64,000 nt of DNA, taken from assembly GCA_025352695.1 (NCBI GenBank), contig JANXSK010000144.1, forward strand, positions 1 through 64,000, in the 5' to 3' direction. Positions 1 through 64,000 of this stretch are shown here, one piece after another (the first letter of the stretch is position 1; each line of letters starts with the position of its first letter). The position numbers and the translations under genes were made by a program. The stretch is from Ferruginibacter sp. (lineage in GTDB: Bacteria > Bacteroidota > Bacteroidia > Chitinophagales > Chitinophagaceae). Under the pieces are notes generated by a model. It was not told the DNA's origin, did not search any database, and saw only the letters and a list, made by a program, of their open reading frames with translations.

Positions 1-527
1 TAAAAAGAGCATACATGGTAGTGATGGGACTAACTGGTAAATCACCGAGGGCACAGCGTTTTTCAGGCAGCAACACATTATTGATGAGTGAAAGAGAAGT
101 GTGCCCGGTTTTAATTATTCCTGAAGGTGTTGCATTTAATGGAATTGCAAATGCACTGATAACCTCCGAACTTAAATTTGTAGAAGAAACGCCTTGCCTG
201 CTTTCTGTAAAAAGAGTATTAGAGTATTTTAAGCCTGCGTTGCATATATTAAATGTAGATAGTAAACATTACATTGAGCTAAGCGAAGAATATAAAGCCG
301 AAAAAGATAAAATGGAGGCTTTAATGAAAGAATTTAATCCCGAATTTTATTTTATGGATTTGTATGACTTTCATGAATCTGTAGATGCTTTTGCTACAGA
401 CAATGATATTGACCTAATTATAATAGCTCCCAAATACCATGATTTTTTTGGAAAACTTTTCAAAACACTCCATACAAAAAAACTAATTTACCAAAGTAAA
501 GTACCCGTTTTAGCCGTACATGAATGA
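1..527 (+). CDS. Universal stress protein (UspA family), 5' end truncated by window edge
   Basis: Frame stays open to the window start (K R A Y before M15). VVMGLTGKS...GSNTLLMSEREVCPVLIIPEG is the UspA nucleotide-binding/C-terminal motif. Confidence 0.8.
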   Translation, partial: KRAYMVVMGLTGKSPRAQRFSGSNTLLMSEREVCPVLIIPEGVAFNGIANALITSELKFVEETPCLLSVKRVLEYFKPALHILNVDSKHYIELSEEYKAEKDKMEALMKEFNPEFYFMDLYDFHESVDAFATDNDIDLIIIAPKYHDFFGKLFKTLHTKKLIYQSKVPVLAVHE

Positions 528-564
528 CAAGCTCATTTTAAAAAATGACCTGTAAATTATAATA

Positions 565-610
565 CAATTGTGTCACTTTGTACAATAGCTTTCCAATTCA
601 GTTGTGAATA
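565..610 (-). repeat. Diverged copy of dispersed intergenic repeat (copy C)
   Basis: Minus-strand TATTCACAACTGAATTGGAAAGCTATTGTACAAAGTGACACAATTG; shares TTCACAA-CTGAA and TGTACAA-GTGACACAA with copy A. Confidence 0.35.
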
Positions 611-910
611 AGGGAGCTGTTTTTTTGTATAAATAGTTCTTCTGCTATAAATTTTTAAGATCAAATTGTGCTTACTATTCTGCGGTGCTGCTAAATTTCT
701 TTATACCATATAAAATTTTTACGTAAGCTTTTGAACTACTTTATACATCAGGATGGTATTAATTTCTGTTTAACCGGCCAATTTAATTACTGTTTAGAAT
801 GGGTAATATTGTATCTGTTAAAAATATCAATACTTTTATAAGCCTTTCACTTTACATGCTGAAATAGGTAGGTAATAAAGCGTTGTAAATAAAAAAGGGA
901 AAATTGCCAA

Positions 911-2017
911 ATGAAACAAATCATTCAACAACTCAAAAAAAATAAAGAGCAGTTAAGTATTTATCAAAACCAGGTAACGCTTGGCTTTGATGGGTTTATT
1001 GATTCTATTATCAGACTTATTAAGGAAAATAATAGCAACAAACCTCCCTTACTCTTTCAGGAAATGGAGGAGTTTAGTGATTATATAAGAGAAAGAGCAG
1101 GCAAAAATTTTTCGCTTGAAATGCACGGTACTGTGCTAAAAATTGGTGGCAATATGCCTATCATGGCAAATGCATTAGGCTGTTTCGGATTAAAGGTTAA
1201 TTGTATTGGTGCATTGGGCTTTCCTGTTATTGATCCGGTATTTTCGCATTTAAATGAGCATTGTCAATTGCATAGTTTTGCACCACCTGGCTTAACGCAG
1301 GCTATCGAATTTAAGGATGGAAAAATGATTCTTTGTCAGATGGAAGAACTTAATGCGGTGGACTGGAACACACTTAAATCCCGGTTAAGTGTAGATGTTT
1401 TAATCCAGTTATTGAATAACGCTACACTTTTTGGTATGCTCAATTGGGGAGAGCTTACGAATAGTACTGGTATCTGGAGCGGTATATTAAATGAAGTGCT
1501 ACCTCATTGCAGCAATAATAACAGAACTTTTTTTGTTGATCTTGCAGATTGTACCAAACGTAGTTCACATGAAATTAAGGAGCTTCTGTTGCTATTAAAA
1601 AAATTTAATAAACTTGGAAAACTAACACTTGGTCTTAATCACAATGAAGCTGTATGTATTTATCAAATTTTGTTTAACAAGCAACCCGAACAAAATACAA
1701 TTGATTTTATTGGTGCTGCATTATTTCCTCTGTTGGCTATAGATATTTTGTTGGTGCATAATAGAAATGAAGCCATTGCTTTTAAGGTTACAGAGCAGGT
1801 AAGGCAAAGCAGTTTTTTTGTGAAAGAACCCAAACTGTTAACTGGTGCAGGAGATAATTTTAATGCCGGTTTTTGTTTAGCACAATTGGTAAAAATGAGT
1901 TTACAGGATAGTCTTTTACTGGCACACTTTGTAGCAGCTTACTACATAAAAAATGGCGTAAGTGCAAGTTGGGATAAGCTTATGGCGGAACTGGAAAAGC
2001 ATAACAGCGATAATTAA
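911..2017 (+). CDS. PfkB-family carbohydrate kinase
   Basis: 368 aa; N-terminal GFDGFID, KIGGNMPIMANALGCFGL and C-terminal TGAGDNFNAGF (PfkB GAGD anion hole/catalytic motif). Confidence 0.85.
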   Translation: MKQIIQQLKKNKEQLSIYQNQVTLGFDGFIDSIIRLIKENNSNKPPLLFQEMEEFSDYIRERAGKNFSLEMHGTVLKIGGNMPIMANALGCFGLKVNCIGALGFPVIDPVFSHLNEHCQLHSFAPPGLTQAIEFKDGKMILCQMEELNAVDWNTLKSRLSVDVLIQLLNNATLFGMLNWGELTNSTGIWSGILNEVLPHCSNNNRTFFVDLADCTKRSSHEIKELLLLLKKFNKLGKLTLGLNHNEAVCIYQILFNKQPEQNTIDFIGAALFPLLAIDILLVHNRNEAIAFKVTEQVRQSSFFVKEPKLLTGAGDNFNAGFCLAQLVKMSLQDSLLLAHFVAAYYIKNGVSASWDKLMAELEKHNSDN

Positions 2018-2030
2018 AAACATACATACG

Positions 2031-2750
2031 ATGGTTTCTATTTTTAATACTTATGAGGAATTATCTGATTTTGCGGCCCGGCAAATTGTAAGTACTGTTC
2101 AGCAAAATCCAACGGCAGTACTATGTCTTGCTGCCGGCGATACACCTCACCTTACTTATCAAAAGGTGGTAGCTTTAGCCAATGAAAATAATATTAATTT
2201 TTTGGACGTTATCTTTATTGGCCTTGATGAATGGATTGGTATTGAACCAGCAACTGAAGGTAGTTGCTATCATTTTTTAAACGAAATAATTTTTACGCCC
2301 TTATCTATAAATAAGGAGCATATCTTTTTTTTTAATGGCATGGCCACAGACTTGGTGAAAGAATGTAAACAAATCGATGCAATTATCAATGCAATAGGTA
2401 CAATCAACCTTGTGTTGGTTGGTATCGGCATCAATGGCCATATTGGATTTAACGAACCCGGCACTGATCCGCAATCAAATGCACATGTTGTTACCCTGGA
2501 TGCTGTTACTACCAAAATAGGGCAAAAATATTTTAAAGAAGAGAAATCACTTACACAAGGCATTAGTTTGGGTATAGCTCAAATTATGGCATCGGATAAA
2601 GTATTGTTGATAGCGAATGGCATTAAAAAAGCAGACATCATTCGTAAAACAATGAAAGAAAATATTTCAAATGCCGTTCCTGCAAGTTTTTTAAGAAACC
2701 ATCCCAATGGAATAATATTGCTTGATAAGGAAGCTGCAAGTGAATTATAA
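2031..2750 (+). CDS. Glucosamine-6-phosphate deaminase / 6-phosphogluconolactonase family (NagB-like)
   Basis: GIGINGHIGFNEPG motif and LAAGDTPHLTY. Internal ATG at 2031 is a better start than 1962, which overlaps the upstream kinase. Confidence 0.85.
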   Translation: MVSIFNTYEELSDFAARQIVSTVQQNPTAVLCLAAGDTPHLTYQKVVALANENNINFLDVIFIGLDEWIGIEPATEGSCYHFLNEIIFTPLSINKEHIFFFNGMATDLVKECKQIDAIINAIGTINLVLVGIGINGHIGFNEPGTDPQSNAHVVTLDAVTTKIGQKYFKEEKSLTQGISLGIAQIMASDKVLLIANGIKKADIIRKTMKENISNAVPASFLRNHPNGIILLDKEAASEL

Positions 2751-2783
2751 ATTGTGTTACCCACCGTTTATTAATAAATAGCA

Positions 2784-3404
2784 ATGACAACACTTTCACA
2801 GATTATTGAAAATAAAATTGTAGCCATTATACGTGGCATACAACCTGATGCGGTATTAAAAATTGCCGACGCATTGTATAATGGTGGCGTAAAAATTATT
2901 GAAGTAACACTTAATTCTCCCAATGCATTAATGGCAATTGAAAGATTAAATAGCAGGTACGAAAATCAACTGATTGTCGGTGCAGGAACAGTATTGAACA
3001 CGATTGATGCAAAGGCTGCCATTGCAGCAGGAGCAAAATTTTTAATTTCACCAAATGTAGATATAGCAGTTATAAGAATGGCAAAAGATACAGGAATAGT
3101 AAGTATTCCCGGTGCTTTTACACCAACTGAAATTGTTTCAGCACATAACTGTGGGGCAGATATTGTAAAAGTATTTCCTGTACCCAATGCTTATTATATA
3201 AAAAATATTTTAGCCCCTTTAAATCATATACTACTTATGCCAACTGGTGGCATTAATTTGGCTAACATAAAAGCATTTAGTGAAGCAGGTGCTACGGCTT
3301 TTGGAATTGGTAGTTCATTAGTAGACAACAAAGCCTTGATTGATGACGCCTATTTGCAGCAACTTACAATTAAGGCCAACAATTTTATAACAGCCATTCG
3401 GTAA
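2784..3404 (+). CDS. Bifunctional 4-hydroxy-2-oxoglutarate aldolase / KDPG (KDPGal) aldolase
   Basis: 206 aa; IIEVTLNSPNA, VGAGTVLN, KFLISPN, PGAFTPTEI, KVFP, PTGGIN are the Eda family signature. Confidence 0.92.
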   Translation: MTTLSQIIENKIVAIIRGIQPDAVLKIADALYNGGVKIIEVTLNSPNALMAIERLNSRYENQLIVGAGTVLNTIDAKAAIAAGAKFLISPNVDIAVIRMAKDTGIVSIPGAFTPTEIVSAHNCGADIVKVFPVPNAYYIKNILAPLNHILLMPTGGINLANIKAFSEAGATAFGIGSSLVDNKALIDDAYLQQLTIKANNFITAIR

Positions 3405-3444
3405 TCATTAAATAAAAGTGGATAATACAAATTAGTAAGCCAAC

Positions 3445-4407
3445 ATGAGAAAATTTATTAGTTGCGATTGGGGAACTTCTTCTTTCAGGCTACGTTTAAT
3501 AGAAGTAAATAAGCAAACTATTTTAGCCGAAGTTATAAGCCAGCAGGGTATTTCAGCCATTTATACCTTGTGGCAAGCTAATGGAAGTTCTGAACGGTTC
3601 TCATTTTATTTAGCTATTTTATCAAACTATATTACTACACTAGAAAAACAGTATGGCGAAAGCCTGGAGGGCAGTACTGTTGTTATGTCTGGGATGGCTT
3701 CTTCCGGTATTGGGATGCTGGAGTTGCCATATAAAAAAATGCCTTTCAGGATGGATGGTAGCGATTTATTAATACACCCTATCCTGCCATCCAGCAATTT
3801 TAATTACAGCATTTTATTCATTTCCGGTGTATGTGTAGCAAATGATGTTATGCGTGGTGAAGAAACCATTTTGGCTGGCTGTAATGCAAATCAGGAAGAA
3901 GAAATTGTATTTATTTTTCCTGGCACTCATTCAAAACACCTCAATGTAAAAAATGGAATTGTGCATGATTTTAAAACTTACATGACAGGCGAAGTTTTTG
4001 ATCTGCTCGCTAACAAAAGTATCCTATCGTCCTCTGTAAAAAAGGAACAGTTTATTGCTGCTGGTAAAATGGAAATAGCTTTTAAAAAAGGGGTGGAGGA
4101 AGCCTGCAATACCAATTTGCTCAACAATATATTTCATGTTAGAACCAATCAAATATTTAATCAATTAGACAAGGCTGTAAACTATTATTTTTTAAGTGGA
4201 TTACTAATTGGTGCTGAGTTAAAAAATATTGCCAAAAAAAAAGATGCAGCCATACAACTTGTTTCTTCCGAAATATTTTTACCACTGTATGCTGGCGCAT
4301 TAAAAATTATGGGCGTCTCAAATGTACAATATCAGGATGCGGATGCAGCATTAATTAAAGGACAATCACTTATCTTTAGGCAATATAATAGTGCTGATAA
4401 AAAATAG
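3445..4407 (+). CDS. 2-dehydro-3-deoxygalactonokinase (DgoK family)
   Basis: ISCDWGTSSFRLRL start, VVMSGMASS, FIFPGTHSKH, TYMTGEVFDLL. Confidence 0.88.
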   Translation: MRKFISCDWGTSSFRLRLIEVNKQTILAEVISQQGISAIYTLWQANGSSERFSFYLAILSNYITTLEKQYGESLEGSTVVMSGMASSGIGMLELPYKKMPFRMDGSDLLIHPILPSSNFNYSILFISGVCVANDVMRGEETILAGCNANQEEEIVFIFPGTHSKHLNVKNGIVHDFKTYMTGEVFDLLANKSILSSSVKKEQFIAAGKMEIAFKKGVEEACNTNLLNNIFHVRTNQIFNQLDKAVNYYFLSGLLIGAELKNIAKKKDAAIQLVSSEIFLPLYAGALKIMGVSNVQYQDADAALIKGQSLIFRQYNSADKK

Positions 4408-4412
4408 CCATC

Positions 4413-5459
4413 ATGAAACTTTTTACATCAATTTCTATTCTGTTATTTATTTTTTTTTGTAGTAGTTGCGGTTCCGCAAATAATCCAGAAAAAAGTAATA
4501 GGAATACTTCTAAAAATAGTGCTGCAGGCAATGTTGAAATATACGATAGCAGTGCCTTAAAATTGATAGATAGCAATGCAACCATCGAAGTAATCGGCCA
4601 AAATTATAATTGGTCAGAAGGACCGGTATGGGTTCCTGTTCTACATGCATTGTTGTTTTCTGATGTCAAGGAAAATAAAATATACAAGTGGACACAGGTT
4701 GATACACCTGTAGTTTATTTACAGCCATCTGGCTATACGGATACAGCTTTACGCAATGGTGAAAATGGCGCCAACGGGCTGACACTTGATACAAACGGAA
4801 GACTGTTGCTTTGTCAATCGGGTAACAGACAAATTGCAAGAATGAATGCAGCCCTAACTTCGCCGGCTCCTTCCTACACCGTATTGTCAGCAAGTTTTAA
4901 TGGAAAAAAATTCAATAGTCCTAATGACCTGGTTGCGGATAATAAAAATAATATTTATTTTACCGACCCTACTTATGGTTTGCCGGATGGCGAAAATGAT
5001 AAGACGAGGGAATTGCCATTTGAAGGTGTATTTAGAATAAGTGCCGGAGGGAAAACAACTTTATTGATTGATTCTATACCAAGGCCTAACGGGGTGGCAT
5101 TATCACTGGATGAAAAGATACTTTATATTGCCAGCAGTGATGCTGCAAATCCTAAATGGTATGCTTATAATCTGGGTATTGACGGAAATATTTTAAGTGG
5201 AGGTGTATTACTGGATGCTGCACCATTAAAAGAAAAAGCTACTGTAAAGCAGGGGCCAGATGGAATGAAAATCGACAAATTTGGAAATCTTTTTTGTGCA
5301 GGTCCAGATGGTATCAATATTATTTCACCTGCCGGAAAACGGGTAGCCCTGATAAAAATTTACGTGCGGCGAGTATCTAATTGCGCTTTTAATGATACTA
5401 AAGATGTGCTTTATATTACCGCAGATGATTGCGTACTTAAAGTAAAATTGCATTCATAA
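4413..5459 (+). CDS. SMP-30/gluconolactonase/LRE family lipoprotein
   Basis: Lipobox (LLFIFFCSSC), EGPVWVP, SPNDLVADNKNNIYFTDPTYGL, RPNGVALSLDEKILYIA. Confidence 0.88.
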   Translation: MKLFTSISILLFIFFCSSCGSANNPEKSNRNTSKNSAAGNVEIYDSSALKLIDSNATIEVIGQNYNWSEGPVWVPVLHALLFSDVKENKIYKWTQVDTPVVYLQPSGYTDTALRNGENGANGLTLDTNGRLLLCQSGNRQIARMNAALTSPAPSYTVLSASFNGKKFNSPNDLVADNKNNIYFTDPTYGLPDGENDKTRELPFEGVFRISAGGKTTLLIDSIPRPNGVALSLDEKILYIASSDAANPKWYAYNLGIDGNILSGGVLLDAAPLKEKATVKQGPDGMKIDKFGNLFCAGPDGINIISPAGKRVALIKIYVRRVSNCAFNDTKDVLYITADDCVLKVKLHS

Positions 5460-5634
5460 TGTGCAATAATTATTTAAGCAGGAATGCGTATTCTGAAAAA
5501 AATGAATTGTTACCTTGCCGTAAAACGGTATTGAATTATCTATATTTAGTTTAAAAGCTGGTGTTGTAAATGATACTTATACCCAAAAAATATTTTAGTA
5601 GCAAAGGCATTTCTTTATAACGAAACTTAGTTGT

Positions 5635-6867
5635 ATGAAAAATATTACTCTCGGATGGATAGGTATTCTTGTAATTCTTGCTGCATGCAACAATGCAACT
5701 AATAAAAATGTAGCCATGGAAAATGATGTAACAGCAACAAAAGGAACGTATGCATATGATGCCAATTTCTTAAAAAAGCATACCGGGAAAGTAATTGAAT
5801 TAAGCAATGAAGATAGCACTGCTAAAGTATTGCTCTCAGCAGATTACCAGGGTAGGGTTATGACAAGTACTGCAACGGGCGATTCCGGAACAAGCTTTGG
5901 ATGGTTGAATTATGATTTAATTGCTGCCCCCATAAAGAAAAAACAATTCAATCCTGTAGGAGGAGAAGAAAGATTTTGGATGGGCCCGGAAGGTGGCCAA
6001 TATTCATTGTATTTTAATGCAGGCGATTCTTTTAATATAGCCCATTGGCAGGTGCCTTCTTTTATTGATACCAAAACTTATCTGGTAACACAATCTGATA
6101 AAACAGCTGCAACTTTTACAAAAAAAACAACTATTGTTAATTTTAGTGGAACCTCCTTTGATGTGGCTATTCAACGAAAAATTCAGTTGCTTTCAAAAGA
6201 CCAATTAGCAGCTAAACTTAAAATTACTATTCCTGCTGGTATTAAATTTGTAGGTTTTGAAACTGATAACAGTGTAACAAATGCTGGCAGTAATGACTGG
6301 ACAAAGGAGAAAGGTCTTTTATCCATCTGGCTGTTAGGGATGTTTACTCCTTCTGAAAATACAGTTGTTATCATTCCATTTTATCCAATGCCCAATGCCC
6401 GTTCTTTTATAACGGATAATTATTTTGGTGCTATTCCTCAAGAACGTTTACTGGTTAACGATAGTGTATTGTATTTTACCTGCGATGGAAAGTTTAGAAG
6501 TAAGATTGGGTTATCTCCTGTAATTGCAAAACCAATTGCTGCCAGCTACGATTTTAAAAAAAATGTTTTAACCATCATCATACCGCAGGTAGATAAAAAT
6601 GCAGCTTATGTAAACAGTAAATGGGAAATGCAGCAACAACCTTATAAAGGTGACGTGATCAACGCTTACAATGATGGGCCATTGGCTGATGGAACACAAA
6701 TGGGACCTTTTTATGAAGTTGAATCTTCTTCACCTGCATTGGCTTTAAAGAAAGGTGAAACGAGCTTTTATAAACAAACTACCTGTCATTTTCAGGGAGA
6801 GTATAGTACCTTAAAACAATTTGCAAAACAATTATTAGGCGTTGAACTTGATACTATAAAAAAATAG
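5635..6867 (+). CDS. Lipoprotein, DUF6786-like
   Basis: Lipobox VILAACNN; VGGEERFWMGPEGGQYSLYF reminiscent of DUF6786 proteins in Bacteroidota. Family name from memory. Confidence 0.6.
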   Translation: MKNITLGWIGILVILAACNNATNKNVAMENDVTATKGTYAYDANFLKKHTGKVIELSNEDSTAKVLLSADYQGRVMTSTATGDSGTSFGWLNYDLIAAPIKKKQFNPVGGEERFWMGPEGGQYSLYFNAGDSFNIAHWQVPSFIDTKTYLVTQSDKTAATFTKKTTIVNFSGTSFDVAIQRKIQLLSKDQLAAKLKITIPAGIKFVGFETDNSVTNAGSNDWTKEKGLLSIWLLGMFTPSENTVVIIPFYPMPNARSFITDNYFGAIPQERLLVNDSVLYFTCDGKFRSKIGLSPVIAKPIAASYDFKKNVLTIIIPQVDKNAAYVNSKWEMQQQPYKGDVINAYNDGPLADGTQMGPFYEVESSSPALALKKGETSFYKQTTCHFQGEYSTLKQFAKQLLGVELDTIKK

Positions 6868-6873
6868 ATAAAA

Positions 6874-7722
6874 ATGCATTTATACAAAACATCCCAGGGT
6901 AATATATTTAAAAAAGCAACAAGTAATTTTTTAATAAAGCAAGAATGGGATACACTTATTAATCAACCTGACCTCAATTCGTATCTTTTGCAATTAACTG
7001 CCACGGCTGAAATAATTAGTGAAGCTGATGCAAATAAGTTGATCAATGCGTTTCTGCTGCCACCTATCGGTAAACAGGAGGTTTGGGCTGCGGGTGTTAC
7101 GTACCTGCGTAGTCGGGATGCTAGGATGGAAGAGTCTGAAGATTCAGGTGCTGCTGATTGTTACCAAAGAGTTTATGAAGCGGAAAGACCCGAATTATTT
7201 TTTAAATCTTTGCCGCACAGAGTAGCAGGCCATAATGAAAAAGTATATATCCGCAAAGATTCTACCTGGAATGTACCTGAACCGGAATTAACCTTATTTA
7301 TAAATGCACAGGGAAATATCCAGGCATATACCATTGGCAACGACATGAGTTCCAGAAGTATTGAAGGTGAAAATCCCTTGTATCTGCCACAGGCAAAAAT
7401 GTATGAAAGAAGTGCTGCGCTTGGTCCATGCCTTTTTGTAATAAATAAACCCATTGCTTTAAGTACGGCCATTAATATGACTATTTACCGCAATGGAGAA
7501 AAGATGTTTGATGACGGAACCACATTGGCAAATATGAAACGGTCATTAATTGAATTAGCCGGTTGGTTGTATAAGGAAATGGATTTTGATCAAGGGTGTT
7601 TTTTAATGACAGGTACTTGTGTAGTGCCACCGAATGAATTTACATTACAGCAAAATGATGTGGTAAACATTAGTATTGATGGTATTGGAATGTTGACAAA
7701 TATTATTGCAGTAAAGCAATAG
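6874..7722 (+). CDS. Fumarylacetoacetate hydrolase-family protein (possible 2-keto-3-deoxy sugar-acid dehydratase)
   Basis: [69 protein letters not shown] match the FAH fold. Confidence 0.85.
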
Positions 7723-7800
7723 CTGCTGCAACTTGAAACAGTAAAATATTAATTATAAATGAGGTGCGCTTTTAAAGCCTTTTCAATATAGTATATAAAG

Positions 7801-7823
7801 CCACAGCGGATGATCCGGTGTGG
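7801..7823. repeat. 23-bp interrupted palindrome
   Basis: CCACA g CGGAT g ATCCG g TGTGG, upstream of the GH172 gene. Confidence 0.6.
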
Positions 7824-7907
7824 AGTACAAGTTGCCAGTAAAGCATAATTGAAAGAATGTAACCTGACTAATAACCATTGTTTATACACTTTTAAAAAAC
7901 GATTATC

Positions 7908-9068
7908 ATGCAAAAAATTATCAGCATTTTATTTTTTTGTACTATTATTTGCTTCATTGTGCAGGCACAAAAATACAATGGTATAGAAGCCAATATGGGG
8001 AACCTGTTTCGTATGTCCGATGCTAAAACCCGTTCTATAAGTCCTGAAAATTTTAATGGTGCCAAAGGAGAAGGCGGCAAAGCTATAACCGGCACAGGTT
8101 CTGGAGCTTCAAAAGAATTGGGACAGGGTTGGAAGGTAAGCCCGAGTGTGGTAATTAAATCCAATACTACTTTTACCGTAGCAGAAATTAGTGGTGCTGG
8201 TTCTGTACAACATATTTGGATGACACCAACAGGAAACTGGCGGTATTCTATTTTACGATTTTATTGGGATGATGAAACCACTCCTTCTGTAGAAGTGCCT
8301 GTGGGAGATTTTTTTGGTATGGGTTGGGGTAAATATTCTCCGCTTAATTCACTTGCCGTATGTGTAAATCCCGGCAGTGCTTTTAACTGTTACTGGCCAA
8401 TGCCTTTTAGAAAAAAGTGTAAAATAACCATGCAAAATATTGATACCAGAGATATGGTTTTGTATTACCAGGTTAATTATATTTTGACTGAAGTACCTGC
8501 GGATGCGGCCTATTTTCATGCCCAGTTTAATCGGACCAATCCATTGCCTTATAAACAAAATTATACGCTGGTAAACAACATAAAAGGCAGGGGACAATAT
8601 GTAGGAACGTACATTGCGTATGGTGCTCATAGCAATGGCTGGTGGGGCGAAGGTGAAATAAAATTCTTTATGGATGGAGATAAAGATTATCCTACCATTT
8701 GCGGTACCGGTACCGAAGATTATTTCTGTGGCTCCTACGATTTTGATACACGAAAAAAAAATAGTGCAGATGTAGAAGAAACAAATTATACTGAATTTTC
8801 TACTGCATACGCTGGTCTGCCGCAGGTTATAAAAGGAGATGGACATTATGAAATTGCACAACGCTTTGGTATGTACCGGTGGCATATTACAGATCCTATC
8901 CGTTTTGAGAAAGATTTAAAAGTAACCATTCAGGCGTTGGGTTGGAGAGATACAGGTGGCTATCTTCCTTTACAGGATGATATAGCTTCTACGGTTTTTT
9001 GGTATCAAACAGAACCGCATACAACCTTTCCGAAATTACCTGCAAAAGAACAGCTTGAAATAAATTAA
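7908..9068 (+). CDS. DUF2961 / glycoside hydrolase family 172 protein, exported
   Basis: Signal peptide; RSISPENFNGAKGEGGKA, HIWMT, YWDDETTPSVEVPVGDFFGMGWG, GTGTEDYFCGSYDF, GMYRWHITDPIRFEKDLKVTIQALGW. Confidence 0.9.
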   Translation: MQKIISILFFCTIICFIVQAQKYNGIEANMGNLFRMSDAKTRSISPENFNGAKGEGGKAITGTGSGASKELGQGWKVSPSVVIKSNTTFTVAEISGAGSVQHIWMTPTGNWRYSILRFYWDDETTPSVEVPVGDFFGMGWGKYSPLNSLAVCVNPGSAFNCYWPMPFRKKCKITMQNIDTRDMVLYYQVNYILTEVPADAAYFHAQFNRTNPLPYKQNYTLVNNIKGRGQYVGTYIAYGAHSNGWWGEGEIKFFMDGDKDYPTICGTGTEDYFCGSYDFDTRKKNSADVEETNYTEFSTAYAGLPQVIKGDGHYEIAQRFGMYRWHITDPIRFEKDLKVTIQALGWRDTGGYLPLQDDIASTVFWYQTEPHTTFPKLPAKEQLEIN

Positions 9069-9212
9069 TACAATTGAAGAAGGTTTAATTTTTATCTAAT
9101 CAATGGGTTATGATCTTCTGTATACAACGATCCAATACTTTTAAAAATGCTTTTGATAGCAACTGGTGTAACGTTTTAATTTGTTACAACAATTAAAAAT
9201 AAAAATTAACTC

Positions 9213-10757
9213 ATGAAGAAATCATTGATGGTATGCGTCTTGTTGGTCTTGCTATTTTCTGCAGTAGCGCAAACAAAAACGATTATACTTTCCAAAGCAT
9301 CCTTGAAAGACAAGATCAGGGGAGGTTGGGCAGGGCAAACAATCGGAGTAACTTTTGGTGGCCCTTATGAGTTTCAGTTTAACGGAACTTTTATTGGAGA
9401 TTATCAGCCATTGAAATGGTACGATGGTTATCTGAAACATACCATGCTCAATACACCCGGCCTTTACGACGATTTATATATGGACCTTACCTTTGTTGAT
9501 GTGTTTGAAAAATATGGACTGGATGCACCGGTGGATTCTTTTGCCAATGCTTTCGCCAATGCAGGCTACACGTTGTGGCATGCAAACCAGGCCGGCAGGT
9601 ATAATATTTTGCATGGGATTAAAGCGCCTATGAGTGGAGAATGGAAAAATAATCCACATGCTGATTGTATCGACTACCAGATAGAATCCGACTTTGCCGG
9701 ACTGATGAGTCCCGGTATGCCAAATACGGCATCCGCGATCAGTGATAAAATTGGTCATATTATGAACTATGGTGATGGCTGGTATGGTGGCGTGTATGTA
9801 GGAGCTTTGTATACGCTGGCATTTACATCTGCCGACATGAATCATATTGTAAAGGAGGCATTGAAAACAATACCAAAGCAAAGTGAATTTTATCAATGCA
9901 TTAGCGATGTGATTGGCTGGCACAACAAATATCCTGCAGATTGGAAACAAACCTGGCTAGAAGTACAAAAGAAATGGGCCAATGATATTGGGTGTCCAGA
10001 AGGTGTTTTTGTTCCGTTTAATATTGATGCAAAAGTAAATGCGGCTTATGTGGTAATTGGGCTTTTGTATGGTGGCAATGATTTTACTAAAACCCTGGAG
10101 ATAACTACCCGCTGTGGGCAGGATGCCGATTGCAATCCTTCAACAGCTGGTGGTATTTTAGGCACTATACTTGGCTATGATAAAATTCCAGCTTATTGGA
10201 AAATGGGATTAAAAGAGGCCGAAAATATCGATTTTAAATATACCACAATGAGCCTGGAAACTGTGTATGCTGTTGGCTTAAAACATGCACTTTTGAATAT
10301 TGAAAAAAATGGAGGAAAAATAAAAGGTGATCGTATTATTATTAAAGTGCAGCAACCTGTGGCGGTTAAATTTGAGAAGAGTTTTGATGGTATCTTTCCC
10401 GTTGCAAAAATACCTGTTGAATGGTCAGCTAATAAAGAGGTAGCAAGTTTTGAATTTGATGGAACCGGTTTTGTTTTAAAAGGAGAAACTGCACAATGGG
10501 CAAGCACATCAGATTTTGTTTTTCATACACAGATTTATATTGATGGAAAATTGATAGAATCTCCGGAGTTGCCTGCAAGTTATACTACCCGCCGTTACGA
10601 GCTTTGCTGGAAATATGATTTGCCAAAAGGTAGACACCGGGTGGAAATAAAAATTCTAAACCCATCAAAAGAAAATACCTTTACAATATCAGAAGCAGTA
10701 ATTTATTCTGATAAAATGGTAGAAGGATTGCTGGCAAATGACAAAGCCGTAAAGTAA
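9213..10757 (+). CDS. Exported ADP-ribosylglycohydrolase-fold protein with C-terminal beta-sandwich-like region
   Basis: Signal peptide; DKIRGGWAGQTIGVTFGGP, DDLYMDLTF, CGQDADCNPSTAGGILGTILGYDKIPAYW match the ARH fold. Confidence 0.88.
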   Translation: MKKSLMVCVLLVLLFSAVAQTKTIILSKASLKDKIRGGWAGQTIGVTFGGPYEFQFNGTFIGDYQPLKWYDGYLKHTMLNTPGLYDDLYMDLTFVDVFEKYGLDAPVDSFANAFANAGYTLWHANQAGRYNILHGIKAPMSGEWKNNPHADCIDYQIESDFAGLMSPGMPNTASAISDKIGHIMNYGDGWYGGVYVGALYTLAFTSADMNHIVKEALKTIPKQSEFYQCISDVIGWHNKYPADWKQTWLEVQKKWANDIGCPEGVFVPFNIDAKVNAAYVVIGLLYGGNDFTKTLEITTRCGQDADCNPSTAGGILGTILGYDKIPAYWKMGLKEAENIDFKYTTMSLETVYAVGLKHALLNIEKNGGKIKGDRIIIKVQQPVAVKFEKSFDGIFPVAKIPVEWSANKEVASFEFDGTGFVLKGETAQWASTSDFVFHTQIYIDGKLIESPELPASYTTRRYELCWKYDLPKGRHRVEIKILNPSKENTFTISEAVIYSDKMVEGLLANDKAVK

Positions 10758-10798
10758 TTATAATTTTATTTTTACATATAAAACAATCAGCTTAACAT

Positions 10799-11659
10799 AT
10801 GTTTAAATTGAAATTATTTTTTGCAACTACAATACTGTTATTGGCTTTAAGTTCAACAATAGCACAGGATAAAACAATCCGGCTGATTGTGCGTGGTGAT
10901 GATATGGGCTACGCACATGGTGGCAACGAAGCGCTTATAACTTGTTATAAAATGGGCATCGAAACTACTATTGAAGTGCTGGTACCTTCGCCCTGGTTTG
11001 CTGAAGCAGTACAACTATTAAAAGAAAATCCAACAGTAGATGTTGGTATTCATTTAACGCTTACCAGCGAATGGAGTAATATTAAATGGCGGCCATTAAC
11101 ACAATGTCCGAGCCTGAAAGACAGCAATGGTTTTTTCTTTCCGATGGTTTATCCAAATAAAAATTACCCTGGTCAATCTGTAAAAGAAAACGCATGGAAT
11201 ATAGCAGATATTGAGAAAGAATTTCGGGCACAGATAGAACTGGGTTTAAAAAATATTCCCCGAATCAGTCATATTTCAGCACACATGGGCTGTACAGATA
11301 TTAGTGAAGAAGTAAAAGTCCTTGCACAAAAATTAGCGATTAGTTACAATATTAATATTGATTTGCAGCCATACAATGTAAAGTATGTTGGGTATGAGGG
11401 CCCTTCTAAAACTGGGGAAGAAAAAATACAGGGTTTTACACAAATGTTGAATAAGCTGGAAGCTGGTAACACTTATATATTTGTTGATCATCCGGGGATA
11501 AACAATGATGAATTAAAAGCAATTCATCATATTGGGTATGAAAATGTAGCAACAGACAGGCAGGGTGTAACAGATCTTTTTACAAATGAAAAAGTAAAAG
11601 CGTTTATAAAAGAAAAAGGGATAAAGTTGATAAGTTATAAAGAGCTGCGTATGAATTAA
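10799..11659 (+). CDS. ChbG/YdjC-family deacetylase, exported
   Basis: Signal peptide; IVRGDDMGYAHGGNEAL, VGIHLTLTSEW, HISAHMGC, DHPG are the YdjC metal-site motifs. Confidence 0.9.
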   Translation: MFKLKLFFATTILLLALSSTIAQDKTIRLIVRGDDMGYAHGGNEALITCYKMGIETTIEVLVPSPWFAEAVQLLKENPTVDVGIHLTLTSEWSNIKWRPLTQCPSLKDSNGFFFPMVYPNKNYPGQSVKENAWNIADIEKEFRAQIELGLKNIPRISHISAHMGCTDISEEVKVLAQKLAISYNINIDLQPYNVKYVGYEGPSKTGEEKIQGFTQMLNKLEAGNTYIFVDHPGINNDELKAIHHIGYENVATDRQGVTDLFTNEKVKAFIKEKGIKLISYKELRMN

Positions 11660-11716
11660 TTCTTATCAAAGTGGTATTTTGTAACATTGTAAAAAAATAG
11701 GCAAGTGGCATTACTA

Positions 11717-12490
11717 TTAAAAATAAGTATATGTTTTAATAACAATGCTGCCATCACTAACTATAGCCTTTTCCGTACTTATCCTGTTTTTTGTATCAAA
11801 AGTATAGGTGAAGGTTGCTGTATCAATTAAATAATTATTTGAACTTAAACTGTGTCTTTTTAGGAGATGATTTTTTTTAGATGAATTTGCATTTACAGGT
11901 CCGGGAGCAAATGGCATGGCGTAACTTAAATCAAGATAATATTCTAACGTGTTTACGTTTGAATTAAGATCCAATGATTCGATAAGGTCACCATTGCCAT
12001 CATAAGTATTGGTAGTGGTATTTATAAGTTTTGATCCTGTAACTGCTGAATAGGAATATTCATTCATTTTAATCAACTGGTTACTCGTATTGTAAAAATA
12101 TTTTTCGGTAGAGGAATCTTTTGTATTGTTGTATTGAAAAGTGCTATCCAAATAGAAGTTACTGTTAAGATAAAAATCTTCATGAATGGCGAGGCTGCCG
12201 GAATTGTATAAATCCATCGTATAAAGACTATTAGTTGGAAAACTGAATAATGATTTGTTGCCAGAATTGGTGATTGATGTTATACTAATCAATCTGTCGT
12301 TGGTATCGTAAGCAAGATTATAAGTTGTTACAGAATTTCCATAATAGCTGGAGGTGATATCTTCTGTATACGTTTTAACTTTATTTAATGCGCTAGTATC
12401 GGTATTGGTATTTGCACTGTATTCTTTCCCGCAACTCGTCAATAAAATTGTTATAGTAAGAATAGGGAAGAGGTATAAATTTTTTTTCAT
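11717..12490 (-). CDS. Hypothetical lipoprotein with YD-like YTY/NTYDxxG strings
   Basis: MKKNLYLFPILTITILLTSCGKEY lipobox; repeats such as NTYDGNGDLIES and FTYTFDTKNRIS. Start moved from 12604 to 12490. Confidence 0.6.
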   Translation of the reverse strand: MKKNLYLFPILTITILLTSCGKEYSANTNTDTSALNKVKTYTEDITSSYYGNSVTTYNLAYDTNDRLISITSITNSGNKSLFSFPTNSLYTMDLYNSGSLAIHEDFYLNSNFYLDSTFQYNNTKDSSTEKYFYNTSNQLIKMNEYSYSAVTGSKLINTTTNTYDGNGDLIESLDLNSNVNTLEYYLDLSYAMPFAPGPVNANSSKKNHLLKRHSLSSNNYLIDTATFTYTFDTKNRISTEKAIVSDGSIVIKTYTYF

Positions 12491-12628
12491 TATAGTGTAG
12501 TTTAAAGTAATTGATATCGCCCAACAATTGAAGTTAAGCCAATTGGTTAATTTACCTGCAACTAGCGCAAATAAAATATTGTCTTTTAATAATTTTGTTT
12601 GCAATTACAAGGACTAACTGGTAATTTA

Positions 12629-14293
12629 TTATTTTTTTTCATATACTTTTTCGCCTGCTAAAAAAGTTTTTAATACGGTTATATGCAATAGTTTTTCAGG
12701 AGAAGTTTTCATGATGTCGGCATCTAATATTACAAAATCAGCCAGCTTTCCTTTTTCCAGACTTCCTTTTTCCATTTCTTCAAAATTGGCTTTTGCTGCC
12801 CATATTGTCATTCCCATTAATGCTTCTTTTCTTGTTAATGCATTTTCGGTTTGATACCCGTTAGCAGGCCATCCTTTTGCATCTTTTCTTACTACCGCAG
12901 CATAAAAAGTTTTAAAGGTTGAAATATCCTCTACAGGAAAATCGGTACCCAATGGAATCCATCCGTTTTGTTTTAATAATTGTTTATAGGCATAGGCTTC
13001 TTTTATTCTGTCATTGCCCAATCTTTCAGCAGCCCAATACATATCACTTGTTGCATGTGTGGGTTGTACACTTGGCACAATTGAGTTGTCACCAAAAATA
13101 GTAAAATCGTTTTTATTAATTACTTGCGCATGTTCAATACGCCACCTTAGATCATTTTTTCCTTTTAGGTATTTGGCGTAAATGTGCAGTATAGTTCTGT
13201 TGCCGCTATCGCCGATGGCATGTGTACACATTTGAAAACCTCTTTGTACAATCCAGTTGGCGACTGAATCAAAATGTGCCGGTTTGCTGAGTAAAAAACC
13301 AGTATGACCGGGCTTATCATTGTAAGGTTGTAACAGGCATGCACCTCTTGAACCAAGGGCACCATCTCCATATACTTTAAAACTCCTCACATGTAGCCGA
13401 GCGGTTTTTATAATGCCTTTTTTTTCCAGGTAATCATAGTTTTTTTTATCATCACTTAGCATTACATACAACCTTATTTTTAAAATACCACTTGCCTGAA
13501 GTGCTTGTATATTTTCAACATCTGTATAATTTAAACCACAATCATCAATGGTAGTTAATCCAACTGCAAAGCAATTATTTTGTGCAGCCTGCAAAGCTTT
13601 CTTAAATTGATCAGGAGAAGTTGGAGGTATTTTTGCAGCTACTAATTCAACCGCATTGTCAATTAATATACCCGTAAGTGTTGGTAAAAAATTCTCGCCA
13701 GGGCTAGTTTGTTTTACTTCTATTTCTCCACCAACGATTTTATCTCCTGCTTTTATTCCTGCAATATCAAGTGCTTTTTTATTGGCTATAGCGGCATGGC
13801 CATCTATTCTTTCCAATACAACCGGTCTGTCAGGAAATAGAGCAGTCAATTGTTCATTTGAAGGAAATTCCTTTAAGGCCCAGTCGTTCTGGTCCCAGCC
13901 CCGTCCTCTTATCCAGCCATTTTTATTATTTGTAGCAAAGGCCTTAACTTTTAACAATACCTCCTCCCAGCTGCTAGTTGCAGTAAGATATACTTGTTGT
14001 AAACTTAAACCATACCCTACAAAATGTGCATGCGCATCTATAAAACCAGGGTAAATAAATTTGCCTTGTGCATCCAGTTTTTCTTTTACTTCATAAGTAT
14101 TTTCAAGGGGAGCCTGTTTTCCAACTGCCAATATTTTTCCATCCTTTATTACCATTGCTTCAGCGGTAGAAAAACGGGTATCAACAGTGTAAATAGTACA
14201 ATGATATATCAATAAATCTGCTTTTTGTTTTATTGCAAAAGAGTTTTTTAAAAGGAAGAATAGTATAAAAAACAGGACTATCATTTTTTTCAT
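12629..14293 (-). CDS. Amidohydrolase family protein (YtcJ-like), exported
   Basis: Signal peptide; FIDAHAHFVGYG, GRGWDQNDW, HAIGDSGNRTILHIY, EHAQVI, GTDFPVE. Confidence 0.92.
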   Translation of the reverse strand: MKKMIVLFFILFFLLKNSFAIKQKADLLIYHCTIYTVDTRFSTAEAMVIKDGKILAVGKQAPLENTYEVKEKLDAQGKFIYPGFIDAHAHFVGYGLSLQQVYLTATSSWEEVLLKVKAFATNNKNGWIRGRGWDQNDWALKEFPSNEQLTALFPDRPVVLERIDGHAAIANKKALDIAGIKAGDKIVGGEIEVKQTSPGENFLPTLTGILIDNAVELVAAKIPPTSPDQFKKALQAAQNNCFAVGLTTIDDCGLNYTDVENIQALQASGILKIRLYVMLSDDKKNYDYLEKKGIIKTARLHVRSFKVYGDGALGSRGACLLQPYNDKPGHTGFLLSKPAHFDSVANWIVQRGFQMCTHAIGDSGNRTILHIYAKYLKGKNDLRWRIEHAQVINKNDFTIFGDNSIVPSVQPTHATSDMYWAAERLGNDRIKEAYAYKQLLKQNGWIPLGTDFPVEDISTFKTFYAAVVRKDAKGWPANGYQTENALTRKEALMGMTIWAAKANFEEMEKGSLEKGKLADFVILDADIMKTSPEKLLHITVLKTFLAGEKVYEKK

Positions 14294-14446
14294 AAGTTAA
14301 AAATATAGGGAATTTATAATTTAAATACGCACATGAAAATACAATAATAAATTGTAGTAAAGGTTAGTGAAACAGGATTATATTCAACAAAAATATACTG
14401 TAATAATTTTTTGACTGTTCAACGATTACCCTTTTACTAACTACGC

Positions 14447-16621
14447 TTACAATCCCCACCAATAAGTAAATTTAAGTACCAGCGCACGGGTACGTACATA
14501 AAGCGGTGCTGTATAATAATTATCGGTATAAACAATAAAGAAATCGCTTGCGGGCTTGTAGCGCCATTGCAACCTTGTATTGAGGTTGATATTTTTTTGT
14601 TGATTGTTATATTGAATAAATGTAGTAAAGAAAAAAGTATTGGTTAACGTAACATCTACACGTGGGCCAATAAGCCAGAAATTTTTAATGCCCCACGGCT
14701 TTGGCAGATCAATATGATTATAACTTGTACTTAAAGTAATATTTACAAATGGCTGAAAACGATAGCCTAGGTCTGCGGTAAAGTTAAGCCTTGTACCATT
14801 GTCATAATATCCACCGTACCTGGTAGAAAAGGCGTAAGTAAATAACTTTTGTGGTTTAGATGTAAAATTGGTACCCCATGCATCCCAGCTGTGTTTTGTT
14901 CCTCTAGCGAGGGTATCTTTTCCTGAGTTGGTAGGGTCGAATGGCCTAAGAAGCTCTACATAATCGTGTGCCACCCAAGCATCAAATGTACCCTGGTTAC
15001 GTAAATTAACTTTGTAATCAAGGTAGGTCTCATTATCCGTCTGGTGAAAATCTTTATTGAAATAATAACTGGAACTTATTAGAGGTCCGTGGCTTAAAAC
15101 TTTCCCTTTTTTAGGAAAAGATAAATAGCTTACTATAGGGTTTAATTTTATATAATTATTACGGGGAACATAACCAACTTCGGCATTAAAATTTTTGCCT
15201 ACATACTCATGTTGCCAGGAGATGGTCCATTTTTTATTGGTGTACTGCAAGTTGGCGGCATGGGTAAAATCGCCGGATTTTACCCCGGGACTAAAAGATT
15301 TGATGAACATGACTTTTCCAAAAAATGAGTTATTTGCAGATGCCAGATTGTATTCAAGACCAAGGTTGCGGTTGTATAATGAATAAGCGGGTTTAGAAGT
15401 ATCTTTTGTTGGATCGTAATTTAAAGATTGTTTATTTACCAGCATCAGCCTGATGTTAGAACGTGCAAATACCCGTCGCTGTAAAGCAAGTACAGTAAAA
15501 TTTTGTGAGGGTAAGCCGGTTTCATTTTGGCTTTTTGTTTTCATATCCATTAAACCTATCCGCCAGTTTTTATCAAGGCTTCCACTAAGGCGGGCACCAT
15601 AGCTGATAGGTACACCAAGGCCAATACGCCTGGAAAAAAACGGGCGAATGTTGGCATATCCAAAATTGGCAAACAAGTCTGCATTCTCTAAAAAAAATTG
15701 TCTTTTCTCAGGAAAAAATAATTCAAAGCGGTCAAGATTGGTCACCTGTTTATCTACTTCTACCTGTGAAAAATCGGGGTTAACCGTAAGATCTAAATTA
15801 AGTGAGCTTGAAACAGCAATTTTAGCATCGGCACCAAAATCTTTTCTGTAAAAAGTAGGCGTTTTATTATCATAATCTTTAGTAAGGCCGCCCAGCACAT
15901 AGGGTATAATAGAAATGTTTGCGCCTGCTTCGGGAGGCGCTGCATCCCAAACAAGTGTGCCGGTATAAGCCAGTGAGGCGGTAGGGAATTGCCTTGGAAT
16001 AGGTGTCCAGCTTGATTTTTCTGCCACCTTAATATCGAGCCTGCTAAAGTTAATACCCCAGTTGATAATACCTTTTTTATACCGGATTGTTTTAAATGGA
16101 ATGGCTGCTTCAAAAATCCATTTATCAGGATAATTTTTTACAACGGATACCCATTTATTATCCCAGCTAAGATCAGCACTGCCACCGCTGTATAAACTAC
16201 CATCCCATTGTGCCCCAGCTGCATTGGCCCCAAATGTAAAGCCGTTGGTGCGATCGTCAAGCGGATCTATAAAAAAAATAAAATTATCATTTTTACCAAA
16301 ACTAAAATCCCGTCTTAAAGATTCAACCATATAAGGACCTGGTTTTTTTAGATAACAAATTGCCAGGATGTAAATATTTTGGTCATCATAGGTCATCCGA
16401 ACAACGGTTTTTACACTTGCATGGCTTGTATCCATAGGAAAAACCATAAAGAAATTATCGGCTACATCTGCATTTTTCCAGGCTTGTTCATTCAGCTCTC
16501 CATCAATTTTAATCGCAGAAGTTGCTTTACGGATATGTAACTGGTAACCGTTATTTTTTTTCTGGGCATAGGTAGTGATAAATAGTAAGCAAAGAGTAAG
16601 GATTAATAAATATCTCAACAT
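14447..16621 (-). CDS. DUF5916 domain protein with N-terminal carbohydrate-binding-9-like domain
   Basis: IRKATSAIKIDGELNEQAWKNADVADNFF (CBM9-like) and FFPEKRQFFLENADLFANFG...RRIGL (DUF5916 beta-barrel). Confidence 0.88.
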   Translation of the reverse strand: MLRYLLILTLCLLFITTYAQKKNNGYQLHIRKATSAIKIDGELNEQAWKNADVADNFFMVFPMDTSHASVKTVVRMTYDDQNIYILAICYLKKPGPYMVESLRRDFSFGKNDNFIFFIDPLDDRTNGFTFGANAAGAQWDGSLYSGGSADLSWDNKWVSVVKNYPDKWIFEAAIPFKTIRYKKGIINWGINFSRLDIKVAEKSSWTPIPRQFPTASLAYTGTLVWDAAPPEAGANISIIPYVLGGLTKDYDNKTPTFYRKDFGADAKIAVSSSLNLDLTVNPDFSQVEVDKQVTNLDRFELFFPEKRQFFLENADLFANFGYANIRPFFSRRIGLGVPISYGARLSGSLDKNWRIGLMDMKTKSQNETGLPSQNFTVLALQRRVFARSNIRLMLVNKQSLNYDPTKDTSKPAYSLYNRNLGLEYNLASANNSFFGKVMFIKSFSPGVKSGDFTHAANLQYTNKKWTISWQHEYVGKNFNAEVGYVPRNNYIKLNPIVSYLSFPKKGKVLSHGPLISSSYYFNKDFHQTDNETYLDYKVNLRNQGTFDAWVAHDYVELLRPFDPTNSGKDTLARGTKHSWDAWGTNFTSKPQKLFTYAFSTRYGGYYDNGTRLNFTADLGYRFQPFVNITLSTSYNHIDLPKPWGIKNFWLIGPRVDVTLTNTFFFTTFIQYNNQQKNINLNTRLQWRYKPASDFFIVYTDNYYTAPLYVRTRALVLKFTYWWGL

Positions 16622-16951
16622 AGATGGTTTAGGTAATTTAAATTTTTTTACAAGTTAAGTATTGTTGGCAAAAAACTTAACACATTCATTCTATATAATT
16701 AAAATTTACTAATTAATCAACGACTACATATTATTGCTTATGATTTATTAGTAATGTGCTTTTAATAGTTTTTATAGCTAAAAATCTGTTCTTATTTCTA
16801 CTAAGTAATAGAATTCAGCTAATTTAAAAGTAAGATTAAAATTGTTTATATGTTACTTGCCTGCATACAGAATTGTGTAGGCGCATGTTATAAATGTTTT
16901 TATTATATTGCAATTATATTAAATAAATCTTCACAATTTTTAAAATTTACT

Positions 16952-18874
16952 ATGCATAAAATAATCATCCCGGTTATCCTACTTCTTTTTTTGTTGGGTG
17001 CATGCAATAATAGTAAAACTGGTACTGCTGTTCTACCAAAAGAGGTTAATAAATACACCGCAGAACAATTATATAACAATAAAAATATTGGTGGTGTCGC
17101 ATTCAATACCGACGAATCAAAAATTTTGGTAAATGCAAATACCAGTGGTATCTATAATTTGTATGAACTTACTATTAGTGATACATTGTTAAAGCCGCTA
17201 ACTACTTCTACCAAAGAATCATTTTTTGGCCTTGATTATTTGCCTGGTACAAACAGTTTTTTTTACAGGGCAGATAAGGGTGGTGATGAAAACAGTCATA
17301 TCTATTTAAAAACACCCCGTGATACATTGGCAAAAGATATTACACCGTGGCCAGGAAGTGCAAATAATATGTATGGTTGGAGTGCCGATAAAAAAGCAAT
17401 GTATATTACAAGTAACAGGCGCAATCCAAAATATTTTGATTTATGGAAAGCAGCTTCTGCCGATTGGAATTTTGCGCTGTTTTATCAAAATGATTCTGGC
17501 TATTCACCGGGTATAATCAGTAAGTCTGAGCGGTATCTTACGCTTACAAAAGAAATTACTACTGATAAAAATGAATTGTACCTGTACGATAGAAGTAATA
17601 AAACTACCAAACGCATCAGCAATGACAATGAAGCCAACTGGAACGGTGCCGCATTTGAAAAAAATGACAGTGTGCTGTATTACATTACCAATGATGGGGA
17701 TGAATTTGCTTATCTGGTAAAGTATAATATTAATAGCGGTAAAGCAGATAAAATGTTTAATGCCAGTTGGGATGTGTCTAATATGTCGCTCAGCGAAAAT
17801 GAAAAATACCACACTATTTTTATTAATGAAGATGGAAAAAATAAAGTGTTGTTATTTGATCATGCTACTAATAAACCGATTGATTTTCCTGAAATAAAAG
17901 ATGGAGATATTAAAGGCGTAGGTATTTCGACTACCGAAAAAAATATGATGCTGACAGTAGGCAGCAGCCGTAGCCCCAATAATATTTATACCTACAATTT
18001 TGAAACAAAAAAATTAAAGCAACTTACCCAAACGTTGAATAGTGAAATAGATGTTAACGACCTCGTTAGTGCAAAAGTAATCAGGTATAAATCTTTTGAT
18101 GGTAAAGAGATCCCTGCTATTTTTTATAAACCACTCACTGCATCTAAAGACAATAAAGTGCCGGCATTGCTTTGGATACATGGTGGTCCAGGCGGGCAAT
18201 CAAGGATTGGCTTCAGTAACGAAATACAATACCTTGTAAACCACGGCTATGCTGTATTGGCAGTAAACAATAGAGGTAGCAACGGTTATGGAAAAACCTT
18301 TTATAAATTAGATAATAAAGATCATAGCAATGGCGATTTAAAAGATTGTATCTGGGCAAAGAAATGGCTGCAGCAACAGGACTATATCGATACAGCAAAA
18401 ATTGGTATTGAAGGTGGAAGTTACGGTGGTTGCATGGTGTTGGGCGCATTGGCTTTTCATCCCGAAGAATTTAAACTAGGCGTTGATCTTTTTGGTGTTG
18501 CCAATTGGTTGCGTACATTACGAAGTATTCCTCCTTACTGGGAATCTTTCAGGAAAGCATTGTATGAAGAAATGGGAGATCCAACAACAGCAGATTCTGT
18601 ACGATTAAAAAATATATCTCCATTGTTTAATTATCAAAAAATAAACAAACCTTTACTTGTGTTTCAGGGTTTAAATGATGTAAGGGTTTTACCTGTTGAA
18701 AGTGAAGAAATAGTAGCGGGTGTAAAAAAGAACAATGTACCTGTAGAATATATTACCTATGCAGATGAAGGTCATGGATTTATCAAAAAAGGCAATCAAA
18801 TAAATACCTCTAAAAAAACATTGGAGTTTTTGGATAAATACCTAAAAGGCCCTGCAGTGGTAGAAAAGAAGTAG
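16952..18874 (+). CDS. S9 family prolyl oligopeptidase-like lipoprotein
   Basis: LLGACNN lipobox; LLWIHGGPGGQ, GIEGGSYGGCMVLGAL catalytic Ser, HGF. Start moved from 16850 to ATG 16952. Confidence 0.92.
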   Translation: MHKIIIPVILLLFLLGACNNSKTGTAVLPKEVNKYTAEQLYNNKNIGGVAFNTDESKILVNANTSGIYNLYELTISDTLLKPLTTSTKESFFGLDYLPGTNSFFYRADKGGDENSHIYLKTPRDTLAKDITPWPGSANNMYGWSADKKAMYITSNRRNPKYFDLWKAASADWNFALFYQNDSGYSPGIISKSERYLTLTKEITTDKNELYLYDRSNKTTKRISNDNEANWNGAAFEKNDSVLYYITNDGDEFAYLVKYNINSGKADKMFNASWDVSNMSLSENEKYHTIFINEDGKNKVLLFDHATNKPIDFPEIKDGDIKGVGISTTEKNMMLTVGSSRSPNNIYTYNFETKKLKQLTQTLNSEIDVNDLVSAKVIRYKSFDGKEIPAIFYKPLTASKDNKVPALLWIHGGPGGQSRIGFSNEIQYLVNHGYAVLAVNNRGSNGYGKTFYKLDNKDHSNGDLKDCIWAKKWLQQQDYIDTAKIGIEGGSYGGCMVLGALAFHPEEFKLGVDLFGVANWLRTLRSIPPYWESFRKALYEEMGDPTTADSVRLKNISPLFNYQKINKPLLVFQGLNDVRVLPVESEEIVAGVKKNNVPVEYITYADEGHGFIKKGNQINTSKKTLEFLDKYLKGPAVVEKK

Positions 18875-18920
18875 GAATGGGCCACAAATATTTTATCAAA
18901 AAAGAAAAAATTAGATTTTA

Positions 18921-20036
18921 ATGAAACAGGCAATCGTAAATTGTACCATCCATACAGGTCAAGAGGTAATTGAGAAAAATGTAATTATTATTGAAGATGG
19001 AATTATTAGGTCACTGCAAAAGGAAGTGCCGGAAAATTACCAACTGATAGATTTGAATGGATACAATATTGCTGCAGGTTTTCTGGACATACACATTAAT
19101 GGTGGAGAGCAGTTTCATTTTAGTAAACACCCAACAGAAGAAGCCATTCATGATATTTATGAAAGCAGTTTAAAAGGTGGAACTACACATATGCTTCCCT
19201 GCCTAATATCTTCTTCGCACGAAAATATATTGAAGGGTATTGAAGCTGTTAAAAATTACAGAATAAAATATAACAACGGTGTAATTGGTATGCACCTGGA
19301 AGGTCCTTTTCTTAATCCAATAAAACGAGGTGCACACCTTGCAAAATATGTGCGTACACCCACCCATGCTGAACTTGAAGAAATTATACATTATGGAAAA
19401 GATGTAATAAAACTGATTACCATTGCGCCGGAATGTTTTACGGATAAGCAGATTGATATGTTGATGGAAAGTGGCATCATAGTTTCTGCAGGTCATTCCA
19501 ATGCAACTTATGAACAGTCGGCAAATGCTTTTTCAAAAGGCATAAAACTGATCACTCATTTATATAATGCTATGACGCAATTTGGTCACCGGTCACCAGG
19601 ACTTGTGGGTGCGATTTTTGAAAATGAAAATGTTTTTGCACCTATTATATTAGATGGTGCACATTGCGATTATGCTGCAGCAAGAGTGGCATACAAAATA
19701 AAAAAAGATAAATTGATATTAATTAGTGATGCGCTTTTTTTAGGGAGAAAAGTAAAGGAATTTAAATGGGATGAATTCAACGCTAAACTGGTGGATGGTT
19801 TTTATAGAAATGAAGAAGGGAATTTAGCAGGAGCAGCTATTTCGATGGCAGATGCAGTTCGCAATGCAGTAACACATTTAAATGTTTCGGTGAAAGAAGC
19901 GATCGCAATGGCTACTTGCAGGCCAGCCAAAGCAATACAACTGGATAACAATGTAGGAAGTATTAAAGTTGGTTTCCCCGCAAGTTTTGTTAAATTTAGT
20001 AATGACCTGAAATTGATTGAGGCAATGGTTTTGTAA
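18921..20036 (+). CDS. nagA: N-acetylglucosamine-6-phosphate deacetylase
   Basis: GFLDIHINGGEQFHF, GMHLEGPFLNPIKRGAH, ITIAPE, SAGHSNATYEQ, THLYNAM, ILDGAHCD, LISDAL. Confidence 0.92.
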   Translation: MKQAIVNCTIHTGQEVIEKNVIIIEDGIIRSLQKEVPENYQLIDLNGYNIAAGFLDIHINGGEQFHFSKHPTEEAIHDIYESSLKGGTTHMLPCLISSSHENILKGIEAVKNYRIKYNNGVIGMHLEGPFLNPIKRGAHLAKYVRTPTHAELEEIIHYGKDVIKLITIAPECFTDKQIDMLMESGIIVSAGHSNATYEQSANAFSKGIKLITHLYNAMTQFGHRSPGLVGAIFENENVFAPIILDGAHCDYAAARVAYKIKKDKLILISDALFLGRKVKEFKWDEFNAKLVDGFYRNEEGNLAGAAISMADAVRNAVTHLNVSVKEAIAMATCRPAKAIQLDNNVGSIKVGFPASFVKFSNDLKLIEAMVL

Positions 20037-20102
20037 GTAGTTTAAAGTTGCTTTATTTAAATTGGTATTTTATTGCCATTTAGGTAAGAAACTGGAGTGG
20101 CA

Positions 20103-20149
20103 GGTGAGGACATCCGCCACGGCTACCTTCCGTAGTTGGTGTCCTCACC
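20103..20149. repeat. GC-rich 47-nt hairpin, REP-like
   Basis: GGTGAGGACA TCCGCCACGG CTACCTT CCGTAGTTGG TGTCCTCACC: 10-bp perfect outer stem, mostly paired inner stem, 7-nt loop. Confidence 0.7.
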
Positions 20150-20241
20150 AATCACCTTAATTAAACGGTATTGATTGGTATTTTAATTTTTAACTACAAT
20201 AATTGTAACGGCTGCTAGCCGTTTGAAACTAAATAAATAGC

Positions 20242-20958
20242 ATGAAATTTTATCAAACTTTATATCTTTTACTTTGCATATTTTTATTTGCTTCTTTTAA
20301 AGTGTTAGCGCAGGATACAGCACAAGTATATCTTTTAAAACCTGCTGCTACAAATAATACAGGCAAATATAAAAGTCATTATTTTAAACCCGCCGGTGTT
20401 ATTATTTCCGGTACGTTTATATTGTATGGTTCGTTAAAACCTGCAATCAGTGGTATACAAAGAATAGATACTGATATCATGACATCTGTAAAAACAAATT
20501 ATCCCAATTTTCATACAAGAGCCGATGATTATTTGATGTGGGCACCTACAGCCTCCATATACCTGATGGATGCGATGCATATAAAAACAACACATAGTTT
20601 TACCGAACACCTTATTTTGGATGCAGGCTCAATGGCAATTGCCGGTGGTGTTGGTTTTGTGATGAGAAAGATATCTAAAAATATAGATGTATACAATACT
20701 CAAGATACCAAATTTCCTTCTGGTCATACCACCAATGCATTCAGAGGTGCAGAAATTTTTCGCCAGGAATTTAAAGGTATAAATCCTGTATTAAGTTATA
20801 GCGGTTATCTTGTCGCTACAACGGTTGGCGTGTTGAGGATTTACAATAAAAATCACCAATTAACAGAAGTGTTAGCCGGCGCAGGTTTGGGTATATTATC
20901 TACTAAACTAACGTACTGGGTTTTTGATAAAGTGAAAGATAGGAGGAAGAAAAAATAG
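20242..20958 (+). CDS. PAP2-family phosphatase
   Basis: Signal peptide; KFPSGHTTNAF and RIYNKNHQLTEVLAGAGLG. Confidence 0.85.
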   Translation: MKFYQTLYLLLCIFLFASFKVLAQDTAQVYLLKPAATNNTGKYKSHYFKPAGVIISGTFILYGSLKPAISGIQRIDTDIMTSVKTNYPNFHTRADDYLMWAPTASIYLMDAMHIKTTHSFTEHLILDAGSMAIAGGVGFVMRKISKNIDVYNTQDTKFPSGHTTNAFRGAEIFRQEFKGINPVLSYSGYLVATTVGVLRIYNKNHQLTEVLAGAGLGILSTKLTYWVFDKVKDRRKKK

Positions 20959-21104
20959 TGTTATTTGAAATGTGGGTTATTAGTTTTAAACCTTGAGTGG
21001 CATCCCTCAAATTAAGGTATCCACTAGTTGCCACGATTTAAATTACTATCAAATATAACAGCCTATTTTCCACTTAAAAATCAGTTAGCAATCTCTTTAA
21101 CCTA

Positions 21105-21758
21105 TTATTTTTCTCCTTCCCACTCTTTATAAAACTGGTTTAAATAAGCCTCCATAAACACATGTCTTTGCTCAGCCATTTGCCTGCCGGTAGTAGTATT
21201 CATTTTGCTTTTTAATAATAATAATTTCTCATAAAAATGATTGATGGTAGGGGCAGAACTTTTTTTATAACTTTCTTTTGTCATTGCCAGCGCCGGTGCA
21301 ATAGCCGGATTATATATTTCCCTATTTTTGAAACCTCCATAATTAAAAGCCCTTGCAATACCAATGGCACCCAACGCATCTAACCTGTCAGCATCCTGTA
21401 CCACATTTAGTTCCGGGCTGCTAAAACTAGCAGTAAAATTTCCACCTTTAAATGAAATATGCCTGATAATATTTTCTACTTGCTCAATTATTTTGTCAGG
21501 TACTTGTATGGATTGTAAAAATTGTGTTGCTTTTGCAGGGCCTATTTCTTCATCATCATTATTAAATTTAGCATCCGCTATATCGTGTAATAATGCAGCT
21601 AGCTCAACGATATATAGATTAGCTTTTTCTGCTTTTGCAATGGTAACAGCATTTTTCCAAACCCTTTCAATGTGCCACCAATCGTGGCCACCTTCAGCAT
21701 TTTTCAAGGTTATTTTTACAAAATTTACGGTAGTGTTGATAATTTCTTTCTCAGTCAT
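21105..21758 (-). CDS. HD-domain phosphohydrolase
   Basis: GGHDWWHIERVW, LLHDIADAKF, VQDADRLDALGAIGIARAF. Confidence 0.92.
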   Translation of the reverse strand: MTEKEIINTTVNFVKITLKNAEGGHDWWHIERVWKNAVTIAKAEKANLYIVELAALLHDIADAKFNNDDEEIGPAKATQFLQSIQVPDKIIEQVENIIRHISFKGGNFTASFSSPELNVVQDADRLDALGAIGIARAFNYGGFKNREIYNPAIAPALAMTKESYKKSSAPTINHFYEKLLLLKSKMNTTTGRQMAEQRHVFMEAYLNQFYKEWEGEK

Positions 21759-22097
21759 AAAATGTATTGTTTTTTTTAAAATTAAACAGCTTTAGTAAGT
21801 TGTTTAACGAATTTGTAATCTACAGAATATCCCAACAGTAACCTCTTTAATAAGCCAATTATTTTATAAAAAATCAGTGCCAGCAAAAGTTATTTTAAAA
21901 ATAAAATAACCCTTTAAATATCTTAACAGGTAAGTTTAAAATGTAATAAAAATTAAAAGTGTTTATATTGGCATCCGTTTGGCTATAATTACGATAAGAT
22001 CTTACAGCTTTGGTAAAAAAGGAAACATTTTGAGAATAAATTTGTTTTTATAACTATTCTCCAAAAATTGTAAATTTATTTACACAAATAAAATCAA

Positions 22098-23360
22098 ATG
22101 AAAATAGTAATAATAGGAGGCGGTTTTGCAGGTGTTATTTTGGCAAAATCATTGGCCAATAAACACGAATTTGAAGTAACGCTCGTAGATAAGAATAATT
22201 ATAATTTTTTCCCTCCTTTAATTTACCAGGTTGCAACAGCTTATTTAGAACCAACGAGTATTAGTTATCCGTTTCGAAAATTATTTTCTGGAAAGACGAA
22301 CCTCTATTTTCGGTTAGGTGAAGTAAAAAAAATAGTGCCGGCAGAGAATAAAATAGTTTTGAATGATGGTGAATTAATTTATGATAAGCTTGTATTTGCA
22401 ACTGGTGCAGAAACCAATTATTTTGGTATTGAAAATGTAAAACAACATGCTATCCCAATGAAAACATTGGATGATGCGCTGGAAATGCGTAATAGATTGT
22501 TAGAGCAGATGGAGAAGGCTACTGTTAGTACAGATGTAGAGGAAGTGAAACAATTACTTACACTTGTAATTGCGGGAGCTGGACCAACCGGGGTAGAACT
22601 TGCTGGCATGTTTGCCGAAATGAAAAATGGTATTTTTAGAAAAGAATATCCAGCGTTGTCTGGCAAAGGCGGCGATATATATCTGGTAGATGGCGGCAGT
22701 GCAGTGTTGGCAACAATGAGCTTACAATCGCAACAGGATACTTTTGAAGCCCTTACAAAACTGGGAGTAAAAATAAAATTAAACTACCAGGTAAAAGATT
22801 ATGTGGAAGGTAAAGTTTTATTTAGCAATGGAGAAAGTATAGCTACCAAAAGTTTGATTTGGGCAGCAGGAGTTACCGCTTCTATTTTTGAAGGATTGCC
22901 TGCAGAAAGTTACGGAAGGGGCAGAAGAATGTTGGTAGATGAACACAATAAATTAAAAGGAACTGAAAATATTTATGCTATGGGCGATACCTGTTTACAA
23001 ACAACAGATACACATTTTCCTAACGGGCATCCTCAGGTTGCCCAAGTTGCAATTCAGCAGGGAATAAACCTTGCAAAAAACTTTCAATCATTGATAAATG
23101 GCAAACCGTTAAAGGCTTTTATTTATAATGATAAAGGTTCAATGGCCATTATTGGCAGAAACAAGGCCGTGGTTGATTTACCTAAACCAACGCTTCACTT
23201 AAATGGATTTATAGCATGGCTAGCGTGGTTATTTATTCACTTATTATCGCTAATAACTTACCGCAATAGGGTGAGGACTTTTTGGAACTGGATGATTGCC
23301 TATTTTACCAAAGATCAATCTTTGAGAATGATTATACGGCCGGCAAAAAAAATAGGATAA
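22098..23360 (+). CDS. ndh: Type II NADH dehydrogenase (NAD(P)/FAD-dependent oxidoreductase)
   Basis: VIIGGGFAGVILAK, VIAGAGPTGVELAGMFAEM, IWAAGV, IYAMGDTC, C-terminal HLLSLITYRNRVRTFWNW. Confidence 0.92.
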   Translation: MKIVIIGGGFAGVILAKSLANKHEFEVTLVDKNNYNFFPPLIYQVATAYLEPTSISYPFRKLFSGKTNLYFRLGEVKKIVPAENKIVLNDGELIYDKLVFATGAETNYFGIENVKQHAIPMKTLDDALEMRNRLLEQMEKATVSTDVEEVKQLLTLVIAGAGPTGVELAGMFAEMKNGIFRKEYPALSGKGGDIYLVDGGSAVLATMSLQSQQDTFEALTKLGVKIKLNYQVKDYVEGKVLFSNGESIATKSLIWAAGVTASIFEGLPAESYGRGRRMLVDEHNKLKGTENIYAMGDTCLQTTDTHFPNGHPQVAQVAIQQGINLAKNFQSLINGKPLKAFIYNDKGSMAIIGRNKAVVDLPKPTLHLNGFIAWLAWLFIHLLSLITYRNRVRTFWNWMIAYFTKDQSLRMIIRPAKKIG

Positions 23361-23372
23361 GTTTTTATTATT

Positions 23373-24830
23373 CTAAAACTCCGCCTTCACCAACTCATAC
23401 AAACGTTCCATCTTATTGCATTGTCTTAAATAAATTGCATGGTTGATGGGATTGGGATAATATTTTTTTTCTTCTGAAAGATCAAATACAGCAGTAATTT
23501 GTAAGGCCTGTAACCCAAGTATTATTGCGCCAAATGCAGCACTTTCTTTAATTTCGGAAACAATCACCGGAAGGTTAAACAGGTCGGCAAGCAGTTGCAC
23601 CCAAAACTCACTGTCTGTAAATCCACCACTTGCATAAATGATACTTACAGTTGTCTTCTCCATTAAAATTTTTGCAATACTGTAGGTGTTATAAACGATC
23701 GCTTCTAGCGCAGCTCTAACAAGGTGAGCAGTGTTGTGTTCAATACTTAAATTCCACCATACCGCTCTTGCATCGGAGTTCCAAAGTGGCGCTCTTTCTC
23801 CTAATAGGTAAGGTAGCAATAATAAGCCGTCGCTGCCGGGCGCAATTGTTTTTGCCATGTTTACAAATTGCTGGTAAGAAAGATCATTTTGCAGTATTTT
23901 TTCTTTCAGCCATTGCAACACAATAGCGCCATTGTTACTTGCACCACCTGTAATATATTGATCGCCGTGCAGGTGGTAGCAAAAGGTACGCATACCGGCA
24001 TCTGTTATCGGTTGTTTTGTTACAACTCTTACAGCACTGCTTGTTCCAATGGTAACAGCCATAGAACCTTTAACTGTTGCACCGCTGCCAAGGTTAGCAA
24101 GTGCGCCATCACTACTGCCAATTACAAAAGCAGTTTGTTTAAAAGCAACAAGGCTTTTATGTAGTTCGTTGGTTTTATCGATTGTCAAATATTCAATGTG
24201 CGTTGTAGCAACTATTGTAGATAATTTTGTTTCATCAACACCGGTATAAGTTAAAATAGGGTGATCCCATTCCAGCAAATTGGTGTTTAGTAGTCCAGTT
24301 GCTGATGCAATGGCAGTATCGATGATATATTTTTCAAACAGTCTATGAAAAATAAATTCTTTAATACCTATGAATTTTGAGGTGTTGTAAAAAAGTACTG
24401 GTTCCTTTTCTTTAAACCAACATAATTTACAAAATGGCGACATGGCATGTATGGGAACGCCTGATGCCTGATAAAATTTTTTTCCCTCTGCGGTTTCTTT
24501 AAATTGCACAGCTAATTCACTGGCCCGGTTATCGGCCCAAATAATGCAATTAGTTAAAGGATTATTTTTTTTATCCATCAACAGCAAACTGTGCATGGCC
24601 GCAGAAAAGCTAATAAGTACGGGGTTATCCTGCCTTAATTGTAGTGCAATAGTATTGAGGCAATTAATAACTGCTTTTAATATTTCATTGGGATTCTGTT
24701 CACACTGGTTTTTCTGCGGGTGTGTTATAGGATAAGCGATTGAATGCTGTGCCAATACGCTGCCCGTTGTTGAAAAAGCTACAGCTTTTGTTGACGTAGT
24801 GCCGATATCAATCCCAATATAGTAATCCAT
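23373..24830 (-). CDS. FGGY-family carbohydrate kinase (gluconokinase-like)
   Basis: YYIGIDIGTTSTKAVAF, WADNRA, TGLLNTNLLEWD, GSSDGALANLGSGA, YLLGERAPLW, YASGGFTDSEFW. Confidence 0.9.
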   Translation of the reverse strand: MDYYIGIDIGTTSTKAVAFSTTGSVLAQHSIAYPITHPQKNQCEQNPNEILKAVINCLNTIALQLRQDNPVLISFSAAMHSLLLMDKKNNPLTNCIIWADNRASELAVQFKETAEGKKFYQASGVPIHAMSPFCKLCWFKEKEPVLFYNTSKFIGIKEFIFHRLFEKYIIDTAIASATGLLNTNLLEWDHPILTYTGVDETKLSTIVATTHIEYLTIDKTNELHKSLVAFKQTAFVIGSSDGALANLGSGATVKGSMAVTIGTSSAVRVVTKQPITDAGMRTFCYHLHGDQYITGGASNNGAIVLQWLKEKILQNDLSYQQFVNMAKTIAPGSDGLLLLPYLLGERAPLWNSDARAVWWNLSIEHNTAHLVRAALEAIVYNTYSIAKILMEKTTVSIIYASGGFTDSEFWVQLLADLFNLPVIVSEIKESAAFGAIILGLQALQITAVFDLSEEKKYYPNPINHAIYLRQCNKMERLYELVKAEF

Positions 24831-25225
24831 GATATGCTCAAATAATTTAATCTTCGTTGGTGTAGGTTAGTTACAAAAATAGCTGTTAACCTTTTAAAAC
24901 AGCTTGAATAAAAATTAGTTTCTATTATTTTACTGAAGTAGAAATAAAAGCATTTAAAATGTACAATTAAATATCTTTATAGTTTAATTGTCGTTCTCAC
25001 ATATCATTCACTTCATTCAGACTAACAGTTAAAATAGTTTTTGTAACCAGAATTACTAAACGATTTACTAAAATAAAAAATGCCATCTTAATCAAGCTTT
25101 CAATATTAATAACTAAATTATTAGTCAGCTAACATTTATTAATCTAACTGATAAAATGACACTAAAGATTAAATTTGGCTACGCTTTTTATACTTCAATT
25201 TTAATTTTGATCAATACATAATATT

Positions 25226-26161
25226 ATGAAAAATTTTTATTTAGTTATTTTACTACTATGCTTTTTGCAAGTTATTTATGCACAGCAACCGTTAAAAAAT
25301 AAGGTATTGATATTTGCTTCTTTTAGAGGTAATGGAGAAGATGGACTTCATTTGGCTTATAGTGAAGATGGATACAAATGGACTGCATTAAAAGGAGATA
25401 GTTCTTTTCTTACCCCTACAGTTAGTAAAGATAAGTTGATGAGAGATCCTTGTATTATTAAGGGAGCAGATGGATTATTTCATATGGTATGGACGGTGAG
25501 CTGGAATGATAAGGGTATTGGATATGCCAGTTCAAAAGATCTTGTGCATTGGACAGAACAACACTTTATTCCTGTAATGCAGCAGGAGGCAACGGCGTTG
25601 AATTGCTGGGCACCGGAAATTATTTATGATGAACTTAATGGTTATTATATGATCTATTGGTCAACTACCATACCAGGCAGATTTGCTTTTGGTGATACCA
25701 GTGGAGATGATAAATACAATCATCGTTTATACTATGTAACAACCCGTGATTTTAAAACGTACACTACAGCGAAACTGTTGTACGATCAACGTTTTAATGT
25801 TATTGATGCTACAATTCAAAAGGACGGAAACAGGTTTGTTTTATTTTTAAAAGATGAAACGTTAAAGCCGGTACCACAAAAAAATATTCGTATTGTAATT
25901 AGTGATAGCCTTACAGAAGGCTATGGAAAACCATCTGTTCCAATTACTGGTAACTATTGGGCAGAAGGTCCTACAGTAATTAAACTTGATAAAAAATGGA
26001 TTGTTTATTTTGATAAATATACCGAAAAAAAATATGGTGCTTTAGTATCAACTGACCTTGTAAACTGGAAAGATATTTCTAATGAAATTAGTTTTCCAAA
26101 AGGAACAAGACATGGCACTGTCTTTAGTATTTCCAAAGCAGAATTTAACAAGTTTTTTTAA
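25226..26161 (+). CDS. Glycoside hydrolase family 43-like exported protein
   Basis: Signal peptide; MRDPCIIKGADGLFHMVWT, GIGYASSKDLVHWTEQ, CWAPEIIYDELNGYYMIYWST, IDATIQKDG, EGPTVIKL: five-blade propeller pattern. Confidence 0.88.
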   Translation: MKNFYLVILLLCFLQVIYAQQPLKNKVLIFASFRGNGEDGLHLAYSEDGYKWTALKGDSSFLTPTVSKDKLMRDPCIIKGADGLFHMVWTVSWNDKGIGYASSKDLVHWTEQHFIPVMQQEATALNCWAPEIIYDELNGYYMIYWSTTIPGRFAFGDTSGDDKYNHRLYYVTTRDFKTYTTAKLLYDQRFNVIDATIQKDGNRFVLFLKDETLKPVPQKNIRIVISDSLTEGYGKPSVPITGNYWAEGPTVIKLDKKWIVYFDKYTEKKYGALVSTDLVNWKDISNEISFPKGTRHGTVFSISKAEFNKFF

Positions 26162-26214
26162 ATAGAATCTAAATGTAAGGGGCTAATAACTTTAATTAAT
26201 CTAGATGAATTACC

Positions 26215-26638
26215 GGATTGGAATGGATGGGACGAGGTCCTTACCTTGTTTGTAAAAATCGTTTAAAAGGGCAGCAGTTTGGTGTATGGCAAAAAATATA
26301 ATAATAGTATTATTGGCGAAAGCTGCTATTATCCGGAGTTTAAAGGATATCATGCAGCACTTTATTGGGTAGTAAATGAAAATAAAGAATCGTCTTTCAT
26401 TAAAAACAAAGAAGAAAATATTTTTCTTCGAATGCAGCAACCACTTAAGCGGGTTGAAACAAACAATAACAAAGTTAGTATAGCTTTTGCAGAAGGTATC
26501 ATTTGATTTATGAATGCCATTAGGCCAATTGAATCCAAATTTAAATCGACTGATAAAATGGGGCCGCAAAGCCAGCTAAACATACAGTTGAATCATTTAC
26601 ATGTTAAAGGGAATTTATGGTTTGATTTCAGACCTTAA
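26215..26638 (+). pseudogene. Decayed C-terminal fragment of a GH2 beta-galactosidase-like gene
   Basis: Frame 1 from 26215: GLEWMGRGPYLVCKNRLKGQQFGVWQK, then a frameshift at the A-run ~26290 into frame 2: YNNSIIGESCYYPEFKGYHAALYWVV...ENIFLRMQQP...AFAEGII, in-frame TGA (26504-26506), then FMNAIRPIESKFKSTDKMGPQSQLNIQLNHLHVKGNLWFDFRP, TAA 26636-26638. Resembles the GH2 C-terminal domain (EWxGRGPY...WKNRLKG...YPEFKGYHAxxYW...). Confidence 0.82.
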
Positions 26639-26988
26639 TTTTTTTATTATTAGCTGTTGTTTTGTAGCACATGAATAAAGATATCGCAATATATTTTTTA
26701 AAAAAAAGTACATTTTGAAAAATAGATTGGTGATAAATTTATTATCACATGGTATTTTAAACAAAATAAGTTGGTACAATGCTTCATAGATGTGCAATTA
26801 AATTTTAATAATAACGTTGTGGTTAATGACATTATTAAGTGATGTAAAACCACCTGCAAAAAGTATAAAATATGTTGTGTTACAGGTTCAAAATTATTTG
26901 ATAAAATTTTAAATAATCGGTTGAAGTAAGTATTTAAAATTTTAAAACTACCCGATAGTTTTGAACAATTATCCAATAACCATTTACT

Positions 26989-29900
26989 ATGAAGAATTAC
27001 CAATTTTTTGGTGTGATTAAATATGCAATCACAGGATTTATCCTGGGGATACTGCTCATAATTATTGGGGTGCTGTTAAATTATAATAGCGGTTTCCATG
27101 GAGCATGGTTTCATATTTTTGATTACGCTCCAGACTTTGTGATCATTGCTTTTTCCCCTATTTTTTTAAGTTTACTTTTTTATCTTTTTGGTTTTCGACG
27201 AGAACAATACGAAATATCTACTCAACAAATAAAATCCAGTTTATTTAATGAACAAAAAATTAATTCAGTTTCTGACCAGCAATTAAAAGTACTGGCTAAA
27301 GTTGTTGCTCAGGTAAATGAAGCAATTATTATTACAGATTGCAATGGAAAAGTGGAATGGATAAATGAAGGCTTTACAAAAATTAATGGGTTTATACTGG
27401 AAGAGGTAAAAGGAAAGGAATTAAACAATGTCATATATGGTTCAATAACAAATAAAGAAGTTATAAAGCGTATAGCTGAAAAATTGATTATTGGAGAGTC
27501 TGTAATGGAGGAATTACAAACCTATAACAAGAATGGTACTCCAATCTGGCTATCTTTAAGTATCAAGCCAATTTTTGATGATACCGGGGAAATTGTAAAT
27601 TTTATTTCCATTCAAAATAATATTACAAGTCGTAAGGGCAAAGAAATTTCTATTGAAGCATTGTATAAGGAGGTAGCGAATTATAAATTTGCACTGGATC
27701 AATCTGCCATTGTAATGATATTTAATATACATGGAAAAATTATTCATATTAATAGAAAATTTTGTGAAATAAATGAATTGGCAGAAGATGAGTTATTAGG
27801 AAATGATTACAGGTCTATTAGCATTAGTATGAGAGATAAAAGTATTGTAAACCCAATCTGGAAAGCATTACAGGAAGGCAATACATGGAAGGGAGAATTG
27901 GTTAACCGTAATAAAAATGGTAAATTATACTGGGCAGATACAACGATTGTTCCACTGATAGATGCAGCGGGTATGCCTTACCAGTTTCTTGCAATACAGC
28001 ATGATATTACTGAAAGGAAAGAATTGGAAATTCAGTTGATTGCTAATAAAAATAAATTACACCAGGCCATGCAAATTGCACAACTTGGCTCATGGGAGTT
28101 ATATGCTGATGGAAAATTTATTTTATCTACCGAATTAAGACAACTTTATCATTTTCCTTTGGAGGGTGATATTTTAATTGATGAATTCTTCAATAATATT
28201 CATACCCAAGATGTAGATATTGTTAAAGAAAAGATTGCCTTAAGTCAAAATAGTCTTCAATTAGAAGAAGTTGAGTATCGTTATTATATTAATGGAGTGT
28301 TGCATTATATAATTTCAAATATTTATCCTCATCTGGATGTTACAGGTAATTGCATAGGCGCATTTGGAACAGTACAGGATAATACTGCTGCAAAATTATC
28401 AGCGCTTGCTTTAAAGAAAAGTGAAACAGAAAAATCAGTTATTTTAAATAATACCCAAACAGTTATTTGTTTGCATGATATGAATGGTGTTATAATTGAT
28501 ATAAATAATACCGCAGAAAGAATGAGTGGTTTTAGTAAAAACGAGATCATTGGACTTAGTTTAAAATTGATTATTTCTCCCGAATATACAACCGAATTTG
28601 ATGAATATATTCACACCATCAATAACAATCCGACAGCTAACGGCATTTTTAATATTTATACTAAAAACGGAAACAAAAAGGTATGGCTGTATCAAAATAC
28701 AGTGTATGCAAATGAAGGCAATCAGCCCTATGTAATTGCTAGTGCTATTGATATTACAGAATCTGTAAAAGCACAAAATGAAGTAGAGCGACAACAGCAG
28801 TTTATTCGCCAGATTATAAACAATAGCCCAAGTGTAATTTTTATGATCAATGCACAAAGGCAGATTATGCTTGCTAATAAAACTTTTGCAAACTATTATC
28901 CTTACAATGAAAAGGAAACTCCATTTGCTAAAAAATTATCGCATGGTGCAGAGGATATTTTTTTTGGTGATATGGATAGCCTTTTTGAAATGGAAGACGG
29001 ACAAATGATTACGCTGGAAGGAAGTTTGAACAATCCGGCAACAGATACCTCCTGCTGGTTTAACATCATAAATAAATGTTTTAAAGAAAAAAATGGCGAA
29101 AAATATATTCTGGGCTTTGGTATGGATATTACTGGAAGGCACCAGGTAGAAACAGATTTGATTGCAGCAAATGAAATGGTTAAAAAAACTTTAAAAGTTA
29201 AGGATGCTTTTATTAGCAATATGAGCCATGAAATAAGAACGCCATTGAATGCCGTAATTGGATTTACGGATTTACTTTTAGAAACCAGCTTAAATAGTAA
29301 ACAAGCAGCATATGTTGATATTGTAAAAACAGCTTCTGGAAACCTGTTAGCACTTATCAATAATATTCTTGTTTTTACTAAAATTGAATCCAGTAATCTT
29401 GTATTAGAAAGTCATCCCATGAGTATTATAAAAATAATCAATGATGTAATAAAAATACTTGAACCCCAGGCTACGGTTAAGGGGATATCAGTAACTAAGA
29501 TGCTTGATGATACGCTTCCACCTATTGTATTAGGTGATCCTTTACGTTTATCACAGGTATTATTTAACATAATTGAAAATGCAGTAAAATTTACAGATAC
29601 CGGCACTATTGATATTACCTGTAAGCTGGTAAATGAAGCCGATAAACTAAAGGATCATATTGCTTTTTCAATAAGAGATTCGGGTATTGGTGTAGCAAAT
29701 GAAAAGCAAACGGATATTTTTGAACGCTTTACACAGGGTAATCAGGATACCCAACTTTTGTATGGTGCTTTAGGTTTAGAATTAAGTATTGCTAAGCGTA
29801 TTGTTGAGCTTTATGGAGGTACTTTTACAATCGAAATCGACCTTGATAAAGGTACTACTTTTAATTTTATGCTTCCTTTTAATAAGTGTATTGATACACC

Positions 29901-30366
29901 GTATCTTAATGAGTTAAAATCTGTAAATGGGGAGCGTATATTATCTATTAATAAAGCAATTCGTATTTTACTTGTAGAAGATAACAGCATCAATGCAATG
30001 TTAGCCACACAGGTATTAACAAAAAGGGGATTTACATTGGTACATGTTTTAAACGGACAACTTGCGGTAGAAGCAGTACAACAACAGTACTTTGATTTGA
30101 TATTGATGGATATTCAGATGCCTGTGATGGATGGCATTGAAGCAACAAAAACTATCCGTCAATTAAATGGTACTGTAGCAAATATTCCAATTATTGCTAT
30201 GACAGCTCATTCATTGCATGGCAAAATGCAGCATTGTTATAATACAGGTATGAATGGTTATGTGGCCAAACCTTTTAAGGCTAGAGATTTATTTAATTCA
30301 ATTAGTGAAGTAATAAAAAGCAGTAGCTACAACAATGCTGAATTGAGTAGCCCAATAATAGTTTAA
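26989..30366 (+). CDS. Membrane-anchored multi-PAS hybrid sensor histidine kinase / response regulator
   Basis: Two N-terminal TM segments, repeated PAS/PAC segments (WINEGFTKINGF; ITERKE), HisKA MSHEIRTPLNAVIGF, HATPase N-box, C-terminal REC (ILLVEDNSINAML...LILMDIQMPVMDG...AKPF). Confidence 0.94.
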   Translation: MKNYQFFGVIKYAITGFILGILLIIIGVLLNYNSGFHGAWFHIFDYAPDFVIIAFSPIFLSLLFYLFGFRREQYEISTQQIKSSLFNEQKINSVSDQQLKVLAKVVAQVNEAIIITDCNGKVEWINEGFTKINGFILEEVKGKELNNVIYGSITNKEVIKRIAEKLIIGESVMEELQTYNKNGTPIWLSLSIKPIFDDTGEIVNFISIQNNITSRKGKEISIEALYKEVANYKFALDQSAIVMIFNIHGKIIHINRKFCEINELAEDELLGNDYRSISISMRDKSIVNPIWKALQEGNTWKGELVNRNKNGKLYWADTTIVPLIDAAGMPYQFLAIQHDITERKELEIQLIANKNKLHQAMQIAQLGSWELYADGKFILSTELRQLYHFPLEGDILIDEFFNNIHTQDVDIVKEKIALSQNSLQLEEVEYRYYINGVLHYIISNIYPHLDVTGNCIGAFGTVQDNTAAKLSALALKKSETEKSVILNNTQTVICLHDMNGVIIDINNTAERMSGFSKNEIIGLSLKLIISPEYTTEFDEYIHTINNNPTANGIFNIYTKNGNKKVWLYQNTVYANEGNQPYVIASAIDITESVKAQNEVERQQQFIRQIINNSPSVIFMINAQRQIMLANKTFANYYPYNEKETPFAKKLSHGAEDIFFGDMDSLFEMEDGQMITLEGSLNNPATDTSCWFNIINKCFKEKNGEKYILGFGMDITGRHQVETDLIAANEMVKKTLKVKDAFISNMSHEIRTPLNAVIGFTDLLLETSLNSKQAAYVDIVKTASGNLLALINNILVFTKIESSNLVLESHPMSIIKIINDVIKILEPQATVKGISVTKMLDDTLPPIVLGDPLRLSQVLFNIIENAVKFTDTGTIDITCKLVNEADKLKDHIAFSIRDSGIGVANEKQTDIFERFTQGNQDTQLLYGALGLELSIAKRIVELYGGTFTIEIDLDKGTTFNFMLPFNKCIDTPYLNELKSVNGERILSINKAIRILLVEDNSINAMLATQVLTKRGFTLVHVLNGQLAVEAVQQQYFDLILMDIQMPVMDGIEATKTIRQLNGTVANIPIIAMTAHSLHGKMQHCYNTGMNGYVAKPFKARDLFNSISEVIKSSSYNNAELSSPIIV

Positions 30367-30389
30367 AATAAATAAGAAAACCGTACGCT

Positions 30390-30746
30390 ATGGAACAGCC
30401 TATTATGGCAATTGACCTCACCTACCTTTATTCACTTACAGGGGGCAATAAATCTTTTGAACAATTACTTTTAACAAGAACTGTAATTGATGTAAATAAT
30501 ATTATTGCTGATTTAGATAAATCATGGATAGAAAAAGATATTATTGCAATAAGAAAAAATGCGCATTTGCTGGTTTCTTTAGCTGCTATTGTGGGCATGC
30601 CACAGGTAGAAAAATGGAGCAGAGAAATTGACCAGACTTTTGCTGATGGAATTTTTCATCCTGAATTAGCACCTGTAGTTCATTCAATAATTTGGAGCTG
30701 GCCTTCAGCATATTCCCAATTAAACATATTAATTGCAAATAATTAA
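30390..30746 (+). CDS. Hpt-domain phosphotransfer protein
   Basis: 118 aa directly downstream of the hybrid kinase; IDLTYLYSLTGGNKSFEQLLL...IRKNAHLLVSLAAIVGM, with candidate phospho-His at residue 59. Confidence 0.78.
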   Translation: MEQPIMAIDLTYLYSLTGGNKSFEQLLLTRTVIDVNNIIADLDKSWIEKDIIAIRKNAHLLVSLAAIVGMPQVEKWSREIDQTFADGIFHPELAPVVHSIIWSWPSAYSQLNILIANN

Positions 30747-30781
30747 AAATTCCTGTAAGTAAAAATAATAATAAATTTAAT

Positions 30782-33466
30782 TTAAATATTACCGGTGTAG
30801 GGCAAAGGTATTTCAACTATAATTTCGCAACCATTACCTGGTGAGGACTGCAAAGAAAAAAGACCAGAAATTAACTCAGTTCGTTTTTTTATATTGTTAA
30901 GGCCGATACCTTTTTTAAAATTTTTAGTATCAAAGCCTACACCATTATCAAAGATTCTAAAATGAATTACCTGATTTACCAATGAAAGAGATATTTCTAT
31001 TAAAGTAGCTTTCGAATATTTCATAATATTATTTAATTGCTCCTGTAATATCCTGTATAAATTTAGTTGGATGTCATCATCAATTTTAATTTCTTTTACT
31101 CCTTCCATTTTAAATTTTATTTGGTACTGATTATTAATGTTTATACTTTTTATAAGTTCTTTAAAAACCTCTTCTAATGAATTTTCTTCGAAGGAAGCAG
31201 GTGCCAACCGATGCGATAGATTCCGTATTTCATTTATAGCCATGTGAACATAGGTTAATGATTTCTCTATCCATTCATTTTGTGTTGTTAGGGACTTTCC
31301 TTTTGTCATACCAAGGTTTAGTAATACACCGGCTAAAATCTGATTTACGTTGTCATGTAATTCTCCTCCAATCTGAAACCGCTCCTGCTCCTGTGCATTA
31401 ATTATGGCTTTTGTTATTTCTTGATCTAACTTTTTACTGGCTGTTACATCTCTTTGTATAGCTATCCAATGGGTATAAATACCTCTCTCATCAGCTACAG
31501 GGCTTAAAGACATATTATTTAAGAATTCTTCTCCATTTTTTTTATAGTTGATTATGGTAATTTCTTTGGTTTCATATTTTTTTATTGACTCATTTAAAAG
31601 CTTTATTTCTTTTTTGTCAGATTTTAGCCCTTGTAATATTTTAGGCGTTTTGCCAATTACTTCCTTAGAAGTATAACCTGTCATTTTAGTAAATGCTTCG
31701 TTAACATATACAATTTTAGGACCGGATAGATCAAATGATTCTGCCTCAGTAATCATTACAGAATCGGATGTATTGGTAATAACTGACTCCAGTAATTTTA
31801 GCCTGTGCTCTTCTTCTTTTTGATGTGTAATATCCTGCATTGCACCTATCATTTTTATAGGTTTATTATTATTATCTACTAATATAAAACCCCTGTCGAA
31901 AATATATTTATAAATTCCATCGGCGCATTTAAAACGATATTCATCCTGCCATTTAAGAATTTTATTATCAATATTGAGCTGAATATTTTCACAAACTCTT
32001 TTTAAATCATCTGGATGAATTTTTAGTCTCCACCAATCACTGTAAGTAGTATTATTTAATTCTTCATATCCAAAAACGCCCTTTAAACCTTTATTCCAAA
32101 GTGTGACATCCGTTATTAAATCCCAATCCCATATTACATCACTAGTTGCTTTTGCAACAATATTATACCTGTCATTCGATTTTTTGATATCTTCAGCTGC
32201 ATTCCGGTTTTCTATCAATATCCCTACCAATCCAGCTGCACGTTCGAGCAAATTTATCTGATTGGGTAGTGGAGTTTTATTGGTTTTAAAATAACTTGAA
32301 AAGCTGCCAATAATCATACCATCTCTTTGCTTTATGGGCACAGACCAACATGCCTTAAATCCAAAAGGGCGAATAAATGATCGGTAGTCATTCCATAGAG
32401 GATCAGTATTTATATCAGTTACAAAAATATTGGTTCCAGTATAAATGGCTGTTCCGCAAGATCCAGCATTGGGACCTATTGATAATCCTTCAATTAATTT
32501 CAGGTACTCTTTTGGCATAGATCCAGATACAAGAGACCGAATGGTATTTATTTCATCTTTTTGTAAAATAGTACAAAAAGATTGTGGCATTATCTGTTCT
32601 ATATTTATAATAAGAATGTTTAATAATTCGCTAAACGAAGTGCCAGCTGTTGCATTTAATGCATACACTTCCTTTTCCATAGCCAATATTTTTTTTTGAT
32701 AATTACTTTGTGTAACATCATTGCTTAATACCATTTTGGCTTTTTTTTCACCAAAATTAATTTCGCTGCCATAAATTTCTACATCTATTAGTTCGCCATT
32801 TTTTTTTAAGTGCCTGTAATTTTCTTTTTTATCAGTGGTTTTATTGATAATGTCTGTAGTGGTTTCTTTTAATTTAGCTCCATCTGCTAAAGGCCTTATA
32901 TGGTATAAGGTCATAGATAGAAATTCATCTTCTGAATAACCATAATGAGCAATTGCCGCTTCATTTACTTTTAAAAATTGCAAGCTTTCCAAATCATAAA
33001 CCCACATTGGTATTGGGCTTAAACTAAAAAGATTTCTATATTTTTCTTCCGACTCCTTTAACTCATTACTTATGCGGCTTCTTTCGCCACTATAGGTTAT
33101 ACTTTTATAGAGTTGGGCTGCAGTTAGTTCATCTTTTAATAAATAATCTGAAACGCCTAAGGCAAGTGTTTTAATTCCAAACTTTTTATCGCCATAGTCT
33201 GTAAGTACAATAATTGGGCAATGTCCGGCCAGTTGTACCATTTCAGTTACTAATAATTCGCCGCTTGCATCTGGCAGAGAAAGATCGAGCAGGATTATAT
33301 CAAAATTATTATCATGTTCTAATTTATTTTTTGCCTCAACAAAAGTTTTAGCATGCTCAATTAAAGGGTTTAAAAATTCTTCTTTTAAATATTCTTTAAT
33401 CAAAACGATATCACCAGGATTGTCTTCAACAACAAGAATATGCTTTGTATGACTGCGATATGACAT
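30782..33466 (-). CDS. REC-PAS-GAF-PAS-PAS sensor histidine kinase (HisKA_3 type)
   Basis: N-terminal REC (HILVVEDNPGDIVLIKEYL...ILLDLSLPDASG), PAS, GAF-like segment, HisKA_3 GGELHDNVNQILAGVLLNLGM, HATPase DNGVGFD...GIGLNNIKKR. Confidence 0.92.
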   Translation of the reverse strand: MSYRSHTKHILVVEDNPGDIVLIKEYLKEEFLNPLIEHAKTFVEAKNKLEHDNNFDIILLDLSLPDASGELLVTEMVQLAGHCPIIVLTDYGDKKFGIKTLALGVSDYLLKDELTAAQLYKSITYSGERSRISNELKESEEKYRNLFSLSPIPMWVYDLESLQFLKVNEAAIAHYGYSEDEFLSMTLYHIRPLADGAKLKETTTDIINKTTDKKENYRHLKKNGELIDVEIYGSEINFGEKKAKMVLSNDVTQSNYQKKILAMEKEVYALNATAGTSFSELLNILIINIEQIMPQSFCTILQKDEINTIRSLVSGSMPKEYLKLIEGLSIGPNAGSCGTAIYTGTNIFVTDINTDPLWNDYRSFIRPFGFKACWSVPIKQRDGMIIGSFSSYFKTNKTPLPNQINLLERAAGLVGILIENRNAAEDIKKSNDRYNIVAKATSDVIWDWDLITDVTLWNKGLKGVFGYEELNNTTYSDWWRLKIHPDDLKRVCENIQLNIDNKILKWQDEYRFKCADGIYKYIFDRGFILVDNNNKPIKMIGAMQDITHQKEEEHRLKLLESVITNTSDSVMITEAESFDLSGPKIVYVNEAFTKMTGYTSKEVIGKTPKILQGLKSDKKEIKLLNESIKKYETKEITIINYKKNGEEFLNNMSLSPVADERGIYTHWIAIQRDVTASKKLDQEITKAIINAQEQERFQIGGELHDNVNQILAGVLLNLGMTKGKSLTTQNEWIEKSLTYVHMAINEIRNLSHRLAPASFEENSLEEVFKELIKSININNQYQIKFKMEGVKEIKIDDDIQLNLYRILQEQLNNIMKYSKATLIEISLSLVNQVIHFRIFDNGVGFDTKNFKKGIGLNNIKKRTELISGLFSLQSSPGNGCEIIVEIPLPYTGNI

Positions 33467-33938
33467 TGATAAGGTTAATTTTTATTGGGCATGTTAAAAG
33501 GATTGATCCAAAAATATTTACAAAAAGCGATAACTTTTATAAGTTTAATTACCGCTGCAGGTTTATTGATAAAATAATTAGATAGTTATTATACCATGGT
33601 GCAATTTCTTTTTCGGATGGTGGGTTATTAAACATAAAAATGGGATTGTGTTTTAGCTAACTGTTATTTTTATATGCTGAATACTGCTTGTCTCCATATT
33701 TTTGGCATTACAATATCAAATAAAATAAAACGCGTCTTTGGGCATTTATATTTAGATATTTTTTTTAAAATTTAAAATGCTACCTGCCATCATTTCCAAT
33801 AAAAATAAGATTTTCTATTTTTTCTTCAAATAAAGCATCTGTTGTTTATAAGCTATTACGCTTTTTATGTGTTATTAAAAGTATCTGTAAAAGGCCTACA
33901 TTAAATATTTTTTCTTCCACGATTTTTTCTTTTTATAA

Positions 33939-36900
33939 TTATTTAACCACCAACTTATTATTCATTAATTTTTCGGAAACCAATAATTTTTTAGAAATGG
34001 TAAAATAAAAAGTACTTCCTTTTTCAGGTATTGATTCTACCCAAATTTTTCCATGATGATTATCAATAATCTTCTTACATATAGCTAATCCTATGCCAGT
34101 TCCCGAGTATTCATCTTTACTGTGCAATCTTTGAAATATTACAAAAACTTTGTTGAAATATTCCCGATCTATCCCAATGCCATTGTCTGTTACAGCAAAT
34201 TGCCAATGTGCTGCTTTATCTGTTACACTGATTTTTATATTAGGAATACTGTCTGGCTGCTGGTATTTAATTGCATTGCTGATAAGGTTTTGAAATAACT
34301 GCTGAATAGGTATTTTGGCTGCAATTATATCAGGTATTGATTCGTACGAAATGAATATTTTTTTTTCGGTGATAATATTTATATACATGCTGAATGCCTC
34401 TTTTAATATTTCAGATATATTTATTTTTTCGAACAGATATTGTTGTCTGCCAACTCGTGAATACTCCAGTAAATCAAGTATAATTCTGCGCATCCGAACT
34501 GCTCCATCTACAGCAAAACGAATATATATTTGTCCGGCTTCATCAAGTTGAGGTTCGTACTTTTTTTGTATTTGAGTTAAAAAACTTGTTACCATTCTTA
34601 AAGGTTCCTGTAAATCATGGGAGGCTATATAGGCAAATTGTTCTAATTCTGCATTCGAAGTAGCAAGTTCTTCTGCTCTTTTATTTAACTGTATGTTTAG
34701 TTCTTTTAAAACAATTTCCTTTTGTATCCTCTCTGTAATATCCTGCATAGCTCCAATTATCCTGTAAGGAATTCCTTTTTCATCTCTTACAACAATCCCG
34801 CTATCGGCAACTGTTGTGTAGTTACCATCAAATTTTCTAAACCTGTATTGGCCCTTCCAATAAATTTCAGTAGGATCATTTATTATTTTCTGAATACTTT
34901 GTTTAATTTTTCTGCTATCCTCAGGATGAATAAAAGCTTCCCACAAGTCTACACCAGGTTTGCTCTCTCTCATTTTATAGCCAAATAACGTGTTGAATCC
35001 CTCGCCCCAATAAATAGTATTGCTAATTAAATCAAAATCCCAAATGGCATCAGAAGTTGCTTTGGTAGCATACTCAAACCGTTCGATGCTTTTGGCTAGC
35101 GCCTGCTGGCTTTGCATAATTTCAGTAATATCATTCGATACAATCATTACTGCATTTTTATTATTGTATACAATGGTATGGCCTGTAATGGTTACATTAA
35201 TTTTTGTACTGTTTTTTTTAATATGCTTCCACTGCCCTAAATTAAGCATTCCATAATTTTTTATGTTTTTATTTACTCTAATAATATCTGCAATTTCTTC
35301 CAGTACAAATATGTCGTTGATAGACATATTTAAAAACTCCTTTTTAGTATAGCCATAATGTGTAATGGCGGAGTCATTTACTTCCAATATTTTTAAGCTT
35401 TCCAAATCGTAAATCCAATTAGCAAGGGGGTTACTGTTAAAGATCATCTTGTATTTTTCTTCCGATTCTTTAACTGCTTTTTCTGCTTTTTTTCTAAAAG
35501 TAATATCCTGCGAAGTTCCTTCCAATAAAATAGGTATTCCTTGTTCATCATAAACCAGATTACCTTTTTGTACCAATACTCTTAGTGAACCATCTTTTAA
35601 AACAATTCGGTGTTCATAATTATAGGGTTGTTTTTCTTCAATGGCAAGTTTATACTCTTGTAATACAAATTGTTTATCATCTTCATAAATAACATCATGT
35701 ATTTGTTGAATTTGTATCGGCAAATTGGTTTTTGTAAATCCATAAATATGGTACAATTCATCTGAAAAGAAAACAGTATTGTTTTGAAGGTTAATTTCCC
35801 AATACCCTAATCCTGCAATTTGCTGCGCAGTTTCCAGTTTTTTGTTGATAGTAATCAGCTGATTTTGATATAATTTATTTTCAGTTATATCTCTACTGTA
35901 GCAGGCTATTCCAGATATTTCAAGTCCATTAAAAATTGGCTTAAAGCTAACTTCTTTCCATTGCTGGTTGTTAGTAAAAGGATCTCTTGAAATAATTTCT
36001 TTTTTAAAAACTTCGCCAGAAAGAGCTCTGTAATACATCTCGTGCCAGAAAAGAAGTACTTCGGTAGAATAAGTACCTTCTATTAATAAGTAATCTCCCT
36101 GCTTAATTATTTTACCATTTAAAATTTTTATACAATTTATAAATGCTTTATTACCTGCAATAAAATTAAATTCTTTACTAACGCTCCATATCTGATCATC
36201 TGTGGTATTAATAAGGGCTTCTTTATCCCTTTTTTCAAATTCTTTTTGGCTCTCTGCTTTTATTTTTTCTGTTACATCATTCATTAAACTAAGTACACAT
36301 TTTCTTTCTTGATACTCAATTATATTACCTGTAGCATTGATGTACATTAATTCGCCATTCTTTTTTTTATGTATCCAGATTCTATAAGCAACATTGTCAA
36401 AAGTATTTTCATCCTTCAGCATTTCATAAATTGAAGAACTTTCCGAAAGGGCTCGTAAATCTTTTAAAGTAAATAACAAAAATTCATTTCGCCTATAGCC
36501 ATATTTTTTTAATGCTGCTTCATTAACTTCAATAATTTGATGCGTTAAAAAATCAAAAATAAATAAGGGTAGGGGGTTATTATTAAAGAGGTTACGGTAA
36601 AGTTGTTCTGATAATCCCAAAGCTTTCTCCTGCATTTTTGTTTCTGTACCATCTCTTGCAATACAGTGCAAGATTTTGGTATTTTCATCCCAACGAGCCG
36701 ACCATATTACAGGTATAATACTACCATCTTTTCGGGAATACCTGTTTTCAAAATTCCTGGTAGGTCCATTTTTTATAATATCCTCTATCTTTTTGAGCGA
36801 TGAAATTTTATCTTCCTTAAATACTATATCCATAAATGGTTTGCCAATTAACTCTTCAGCTTCAAATCCCCATAAATCTTTACAGGCTTTACTAACCTGT

Positions 36901-39032
36901 AAGAAATTACCTTCCCTGTCAAATTCACAAATCACATCTAAGGAGCAATCGAGAATTCTTTGCCTATCGGCAAGTGTTTTATTCAATAAAATATTGTCTT
37001 TTTTTTCTTGGGTAACATCGTTGGCTATGCAATACACTCCTGTAATACGGTTATTAATAATTATAGGAAGATTGATTAGTAAAACAAAAAACAGCGTTCC
37101 GTTGGGAGTAATAATTCTAATTTCATATTCCTGAGTAATACCTAGTTTAGTATTTTCAAAGTGTTGGTTTGTTTTATTAAGGTCGTCCGGGTGAACAAAT
37201 ACGGAGTAGTGCATTTTAAGTAATTCTGCTTCACTGCATCCGGACTTTAAGGAAAGTATATTATTTGTACTCGTTAAATTACCTTCCAAATCTAAAGAAA
37301 AAACGGCAGCAGGATTTTGGTAAAATAAAGATTGGTATATCTCTTTGTTGACTGCCAATTCCTGTTCTAATTTTTTAGTTGCTGTTATATCCTGTATTAC
37401 ACCTATAAAGGTTTCAACTTTACCATCGGCATCATATTTTGCTGAACCGTAAGCTTTTATATTCCTTACTTCGCCATCACAAGCCCTTATAATTCTTGTT
37501 TCAATTTGTTGGGCTTCTATTTTATTGCTTAGCCCATTTTGTAACCATTTTAAATAAGGTTTTTTTTCATCCGGATGAAGAAATTGCAATATACCATCAG
37601 CTGTAGGAGAAATTATGCCAGGTACTAAACCAACAATATTATAAAATTGATCTGACCATATACGTTTGTTGGTAGTTAGGTTTATTTCAGTACTTCCAAT
37701 ACCAGCAATCTTTTCTGCATTGTTTAACAGCAACTGTGCTTGAACAATTTTTTTTTCAATTTCTTTTTGTTCTGTGATATCTTTTATTACACCTAGCAGT
37801 TTTGTAGGTACGCCGGTTTCATCATACCCTACCTGTGCATATGCAATAATATTTCTTTCAATTCCATCTGCCCTTATTATTCTTGTTTCTGATTGGCAAA
37901 ATGGTATTTTGTCAATCAGTTTTTTATTTAGAGTATCTAAATAATATTCCTTGTCTTCAGGATGAAGAAATTGAATAAATGCATCTCTCGAAGCTTCAAT
38001 AAAGCCTGGTTCAAGTCCCAGAATTCTATAAAATTCATCCGACCAACTACGCTTATTATTTAAGTAATCAATTTCAATACTTCCAATATGGGTAATATTT
38101 TCTCCTCTCTTTAATAAACTTTCTATTTGTTCAATTTTAAGATCCTTCTTTTTTCTTTCTGTAATATCTCTACCAGTAATACATACGGCATCAATTTTTC
38201 CATCTACCTGCACTGGGTTGATGGAAAAACTCAACCACAAAGGTTCACTAGTTTCAATGTGTGTTGCTATCCGTTCATAGTTTGTTGATTCTCCATTTAG
38301 TGCTTTATTGATAACAGTTTTAAAAAATTCCTTCAGGTAAGGTTCAATAAAGGTTAGTAAATTATCACCTGCCTGAAATGTATTCAACATAAATTTATTC
38401 TGTCTTCCAGTTATGTTGCAGGTTTTTACAATAAAATTGTTATCTATTAATACAAAGCCTTCATCAGTATTATCAAATATGGCCTTAAGATTTTCTTCGG
38501 ATTGTCTTGTCTTTTCAGTTGCTGCTATTTTTTCGCTAATATCTATTACAGTAATTATTTTGTATTCTTTTCCATTTGTATGGAGTAATGTTTTTATACC
38601 TGTTGTTACATATAAAATTGAACCGTCTTTATGTGTGACTTGCCATTCGGGTTGCTTGGATGTAAATTTAATTGTACTGTTATTATCTATTTGTGGTGCT
38701 GTTATTGGCGATGCTATGGATAATAGCATATCGCAATTGTTGCCCACTAACTCTTCTTTAGCATAACCATATATTTTGCAGCATGCTTCGTTTATATCAA
38801 TAATATTTTGAGCTTCGTCTTTAATATATATGCCAGCATCAATAAGATTAAAAAGCTCACCTAAAATTGGTTCCGTAGTATAAATATTGTTTTTGCTAGA
38901 TGGAATGCCTGACATGGCTGTGTTTTTATTTTTAGCAGCAATACTTTTTTTTTCTTTTTTAATTTTATTTTCATGCTGAACTGACATAGAAGCAGGCAAA
39001 ACCTGGTTCGTTTTGTCATATTTTTTTTTCAT
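33939..39032 (-). CDS. Giant cytoplasmic multi-PAS sensor histidine kinase (1697 aa)
   Basis: About 11 PAS-like segments, then phytochrome-type HisKA (ELEQFAYIASHDLQEPLRMV) and HATPase_c (NLISNAIKYQ, VTDNGIGID, GTGIGLAICKKIIDNHHGKIWVES). No REC domain seen. Confidence 0.93.
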   Translation of the reverse strand: MKKKYDKTNQVLPASMSVQHENKIKKEKKSIAAKNKNTAMSGIPSSKNNIYTTEPILGELFNLIDAGIYIKDEAQNIIDINEACCKIYGYAKEELVGNNCDMLLSIASPITAPQIDNNSTIKFTSKQPEWQVTHKDGSILYVTTGIKTLLHTNGKEYKIITVIDISEKIAATEKTRQSEENLKAIFDNTDEGFVLIDNNFIVKTCNITGRQNKFMLNTFQAGDNLLTFIEPYLKEFFKTVINKALNGESTNYERIATHIETSEPLWLSFSINPVQVDGKIDAVCITGRDITERKKKDLKIEQIESLLKRGENITHIGSIEIDYLNNKRSWSDEFYRILGLEPGFIEASRDAFIQFLHPEDKEYYLDTLNKKLIDKIPFCQSETRIIRADGIERNIIAYAQVGYDETGVPTKLLGVIKDITEQKEIEKKIVQAQLLLNNAEKIAGIGSTEINLTTNKRIWSDQFYNIVGLVPGIISPTADGILQFLHPDEKKPYLKWLQNGLSNKIEAQQIETRIIRACDGEVRNIKAYGSAKYDADGKVETFIGVIQDITATKKLEQELAVNKEIYQSLFYQNPAAVFSLDLEGNLTSTNNILSLKSGCSEAELLKMHYSVFVHPDDLNKTNQHFENTKLGITQEYEIRIITPNGTLFFVLLINLPIIINNRITGVYCIANDVTQEKKDNILLNKTLADRQRILDCSLDVICEFDREGNFLQVSKACKDLWGFEAEELIGKPFMDIVFKEDKISSLKKIEDIIKNGPTRNFENRYSRKDGSIIPVIWSARWDENTKILHCIARDGTETKMQEKALGLSEQLYRNLFNNNPLPLFIFDFLTHQIIEVNEAALKKYGYRRNEFLLFTLKDLRALSESSSIYEMLKDENTFDNVAYRIWIHKKKNGELMYINATGNIIEYQERKCVLSLMNDVTEKIKAESQKEFEKRDKEALINTTDDQIWSVSKEFNFIAGNKAFINCIKILNGKIIKQGDYLLIEGTYSTEVLLFWHEMYYRALSGEVFKKEIISRDPFTNNQQWKEVSFKPIFNGLEISGIACYSRDITENKLYQNQLITINKKLETAQQIAGLGYWEINLQNNTVFFSDELYHIYGFTKTNLPIQIQQIHDVIYEDDKQFVLQEYKLAIEEKQPYNYEHRIVLKDGSLRVLVQKGNLVYDEQGIPILLEGTSQDITFRKKAEKAVKESEEKYKMIFNSNPLANWIYDLESLKILEVNDSAITHYGYTKKEFLNMSINDIFVLEEIADIIRVNKNIKNYGMLNLGQWKHIKKNSTKINVTITGHTIVYNNKNAVMIVSNDITEIMQSQQALAKSIERFEYATKATSDAIWDFDLISNTIYWGEGFNTLFGYKMRESKPGVDLWEAFIHPEDSRKIKQSIQKIINDPTEIYWKGQYRFRKFDGNYTTVADSGIVVRDEKGIPYRIIGAMQDITERIQKEIVLKELNIQLNKRAEELATSNAELEQFAYIASHDLQEPLRMVTSFLTQIQKKYEPQLDEAGQIYIRFAVDGAVRMRRIILDLLEYSRVGRQQYLFEKINISEILKEAFSMYINIITEKKIFISYESIPDIIAAKIPIQQLFQNLISNAIKYQQPDSIPNIKISVTDKAAHWQFAVTDNGIGIDREYFNKVFVIFQRLHSKDEYSGTGIGLAICKKIIDNHHGKIWVESIPEKGSTFYFTISKKLLVSEKLMNNKLVVK

Positions 39033-39505
39033 TTTAACAAGTAATTTTTTAGGATATTAAAATTAAAAGATTCCCCATTTTAAATAGTAATTAAGAACTG
39101 CTTCAATAAAAGTAATTAGTAATGAATTTTATTATTTGTACTTATTTAAATCAACTATACCTGGTATTTGCTAATTTATTGATTAAGGAATTTAACCTGA
39201 TATTTTTAAATAAATTATATAAATTAAAAAAAAAGTAAAAAAGGCTGCTAATCCGGTTTTTGCCAGATTAATCAACCTGTTTTTAAATTAATAAACAAGA
39301 TTATTATTGTGTGTATTTAATAGGATTGGAAAAAGCAAAAAGATATTGATTTTAAGCGGGGTGTGTTAAATACTAAGTTTCAATAATAAAAATAAATCTT
39401 AAATGCAAATTTAAATTGTATGATAATGTTTGAGGGTAATATTGCAATGCATTGTTTGTAGTTATTTTTCTATAATTGAACCATTGGAAAAACATCATTA
39501 TGAGT

Positions 39506-39538
39506 TTTGGTTGTTGATAAGATTTCATTGTATTTTTG
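39506..39538 (+). promoter_or_regulatory. Candidate Bacteroidota-type promoter (-33 TTTG, 21 nt, TATTTTTG = TAnnTTTG) upstream of the response regulator
   Basis: TTTG 39506-39509 and TAttTTTG 39531-39538 match the Bacteroides -33/-7 consensus; about 97 nt before the start codon. Confidence 0.35.
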
Positions 39539-39634
39539 CAATGTTGTTAATATAGTTAATATTTATTTTGCATTAAAAATATTTTTAGGGTAGATTTATT
39601 ATAACTTTATTTGTATCCAAATTATAAGTGCCAT

Positions 39635-40261
39635 ATGAAAAAATTTTTATTAGTAGATGATCATAATGTAGTTCGTTCAGGTATTATGGGTTTACTACTT
39701 GAATTATTTAAGCCATCAGAAATAGATGAAGCAAGTGATGGTAACTCTGCAACTGAAATTTTAAAGCACAATCATTACGATCTTATTATGATGGATATTC
39801 AAATGCCTAAAACAGATACTTTGGGGCTTATGGAATATATCCACATCAAATATCCGGATGCTAAAGTATTAATATTTTCTATGAGTGCAGAAGGCATTTA
39901 TGCAAAAAGATTTTTAAAGGCAGGCGCAAAAGGGTTTCTTTCAAAAGATGCTCCGCTTGAAGAAATTAAAAAAGCGATTAATCTTGTTTTAAATAACCGA
40001 AAATATATTAGCGAAGCACTTGCATCTACGCTTGCAGAAGAATCTATTTCAGAAACTTCAGGCAACCCGTTTAATCAGCTTTCACCAAGGGAATTTGAGA
40101 TTGTATCTTTACTTTTATCTGGTCAAACGATTAGTGAAATTTCAAAATTATTAAACTTGCAGGTTTCTACAATTGGTACACATAAGGCTAGACTTTTTTC
40201 TAAATTAAATGTAAATAACATTTTGGAACTTAAAGAAATTGCCACCTCTTATAATCTTTAA
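39635..40261 (+). CDS. NarL/FixJ (LuxR-type) response regulator
   Basis: KKFLLVDDHNVVRSGI...LIMMDIQMPK...KGFLSKDAP; HTH LSPREFEIVSLLLSGQTISEISKLLNLQVSTIGTHKARLFSKL. Start moved to ATG 39635. Confidence 0.94.
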   Translation: MKKFLLVDDHNVVRSGIMGLLLELFKPSEIDEASDGNSATEILKHNHYDLIMMDIQMPKTDTLGLMEYIHIKYPDAKVLIFSMSAEGIYAKRFLKAGAKGFLSKDAPLEEIKKAINLVLNNRKYISEALASTLAEESISETSGNPFNQLSPREFEIVSLLLSGQTISEISKLLNLQVSTIGTHKARLFSKLNVNNILELKEIATSYNL

Positions 40262-40379
40262 CCAGTGTCATTTATTAGTTAAAGATTTTTTTGCTCTTCC
40301 TGCATGTTTGCTATCGAACCCAATGTTTAGAATCCAATTATCTTTCCTTGACATTGTATATTTAAATTCGCATAACCTT

Positions 40380-40610
40380 ACATTAAATTTTTACTAATTG
40401 GGGAATCGTATTTTAATATTAGCAACACCACAATCAGCCGAATGGGTTTGGCGGGATTGCCCATTTTTACATTATAATGCTTTTTAAAATTAGTATCAAA
40501 TATGGACCAATTAATTTTATTGCCTAACTGATACAACGGATGTTTTTAATTAAGCTGGTAAGAAAGGCTATTAAATTAACCGGGTTGGGGTATTTTTTGG
40601 TTGATAGCAT
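40380..40610 (-). pseudogene. Remnant of IS5-type transposase N-terminus (DUF772-like)
   Basis: Minus strand from ATG at 40610: MLSTKKYPNPVNLIAFLTSLIK, frameshift in the T-run 40543-40547, then HPLYQLGNKINWSIFDTNFKKHYNVKMGNPAKPIRLIVVLLILKYDSPISKNLM*. HPLYxLxxKIxW...GxPxKPIRLMVGLLILK is the IS5-group N-terminal signature. Confidence 0.8.
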
Positions 40611-40887
40611 ACTTAAATTTGCAAGTTTTTAAACAATTTTGCAAATATCCGAGGCTTTTTTAAATAACATTTTATAAGAATCCCAATAGCATTCTCATTT
40701 TTACACTCTTTGAGGCTCGAATAAATAAGCCCTGTATTTTCCTATTATGGGAATTTTTGTGGATGTTTTGACACATTTTTAATTATTCTTTGTTAATTAA
40801 GTTTAATCTCAGGCTGCTTAAAACAGGCAGGTAGATTGCATTTATCAAAATAATAATAGTATAATTTTTTATTTAAATTCAAATTTT

Positions 40888-41145
40888 ATGGAACTTCTTG
40901 CAATTATAATTACACTCATATATGGCGCAATAGCCGGATGGCTATTACAACCATTTAAAAATAATAACTTTGGATTAACTGGCAGTGTAATAATAGGTAT
41001 TATAGGTGGATTTATTTCTTACTTATTGCTTTTTAAAATGGGTATTAATACTGCTGGTGGCTGGTTAGGTAATATTTTAGGTGCAGCTTTTGGCGCTTTA
41101 ATATTAATGTCTATACTAAATCTATTTATTTCCAGGCGAGTTTAA
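40888..41145 (+). CDS. GlsB/YeaQ/YmgE family (transglycosylase-associated) membrane protein
   Basis: 85 aa; IYGAIAGWLLQPFK...GSVIIGIIGGFISYLL...GNILGAAFGALILM. Confidence 0.82.
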   Translation: MELLAIIITLIYGAIAGWLLQPFKNNNFGLTGSVIIGIIGGFISYLLLFKMGINTAGGWLGNILGAAFGALILMSILNLFISRRV

Positions 41146-41163
41146 TAGGTTCATAAAAATTAT

Positions 41164-41198
41164 AAAAAAGATATCCTTCTTTGAGGGTATCTTTTTTT
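41164..41198 (+). terminator. Rho-independent terminator
   Basis: AAAAAAGATATCCTTCTTTGAGGGTATCTTTTTTT: stem with one wobble plus T tract, just after the GlsB-like stop. Confidence 0.85.
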
Positions 41199-41234
41199 GT
41201 TTGTAAAAGCTTTAAATTTATATAAATATTTTTT

Positions 41235-41483
41235 ATGACCAGTATCGAGATAACTAAACAAAAAATTATTAACCTGGTAATGGGAATGGATAACCCGCAG
41301 GCGCTAGAAGTATTGTTTGATGTAATGATGAAATTTGGTAATCCGTCTCCGGTGATAGGAGATGAACTGACAGATGAGCAATGGGGTGAAATAGAAAATG
41401 ATATTAAGGAAATTGAAGAAGAAGAAATTAGCCGTAAGGAAGAAGTAATGGAACATTTAAAACAATGGAAAAGCGGTAAATAA
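41235..41483 (+). CDS. Hypothetical small acidic protein
   Basis: 82 aa ORF with plausible start; no antisense conflict. Confidence 0.55.
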   Translation: MTSIEITKQKIINLVMGMDNPQALEVLFDVMMKFGNPSPVIGDELTDEQWGEIENDIKEIEEEEISRKEEVMEHLKQWKSGK

Positions 41484-41750
41484 AATAAGCAATAACTAGT
41501 ATGAAGTATGTTTCATGTATGGTATATGATTTTTTTCAACTTTCCAGGTTATTTAAAAGCTATTAGCATCTAATACATTTAATAGAACTATAAAACATCT
41601 TTCAAAAAATATAGAATCTTTACCTTGCACTTTTAATAATTAATTAAGTGGATAAATAAATAATGCATAAAAATTGCTAAAATATTTAATCATTAATTCT
41701 TAAAAAAAGTAACAGATTCTTAAATTGAGATATTTTTTATATTAGCACTC

Positions 41751-41876
41751 ATGAAATTACAAATTAAAAAAAATCATACATCAGACATCCTACATCAATC
41801 ATTTTGCATAACTACTAATGAAATCACAAATTGAAAAACATTCTATGTTAGACATCCTACATCAAACATTTTGTTT
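41751..41876 (+). repeat. Imperfect direct duplication, period 67 bp
   Basis: ATGAAATTACAAATTAAAAAAAATCATACATCAGACATCCTACATCAATCATTTTGCAT (41751) vs ATGAAATCACAAATTGAAAAACATTCTATGTTAGACATCCTACATCAAACATTTTGTTT (41818). Confidence 0.85.
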
Positions 41877-41910
41877 AGGTGCTGTTGCAATCAAAAAATA
41901 TTAACCTTTT

Positions 41911-42909
41911 ATGTCTGCAGAAAAAATTCTAAGTGATTGGAAAAAAAAACTCTTTAAACCTGTGTATTGGCTGGAAGGAGAGGAAGATTATTATATTGAT
42001 AAAGTGATAAACTATGCCGAGCACAGCATTTTGCCAGAGAGCGAAGCTGGGTTTAACCTATCTGTTTTTTATGGTAAAGATGCCAATTGGAGCGATGTGG
42101 TAAATGCCTGTATGCGCTACCCGATGTTTGCAGAAAAGCAAGTAGTGTTGTTGAAAGAAGCCCAGCAAATGAAAGATATTGATAAGCTGGAAAATTATAT
42201 TGAGCATCCTTTGGTGTCAACTATTTTTGTAGTTAGCCACAAAGAAAAAACAATTAGTAAAGTTACCAAACTTGGAAAGCTTGTTAAAAAAAATACCGAA
42301 CTGTTTCTCTCCGAAAAAATAAAAGACTATAAGCTGGTAGATTGGGTGACAGACTATGTAAAAGCGCAGGATTTTACCATGTCCCAAAAAGGGATTTTGT
42401 TGTTGGTAGATCATCTTGGTAACGATTTGAACCGCATTGTAAATGAGTTAGAAAAAATTACGGTTAACCTTGGTCAGCGTAAAACCATTACCGAAGATGA
42501 TATAGAAAAATATGTAGGCGTAAGCAAAGAGTACAATGCATTTGAACTCCAGGCTGCCATGAGCAAAAAAGACCTTGCAAAAGCGATTCGTATCATTCAA
42601 TATTTTGAAGGTAATCCCAAAGCGGTGCCGATACAATTGGTGCTGCCGGCACTGTATGGTTACTTCAGTAAGCTGTATATTATTTTTGGTATGTCAGATA
42701 AAAGCGAAACGGCTATTAAATCTTTCTTTTATAACAATCCTTATGCAGCCAAGGAAGCTTTAGCCACCGCTAAAATGTATGGTTACGAAGAGGTGGAAAG
42801 AGCCTTGTTATTATTGCACGAATACAATTTAAAGAGTGTAGGCGTTAATGATAGTGGCACTTCGGATGGCAGCTTACTAAAGGAGATGGTGGTGAAAATA
42901 ATGGGGTAA
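41911..42909 (+). CDS. holA: DNA polymerase III subunit delta
   Basis: PVYWLEGEEDYYIDKVINYAE, RYPMFAEKQVVLLKEAQ, LVDHLGNDLNRIVNELEKI, YVGVSKEYNAFELQAA. Confidence 0.93.
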   Translation: MSAEKILSDWKKKLFKPVYWLEGEEDYYIDKVINYAEHSILPESEAGFNLSVFYGKDANWSDVVNACMRYPMFAEKQVVLLKEAQQMKDIDKLENYIEHPLVSTIFVVSHKEKTISKVTKLGKLVKKNTELFLSEKIKDYKLVDWVTDYVKAQDFTMSQKGILLLVDHLGNDLNRIVNELEKITVNLGQRKTITEDDIEKYVGVSKEYNAFELQAAMSKKDLAKAIRIIQYFEGNPKAVPIQLVLPALYGYFSKLYIIFGMSDKSETAIKSFFYNNPYAAKEALATAKMYGYEEVERALLLLHEYNLKSVGVNDSGTSDGSLLKEMVVKIMG

Positions 42910-42989
42910 AATTTCGCTGTGTATCTAAAGGGGCAACTTTGGCGAAAGTGTATTAACGACTTTGCTTTTAATTTTAGTGGCGCTTATTT

Positions 42990-43083
42990 TTTCGTAGTCA
43001 ACAGTTGTACTATTACTGAGCTTTATTGGCGTCGCACACTTGTACATAATAACCTTATTGAAACTTTATTAGGCTATTGCCCA
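42990..43083 (-). repeat. Diverged copy of dispersed intergenic repeat (copy B)
   Basis: Minus-strand AATAAAGTTTCAATAAGGTTATTATGTACAAGTGTGCGACGCC...GTACAACTGTTGACTAC aligns with 48398-48449 and its upstream flank. Confidence 0.5.
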
Positions 43084-43167
43084 ACTCGTTAAACGAAAAC
43101 TAAAAAGTATAAAATGTGATAAAAATTGCAAAAAAAGCTGAAAATATAAAAAACGTATAACTCCTTA

Positions 43168-44103
43168 CTAAGAAAGTGCTTTAATTGCTGCATCCTTATC
43201 CAACGCCAGCTGTGCTTTCAACGCTTCAAATCCATTAAATTTAATTTCGCTACGCAAGTGTTTTTTTAAAGTTATGGTAAGTATGTCGCCGTAAATATCT
43301 TCATTAAAATCAAAAATATTTACTTCAATTATTTTTGTTGTTCCCTCTACTGTTGGACGAAAACCAATATTCATCATTCCTCCCCATTGTTTATTGTTAA
43401 ATTTTGAATTTTGAATTGTAACTGCATACACTCCATTGCAGGGCACCAGTTTATTTTGATCCAATATATGTAAGTTGGCGGTTGGGTAACCGATTGTACG
43501 ACCGAGTTTATTACCCTGTACCACCTTGCCGCTAAAAAAATAATTATAGCCCAAACAACTGCTTGCTGTAACAAGGTCGCCATGCAAAATCGCTTCTCTT
43601 ATTTTGGTAGAACTGATGGTAATATCCTGTAACATATATACAGGAATTTCCTTCACGGCATACTTGTATTCCGTAGCTTTTGCTTCCAGTAATTTATAGT
43701 CGCCAATGCGGTTTTTCCCAAAACGATGATCGTAACCAATAATGATGGTGTGCGGATGAAAAGTATCTACCAAAAAATCGCTGATATAAGCTTCTGCCGT
43801 TTGGTTGGCGAATGATTTAGTAAATGGTATCACCACCAAATGGTCAATACTTTCTTTTTGTAATAAACTAATTTTTTCTTCCAGCGTATTGATTAAAAAA
43901 ATAGGAGACTTTTCTTTGGCTACAATTTGCCTTGGATGTGGATCAAAAGTTACGATGATAGTTTCGCCATTTACTTTGGCAGCTTCGCTTTGCATTAGTT
44001 CAATGATCTTTCGGTGTCCATTGTGCAGGCCATCGAAAGTGCCGATGGTAATCACTGCATTTCGGAAAGCAGGCAGTTGTTGTATATCGAAGTGGACTTT
44101 CAT
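43168..44103 (-). CDS. ribF: Bifunctional riboflavin kinase / FAD synthetase
   Basis: VITIGTFDGLHNGHRKII, TFDPHPRQIV, IIIGYDHRFGKNRIGD, GRTIGYPTANL, GVYAV, MNIGFRPTVEG. Confidence 0.96.
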   Translation of the reverse strand: MKVHFDIQQLPAFRNAVITIGTFDGLHNGHRKIIELMQSEAAKVNGETIIVTFDPHPRQIVAKEKSPIFLINTLEEKISLLQKESIDHLVVIPFTKSFANQTAEAYISDFLVDTFHPHTIIIGYDHRFGKNRIGDYKLLEAKATEYKYAVKEIPVYMLQDITISSTKIREAILHGDLVTASSCLGYNYFFSGKVVQGNKLGRTIGYPTANLHILDQNKLVPCNGVYAVTIQNSKFNNKQWGGMMNIGFRPTVEGTTKIIEVNIFDFNEDIYGDILTITLKKHLRSEIKFNGFEALKAQLALDKDAAIKALS

Positions 44104-44185
44104 TTTTTAGTGGTGCAAAACTACCTGAAAATTTATTAATGGAAAATTGGTAATTGAAATTTATTTTTGCGGTTCAAATATTTTT

Positions 44186-45367
44186 ATGAGTCTTTATAGT
44201 AAAAGAGGGGTTAGTGCCCAAAAGGAAGAAGTACATGCTGCTACCAAACACCTCGACCAGGGATTGTTTCCCAATGCCTTTTGTAAAATTTATCCTGATT
44301 ATTTAGGAGGAGATGATGATTATGTGAGTGTAATGCATGCCGACGGAGCCGGCACTAAAAGCATATTGGCTTATTTATATTGGAAAGAAACAGGTGATAT
44401 TTCTGTTTGGAAAGGGATTGCTCAGGATGCGATTGTAATGAATTTAGATGACCTGTTGTGTGTAGGCGTGTATGATAACATTGTATTTAATTCAACTATC
44501 GACCGCAATAAAACCATCATTCCCGGCGAAGTATTGTTTCAAATAATCAATGGCTCTCAGCAACTGTTTGATGAATTAAAAAAGGTTGGTGTACACATTC
44601 ATTACCTGGGTGGCGAAACGGCTGATGTGGGCGACGTGGTGCGTACTATTGCAGTTAACGGCACCATGACCTGCCGCTTTCCTAAAAGCAAAGTGATCAG
44701 CAATGATAAAATTAAGGCAGGTGATGTAATTGTTGGCCTTGCCAGTTACGGACAATCAACCTACGAAAGTGAATACAACAGTGGTATAGGAAGCAATGGT
44801 TTAACCAGTGCAAGGCATGATGTGTTGAACAAATATTATGCAGATAATTTTAAAGAAAGTTATAACACGGGCCTGGATGAAGAAGTGGTGTACATTGGAA
44901 AACATAAACTATCTGATGTCATTACTTTCATCGTTGATAATGCACCCTTTACCACTTCTATTGGTAAACTGATTTTATCACCCACAAGAACTTATGCACC
45001 GGTATTAAAAATATTGCTGGAGAATGCGTTTGATAAAATTCATGGCCTGATACATTGCAGTGGTGGCGGACAAACAAAATGTATGAAATACCTGCCCGGT
45101 AATTTCAAGATCATAAAAGATAATTTGTTTGAAGCACCTGAAATTTTTAAAATCATTAAAGAGAGTAGTGGTAGTAATAATAAAGAAATGTACGAGGTGT
45201 TTAACATGGGTTGCAGGCTGGAAATTTATTGTTCCCCGGAAGATGCCGGCACAATGATAACTACTGCTAACACCTTTAATATTGATGCACAAATCATCGG
45301 CAGGGTAGAAGCGAATGATAAAAAAGAACTGGTGATTAAATTGAAGGATGAAGAGATTGTTTATTAA
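44186..45367 (+). CDS. purM: AIR synthase-related protein (phosphoribosylformylglycinamidine cyclo-ligase, Bacteroidota form)
   Basis: HADGAGTKSILAYLYWKETGD, DLLCVGVYDNIVFNSTIDRNK, GGETADVGDVVRTIAV, LIHCSGGGQTKCMKYLP, NMGCRLEIY. Start moved to ATG 44186. Confidence 0.88.
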   Translation: MSLYSKRGVSAQKEEVHAATKHLDQGLFPNAFCKIYPDYLGGDDDYVSVMHADGAGTKSILAYLYWKETGDISVWKGIAQDAIVMNLDDLLCVGVYDNIVFNSTIDRNKTIIPGEVLFQIINGSQQLFDELKKVGVHIHYLGGETADVGDVVRTIAVNGTMTCRFPKSKVISNDKIKAGDVIVGLASYGQSTYESEYNSGIGSNGLTSARHDVLNKYYADNFKESYNTGLDEEVVYIGKHKLSDVITFIVDNAPFTTSIGKLILSPTRTYAPVLKILLENAFDKIHGLIHCSGGGQTKCMKYLPGNFKIIKDNLFEAPEIFKIIKESSGSNNKEMYEVFNMGCRLEIYCSPEDAGTMITTANTFNIDAQIIGRVEANDKKELVIKLKDEEIVY

Positions 45368-45420
45368 TGCAAAGCAAAAAGTTTACGCCTTTTTAAAAGG
45401 TGTAAACTTTTTGCTTTGCA
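45368..45420. terminator. Long bidirectional terminator hairpin between convergent genes
   Basis: TGCAAAGCAAAAAGTTTACGCCTTT-TTA-AAAGGTGTAAACTTTTTGCTTTGCA: 25-bp stem with a single G-T wobble and a 3-nt loop. Confidence 0.9.
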
Positions 45421-45435
45421 AACGATGGCATATTT

Positions 45436-47640
45436 TTATTTATGTTCTTCAACTACAAAAGTAAGAGGTTGTTCTTTAAAGGCTGTAACATTATGCCCAT
45501 TTTGAAGAGCAGGTACCCACTTAGGTCCTTTTTTTATTAACGCCACGGCTGCTGAATCCATGCCATATCCATGTTTTGTTTCTGCCTTTACCTCGCTAAT
45601 GCTTCCATCTTTATTTACAATAAATTTTACAATTACTTTATAGATACCTCCAGGCGCACCTTTATTAAAAGGAATACTTGGGTTTAGATTTCTTTCAAGA
45701 TAACCCTTCCACGCAGACTCACCACCGGGAAATTTTGGTTCGTTTTCGACCTGGGTAAAAATTTTATCATCTTGTTTTGGATCAAGCCCTATTGTTTGTG
45801 CACTTGTTTTATTTTTAGCCGCTGCATCTGATACCGCAGGCTGCTTCGCTATTTCACCTGTGGCAACAACCTCTTCTATTGAGCCATATTTTCCTTGTTC
45901 GCCAAATTTTTTGATAGCTTCTTTCTTTTCTAGTATGGTTACATTAATGCGCTTGTCCGTTTGAAAGACAAATTTTTCTTCTAATAATTTATCTACTTTG
46001 TCTGAGGCTATTTTTCCATTGCCAATAACTTTCCCATCAAGTACATAGAGAATGTTTTCTGGCAGCTGATTTTTTTCTTCCTTCGGATTAATTGAAGAAT
46101 TCCCCGGAATTGTATCAACTTCAGCAGGGCTAAGAGAAGTTTTATTTAATGCTATATTATTTTGATTAGCATATTTTTCAATGGCTGCCAATACATTTTT
46201 CGCAATCGTTTCTTTTGCTTCATCCGTTTGCAGGTAGGCCAAATCTTTTTTGTTGGTAATATAACCTGCTTCAATTAAGATGGCTGGGCAAGGACTTTCT
46301 TTTAAGATCCAAATACGTTTATGTCGTTGTCTCGGTAGCATCGTAACAGGAATTTTGTAATTATTTGAGAATTCATTAATTACCGCAGAAGCAAATAATT
46401 TACTATTGTTGGTATTTGTGTTTATTTCGTTGTAAACGAATACACTCATGCCTGTTTTTATTGCAGCTGAATCTCTTGATATTCCGTCAACATGGATTGA
46501 AACAAATAGGTCTGGATTTTGCGCTTTGCTAAAATCAGCTTTTTCTTTGGGGCTTTGATAAATATCATTTTCTCTTGTTAGTATGATATTGATTTTATCA
46601 TTGCTATTCATCGATTTTATCTTTTGACTAATTGAAAGTGCAAGGTCTTTTTCAGTAAAACTGCCATCAAGACTCACTGCCCCAAAGTCTTTACCACCAT
46701 GGCCTGCATCCAGCACAACCGTTATTTTTTTACCATGATAAACCGGTGTGTGGGCGATAGTTTTTGTTTTTAAAGTAAAGGCTGCAAAGAGTAATACAGC
46801 CAGGGGCAATACAAGCACACGGCCAATATAGCTAGCTTTTGGGGTTTTGTTTTTTGTTAACATGAGTAATCTTCGTTTGATAGGTGAATAAAAAAATGGA
46901 TTGGTTAAAGCAAACTGGTGTTGCGGATAAGTGGCTTGTAATATCATGGCGGCAAAAGCTTCCGTATCGCTATCTTCTACGGCAATTTTATCGGCCATAA
47001 ATTCATGAATCATATTTAGCTCTTTACGTATCAGCCAAAAGAATGGATTGCACCAATAAAAGATAAGTACTGCATTGATGAATAATTTATCGTAACTGTG
47101 TTTTTGGTGCACATGTGCCAGCTCATGTTTAAAAATCTGCTTCCCGGTGGCAGTAGAAATATCTATGTGATCATTCCAGAAAATATATTGTAAAAAGGAA
47201 AAGGGTGTTCCTTTTGCTGTGGTATTTACAAAATAAATACTATCTATAACTGTTTGTCTGTGCTGTTTTAAGAGGGTACGAATTTTTAGAAACACCTGAA
47301 CAAACAAGCTAAAAAAAATAGCGCTGGTGAAACAATACAATAACGAAACAAGCTGTTCAGCACTAAAATTATTTCTTTGGGAAGTCAAGACAATTTCATC
47401 CAGGTAATCATTGCTGCCGCTTACCACTTGTAAAAGCTTAATGGTTTGTGCAGGTGCATTTGCGGTATGCCATATATTTATTTGTATCAATGGCATTACC
47501 AATGAAAGTACCACTGTTGCCAGCAAATAAAACCGGTTGTAGCGATGGTATATTTTATTGCGGAGCAGCAACCAATAATAGCCAAAAAAAGTGCCGGAGC
47601 AAATAATTACTTTAAGCAGGTAATAAGCGTATGGGAGCAT
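45436..47640 (-). CDS. M56 (BlaR1-like) metallopeptidase fused to N-acetylmuramoyl-L-alanine amidase and TonB C-terminal domain
   Basis: M56: FKHELAHVHQKHSYDKLF, CNPFFWLIRKELNMIHEFMAD. Amidase_3: VVLDAGHGGKDFGAV, LFVSIHVDG, AILIEAGYITN. TonB_C: FPGGESAWKGYLERNLN...GGIYKVIVKFIVNKDGSISEVKAE. Confidence 0.92.
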   Translation of the reverse strand: MLPYAYYLLKVIICSGTFFGYYWLLLRNKIYHRYNRFYLLATVVLSLVMPLIQINIWHTANAPAQTIKLLQVVSGSNDYLDEIVLTSQRNNFSAEQLVSLLYCFTSAIFFSLFVQVFLKIRTLLKQHRQTVIDSIYFVNTTAKGTPFSFLQYIFWNDHIDISTATGKQIFKHELAHVHQKHSYDKLFINAVLIFYWCNPFFWLIRKELNMIHEFMADKIAVEDSDTEAFAAMILQATYPQHQFALTNPFFYSPIKRRLLMLTKNKTPKASYIGRVLVLPLAVLLFAAFTLKTKTIAHTPVYHGKKITVVLDAGHGGKDFGAVSLDGSFTEKDLALSISQKIKSMNSNDKINIILTRENDIYQSPKEKADFSKAQNPDLFVSIHVDGISRDSAAIKTGMSVFVYNEINTNTNNSKLFASAVINEFSNNYKIPVTMLPRQRHKRIWILKESPCPAILIEAGYITNKKDLAYLQTDEAKETIAKNVLAAIEKYANQNNIALNKTSLSPAEVDTIPGNSSINPKEEKNQLPENILYVLDGKVIGNGKIASDKVDKLLEEKFVFQTDKRINVTILEKKEAIKKFGEQGKYGSIEEVVATGEIAKQPAVSDAAAKNKTSAQTIGLDPKQDDKIFTQVENEPKFPGGESAWKGYLERNLNPSIPFNKGAPGGIYKVIVKFIVNKDGSISEVKAETKHGYGMDSAAVALIKKGPKWVPALQNGHNVTAFKEQPLTFVVEEHK

Positions 47641-47740
47641 TTTTTAGTTTTTAATTCTATGTTTTTGTTTTCTGTTATTGTGTTTTGCAATTCCATGTTC
47701 TGCATTGGTACATTAGCTAATTAGCAAATCAGCAAATTGT

Positions 47741-48100
47741 TTATTTATTCTTCTTCAATTGTTTTAGCAATAATTCAAGTTCATCAATGCTTAAATTATT
47801 TTCCTTTACCATAAAAGAAACGGCGCTGCTGAAGTTGCCTTCAAAATAGCCTTTCACCAAGCTTTTCATGCTGTTTTTGCTGTACACATCTTTACCTACC
47901 AACGGGTAATACTGGTGCATGCGGCCAAATACTTTCAGCCCTACAAATTCTTTTTCCGTCAGGATTTTTATGATGGTGGCTACTGTGTTGTTGTGTGGTT
48001 TAGGGTTGGGTAGTTCATCAATGATCTCTTTTAAAAATGCTTTGTCAAGTTTCCAGATCACCTGCATTATTTGTTCTTCTGCCCTGGTTAATATTTTCAT
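47741..48100 (-). CDS. BlaI/MecI-family transcriptional repressor
   Basis: LTRAEEQIMQVIWKLDKAFLKEIIDELPNPKPHNNTVATIIKILTEKEFVGLKVFGRMHQYYPLV. Confidence 0.95.
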   Translation of the reverse strand: MKILTRAEEQIMQVIWKLDKAFLKEIIDELPNPKPHNNTVATIIKILTEKEFVGLKVFGRMHQYYPLVGKDVYSKNSMKSLVKGYFEGNFSSAVSFMVKENNLSIDELELLLKQLKKNK

Positions 48101-48397
48101 ACAAAATAGTTTTTGCTTTGCAGAAACAAACCTATAACTAATATTTTAGTTTTACAACTATTTTTTTAGTTATCAACCAGATTTAACATTTGCCGGTAAA
48201 AATTAATTTTTATTGCAGACTTTCATTAGGTTAAATTTGCAGTGCCAGAAAATATTTTTTAGAAAAGGTCTTTAAGTAATTATGGTAAGAAGACAGCGTG
48301 AATAGCATTGATTGTTTTATGATGATTATATTATTGCATTGGTAGCAGCATGAAAGATTCTGTGTGCGGGGTGATAAAAGTTTCACAATGCTGAAAA

Positions 48398-48449
48398 TGT
48401 ACAAGGGAGTGACACAAGGATGATGCTATGAAAAACAACTGTTAGTAAC
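48398..48449 (+). repeat. Diverged copy of dispersed intergenic repeat (copy A)
   Basis: TGTACAAGGGAGTGACACAAGGATGATGCTATGAAAAACAACTGTTAGTAAC, preceded by ATAAAAGTTTCACAATGCTGAAAA; matches copies at ~565-610 and ~42990-43083 on the minus strand. Confidence 0.5.
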
Positions 48450-48478
48450 AAAAAACTTTAAAAAAAACACAAACCTCC

Positions 48479-49165
48479 ATGTCTCAGGGATTAATAGAAT
48501 TAAAAAATGCAAATATTTACCAGGGTAGTAACCTTATTTTAAGTGAAGTAAACATTTCTGTAGATAAAGGCGAGTTTGTTTACCTGGTAGGTAAAACAGG
48601 AACAGGTAAAAGCAGTTTATTAAAAACATTGTATGGCGATCTTGACCTTACTGAAGGCGAGGGTTGGGTTGTGGGATATAACCTTCGTGCGCTTGACTGG
48701 AAAAAAGTTCCTTTTCTCCGTCGTAATCTTGGTGTGGTGTTTCAGGATTTTCAATTACTTACAGACAGGAATGTAAATAATAATTTGAAATTTGTTTTAA
48801 AAGCCACCGGCTGGAAAGACGAAAAACTAATGGATGAGAAAATTAATGATGTGCTGGATAAAGTGGGGCTGAAAACAAAGGGTTTTAAAATGCCTTTTGA
48901 ATTGAGTGGAGGAGAGCAACAACGTATTGATGTGGCAAGAGCGCTGTTAAATTCGCCAAAATTAATTTTGGCAGATGAACCTACTGGCAACCTTGATCCT
49001 GAAACAAGTGATGAAGTTATGCAGTTGTTGTTCAGTATCAGCAAAGACTATGGAACAGCTATTGTAATGGCCACACACGATTACATGGTGATTAATAAAT
49101 TTCCTGCTAGAACTATTAAAACCGAAAGCGGCAAGGTTTGGGACAATGCAAGCATCTCTATGTAA
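48479..49165 (+). CDS. ftsE: FtsE-like ABC transporter ATP-binding protein
   Basis: YLVGKTGTGKSSLLKTLYGD, LSGGEQQRIDVARALLNSPKLILADEPTGNLDPETSDEVM. Confidence 0.88.
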   Translation: MSQGLIELKNANIYQGSNLILSEVNISVDKGEFVYLVGKTGTGKSSLLKTLYGDLDLTEGEGWVVGYNLRALDWKKVPFLRRNLGVVFQDFQLLTDRNVNNNLKFVLKATGWKDEKLMDEKINDVLDKVGLKTKGFKMPFELSGGEQQRIDVARALLNSPKLILADEPTGNLDPETSDEVMQLLFSISKDYGTAIVMATHDYMVINKFPARTIKTESGKVWDNASISM

Positions 49166-49211
49166 AAAAAGGGTAGTGAATTATGAATAGGTAGATAGTG
49201 AATTTGAAATG

Positions 49212-50351
49212 CTAATTTTTGGGGGGCCACAATATTTCAATTAACTTATTCGCATTTGTTTGGTTGTTGTACAACTGTTGCAACAATTGTTGCCGCTTTT
49301 CATTTGCCGATTCCGTATAAGGAATAGTATATAAATATTTGATGGCTGTTTTAAAGTCATCAGCATCTTCGGCAATTGTACAAAGTTTATCTAAGCCTGA
49401 GCCTTCTACACCTGCTTTATTTACGAGGCAATGTCTGCCATTATACAAAGCATTGAGTAATTTTAATTTTACGCCGGTATTATTAAAAGAGGGCAAAATA
49501 TTTACTTGTGCCTTGGCAATCATGTCGTGTAACTCTTTATCAGATGGGTTTGCTACCAGGCAAGTATGCGTATGTTGGTGTGTCAGAAACTGCAGTTTTT
49601 GAGAAGGATCATTGCCAGCTATAACGAAGGGGATTTTAATATCGTTAAATATATTTTGTAATAACCAAACGGCAGCTTCTTCATTTTCATTAATAGATAA
49701 ATTGGCATGGTAAAGACAATAGTATCCTAAGCCTTCTTTACCTGCAGCAGTTATATAAGGTAAAAAAACAGGTAGGTGTTGAATATCTTTAGCTTTAAAA
49801 AGTTGTTTATAAACAGCTACATCATGGTCGCTTACCGCCAAAATTTTTACTTTATTGGATAATTGATTTTCGTAATTTCTTAAGAGCTTGCTTTCATGAT
49901 TAAAATAAAATTTACGAAATATATTTTTTTCATGTAATGCTAGGTGATGATAGTATTCAAACTCTGTATTGTGGAGCCTTAGCAATATCATTCTGTTGAT
50001 TAAATTACCTTTAAACAAATGGTAAGTACAATGGATGCCTTCTAGCAGAATAGGGTAATTGTCTTTTTGTAATTTATTAAGTAATGCTTTTGATTTTCTT
50101 GTATTAACAATAAAAGGTAAAACAAATGAAAAATGACTTAATTTTTTTTGTCTTTCGTAGTAATAAACTACTTCACAATATTTATTTAATTCCAATTGTG
50201 GGGGACGGTTGTTTACAAAACAGTGCAGGTAAATTTTTACGTTGTTTTGATGCAATGTTTTTATTTTGTAAAACAAGTCCATCACACCTCCAAAATCTGC
50301 TGGCCACGGCACATCATGTGTAATAATATGTAAATGTCTTTCTGCTATCAT
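49212..50351 (-). CDS. Glycosyltransferase (GT4-like)
   Basis: HIITHDVPWPADFGGVMDLFYKI; C-terminal ANPSDKELHDMIAKAQVNILPSFNNTGVKLKLLNALYNGRHCLVN. Confidence 0.8.
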   Translation of the reverse strand: MIAERHLHIITHDVPWPADFGGVMDLFYKIKTLHQNNVKIYLHCFVNNRPPQLELNKYCEVVYYYERQKKLSHFSFVLPFIVNTRKSKALLNKLQKDNYPILLEGIHCTYHLFKGNLINRMILLRLHNTEFEYYHHLALHEKNIFRKFYFNHESKLLRNYENQLSNKVKILAVSDHDVAVYKQLFKAKDIQHLPVFLPYITAAGKEGLGYYCLYHANLSINENEEAAVWLLQNIFNDIKIPFVIAGNDPSQKLQFLTHQHTHTCLVANPSDKELHDMIAKAQVNILPSFNNTGVKLKLLNALYNGRHCLVNKAGVEGSGLDKLCTIAEDADDFKTAIKYLYTIPYTESANEKRQQLLQQLYNNQTNANKLIEILWPPKN

Positions 50352-51496
50352 TTATTTTCAAACAAATTATTATAAAATTTAACAAGCTTTTTTTCCTCCG
50401 TCTGCCAGTTTAATATTTCTCTTACTTTGATACAGTTTTTCTGAAGTTCAATGTATACAACTTCATTGTGTAATAAATTGTTCAATTGTAGCACTAAGTT
50501 TTGTACGCTGATATCACTTATTAATACTGCAATTGGCAGGTTGCTATTTATTTCTTTATATACCGGATAATCTACACACAATTGTGGAATACCAGCATGC
50601 AGGTAATCAAAAAAACGGTTTGCAAGCGAATAGTAATTATTAAGGGCTTTATCATCAAACAAGGTTATGCCAAAATATGCATTTGTGGAAATGGTTCTTA
50701 ATTCATCAGGTGCTATTTTTCCTTTAAAAATTATTTTTTGTTGCAGGTTATTTTGTTTTACCAATTGCCGGGCCTGTTGCATAAAGTTGCCATCCCCACA
50801 AATAATTAGTTTACAATCCACTTCGTTCATTGCCGGAATAAGTGTTTCAAAACTCCTGCCTTCATTTACCGCCCCTTGATATAAAATAAATTTCTCTTTT
50901 TTTTCAACTTGTAATAATGGCCTTAGTAATGCAATATTTCTTATTACATTATAATCTACACCGTACATTTTTTTGTATTCGGTTGCAATTGGCTGGTTAA
51001 CTGTGTAACCTTTGGGAAACTTTGGTAAAGTAAAGCGTTCAATCTTTTTCCAAATTGCATAAATTAACGGCCGTGTGGCAATTTCTTTCATTTCACAAAA
51101 CAATTCGTGGGCATCGTATAGCCGTTTTGTTTTTTTAATGGATGAAATAAAATAGCAGGGCAAAATGGTATCTAAGTCAATTGCTCCTATACAATCAATC
51201 TTTTTAAATAATAAGAAAAAGAAGAGGCGAATGTTGTATTCTACATAAAACACTTTTCCCTTTTCGAAAAAGCATTTAATTCTTTTTTGTTTAAATGGTT
51301 GTTGAAGCAGCGGAATAGAGTTTTTCATTTTCCTCCCTACTAATGTTATTGCATAACCAGCTTGGGTTAGGGAAGTACAAATACGGATCATCCGTTGGTC
51401 GTAGGTAAGATCTGTAGTTACGGTAAATAAAATACTGCCAACATTACTTAAAGTTGATCCCGAAGGGGTTACATTATTTATAGAAAGTTTATCCAT
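50348..51496 (-). CDS. Glycosyltransferase
   Basis: ITLVGRKMKNSIPL, RLYDAHELFCE, KFILYQGAVNEGRSFETLIPAM, LIICGDGNFMQQARQL, NYYSLANRFFDYLHAGIPQL; overlaps the start of the downstream GT. Confidence 0.88.
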   Translation of the reverse strand: MDKLSINNVTPSGSTLSNVGSILFTVTTDLTYDQRMIRICTSLTQAGYAITLVGRKMKNSIPLLQQPFKQKRIKCFFEKGKVFYVEYNIRLFFFLLFKKIDCIGAIDLDTILPCYFISSIKKTKRLYDAHELFCEMKEIATRPLIYAIWKKIERFTLPKFPKGYTVNQPIATEYKKMYGVDYNVIRNIALLRPLLQVEKKEKFILYQGAVNEGRSFETLIPAMNEVDCKLIICGDGNFMQQARQLVKQNNLQQKIIFKGKIAPDELRTISTNAYFGITLFDDKALNNYYSLANRFFDYLHAGIPQLCVDYPVYKEINSNLPIAVLISDISVQNLVLQLNNLLHNEVVYIELQKNCIKVREILNWQTEEKKLVKFYNNLFENK

Positions 51497-51636
51497 TTTA
51501 AAACCGGCCTACTCGTTAAGTTGGTAAAATAAAGCCGGTAAATTTTTATTTTGTTGAATCAGTAATTAAAAATTGACAAGCTAACTGAATTAAAATTAAA
51601 AAGTAAGCAAAATTAATTGAGAACATAGTTTGATTA

Positions 51637-52629
51637 TTATAAGGCATTATAAATTCGCTCTATTATTTCCACTGTTTTAAGGCCTTCTTCTGCGCTTGCA
51701 AAAAGATGGTCATCATTATCTAATGCAGTAAGTAAATTTTGATATACTTTGTCGTGGTTGCTCATGCTACCTTGGTAAAACCCATACACGTTGGCACTAT
51801 TTCCTGTAGGTAGGTCAGGTTGCTTTATACCCGCTACATTAAAATACTCCAGTTCGTTCAGATATTGTCCTCCAATTTTTATCGTTCCTTTTTCTGCAAA
51901 AATGGTAAAAGAGCCTTCCATATTTTTTTCGAAACTATTTACAGTATAATTTAATGTACCAATGGCACCACAATTCATATTGAACAACACCATGCCGCTA
52001 TCTTCAAATTCAATGGCATTATGCGCCAGGTTTTTGATTATCTTTTTTACTTCCAGCACATCACCAAGCAACCAATATAAAAGATCAATAAAATGGCTAA
52101 ATTGAGTAAATAAAGTACCTCCATCAAGTGCTTTTGTACCTTTCCAGTCTATATAATATTCATTGGGTCTATTCCAAAAACAATTAATCTGAAAACTATA
52201 GATATTCCCTAATTTTTTTTTGTCGAGCAATTCTTTTAAAAAAACAATAGGAGGGTTGTACCTGTTTTGTTTTACCACAAATAACTTTTTATTTGCTTCT
52301 TTGGCAGCAGTTATCATTTTTATGCCCGTTGCTACACTAAGGCACAAAGGCTTTTCGCACAATACATTAATACCAGCTTGTAAGGCTTTAATTGAGTGAA
52401 GTGCATGCAAGCCATTTGGGGTGCAAATGCTTGCCACATCAATATGTTGCTCAGCTGACAGTAGGTCTTCAAGGGTATAATAAGGGGTTGCTTTGTGCAT
52501 GGCCGCCAATTCATCTGCCCTGCTTTGTACAATATCGCATACCGCTTTTACGTTTGCCACATGGATTGCCTGTTCAGCATGTCGCCGTCCAATTCTTCCA
52601 CACCCTATAATAGCAAAATTTTTTTTCAT
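51637..52629 (-). CDS. Gfo/Idh/MocA-family oxidoreductase
   Basis: FAIIGCGRIGRRHAEQA, VASICTPNGLHALHSIKALQAGINVLCEKPLCLSV, WKGTKALDGGTLFTQFSHFIDLLYWLLG. Confidence 0.93.
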   Translation of the reverse strand: MKKNFAIIGCGRIGRRHAEQAIHVANVKAVCDIVQSRADELAAMHKATPYYTLEDLLSAEQHIDVASICTPNGLHALHSIKALQAGINVLCEKPLCLSVATGIKMITAAKEANKKLFVVKQNRYNPPIVFLKELLDKKKLGNIYSFQINCFWNRPNEYYIDWKGTKALDGGTLFTQFSHFIDLLYWLLGDVLEVKKIIKNLAHNAIEFEDSGMVLFNMNCGAIGTLNYTVNSFEKNMEGSFTIFAEKGTIKIGGQYLNELEYFNVAGIKQPDLPTGNSANVYGFYQGSMSNHDKVYQNLLTALDNDDHLFASAEEGLKTVEIIERIYNAL

Positions 52630-52734
52630 AATAATTATGGCAAATATGGCAGAATATTAAATAATTTTAAAGAAAAATGTGCTTATTAATAATAAAACAA
52701 CTAAATTAAAATTTATACTTAACAAAATAAACAA

Positions 52735-53235
52735 TTGACTATGCCGCAGGAAACTATCAACGCAACGCCACTACAAACTAACAGGCCTTTGTTTTTAACT
52801 GTAATTTGTATAATGGGATTTATAGGAAGTATAGCTATTATCATTCAAAATAGTATTGGCTTTTTTAGAGCTGAAGCTGAAGTTGTACTAATCCAATCAG
52901 GTACTGAAAAAACACAATTAAAAAATCTTTTTTCATCTTCTGCAACTAGTTCATCTGAACCATTGACTATAAGTAACCTTACTACAGAAAATTTTGAAAA
53001 ATACTCTATTGGTGGTATTGTTGCTGCTTTGCTTTGTTTGATTGGAGTAGTTTTAATGTGGCTGCATAAAAAATCTGGTTTTTATTCTTTTGTTCTGGGC
53101 ACTTTTTTTAACATTATTACCCATTTTTTATTATTTGGTGATAATATTGGCGCCATGGGATTATCTATGCTATGGGCTTTAATTGGTCTGTTGCTTGTTA
53201 TTTTGTACAGCAAGTTTTTAAATAGCATGGACTAA
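52735..53235 (+). CDS. Hypothetical membrane protein
   Basis: 166 aa with several predicted TM segments (LFLTVICIMGFIGSIAIII; IGGIVAALLCLIGVVLMW). Confidence 0.7.
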   Translation: MTMPQETINATPLQTNRPLFLTVICIMGFIGSIAIIIQNSIGFFRAEAEVVLIQSGTEKTQLKNLFSSSATSSSEPLTISNLTTENFEKYSIGGIVAALLCLIGVVLMWLHKKSGFYSFVLGTFFNIITHFLLFGDNIGAMGLSMLWALIGLLLVILYSKFLNSMD

Positions 53236-53452
53236 TAATTATTGATTTTCTTTTAAAAATCGGCAGCCTTGTTATACTAAATTTTTTTAATTAAAAAGGT
53301 ATAAAAACACGCAATGAATTACAATTATTACCATACTTGTTTTTTTAATTATTCAAATTCATTTAGTATCGTTTTAAAATCAGATATTTTTCTTACTTTT
53401 GCATCCGAATAAAAAAAGACTAATTAACAAAGACGTTATTAAAAAAAAAGAA

Positions 53453-53725
53453 ATGCCTTACTTAACAATCGAAAAAAAAGCGAAAATTTTTACAGACTTT
53501 GGTGGTATAGCTGCCAATACAGGATCAATTGAAGGTCAGGTTGCTCTATTAACAGAGCGTATCAACCATATTTCTGATCATCTTAAAATCAATAAAAAAG
53601 ATTTCTCCTCTCAACGTGGATTGATGATGATGGTTGGTAAACGCAAGCGTTTATTAACTTATCTTAGTAAACATGATTTAACTGGCTACAGAAGTTTAAT
53701 TGAAAAGTTAGGTCTGCGTAAATAA
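53453..53725 (+). CDS. rpsO: 30S ribosomal protein S15
   Basis: [67 protein letters not shown]. Start moved to ATG 53453. Confidence 0.98.
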
Positions 53726-53750
53726 TAAAATAAACATGTTTAAATAATTT

Positions 53751-53783
53751 AATTCCCAACTATAGTTATTACAGTTGGGAATT
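53751..53783 (+). terminator. Stem-loop in rpsO-pnp intergenic region
   Basis: AATTCCCAACT-atagttattac-AGTTGGGAATT: perfect 11-bp stem. Could be terminator or RNA-processing site. Confidence 0.7.
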
Positions 53784-53852
53784 CCTGTTATTTACACCCG
53801 TTTTTAAAATGGGATTGCATTACATTTCTTCGTATTTTATAATAAATTATAT

Positions 53853-55982
53853 ATGAGTTTAACAACTAAATCAGTCACTTTTGATATAGGTGGCGGCCGT
53901 ATGGTTACCATAGAAACTGGTAAAATGGCTCGCCAGGCAGATGGGGCGGTTACTGTTCGCCAGGGAAATTGTATTTTATTAGCTACTGTAGTGGCTAATA
54001 AAGAACCTAAAGATGGACAAAGCTTTTTTCCTTTATCTGTAGATTATCAGGAGAAATTTTCATCCGCAGGCAGGGTGCCAGGTTCTTTCTTTAAAAGAGA
54101 AGCACGTTTAAATGATTACGAAATTTTAACCAGCCGTTTAATTGATAGGGCTTTGCGTCCTTTATTTCCTGAAGATTATTTATGTGATGTACAGGTATTA
54201 ATTAGTTTGGTATCAAGTGATGCGGAAGTTTTACCTGATGCATTGGCTTGTTTGGCAGCATCAGCAGCTTTAGCTGTTTCTAATATCCCCATTCAGGAAA
54301 TTATTTCTGAGGTACGTATTGGTAGAAAAAATGGAACTTTTATTGTTAATCCAAGCCGCACAGAATCAGCTGAATGTGATCTTGAGTTTATTATTGCCGC
54401 TACCGAAAATAACATTATGATGGTAGAAGGTGAAGCAAATGAGTGTCAGGAAGAAGACCTCATTAAAGCAATTGAGCTAGGCCATGAAGCTATTAAAATA
54501 CAGATTAAGGCACAGGCAGATTTGAGAGATCAGGTAGGTAGTTCTGTTAAAAGAGAATACACTAAACCTTACCGCAACGAAGAACTAAATGAGAAAATAA
54601 GTGCTTTTGCAAAAGATAAAATGTATGCTATTTCAGCATCGGCTTCTGCAAAGCATGAAAGGACGGATGCTTATGCAGCTTTAAAAACAGCGGTAAAAGA
54701 ATTTTTAGGTGAGGAATTGTTAAGTGAAGATAAAGCCCTGATTGGTCATTATTTTGGGGAGTTGCAATATTACGTAGTTAGAGATATGATCCTAAACGAC
54801 AGAAAGCGTTTAGATGGTAGAGGAACAGAAGACATTCGTGACTTATCGATGGAAACAAGTATTTTACCAACTCCACATGGTTCTTCGTTATTTACAAGAG
54901 GCGAAACACAATCACTTACAACGGTTACCTTCGGAACACCTTTAGATGAGTTATTGGTTGAAAGTGCTTTCAAATCTGATTATACTAAATTCATTTTACA
55001 TTATAATTTTCCTCCGTTTTCAACAGGCGAAGTAAAAATGATGAGAGGTGTTGGTCGAAGAGAAGTTGGTCACGGTAATTTGGCTATGCGTTCTTTAAAG
55101 AAAATGATGCCAGGCAAAGAATATCCATATACCGTAAGGGTAGTAAGTGATATTTTGGAATCAAATGGTTCTTCCTCTATGGCTACAGTTTGTGCCGGTT
55201 CATTGGCTTTAATGGATGCAGGTGTACCTATTAAAAAACATGTTAGTGGCGTAGCAATGGGCCTTATTAAAAAAGAAGACCAGTTTGCAGTACTAACAGA
55301 TATTTTAGGAGATGAAGATCATTTAGGTGATATGGATTTTAAAGTTACTGGTACTCGTGATGGTATTTGTGGTGTGCAGATGGATATTAAAGTGGATGGT
55401 TTAAGTATGGATATTATGCGCTCAGCATTAGCGCAGGCACGCAAGGGGCGCTTACATATTTTGGATGCCATGTACGAATGTATGCCTGCCCACAGAGAAG
55501 AGGTGAAGCCACATGCACCAAGAATGGTTAAATTAACCATTGATAAAGAATACATTGGTGCAGTGATAGGGCCAGGTGGTAAAGTGATTCAGGAAATGCA
55601 ACGTGAAACCGGTGCTACTATTAATATTGAAGAAGTTAACAATGTAGGAGAAGTAAGTGTGTTCTCTGCGTCTAAAGAAAGTTTGGATAAAGCAGTAAAC
55701 TGGATTAAAGGATTGGTAGCTGTACCTGTTGTTGGGGATACGTATGAAGGAACGGTGAAGAGCATTAAAGAATTTGGTGCTTTTGTGGAGTTTCTTCCAA
55801 AAAAAGAAGGATTATTGCACATTAGTGAAATAAGCTGGAAACGTTTGGAAACTATGGATGGTATCTTTAAAGAAGGTGATAGGGTAAAGGTGAAGTTATT
55901 AGAGATTGATCAACGTACCGGCAAATTTAAGTTAAGCCGAAAAGCATTGATGCCAAAGCCGGAAGCACCAACAAATAATTAA
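53853..55982 (+). CDS. pnp: Polyribonucleotide nucleotidyltransferase
   Basis: 709 aa; FFKREARLNDYEILTSRLIDRALRPLFP, RKRLDGRGTEDIRDL, KH IGAVIGPGGKVIQEMQRETGA, S1 GTVKSIKEFGAFVEFLPKKEGLLHISEI. Confidence 0.99.
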   Translation: MSLTTKSVTFDIGGGRMVTIETGKMARQADGAVTVRQGNCILLATVVANKEPKDGQSFFPLSVDYQEKFSSAGRVPGSFFKREARLNDYEILTSRLIDRALRPLFPEDYLCDVQVLISLVSSDAEVLPDALACLAASAALAVSNIPIQEIISEVRIGRKNGTFIVNPSRTESAECDLEFIIAATENNIMMVEGEANECQEEDLIKAIELGHEAIKIQIKAQADLRDQVGSSVKREYTKPYRNEELNEKISAFAKDKMYAISASASAKHERTDAYAALKTAVKEFLGEELLSEDKALIGHYFGELQYYVVRDMILNDRKRLDGRGTEDIRDLSMETSILPTPHGSSLFTRGETQSLTTVTFGTPLDELLVESAFKSDYTKFILHYNFPPFSTGEVKMMRGVGRREVGHGNLAMRSLKKMMPGKEYPYTVRVVSDILESNGSSSMATVCAGSLALMDAGVPIKKHVSGVAMGLIKKEDQFAVLTDILGDEDHLGDMDFKVTGTRDGICGVQMDIKVDGLSMDIMRSALAQARKGRLHILDAMYECMPAHREEVKPHAPRMVKLTIDKEYIGAVIGPGGKVIQEMQRETGATINIEEVNNVGEVSVFSASKESLDKAVNWIKGLVAVPVVGDTYEGTVKSIKEFGAFVEFLPKKEGLLHISEISWKRLETMDGIFKEGDRVKVKLLEIDQRTGKFKLSRKALMPKPEAPTNN

Positions 55983-56001
55983 TTTTATTTCAACGTAATT
56001 T

Positions 56002-56030
56002 ACTCCGGAAATATATTTCCGGAGTTTTTT
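56002..56030 (+). terminator. Rho-independent terminator downstream of pnp
   Basis: ACTCCGGAAATATATTTCCGGAGTTTTTT: perfect stem with T6 tail. Confidence 0.93.
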
Positions 56031-56241
56031 ATGCACTATTATTTACAGCATAAAAAAATTGTCCAGGCTAAGAAGCAATGATAAGCACCGTTGCATCGCC
56101 CTCTTTTACAATTTACCTTTTAGAAACTTTTATTACAGAATAGGCAAAAGTTAAATAATAATTCTTCATAACAACAACTGTAGGACAAATTAAGAAATCA
56201 TATAACTGTGCTACTTTACAAAATGGAGGCAAAAAAAATCT

Positions 56242-57060
56242 ATGAATTATATAGCAGTTGATTTTGAAACATCCCAACCAGAACAATCAGAACAATTAGT
56301 GGCCTTATTAAGCGACCAGGGTTTTGAAGGGTTTGAAGAAATCGGTAATAGTTTAAATGCATTTATTATTGAAAAAAATTTCAATGAAATAGCTTTCAAT
56401 ACCATCATGGAATTATTTCCTTTATTGGAGTACAAAAAATCGATTGTTGAAAATATTAACTGGAACCAGCAATGGGAGGAAAGTTTTCAACCTGTAGTAG
56501 TAGAAAATTTTGTTGCTGTCAGGGCTAGTTTTCATCAACCAATAAAGGAGGTACAATACGAAATTGTCATTACTCCTAAAATGAGTTTTGGCACCGGCCA
56601 CCATGCAACTACTTATTTAATGATCCAACAAATGCAATTGATCAATTTTAAGGGTAAAAAAGTTTTGGATTTTGGAACAGGCACTGGAATACTCGCTATT
56701 TTAGCTGAAAAATTAGGTGCTTCAAAAGTAGTAGCAATTGACAATGATGAATGGAGTATCACCAATGCAAAAGAAAATATACGGCAGAACAATTGTAATA
56801 AAATTACGATTGAACAACATGACACCATTCCTTTATTTGAAAAGTATGAGGTAATATTGGCGAATATTAATTTATATGTAATTACAGCCAATCTTGAGTT
56901 TATAGAAACTGTCTCAAATGCAGGATGTAGACTATTGTTAAGTGGTTTTTTAAAAGAGAATGAAGCAGTAATGCAGGAAACAATCAGCAATGCGGGGTTT
57001 CAATACATATCTACCCAACAAAAAGGAGATTGGATAACAATACATGCTGTTAAACAGTAA
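56242..57060 (+). CDS. prmA: Ribosomal protein L11 methyltransferase
   Basis: VITPKMSFGTGHHATTYLMIQ, KVLDFGTGTGILAILAEKLGASKVVAIDNDEWSITNAKENI, ILANINLYVI. Confidence 0.93.
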   Translation: MNYIAVDFETSQPEQSEQLVALLSDQGFEGFEEIGNSLNAFIIEKNFNEIAFNTIMELFPLLEYKKSIVENINWNQQWEESFQPVVVENFVAVRASFHQPIKEVQYEIVITPKMSFGTGHHATTYLMIQQMQLINFKGKKVLDFGTGTGILAILAEKLGASKVVAIDNDEWSITNAKENIRQNNCNKITIEQHDTIPLFEKYEVILANINLYVITANLEFIETVSNAGCRLLLSGFLKENEAVMQETISNAGFQYISTQQKGDWITIHAVKQ

Positions 57061-57157
57061 CATTTTTCTATTTATAAGGTATAGGATTAACAATTTTAAA
57101 TGTATCATCAAAGGTAAAAATTGATATATTTGTGAAAACACTATTCACTAAAAAACA

Positions 57158-57805
57158 ATGAAGGAATTATTAATAATAGTTATTGCTTATTTTATTGGCT
57201 CAATTCCGTCTGCATTAATTGTCAGTAAAAAATTTTTCGGGGTTGATATCCGGGATTACGGTAGTGGTAATATGGGCGCAACAAATACATTTAGGGTATT
57301 AGGCTCAAGATATGGAACCATTGTAATGATTTTTGATATTTTGAAAGGGATGGCAGCTGTTGGGCTCTATAATTTTTTGCCAGCTTATTTAAATGATGAA
57401 TGGGCAAGAACTAACCTGATGGTAGGTTTAGGACTTGCCGCTGTAGTGGGGCATGTATTTCCTATTTTTGCTCAGTTTAAAGGTGGAAAAGGGGTAGCAA
57501 CATTATTTGGTATGATGCTGGCCATTCAACCAGTTATTGCAGGTAGTTGTGTGGGAGTTTTTCTATTGGTTTTATTTCTTACAAGATATGTTTCTTTAAG
57601 TTCTATTTTAGCAGGTTTGTCATTACCTATTTGCGTATTATGGATTTGGAATGACGACGTAGTTATTTATAGGATTTTTGCTGTGTTGGTAGCGGTACTA
57701 ATTCTTCTTACGCACCAAAAAAATATAATGAAGATTTTGCGAGGCAGCGAAAGCAGGGTTCCAATTTTCAAAAGTAGAGACAGGCGGAGAGCTCGTCGTA
57801 AATAG
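57158..57805 (+). CDS. plsY: Glycerol-3-phosphate acyltransferase PlsY
   Basis: AYFIGSIPSALIVSKKFFGVDIRDYGSGNMGATNTFRVLG, GHVFPIFAQFKGGKGVAT. Confidence 0.96.
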   Translation: MKELLIIVIAYFIGSIPSALIVSKKFFGVDIRDYGSGNMGATNTFRVLGSRYGTIVMIFDILKGMAAVGLYNFLPAYLNDEWARTNLMVGLGLAAVVGHVFPIFAQFKGGKGVATLFGMMLAIQPVIAGSCVGVFLLVLFLTRYVSLSSILAGLSLPICVLWIWNDDVVIYRIFAVLVAVLILLTHQKNIMKILRGSESRVPIFKSRDRRRARRK

Positions 57806-57910
57806 CCTATATACCTCAGGCTTTTTTTCCAAAATAAAATTAATTTTTAAAATAAGTTTATCTTTTAAATATTGGTACGCCAATTGTTTAAAAGTATAAA
57901 AATACGAACA

Positions 57911-58717
57911 ATGAAAAAAATAATTATCCTGTTGGTTACACTTTCCGTTTTTGTATCCTGCACCCGTAATGCAGTTACAGGGCGCAACCAGCTAAGTTTA
58001 TTACCAGAAAGTCAGTTGCAACAAATGGCAGTAAGTGAATACCAAAGTTTTTTATCTAAAAATAATGTTGTAAGCACAAATACGAATAAAGATGCAGAGA
58101 TGGTAAGGCGTGTGGGAACACGTATTGCCGCAGCTATTACAACCTATTATACAAAACAAGGTAAGGGACAAGTTTTGGATGGATATAAATGGGAATTTAA
58201 CCTTGTAGATAATAAGGAAGTAAATGCATGGTGTATGCCTGGAGGAAAGGTAGTTGTTTACACAGGCTTATTACCAGTTACTCAAAATGAGGCAGCATTA
58301 GCGGTTGTATTGGGGCACGAAATAACTCATGCAGTAGCCAGGCATGGCAATGAAAGGATGAGCCAGGAAATGTTGACACAAGGATTGGGAGCTATTGTAA
58401 ATGTTGCTACTGCTAGCAATCCTAAAATAAACAGTATTTTTAATACAGTTTATGGTCCAGGAAGCCAGATCGGATATGCACTTCCAAACTCCCGTAGCCA
58501 GGAATATGAAGCTGATCATTTTGGATTAATATTTTCAGCTATGGCAGGTTATAACCCTCGAGAAGCTGTTACTTTTTGGGAAAGAATGGCAGCTGCAAGT
58601 GGAGGACAAAAACCACCTGAAATATTAAGTACTCATCCTGCTGATGCAAATAGAATTGCAAAAATTAAAGGCTATATGGATGAGGCATTAAAATATTACA
58701 AACCTGTAGGTAAATAA
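57911..58717 (+). CDS. M48-family metallopeptidase lipoprotein
   Basis: LSVFVSCTRN lipobox; VVLGHEITHAVARHGNERMSQ (HExxH), SRSQEYEADHFGLIFSAMAGY. Start moved to ATG 57911. Confidence 0.95.
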   Translation: MKKIIILLVTLSVFVSCTRNAVTGRNQLSLLPESQLQQMAVSEYQSFLSKNNVVSTNTNKDAEMVRRVGTRIAAAITTYYTKQGKGQVLDGYKWEFNLVDNKEVNAWCMPGGKVVVYTGLLPVTQNEAALAVVLGHEITHAVARHGNERMSQEMLTQGLGAIVNVATASNPKINSIFNTVYGPGSQIGYALPNSRSQEYEADHFGLIFSAMAGYNPREAVTFWERMAAASGGQKPPEILSTHPADANRIAKIKGYMDEALKYYKPVGK

Positions 58718-58733
58718 AAACTTCATATTATAA

Positions 58734-58768
58734 TAAAAAAGACTTCCTTATTTCGGGAAGTCTTTTTT
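58734..58768 (+). terminator. Rho-independent terminator
   Basis: AAAAAAGACTTCC-ttatttcg-GGAAGTCTTTTTT. Confidence 0.88.
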
Positions 58769-58917
58769 ATTTCAGCTTAAAAAAAAGGGGTAACTTCGTA
58801 TATTCCATTATATCACTTTGTCCTACTATTATCCTTTTCTATACAAAAACTTCTTTCTATACAATTTTTTATGTATAGCTTAATAACTTTTTTGCCATTT
58901 TTTAAACCCTTATTATT

Positions 58918-59580
58918 ATGGAAGTTTTAGTGCCATCACAAACAATATTGGAAAAATTACAATTAAAGGATGAAAAAAATCTTTTGATACAAGGATTACC
59001 TTCCACTATAGAAAAACAGTTTATTAAGTTATCTTTTGCCAAAAATATCACTCCACTTTTAAAAATAAAGAAAATTGATTTTGCATTGGTCTTTGCAATT
59101 AGCAAAAATCAATTAAGCGATATACTGAGAGATGTTTTACCGTCTTTAAATGAAAATGCAAAGTTTTGGATTGCTTATCCAAAACAAACTTCTAAAATTG
59201 TAAGCGATCTTTCAAGGGATAGCAACTGGGAATGTGTCGCGAAATTAGGATACGAAGGTGTGAAGATGATATCATTGGATCATGTTTGGTGTGCTATGCG
59301 ATTTAAAAAATCTGAATACGTCAAACATACTGTTGGAGAAGTAGTGCATCTTCAATACATAAATACTGAATCAAGGAGTATAACAACACCGCCCGAATTG
59401 GAAAAATTATTCTCTGAAAACATAGAAGCAAAGAAATTTTTTGACTGCCTTTCCTTTTCAAATAAAAAGGAATATGTAGTTTGGATAACCGGTACTAAAA
59501 AGAAAGAAACCAAAATAGCCCGTTTAGAGGCAACTATTGAAAAATTAAATAACGGTAGAAAAAATCCATCAGATAAATAA
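58918..59580 (+). CDS. DUF3052-like domain fused to YdeI/OmpD-associated C-terminal domain
   Basis: N-terminal ALVFAISKNQLSDILRDVLPSLNENAKFWIAYPKQ...W; C-terminal PPELEKLFSENIEAKKFFDCLSFSNKKEYVVWITGTKKKETKIARLEATIEKLNNGRK (YdeI-type). Confidence 0.72.
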   Translation: MEVLVPSQTILEKLQLKDEKNLLIQGLPSTIEKQFIKLSFAKNITPLLKIKKIDFALVFAISKNQLSDILRDVLPSLNENAKFWIAYPKQTSKIVSDLSRDSNWECVAKLGYEGVKMISLDHVWCAMRFKKSEYVKHTVGEVVHLQYINTESRSITTPPELEKLFSENIEAKKFFDCLSFSNKKEYVVWITGTKKKETKIARLEATIEKLNNGRKNPSDK

Positions 59581-59582
59581 CA

Positions 59583-60104
59583 TCAGCTTATTGTTGACAC
59601 ACTAAAATTGAATCGGTTAGCCACCCAGCTATTCTTAATTGAAATGAGCCAATTTTCGAGTAATGCTTTTTTGGTAGCTACTGTATTGTTAAAATAAATG
59701 GTTTCTCCATCAATAAATTTATTTTCAACAGCATAAGTTAATTGCGATAAAGGGAGTAATTGCACTTTGTCTTTTATAATAAATGCCAGGGTTTGTCTTT
59801 CAAACATAGCTACTTTAAATTGTTTCTCTATTGCTTTTATAACATGTACAGAGGTATCGGTGCTGCAGCCACTTACTCCGGCAACACTTTCATCCGCCAT
59901 TAATACAATAAATTGGCCAAAAAATAAATTAGCATATCCTTTTACAGTTGCTCCATGACTTTTCCAATTGCTTACAAACTCTTCCAGAATTTCTTCTATC
60001 TGTAAAGCTTCGCTAAGAAAAAATAAGCGGCTGCATTGGTAAATCCATACTTTAGAAGTGGGCGAAAAATCTTCCGGAATTTGTTCTTTAAAATCTATAT
60101 TCAT
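59583..60104 (-). CDS. Conserved hypothetical protein (homologues I recall being annotated 'ABC transporter ATPase' in Bacteroidota, without a Walker motif here)
   Basis: 173 aa, VWIYQCSRLFFLSEALQIEEILEEFVSNWKSHGATVKGYANLFFGQFIVLMADES. Confidence 0.65.
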   Translation of the reverse strand: MNIDFKEQIPEDFSPTSKVWIYQCSRLFFLSEALQIEEILEEFVSNWKSHGATVKGYANLFFGQFIVLMADESVAGVSGCSTDTSVHVIKAIEKQFKVAMFERQTLAFIIKDKVQLLPLSQLTYAVENKFIDGETIYFNNTVATKKALLENWLISIKNSWVANRFNFSVSTIS

Positions 60105-60113
60105 ACTATAAAA

Positions 60114-60893
60114 TTATTGTAATGATGCGGCAATCAGTTCAGCAATATCAAATACTTCAACCTCCTCTTCTTTGTTACTATTTTTTACACCATCTGTCAT
60201 CATTGTATTGCAAAACGGACAAGCAGCTGCAATTATTGATGCACCGGTTTCAAGTGCCTCCTTTGCCCGTTCAAAGTTTATACGGGTATCGCCTTTTTCT
60301 TCTTCCTTAAACATTTGTGCACCACCTGCACCACAACACAAACCATTGCTTTTGCAACGCTTCATCTCTACCAATTCCGCATCCAGCGCTTCCAAAACTT
60401 TTCTGGGTGCATCGTAAATATTATTTGCCCTGCCTAGATAACAACTATCATGATAAGTAATTTTTTTTCCTTTAAAATTACCACCTTCCAATAATGTTAT
60501 TTTGCCTTCATCAATTAATTGCTGTATAAAACTGGCATGATGAATAACCTCGTAATTGCCACCTAACTCCGGATATTCATTTTTCAAAGTATTAAAACAA
60601 TGTGGGCAGGCCGTTACAATTTTCTTAATATTATAACTATTCAATACCTGAATATTTTGGTAAGCCATCATTTGAAACATAAACTCGTTGCCGGCACGCC
60701 TTGCAGGATCTCCGCTACACATTTCTTCTTTTCCTAATATTGCATATTTAATACCAACATGGTTTAAAATAGTAGCAAATGCTTTAGTTATTTTTTGTGC
60801 CCGTTGATCAAAACTTCCTGCACAACCTACCCAAAATAAAATTTCGGGGCTTTCGCTATTGGCTGTCATTTCTGCCAGCGTTGGTACCTGCAT
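60114..60893 (-). CDS. (Fe-S)-binding protein with two CCG domains (heterodisulfide reductase/GlcF-like)
   Basis: FWVGCAGSFDQRAQ...TACPHCFNTLKNEYP; YHDSCYLGRANNIYDAPRKVLEAL...GLCCGAGGAQMF...AACPFCNTMM. Confidence 0.93.
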   Translation of the reverse strand: MQVPTLAEMTANSESPEILFWVGCAGSFDQRAQKITKAFATILNHVGIKYAILGKEEMCSGDPARRAGNEFMFQMMAYQNIQVLNSYNIKKIVTACPHCFNTLKNEYPELGGNYEVIHHASFIQQLIDEGKITLLEGGNFKGKKITYHDSCYLGRANNIYDAPRKVLEALDAELVEMKRCKSNGLCCGAGGAQMFKEEEKGDTRINFERAKEALETGASIIAAACPFCNTMMTDGVKNSNKEEEVEVFDIAELIAASLQ

Positions 60894-60998
60894 ACGATTG
60901 ATTTTAAAAGAATAACAAAAGTAATTAAATGTTTACTGTTTTATGTAGTGTGTTTATTGTTGAATTTAAGATGTTAATTTTAAACAATAATTAGTTGA

Positions 60999-62048
60999 GT
61001 GAAAAAGTTATTACATCGTATTACAAATTGGGAAGCCTGGCCATTTAAAATATTGTATACTCCTATGTCTTTTTTTTGGCTGTGGTATATAATCAAATCA
61101 AAAGCAGTTTGGTTTTTTACACCCGCTAATCCCAAACTAACTTTTGGCGGTTTAGAAGGAGAGCCAAAAAAAGAAATGTATGATTTGCTGCCGAAGCAAT
61201 TGTATCCCCCTACATTTAATGTTTTACCTACTGAAGATATCGCTGCTATTGAAAAAAAATTAGTACTCAATGGATTTACTTATCCCTTTATTGTAAAGCC
61301 TGAAGTAGGGGGGCAGGGTATTTTGTTAAGAAAGATAAATACAAACAGGGAATTACAACATTACAATGCTTTAATGCCGTGGGAATATATTGTGCAACAA
61401 TTAGTAGAATATCCCATGGAAGTAAGCGTATTTTACATTCGTCATCCAAAAAATACCAAAGGAATTGTAACAGGCTTTTTACATAAAATACCATTACAGG
61501 TTATAGGTAACGGAGTTGATACACTTGAAGCCTTGGTACTGCAACATCCTAAAGGCAATAAGTTGATTGCAGCCTTAAATAAAAAGCACCACGATAAATG
61601 GACTGCCATACTTGCTGCAGGTGAAAAATACATGCTGAGTTATGCGGCTAATCACAATCGTGGTGCACAGTTTATAGATTTAAAAAATGAAATTGATGAC
61701 CACTTAGTAACATTGTTTGACGGCATCAGTAGCAGTGGTAATGAGTTTTATTATGGCAGGTATGATATAATGTGTACCAATGTGCAGGACCTTAAAAATG
61801 GTAAAAATTTTACCATTTTAGAATACAATGGCTGTGGTGCAGAACCCAATCATTTTTATGATACCGGTTACACTTTATTAGAAGCGTATACAGAAATATT
61901 AAAACATTGGAAAGCATTGTATGAGATCAGTAAATACAATAATCAGCTTGGCATAAAGCCATGGCCTTTGTGGAAAGGAAGAAAATTTTTAACTGATTCA
62001 AGAAAACTTACAAGAGATATGAAATTGGTAGATATCAACATTGTTTAA
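60999..62048 (+). CDS. ATP-grasp protein (D-alanine-D-alanine ligase-like), GTG start
   Basis: FTYPFIVKPEVGGQGILLRKI, WEYIVQQLVEYPMEVSVFYIRHP, RYDIMC...FTILEYNGCGAEPNHFYD. Confidence 0.78.
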   Translation: MKKLLHRITNWEAWPFKILYTPMSFFWLWYIIKSKAVWFFTPANPKLTFGGLEGEPKKEMYDLLPKQLYPPTFNVLPTEDIAAIEKKLVLNGFTYPFIVKPEVGGQGILLRKINTNRELQHYNALMPWEYIVQQLVEYPMEVSVFYIRHPKNTKGIVTGFLHKIPLQVIGNGVDTLEALVLQHPKGNKLIAALNKKHHDKWTAILAAGEKYMLSYAANHNRGAQFIDLKNEIDDHLVTLFDGISSSGNEFYYGRYDIMCTNVQDLKNGKNFTILEYNGCGAEPNHFYDTGYTLLEAYTEILKHWKALYEISKYNNQLGIKPWPLWKGRKFLTDSRKLTRDMKLVDINIV

Positions 62049-62051
62049 GCA

Positions 62052-63191
62052 TTAAAATGGTTGGCCGTGGGTTTGTTTAATAAGTTGGGTAGTTAAAAAA
62101 GGTAACTTTTTCATTATACTGATAAACACATTTGTTATCCAGCTTTTGCCAAATAATTGTTGAATAATCCTGCCTGCTTTTAGTCTGTTACCAAAAGTTG
62201 CTTTCCAGTTTTTTGAATACATATTTTCTAATTGCGTTCTATCAATTTTATATTGCAAAAAATCAGTTATAGCAATTGCTGAAAGTTTGCTGCTGTGTAA
62301 GGCCATACTCATACCGTTGCCACACAAGGGTGTTATTACGCCTGCTGCATCGCCGCATAATAAAATATGATCCTGTACCTGTGTCTTTTTTGAAAAAGAT
62401 ATCTGCGAAATGGTAATAGGAGCCGAATATAAAAAAGTAGCTGTTTCGAAAATATATTTTAAATGAGGGTTTTTAAATAAAACATTTTTTTCAAGCTCAG
62501 GGATGGAATTATTATTTCTTTTAAGATTAGCCGCATTGGTGAGGTAACATAGGCAATATTTATCCGCTTCAATTTTGGAGATGCCGCAATAGCCGTCTTT
62601 AAAATTGTGTAATGCAATGGTATCAGCAGCAAAATTTGTTTGAATGTGATATTTTACGCCAATATAATTACTCAGCTTATTATTTTTTTGAAGTATGAAA
62701 GGACGTTTCCATTTTATATCCAGGTTGCTTCGTTTACCAAAACTTCCACTACAAACTTTACTTGTAAATATTCCTTTTGAAGTGTGTACAGTAAACTTTT
62801 CATTTGCAAAAATTACCTCATCAACTTTGCAATGCTCCTGCACACAAACGCCTGCAGCCTCAGCAATTTTTTTTAATTCATTGTCCAGGTAATAACGGCT
62901 GATACCAAAACCTCCCAAAGGTAAATTGTGTTGTAAAATATTTCCATTGGGTGAGCTGATGCGTAATTTTTTTATGATGGGTAATTGCATTGTAGATAAT
63001 GGCAAACCCAGGCTTTCAATAAAATTCCAACTTTCAAGGCTTATATATTCGCCGCAAACCTTGTGAAAAGGGTATTGTTCTTTTTCAAAAATAGCTACCG
63101 AATAACCATTTTTTGCAAGTTGTATTGAAAGAGACAATCCTGCAAGGCCGCCGCCTATAATTATTGCCTCGTATTGCAAAGGTTCATTCAT
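62052..63191 (-). CDS. NAD(P)/FAD-dependent oxidoreductase (geranylgeranyl reductase / aromatic hydroxylase-like)
   Basis: EAIIIGGGLAGLSLSIQLAKNGYSVAIFEKEQYPFHKVCGEYIS; HILLCGDAAGVITPLCGNGMSMALHSS. Confidence 0.9.
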   Translation of the reverse strand: MNEPLQYEAIIIGGGLAGLSLSIQLAKNGYSVAIFEKEQYPFHKVCGEYISLESWNFIESLGLPLSTMQLPIIKKLRISSPNGNILQHNLPLGGFGISRYYLDNELKKIAEAAGVCVQEHCKVDEVIFANEKFTVHTSKGIFTSKVCSGSFGKRSNLDIKWKRPFILQKNNKLSNYIGVKYHIQTNFAADTIALHNFKDGYCGISKIEADKYCLCYLTNAANLKRNNNSIPELEKNVLFKNPHLKYIFETATFLYSAPITISQISFSKKTQVQDHILLCGDAAGVITPLCGNGMSMALHSSKLSAIAITDFLQYKIDRTQLENMYSKNWKATFGNRLKAGRIIQQLFGKSWITNVFISIMKKLPFLTTQLIKQTHGQPF

Positions 63192-63891
63192 AGGTGTATA
63201 CAATTAAATAACGGAAAGCCCATTTCCAATTGATAGAATAATTTGTAATGCCGGCACTTGTCAAAATGCTAACCCACTCTGTTTGTAAAAATCCTCTTGC
63301 AACTGATAGCGGTGCATCATTTTTTATAAGGTAAGAATGGGATAAAATTCGGGTAAAAAATTGAATAAAATAATAAGCTAACCAATGCCGGTGCAAATCA
63401 TTTATAAAAAAACCTTTTGCGCTGTAAAGACGCATCCATTGTAACATGGTAATTAATTCTTTCTCCTTAAAATGATGACAAAAAAGAGATGAAAAAATAA
63501 TGTCAGGTTGTTCCGTGCTGAAAGATACTTTTTGATAATCTGACTGTATCCACCGGCATTGCAGTAATGGATACTGCTGTTGTGCAAACTCAATGCACTC
63601 CTGCTTAATATCAATTCCAATAAATTTTGTAGGAATGTTTTTTTTAGTGCACCACTTTTCAATGGCACGCAGGTTATCGCCTCCGCCGCAGCCAATTTCG
63701 CAAATAATTATTGCCTTTTCGGTTTTATAGTTGCTTATTATTTTTTGTATTCCTTCAATAGAAATTGCATGGCCACCAAGCAGTGTATTGATTGTATTTA
63801 ATTCTTTCATGTTTTGCTTAATGTCAGCAAAAGGGATAGTATCCGTATCAAGCAATTCTTTTTTATATGATCTTTCAGAAAGGTTAATCAT
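63184..63891 (-). CDS. SAM-dependent methyltransferase
   Basis: IICEIGCGGGDNLRAIEKW, FIGIDIKQECIEFAQQQYP, DIIFSSLFCHHFKEKELITMLQWM. Start at ATG 63891 rather than TTG 63900. Confidence 0.9.
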   Translation of the reverse strand: MINLSERSYKKELLDTDTIPFADIKQNMKELNTINTLLGGHAISIEGIQKIISNYKTEKAIIICEIGCGGGDNLRAIEKWCTKKNIPTKFIGIDIKQECIEFAQQQYPLLQCRWIQSDYQKVSFSTEQPDIIFSSLFCHHFKEKELITMLQWMRLYSAKGFFINDLHRHWLAYYFIQFFTRILSHSYLIKNDAPLSVARGFLQTEWVSILTSAGITNYSINWKWAFRYLIVYTYE

Positions 63892-64000
63892 AGGTTGCAA
63901 TAAAAGTTTCCATGGTTAAACCCGGGCCAAATGCTGCGCCAAAAATTGATGCCGCATTCGATTCATTCAATTGCAATTCCTGCAATATTTTCTGTAGTAC
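63884..64000 (-). CDS. Type III polyketide synthase, C-terminal end only (window edge)
   Basis: Minus-strand translation VLQKILQELQLNESNAASIFGAAFGPGLTMETFIATYD*: the GxxFGPGLTxE C-terminal motif of chalcone-synthase-like type III PKS. Confidence 0.82.
   Translation of the reverse strand, partial: VLQKILQELQLNESNAASIFGAAFGPGLTMETFIATYD

What the first reader, a model, noticed from the sequence alone, without database searches (positions are those of the whole stretch)
45436..47640. M56 peptidase - muramoyl-amidase - TonB triple fusion next to BlaI
One 734-aa protein combines a BlaR1-like membrane metallopeptidase (HELAH), a complete-looking amidase_3 domain with its zinc-site motifs, a plug-like segment (ITILEKKEAIKKFGEQGKYGSIEEVV type) and a TonB C-terminal domain, and it neighbours a BlaI repressor. 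M56-TonB fusions are known in Bacteroidota, but an inserted catalytic amidase would let one protein both remodel peptidoglycan and signal cell-wall state to the repressor.
Basis: partly seen in the sequence, partly recalled or inferred. Interest (0 to 1): 0.7.

Follow-up and report, generated by a model that had tools for sequence, protein, structure and literature searches.

The report
BlaR1-like sensor carrying cell-wall amidase
A Chitinophagaceae bacterium (and many of its relatives) makes a membrane protein that joins the cytoplasmic protease of the antibiotic sensor BlaR1 to an apparently intact cell-wall-cutting enzyme outside the membrane, in a two-gene operon with the repressor BlaI and its own conserved operator, so cell-wall cutting and cell-wall signalling are probably one self-regulated circuit.

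Summary
ORF 45436-47640(-), 734 aa, is a BlaR1-type M56 membrane protease, a full Amidase_3 domain and a TonB_C domain in one chain, with blaI (47741-48100) just upstream. Motifs and predicted topology match BlaR1 (HExxH...ExxxD, same 41-residue spacing); the amidase follows TM4, where BlaR1 carries its penicillin sensor, and so is predicted periplasmic. The architecture is not unique: M56-amidase fusions occur in 41 of 149 other sampled genomes of the family and a few other Bacteroidota. Zinc triad intact in 51/51, catalytic Glu in 48/51; all lack the AmiA/B/C blocking-helix insert. All 35 loci read in context have blaI directly upstream. New here: a conserved tandem operator (two AACTA-N6-TAGTT dyads, 20 bp apart) over the predicted promoter; 38 of 100 genomes have it, exactly once each (control 0), and 29 of 30 sites read belong to blaI operons. 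At this locus within one genus, amidase and TonB part are each present or absent. Best reading: a self-regulated BlaI/M56 envelope circuit with an amidase as exchangeable periplasmic module. Whether the amidase senses, cuts or both is untested. I found no published description.

The parts
45436..47640 (-). 734-aa M56 - Amidase_3 - plug-like - TonB_C fusion protein
46771..47640 (-). BlaR1-like membrane protease part, residues 1-290: TM1 8-26, TM2 39-57, TM3 100-118, re-entrant/hydrophobic 186-204, TM4 272-290
   Evidence: Pfam M56, PDB BlaR1 8exp matches profile 166-291, hydropathy and positive-inside
47113..47127 (-). HELAH (172-176) zinc protease motif
   Evidence: invariant H172/E173/H176 in 29 relatives
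46990..47004 (-). E213xxxD217, third zinc ligand motif, 41 residues after H172 as in BlaR1 (H201/E242)
   Evidence: invariant; BlaR1 numbering from PMC9834060
46165..46728 (-). Amidase_3 domain (residues 305-492), periplasmic side by predicted topology
   Evidence: Pfam 1e-40, PDB amidases, Foldseek TMt 0.84 to 4rn7/1jwq
46699..46701 (-). H314 zinc ligand codon
   Evidence: 51/51
46651..46653 (-). E330 zinc ligand codon
   Evidence: 51/51
46492..46494 (-). H383 zinc ligand codon
   Evidence: 51/51
46270..46272 (-). E457 catalytic Glu codon
   Evidence: 48/51; Q, D, S in L007, L033, L117
45766..46023 (-). plug-like segment (about residues 540-625)
   Evidence: family profile vs SusC; Pfam Plug in 12/29 relatives, not in this protein
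45454..45639 (-). TonB_C domain (668-729)
47741..48100 (-). blaI-like repressor (Penicillinase_R), first gene of the operon
48136..48151 (-). operator dyad 2, AACTAAAATATTAGTT
48156..48171 (-). operator dyad 1, AACTAAAAAAATAGTT; 20 bp from dyad 2
   Evidence: exactly one tandem site in this genome
48127..48134 (-). predicted Bacteroidota -7 element TAGGTTTG (TAnnTTTG), 20 nt after TTG at 48155-48157; the operator covers the spacer between them
   Evidence: consensus from own knowledge
45368..45420 (.). bidirectional terminator-like hairpin between the convergent fusion and AIR-synthase genes; probably ends the operon
   Evidence: fold z = -9.8
48479..49165 (+). divergent FtsE-like ATPase gene, part of the conserved neighbourhood
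   Evidence: TIGR02673 FtsE 2.9e-68, 229.7 bits but below its 264.85-bit cut-off; synteny
44147..45367 (+). convergent PurM-like (AIR synthase) gene, syntenic marker

Best explanation
A two-gene, self-regulated BlaI/BlaR1-type signalling operon. SHOWN by sequence: BlaI-family repressor plus membrane M56 protease in one predicted operon; a dedicated tandem operator over the operon's own predicted promoter and (at this stringency) nowhere else in the genome; a complete zinc amidase, predicted periplasmic, in the place of BlaR1's penicillin sensor; further exchangeable envelope modules (plug-like, TonB_C, GldM) behind it. INFERRED: in the resting state BlaI represses blaI and the fusion. When the periplasmic part meets altered peptidoglycan (substrate or fragments in the amidase cleft and/or a pull or contact through the TonB_C/plug tail), the change passes through TM4 to the cytoplasmic M56 site, which cleaves BlaI. 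The operon is then derepressed, and the only product besides BlaI is more of the amidase-bearing receptor, so sensor and output are the same protein and the response is local peptidoglycan trimming or remodelling.
For: Domains and motifs. BlaR1 structure: Nout-Cout, H201ExxH/E242xxxD, cytosolic protease, C-terminal sensor outside (PMC9834060); here H172/E213 have the same 41-residue spacing, hydropathy gives TM1-TM4 with the same topology, and the amidase starts about 15 residues after TM4. Zinc triad 51/51, catalytic Glu 48/51. blaI directly upstream in 33/35 loci with gaps from -29 to 111 bp, mostly under 12 bp; the other two also have blaI there, hidden by an antisense ORF. Next gene convergent in 29/35, terminator-like hairpin after the fusion. 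Operator: at least one dyad in 35/38 upstream regions against at most 2 in shuffles, two dyads at 20 bp in 25/38 against 0; 38/100 genomes each with exactly one tandem site, reversed control 0; 29 of 30 sites read belong to blaI operons.
Against: Orthologues without amidase keep blaI and operator (L118 and L121 at the same syntenic locus, also L120), so the circuit does not need the amidase; others end after the amidase without TonB_C (L013/L092, L023/L101), so it does not need TonB either. Catalytic Glu is lost in 3/51 including the closest relative. In G014 a free membrane-anchored amidase sits upstream of blaI without the operator. No direct evidence of ligand, BlaI cleavage, or amidase activity. 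A short linker holds the amidase near the inner membrane, which may limit access to the sacculus.
Confidence: 0.45

Rival explanations
1. The amidase is only the regulated effector: signal input comes from the plug/TonB_C tail or the M56 bundle, and BlaI derepression simply raises the dose of a membrane-anchored amidase.
For: M56-only orthologues keep the circuit; the active site is almost always intact; the operon makes no other product in most loci.
Against: Members that end after the amidase (484-492 aa) have no other periplasmic domain to sense with and still have blaI and, in the family, operator dyads (L101, L092); the amidase is in the position of BlaR1's sensor.
Confidence: 0.27
2. The amidase is only a receptor: a peptidoglycan-binding domain borrowed from an enzyme, as BlaR1's sensor is related to class D beta-lactamases; hydrolysis is incidental.
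For: Position equals BlaR1 sensor; zinc site kept 51/51 while the catalytic Glu is replaced by Q, D or S in three, including the closest relative.
Against: 48/51 keep the full catalytic set; no AmiC-like blocking-helix insert, so the site looks open.
Confidence: 0.2
3. A mosaic Bacteroidota M56 envelope protein in which periplasmic domains drift in and out with little functional meaning.
For: Strong modularity at one locus in one genus; the fused/unfused label needs 8 changes on the M56 tree, at least 4 forced by well-supported branches.
Against: Active-site conservation across deep divergence, essentially one amidase clade in the family, constant spacing of about 38-49 residues from the M56 match to the amidase match in most members.
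Confidence: 0.08

Closest known systems
BlaR1/MecR1 - BlaI/MecI (Staphylococcus, Bacillus licheniformis)
   Same: M56 gluzincin in a four-TM bundle with the same motifs and predicted topology, partner BlaI-family repressor, dyad operators at the promoter
   Different: Periplasmic part is a zinc amidase (plus plug/TonB_C) instead of a penicillin-binding sensor; no beta-lactamase or PBP gene in the operon; operator is AACTA-N6-TAGTT in tandem and found only at its own operon
Bacteroidota M56-TonB_C proteins with BlaI (for example L118, L121, L123)
   Same: Same M56 part, same blaI neighbour; in L118 and L121 same operator and locus
   Different: Lack the amidase; carry plug-like, GldM_3rd or TonB_C modules only
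Amidase_3 enzymes CwlV, CwlD, Nostoc AmiC2, and E. coli AmiA/B/C
   Same: Fold, three zinc ligands and catalytic Glu; compact form as in CwlV (1jwq) and Nostoc AmiC2 (5emi)
   Different: Fused behind a BlaR1-like protease; lacks the AmiA/B/C-type regulatory insert (H-to-E spacing 74 against 134-158 in AmiC-type amidases of the family)
FtsEX-EnvC-AmiA/B
   Same: An FtsE-like gene is the divergent neighbour in many genomes, and in two genomes a MacB/FtsX-like permease stands between operator and blaI
   Different: The FtsE gene also sits beside amidase-less orthologues and with purM, ribF and holA, so the link is probably positional; the amidase has no interaction-helix insert

Membership tests
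BlaR1/MecR1 receptor | HExxH...ExxxD gluzincin motifs in M56 | tested here: met
   H172ExxH, E213xxxD, invariant in 29; 41-residue spacing as in BlaR1
BlaR1/MecR1 receptor | Four-TM, Nout-Cout topology with re-entrant segment and periplasmic C-terminal domain | tested here: met
   Hydropathy and positive-inside only, supported by alignment to 8exp
BlaR1/MecR1 receptor | C-terminal penicillin-binding (SxxK) sensor domain | tested here: not met
   Pfam finds Amidase_3 and TonB_C, no transpeptidase or beta-lactamase domain
BlaR1/MecR1 receptor | Adjacent BlaI-family repressor in the same operon | tested here: met
   35/35 loci
BlaR1/MecR1 receptor | Controls a beta-lactamase or resistant PBP | tested here: not met
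   Operon is blaI plus fusion only; the single tandem operator in the genome is its own. Weaker or variant sites not excluded
BlaR1/MecR1 receptor | Proteolytic cleavage of BlaI on induction | not testable with these tools
   A conserved hydrophobic pair (F-M/L in VSFMV) aligns with the N-F pair of MecI, suggestive only
Amidase_3 (PF01520) | Domain above cut-off with complete profile | tested here: met
   140 bits, 1-174/174
Amidase_3 (PF01520) | Zinc ligands H, E, H and catalytic E | tested here: met
   H314, E330, H383, E457
Amidase_3 (PF01520) | N-acetylmuramoyl-L-alanine amidase activity | not testable with these tools
   needs assay
AmiA/AmiB/AmiC division amidases | Regulatory insert with blocking and interaction helices | tested here: not met
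   Spacing H383-E457 is 74; AmiC-type amidases of the family 134-158; insert described in PMC10268282
BlaI/MecI repressors (PF03965) | Penicillinase_R domain and a dyad operator at its own promoter | tested here: met
   binding itself not tested
TonB energy transducer | TonB_C domain | tested here: met
   34.5 bits, cut-off 24.6
TonB energy transducer | Single N-terminal TM anchor acting with ExbB/ExbD | tested here: not met
   N-terminus is the M56 bundle

The most novel reading that the evidence does not exclude
A BlaR1-type receptor whose sensor is a working peptidoglycan amidase: the cell reads its wall by the enzyme's own encounter with substrate, and the response is more of the same enzyme, a closed self-inducing wall-remodelling circuit independent of beta-lactams.
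Probability: 0.33. Interest if true: 0.78.

Novelty: new variant of a known kind. Interest (0 to 1): 0.55.

Why it matters
BlaR1/BlaI is known as an antibiotic-resistance switch, but M56-BlaI pairs without penicillin sensors occur across the Bacteroidota sampled here, and I found nothing on what they sense. Here the sensor position is taken by a defined enzyme family with a known substrate, a candidate operator is defined to the base, and natural variants without amidase, without TonB, or with a replaced catalytic residue exist, some at the same locus. That makes the question of what these systems sense directly testable, and would give a case where a wall hydrolase is tied covalently to the protease that controls its own expression.

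Tried and rejected
Chance or ORF artefact: rejected, recurrent family. Unique fusion: rejected, common in the family. Functional FtsE-amidase link: considered, because FtsEX activates amidases and an FtsE-like gene is divergent in many loci; downgraded, since the same neighbour occurs with amidase-less orthologues and with purM, ribF and holA, i.e. conserved synteny. Amidase replacement in trans: in G265/G317 an AmiC-type amidase gene follows the amidase-less M56 gene, but with terminator-like and promoter-like sequence between and no operator, so not claimed as co-regulated. Anti-phage defence: no PADLOC match for the fusion or BlaI. Wider regulon: single-dyad hits in the genome (12) are fewer than the reversed control (28), so not used. 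AlphaFold model: only 5 sequences could be used; M56 part unusable (pLDDT mostly 30-45), amidase part moderate. Literature searches for the architecture found nothing; the library lacks most subscription journals.

Full report
OBSERVATION. The ORF 45436-47640(-) codes for 734 aa. Pfam gives Peptidase_M56 (167-261), a full-length Amidase_3 (308-489, E 1e-40) and TonB_C (668-729), all over the curated cut-offs; the gene upstream on the same strand, 47741-48100, is Penicillinase_R and aligns along its length with MecI of known structure.

TOPOLOGY AND ACTIVE SITES. S. aureus BlaR1 has an Nout-Cout topology, four TM helices, a re-entrant segment, a cytosolic H201ExxH...E242xxxD site and a C-terminal sensor outside (PMC9834060). 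Here hydrophobic segments lie at 8-26, 39-57, 100-118, 186-204 and 272-290; the loops at 27-38 and 119-271 are rich in K/R, and the loop at 58-99 is poor in K/R. H172ExxH and E213xxxD have the same 41-residue spacing, and they are invariant in 29 relatives. The profile matches BlaR1 8exp residues 196-326. The amidase begins about 15 residues after TM4 and so lies where BlaR1 has its penicillin sensor, on the outer side. The topology is a sequence prediction and was not tested experimentally. A natural variant agrees with it: in G014 a related amidase is a separate protein with a basic N-terminus followed by one hydrophobic segment (L169 7550-8365).

The amidase has H314, E330, H383 and E457. 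In 51 collected M56-amidase fusions the three zinc ligands are kept in all and the Glu in 48. The exceptions are Q in L007, D in L033 (the closest relative, a Ferruginibacter MAG) and S in L117. The distance from H383 to E457 is 65-82 residues in fusions but 134-158 in the AmiC-type amidases of the same family; E. coli AmiA carries its blocking and interaction helices in that interval (PMC10268282). The fused amidase therefore lacks that built-in lock. An AlphaFold model from five sequences is poor for the membrane part, but its amidase part matches compact amidases with TM-scores of about 0.84 by target length.

DISTRIBUTION. The nearest named relative is Ferruginibacter (76% identity), a genus of Chitinophagaceae, so the family coded f1 is most likely Chitinophagaceae. 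My count from the match table (single matches running from the N-terminus through query residue 484 or beyond) is 41 of the 149 other genomes sampled from f1. In the order-level sample, listed matches outside f1 cover only the M56 part. In class- and phylum-level samples, shorter fusions (475-492 aa, no TonB_C) appear in two further families (G531, G724, G957). Only the best two or three candidates per genome were scored in these calls, so rarer fusions may be missed, and nothing outside the phylum was searched.

EVOLUTION. In a tree of amidase domains the f1 fusions form one group (bar the divergent paralogue L117), with one free amidase (G014) inside it, apart from the free AmiC-type and other amidases; the fused/free label needs 3 changes. 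In the M56 tree the label needs 8 changes, of which well-supported branches force at least 4. Both are quick trees, several branches are long, and the root is not inferred, but the amidase-less proteins nest among fusions, which fits several losses better than repeated gains. The locus is conserved: glycosyltransferases, an FtsE-like gene, then divergent blaI-M56, then convergent purM-, ribF- and holA-like genes. Within the window's own genus the same spot carries M56-amidase-TonB_C (window), M56-amidase only (G035, 489 aa), M56-amidase-Plug-GldM_3rd with a sub-threshold TonB_C (G129, 1121 aa) and M56-GldM_3rd-TonB_C without amidase (G349, 804 aa). The periplasmic part is thus a modular cassette on a constant M56 base.

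REGULATION. In 33 of 35 fusion loci read with context, blaI lies directly upstream on the same strand, usually within a few bases; in the other two it is also there, hidden by an antisense ORF in my gene picking. In 29 of 35 the next gene downstream is convergent. In the window, a 53-base inverted repeat at 45368-45420 between the convergent genes folds far better than shuffles (z -9.8). The operon is thus probably blaI plus fusion and nothing else.

Upstream of blaI I found a dyad, AACTA-N6-TAGTT. Of 38 upstream regions, 35 have at least one ACTA-N6-TAGT (shuffles: mean 0.3, maximum 2) and 25 have two spaced exactly 20 bp (shuffles: 0). These 38 include a few amidase-less M56 loci, which have it too. 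In the window the dyads are at 48136-48151 and 48156-48171, over a promoter-like TTG-N20-TAGGTTTG whose -7 element is at 48127-48134 (the Bacteroidota promoter consensus is from my own knowledge). Across 100 genomes of the family the tandem operator occurs in 38, exactly once each, with none for the reversed control. Of 30 such sites read, 28 have blaI within the fetched stretch; one more (G071) lies before a MacB/FtsX-like permease gene that precedes blaI, and one (G029) lies before a thiolase gene (for the G071 locus). Fusions of the other two families lack the tandem form and have ACTACATTTGTAGT-like or related dyads. Differently spaced or weaker operators elsewhere are not excluded: single dyads in the genome are at or below the control level.

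INTERPRETATION. What works like BlaR1 here is the membrane protease with its repressor and operator. What differs is that the sensor is replaced by a wall enzyme, and that the circuit has no separate effector gene at this stringency: the regulated product is the receptor itself. I therefore favour a self-regulated envelope circuit in which the amidase is both input and output, at 0.45. The main alternatives are that the amidase is only the output, with sensing by other parts, or only a receptor. The amidase-less orthologues with the same operator, the TonB-less orthologues, and the three members with a replaced catalytic Glu show that no single periplasmic module is obligatory. That is evidence against any account that makes one module essential, my own included. 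No ligand, BlaI cleavage or enzymatic activity was tested.

NOVELTY. It is not a BlaR1 (no penicillin sensor) and not an AmiA/B/C amidase (no regulatory insert). It is a member of the M56, Amidase_3 and BlaI families in a combination I could not find described (open-access papers only). I rate it a new variant of a known kind.

Noticed in passing
window 26989-30366(+), 30782-33466(-), 33939-39032(-), 39611-40261(+): Three very large PAS-rich histidine kinases (1125, 894 and 1697 aa) next to a LuxR-type response regulator, close to the finding.
   Followed up: partly
L171 138-1637(-) and 1650-2024(-) (own genome, contig C165): A second blaI-M56 pair in the same genome, 499-aa M56 protein without an amidase.
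   Followed up: partly
L169 6687-10660 (G014): Natural split: FtsE-like gene, free membrane-anchored amidase of the fused clade with its own promoter-like sequence, then blaI with three dyads and an amidase-less M56 protein with repeated plug-like segments.
   Followed up: yes
L176 3836-6988 and L175 3915-7077 (G265, G317): An AmiC-type amidase gene sits directly after the amidase-less M56 gene, separated by a terminator-like and promoter-like stretch.
   Followed up: partly
L209 2042-7150, L210 1320-6109 (G071, G144): A 797-aa MacB/FtsX-like permease gene stands between the tandem operator and blaI, so it may be a third member of the operon there.
   Followed up: partly
L207 4540-4840 (G029): The tandem operator sequence also occurs before a thiolase gene in one genome; chance or a second target.
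   Followed up: no
L174 2780-5257 (G075) and L024 1486-3954 (G084): M56 proteins with several TonB_C-like segments in tandem (three matches in G075, two in G084).
   Followed up: no
L105 5788-6237, L084 7028-10393, L118 6910-9324: GldM (gliding/type IX secretion) domains recur as modules in, or in a gene beside, these M56 proteins.
   Followed up: no
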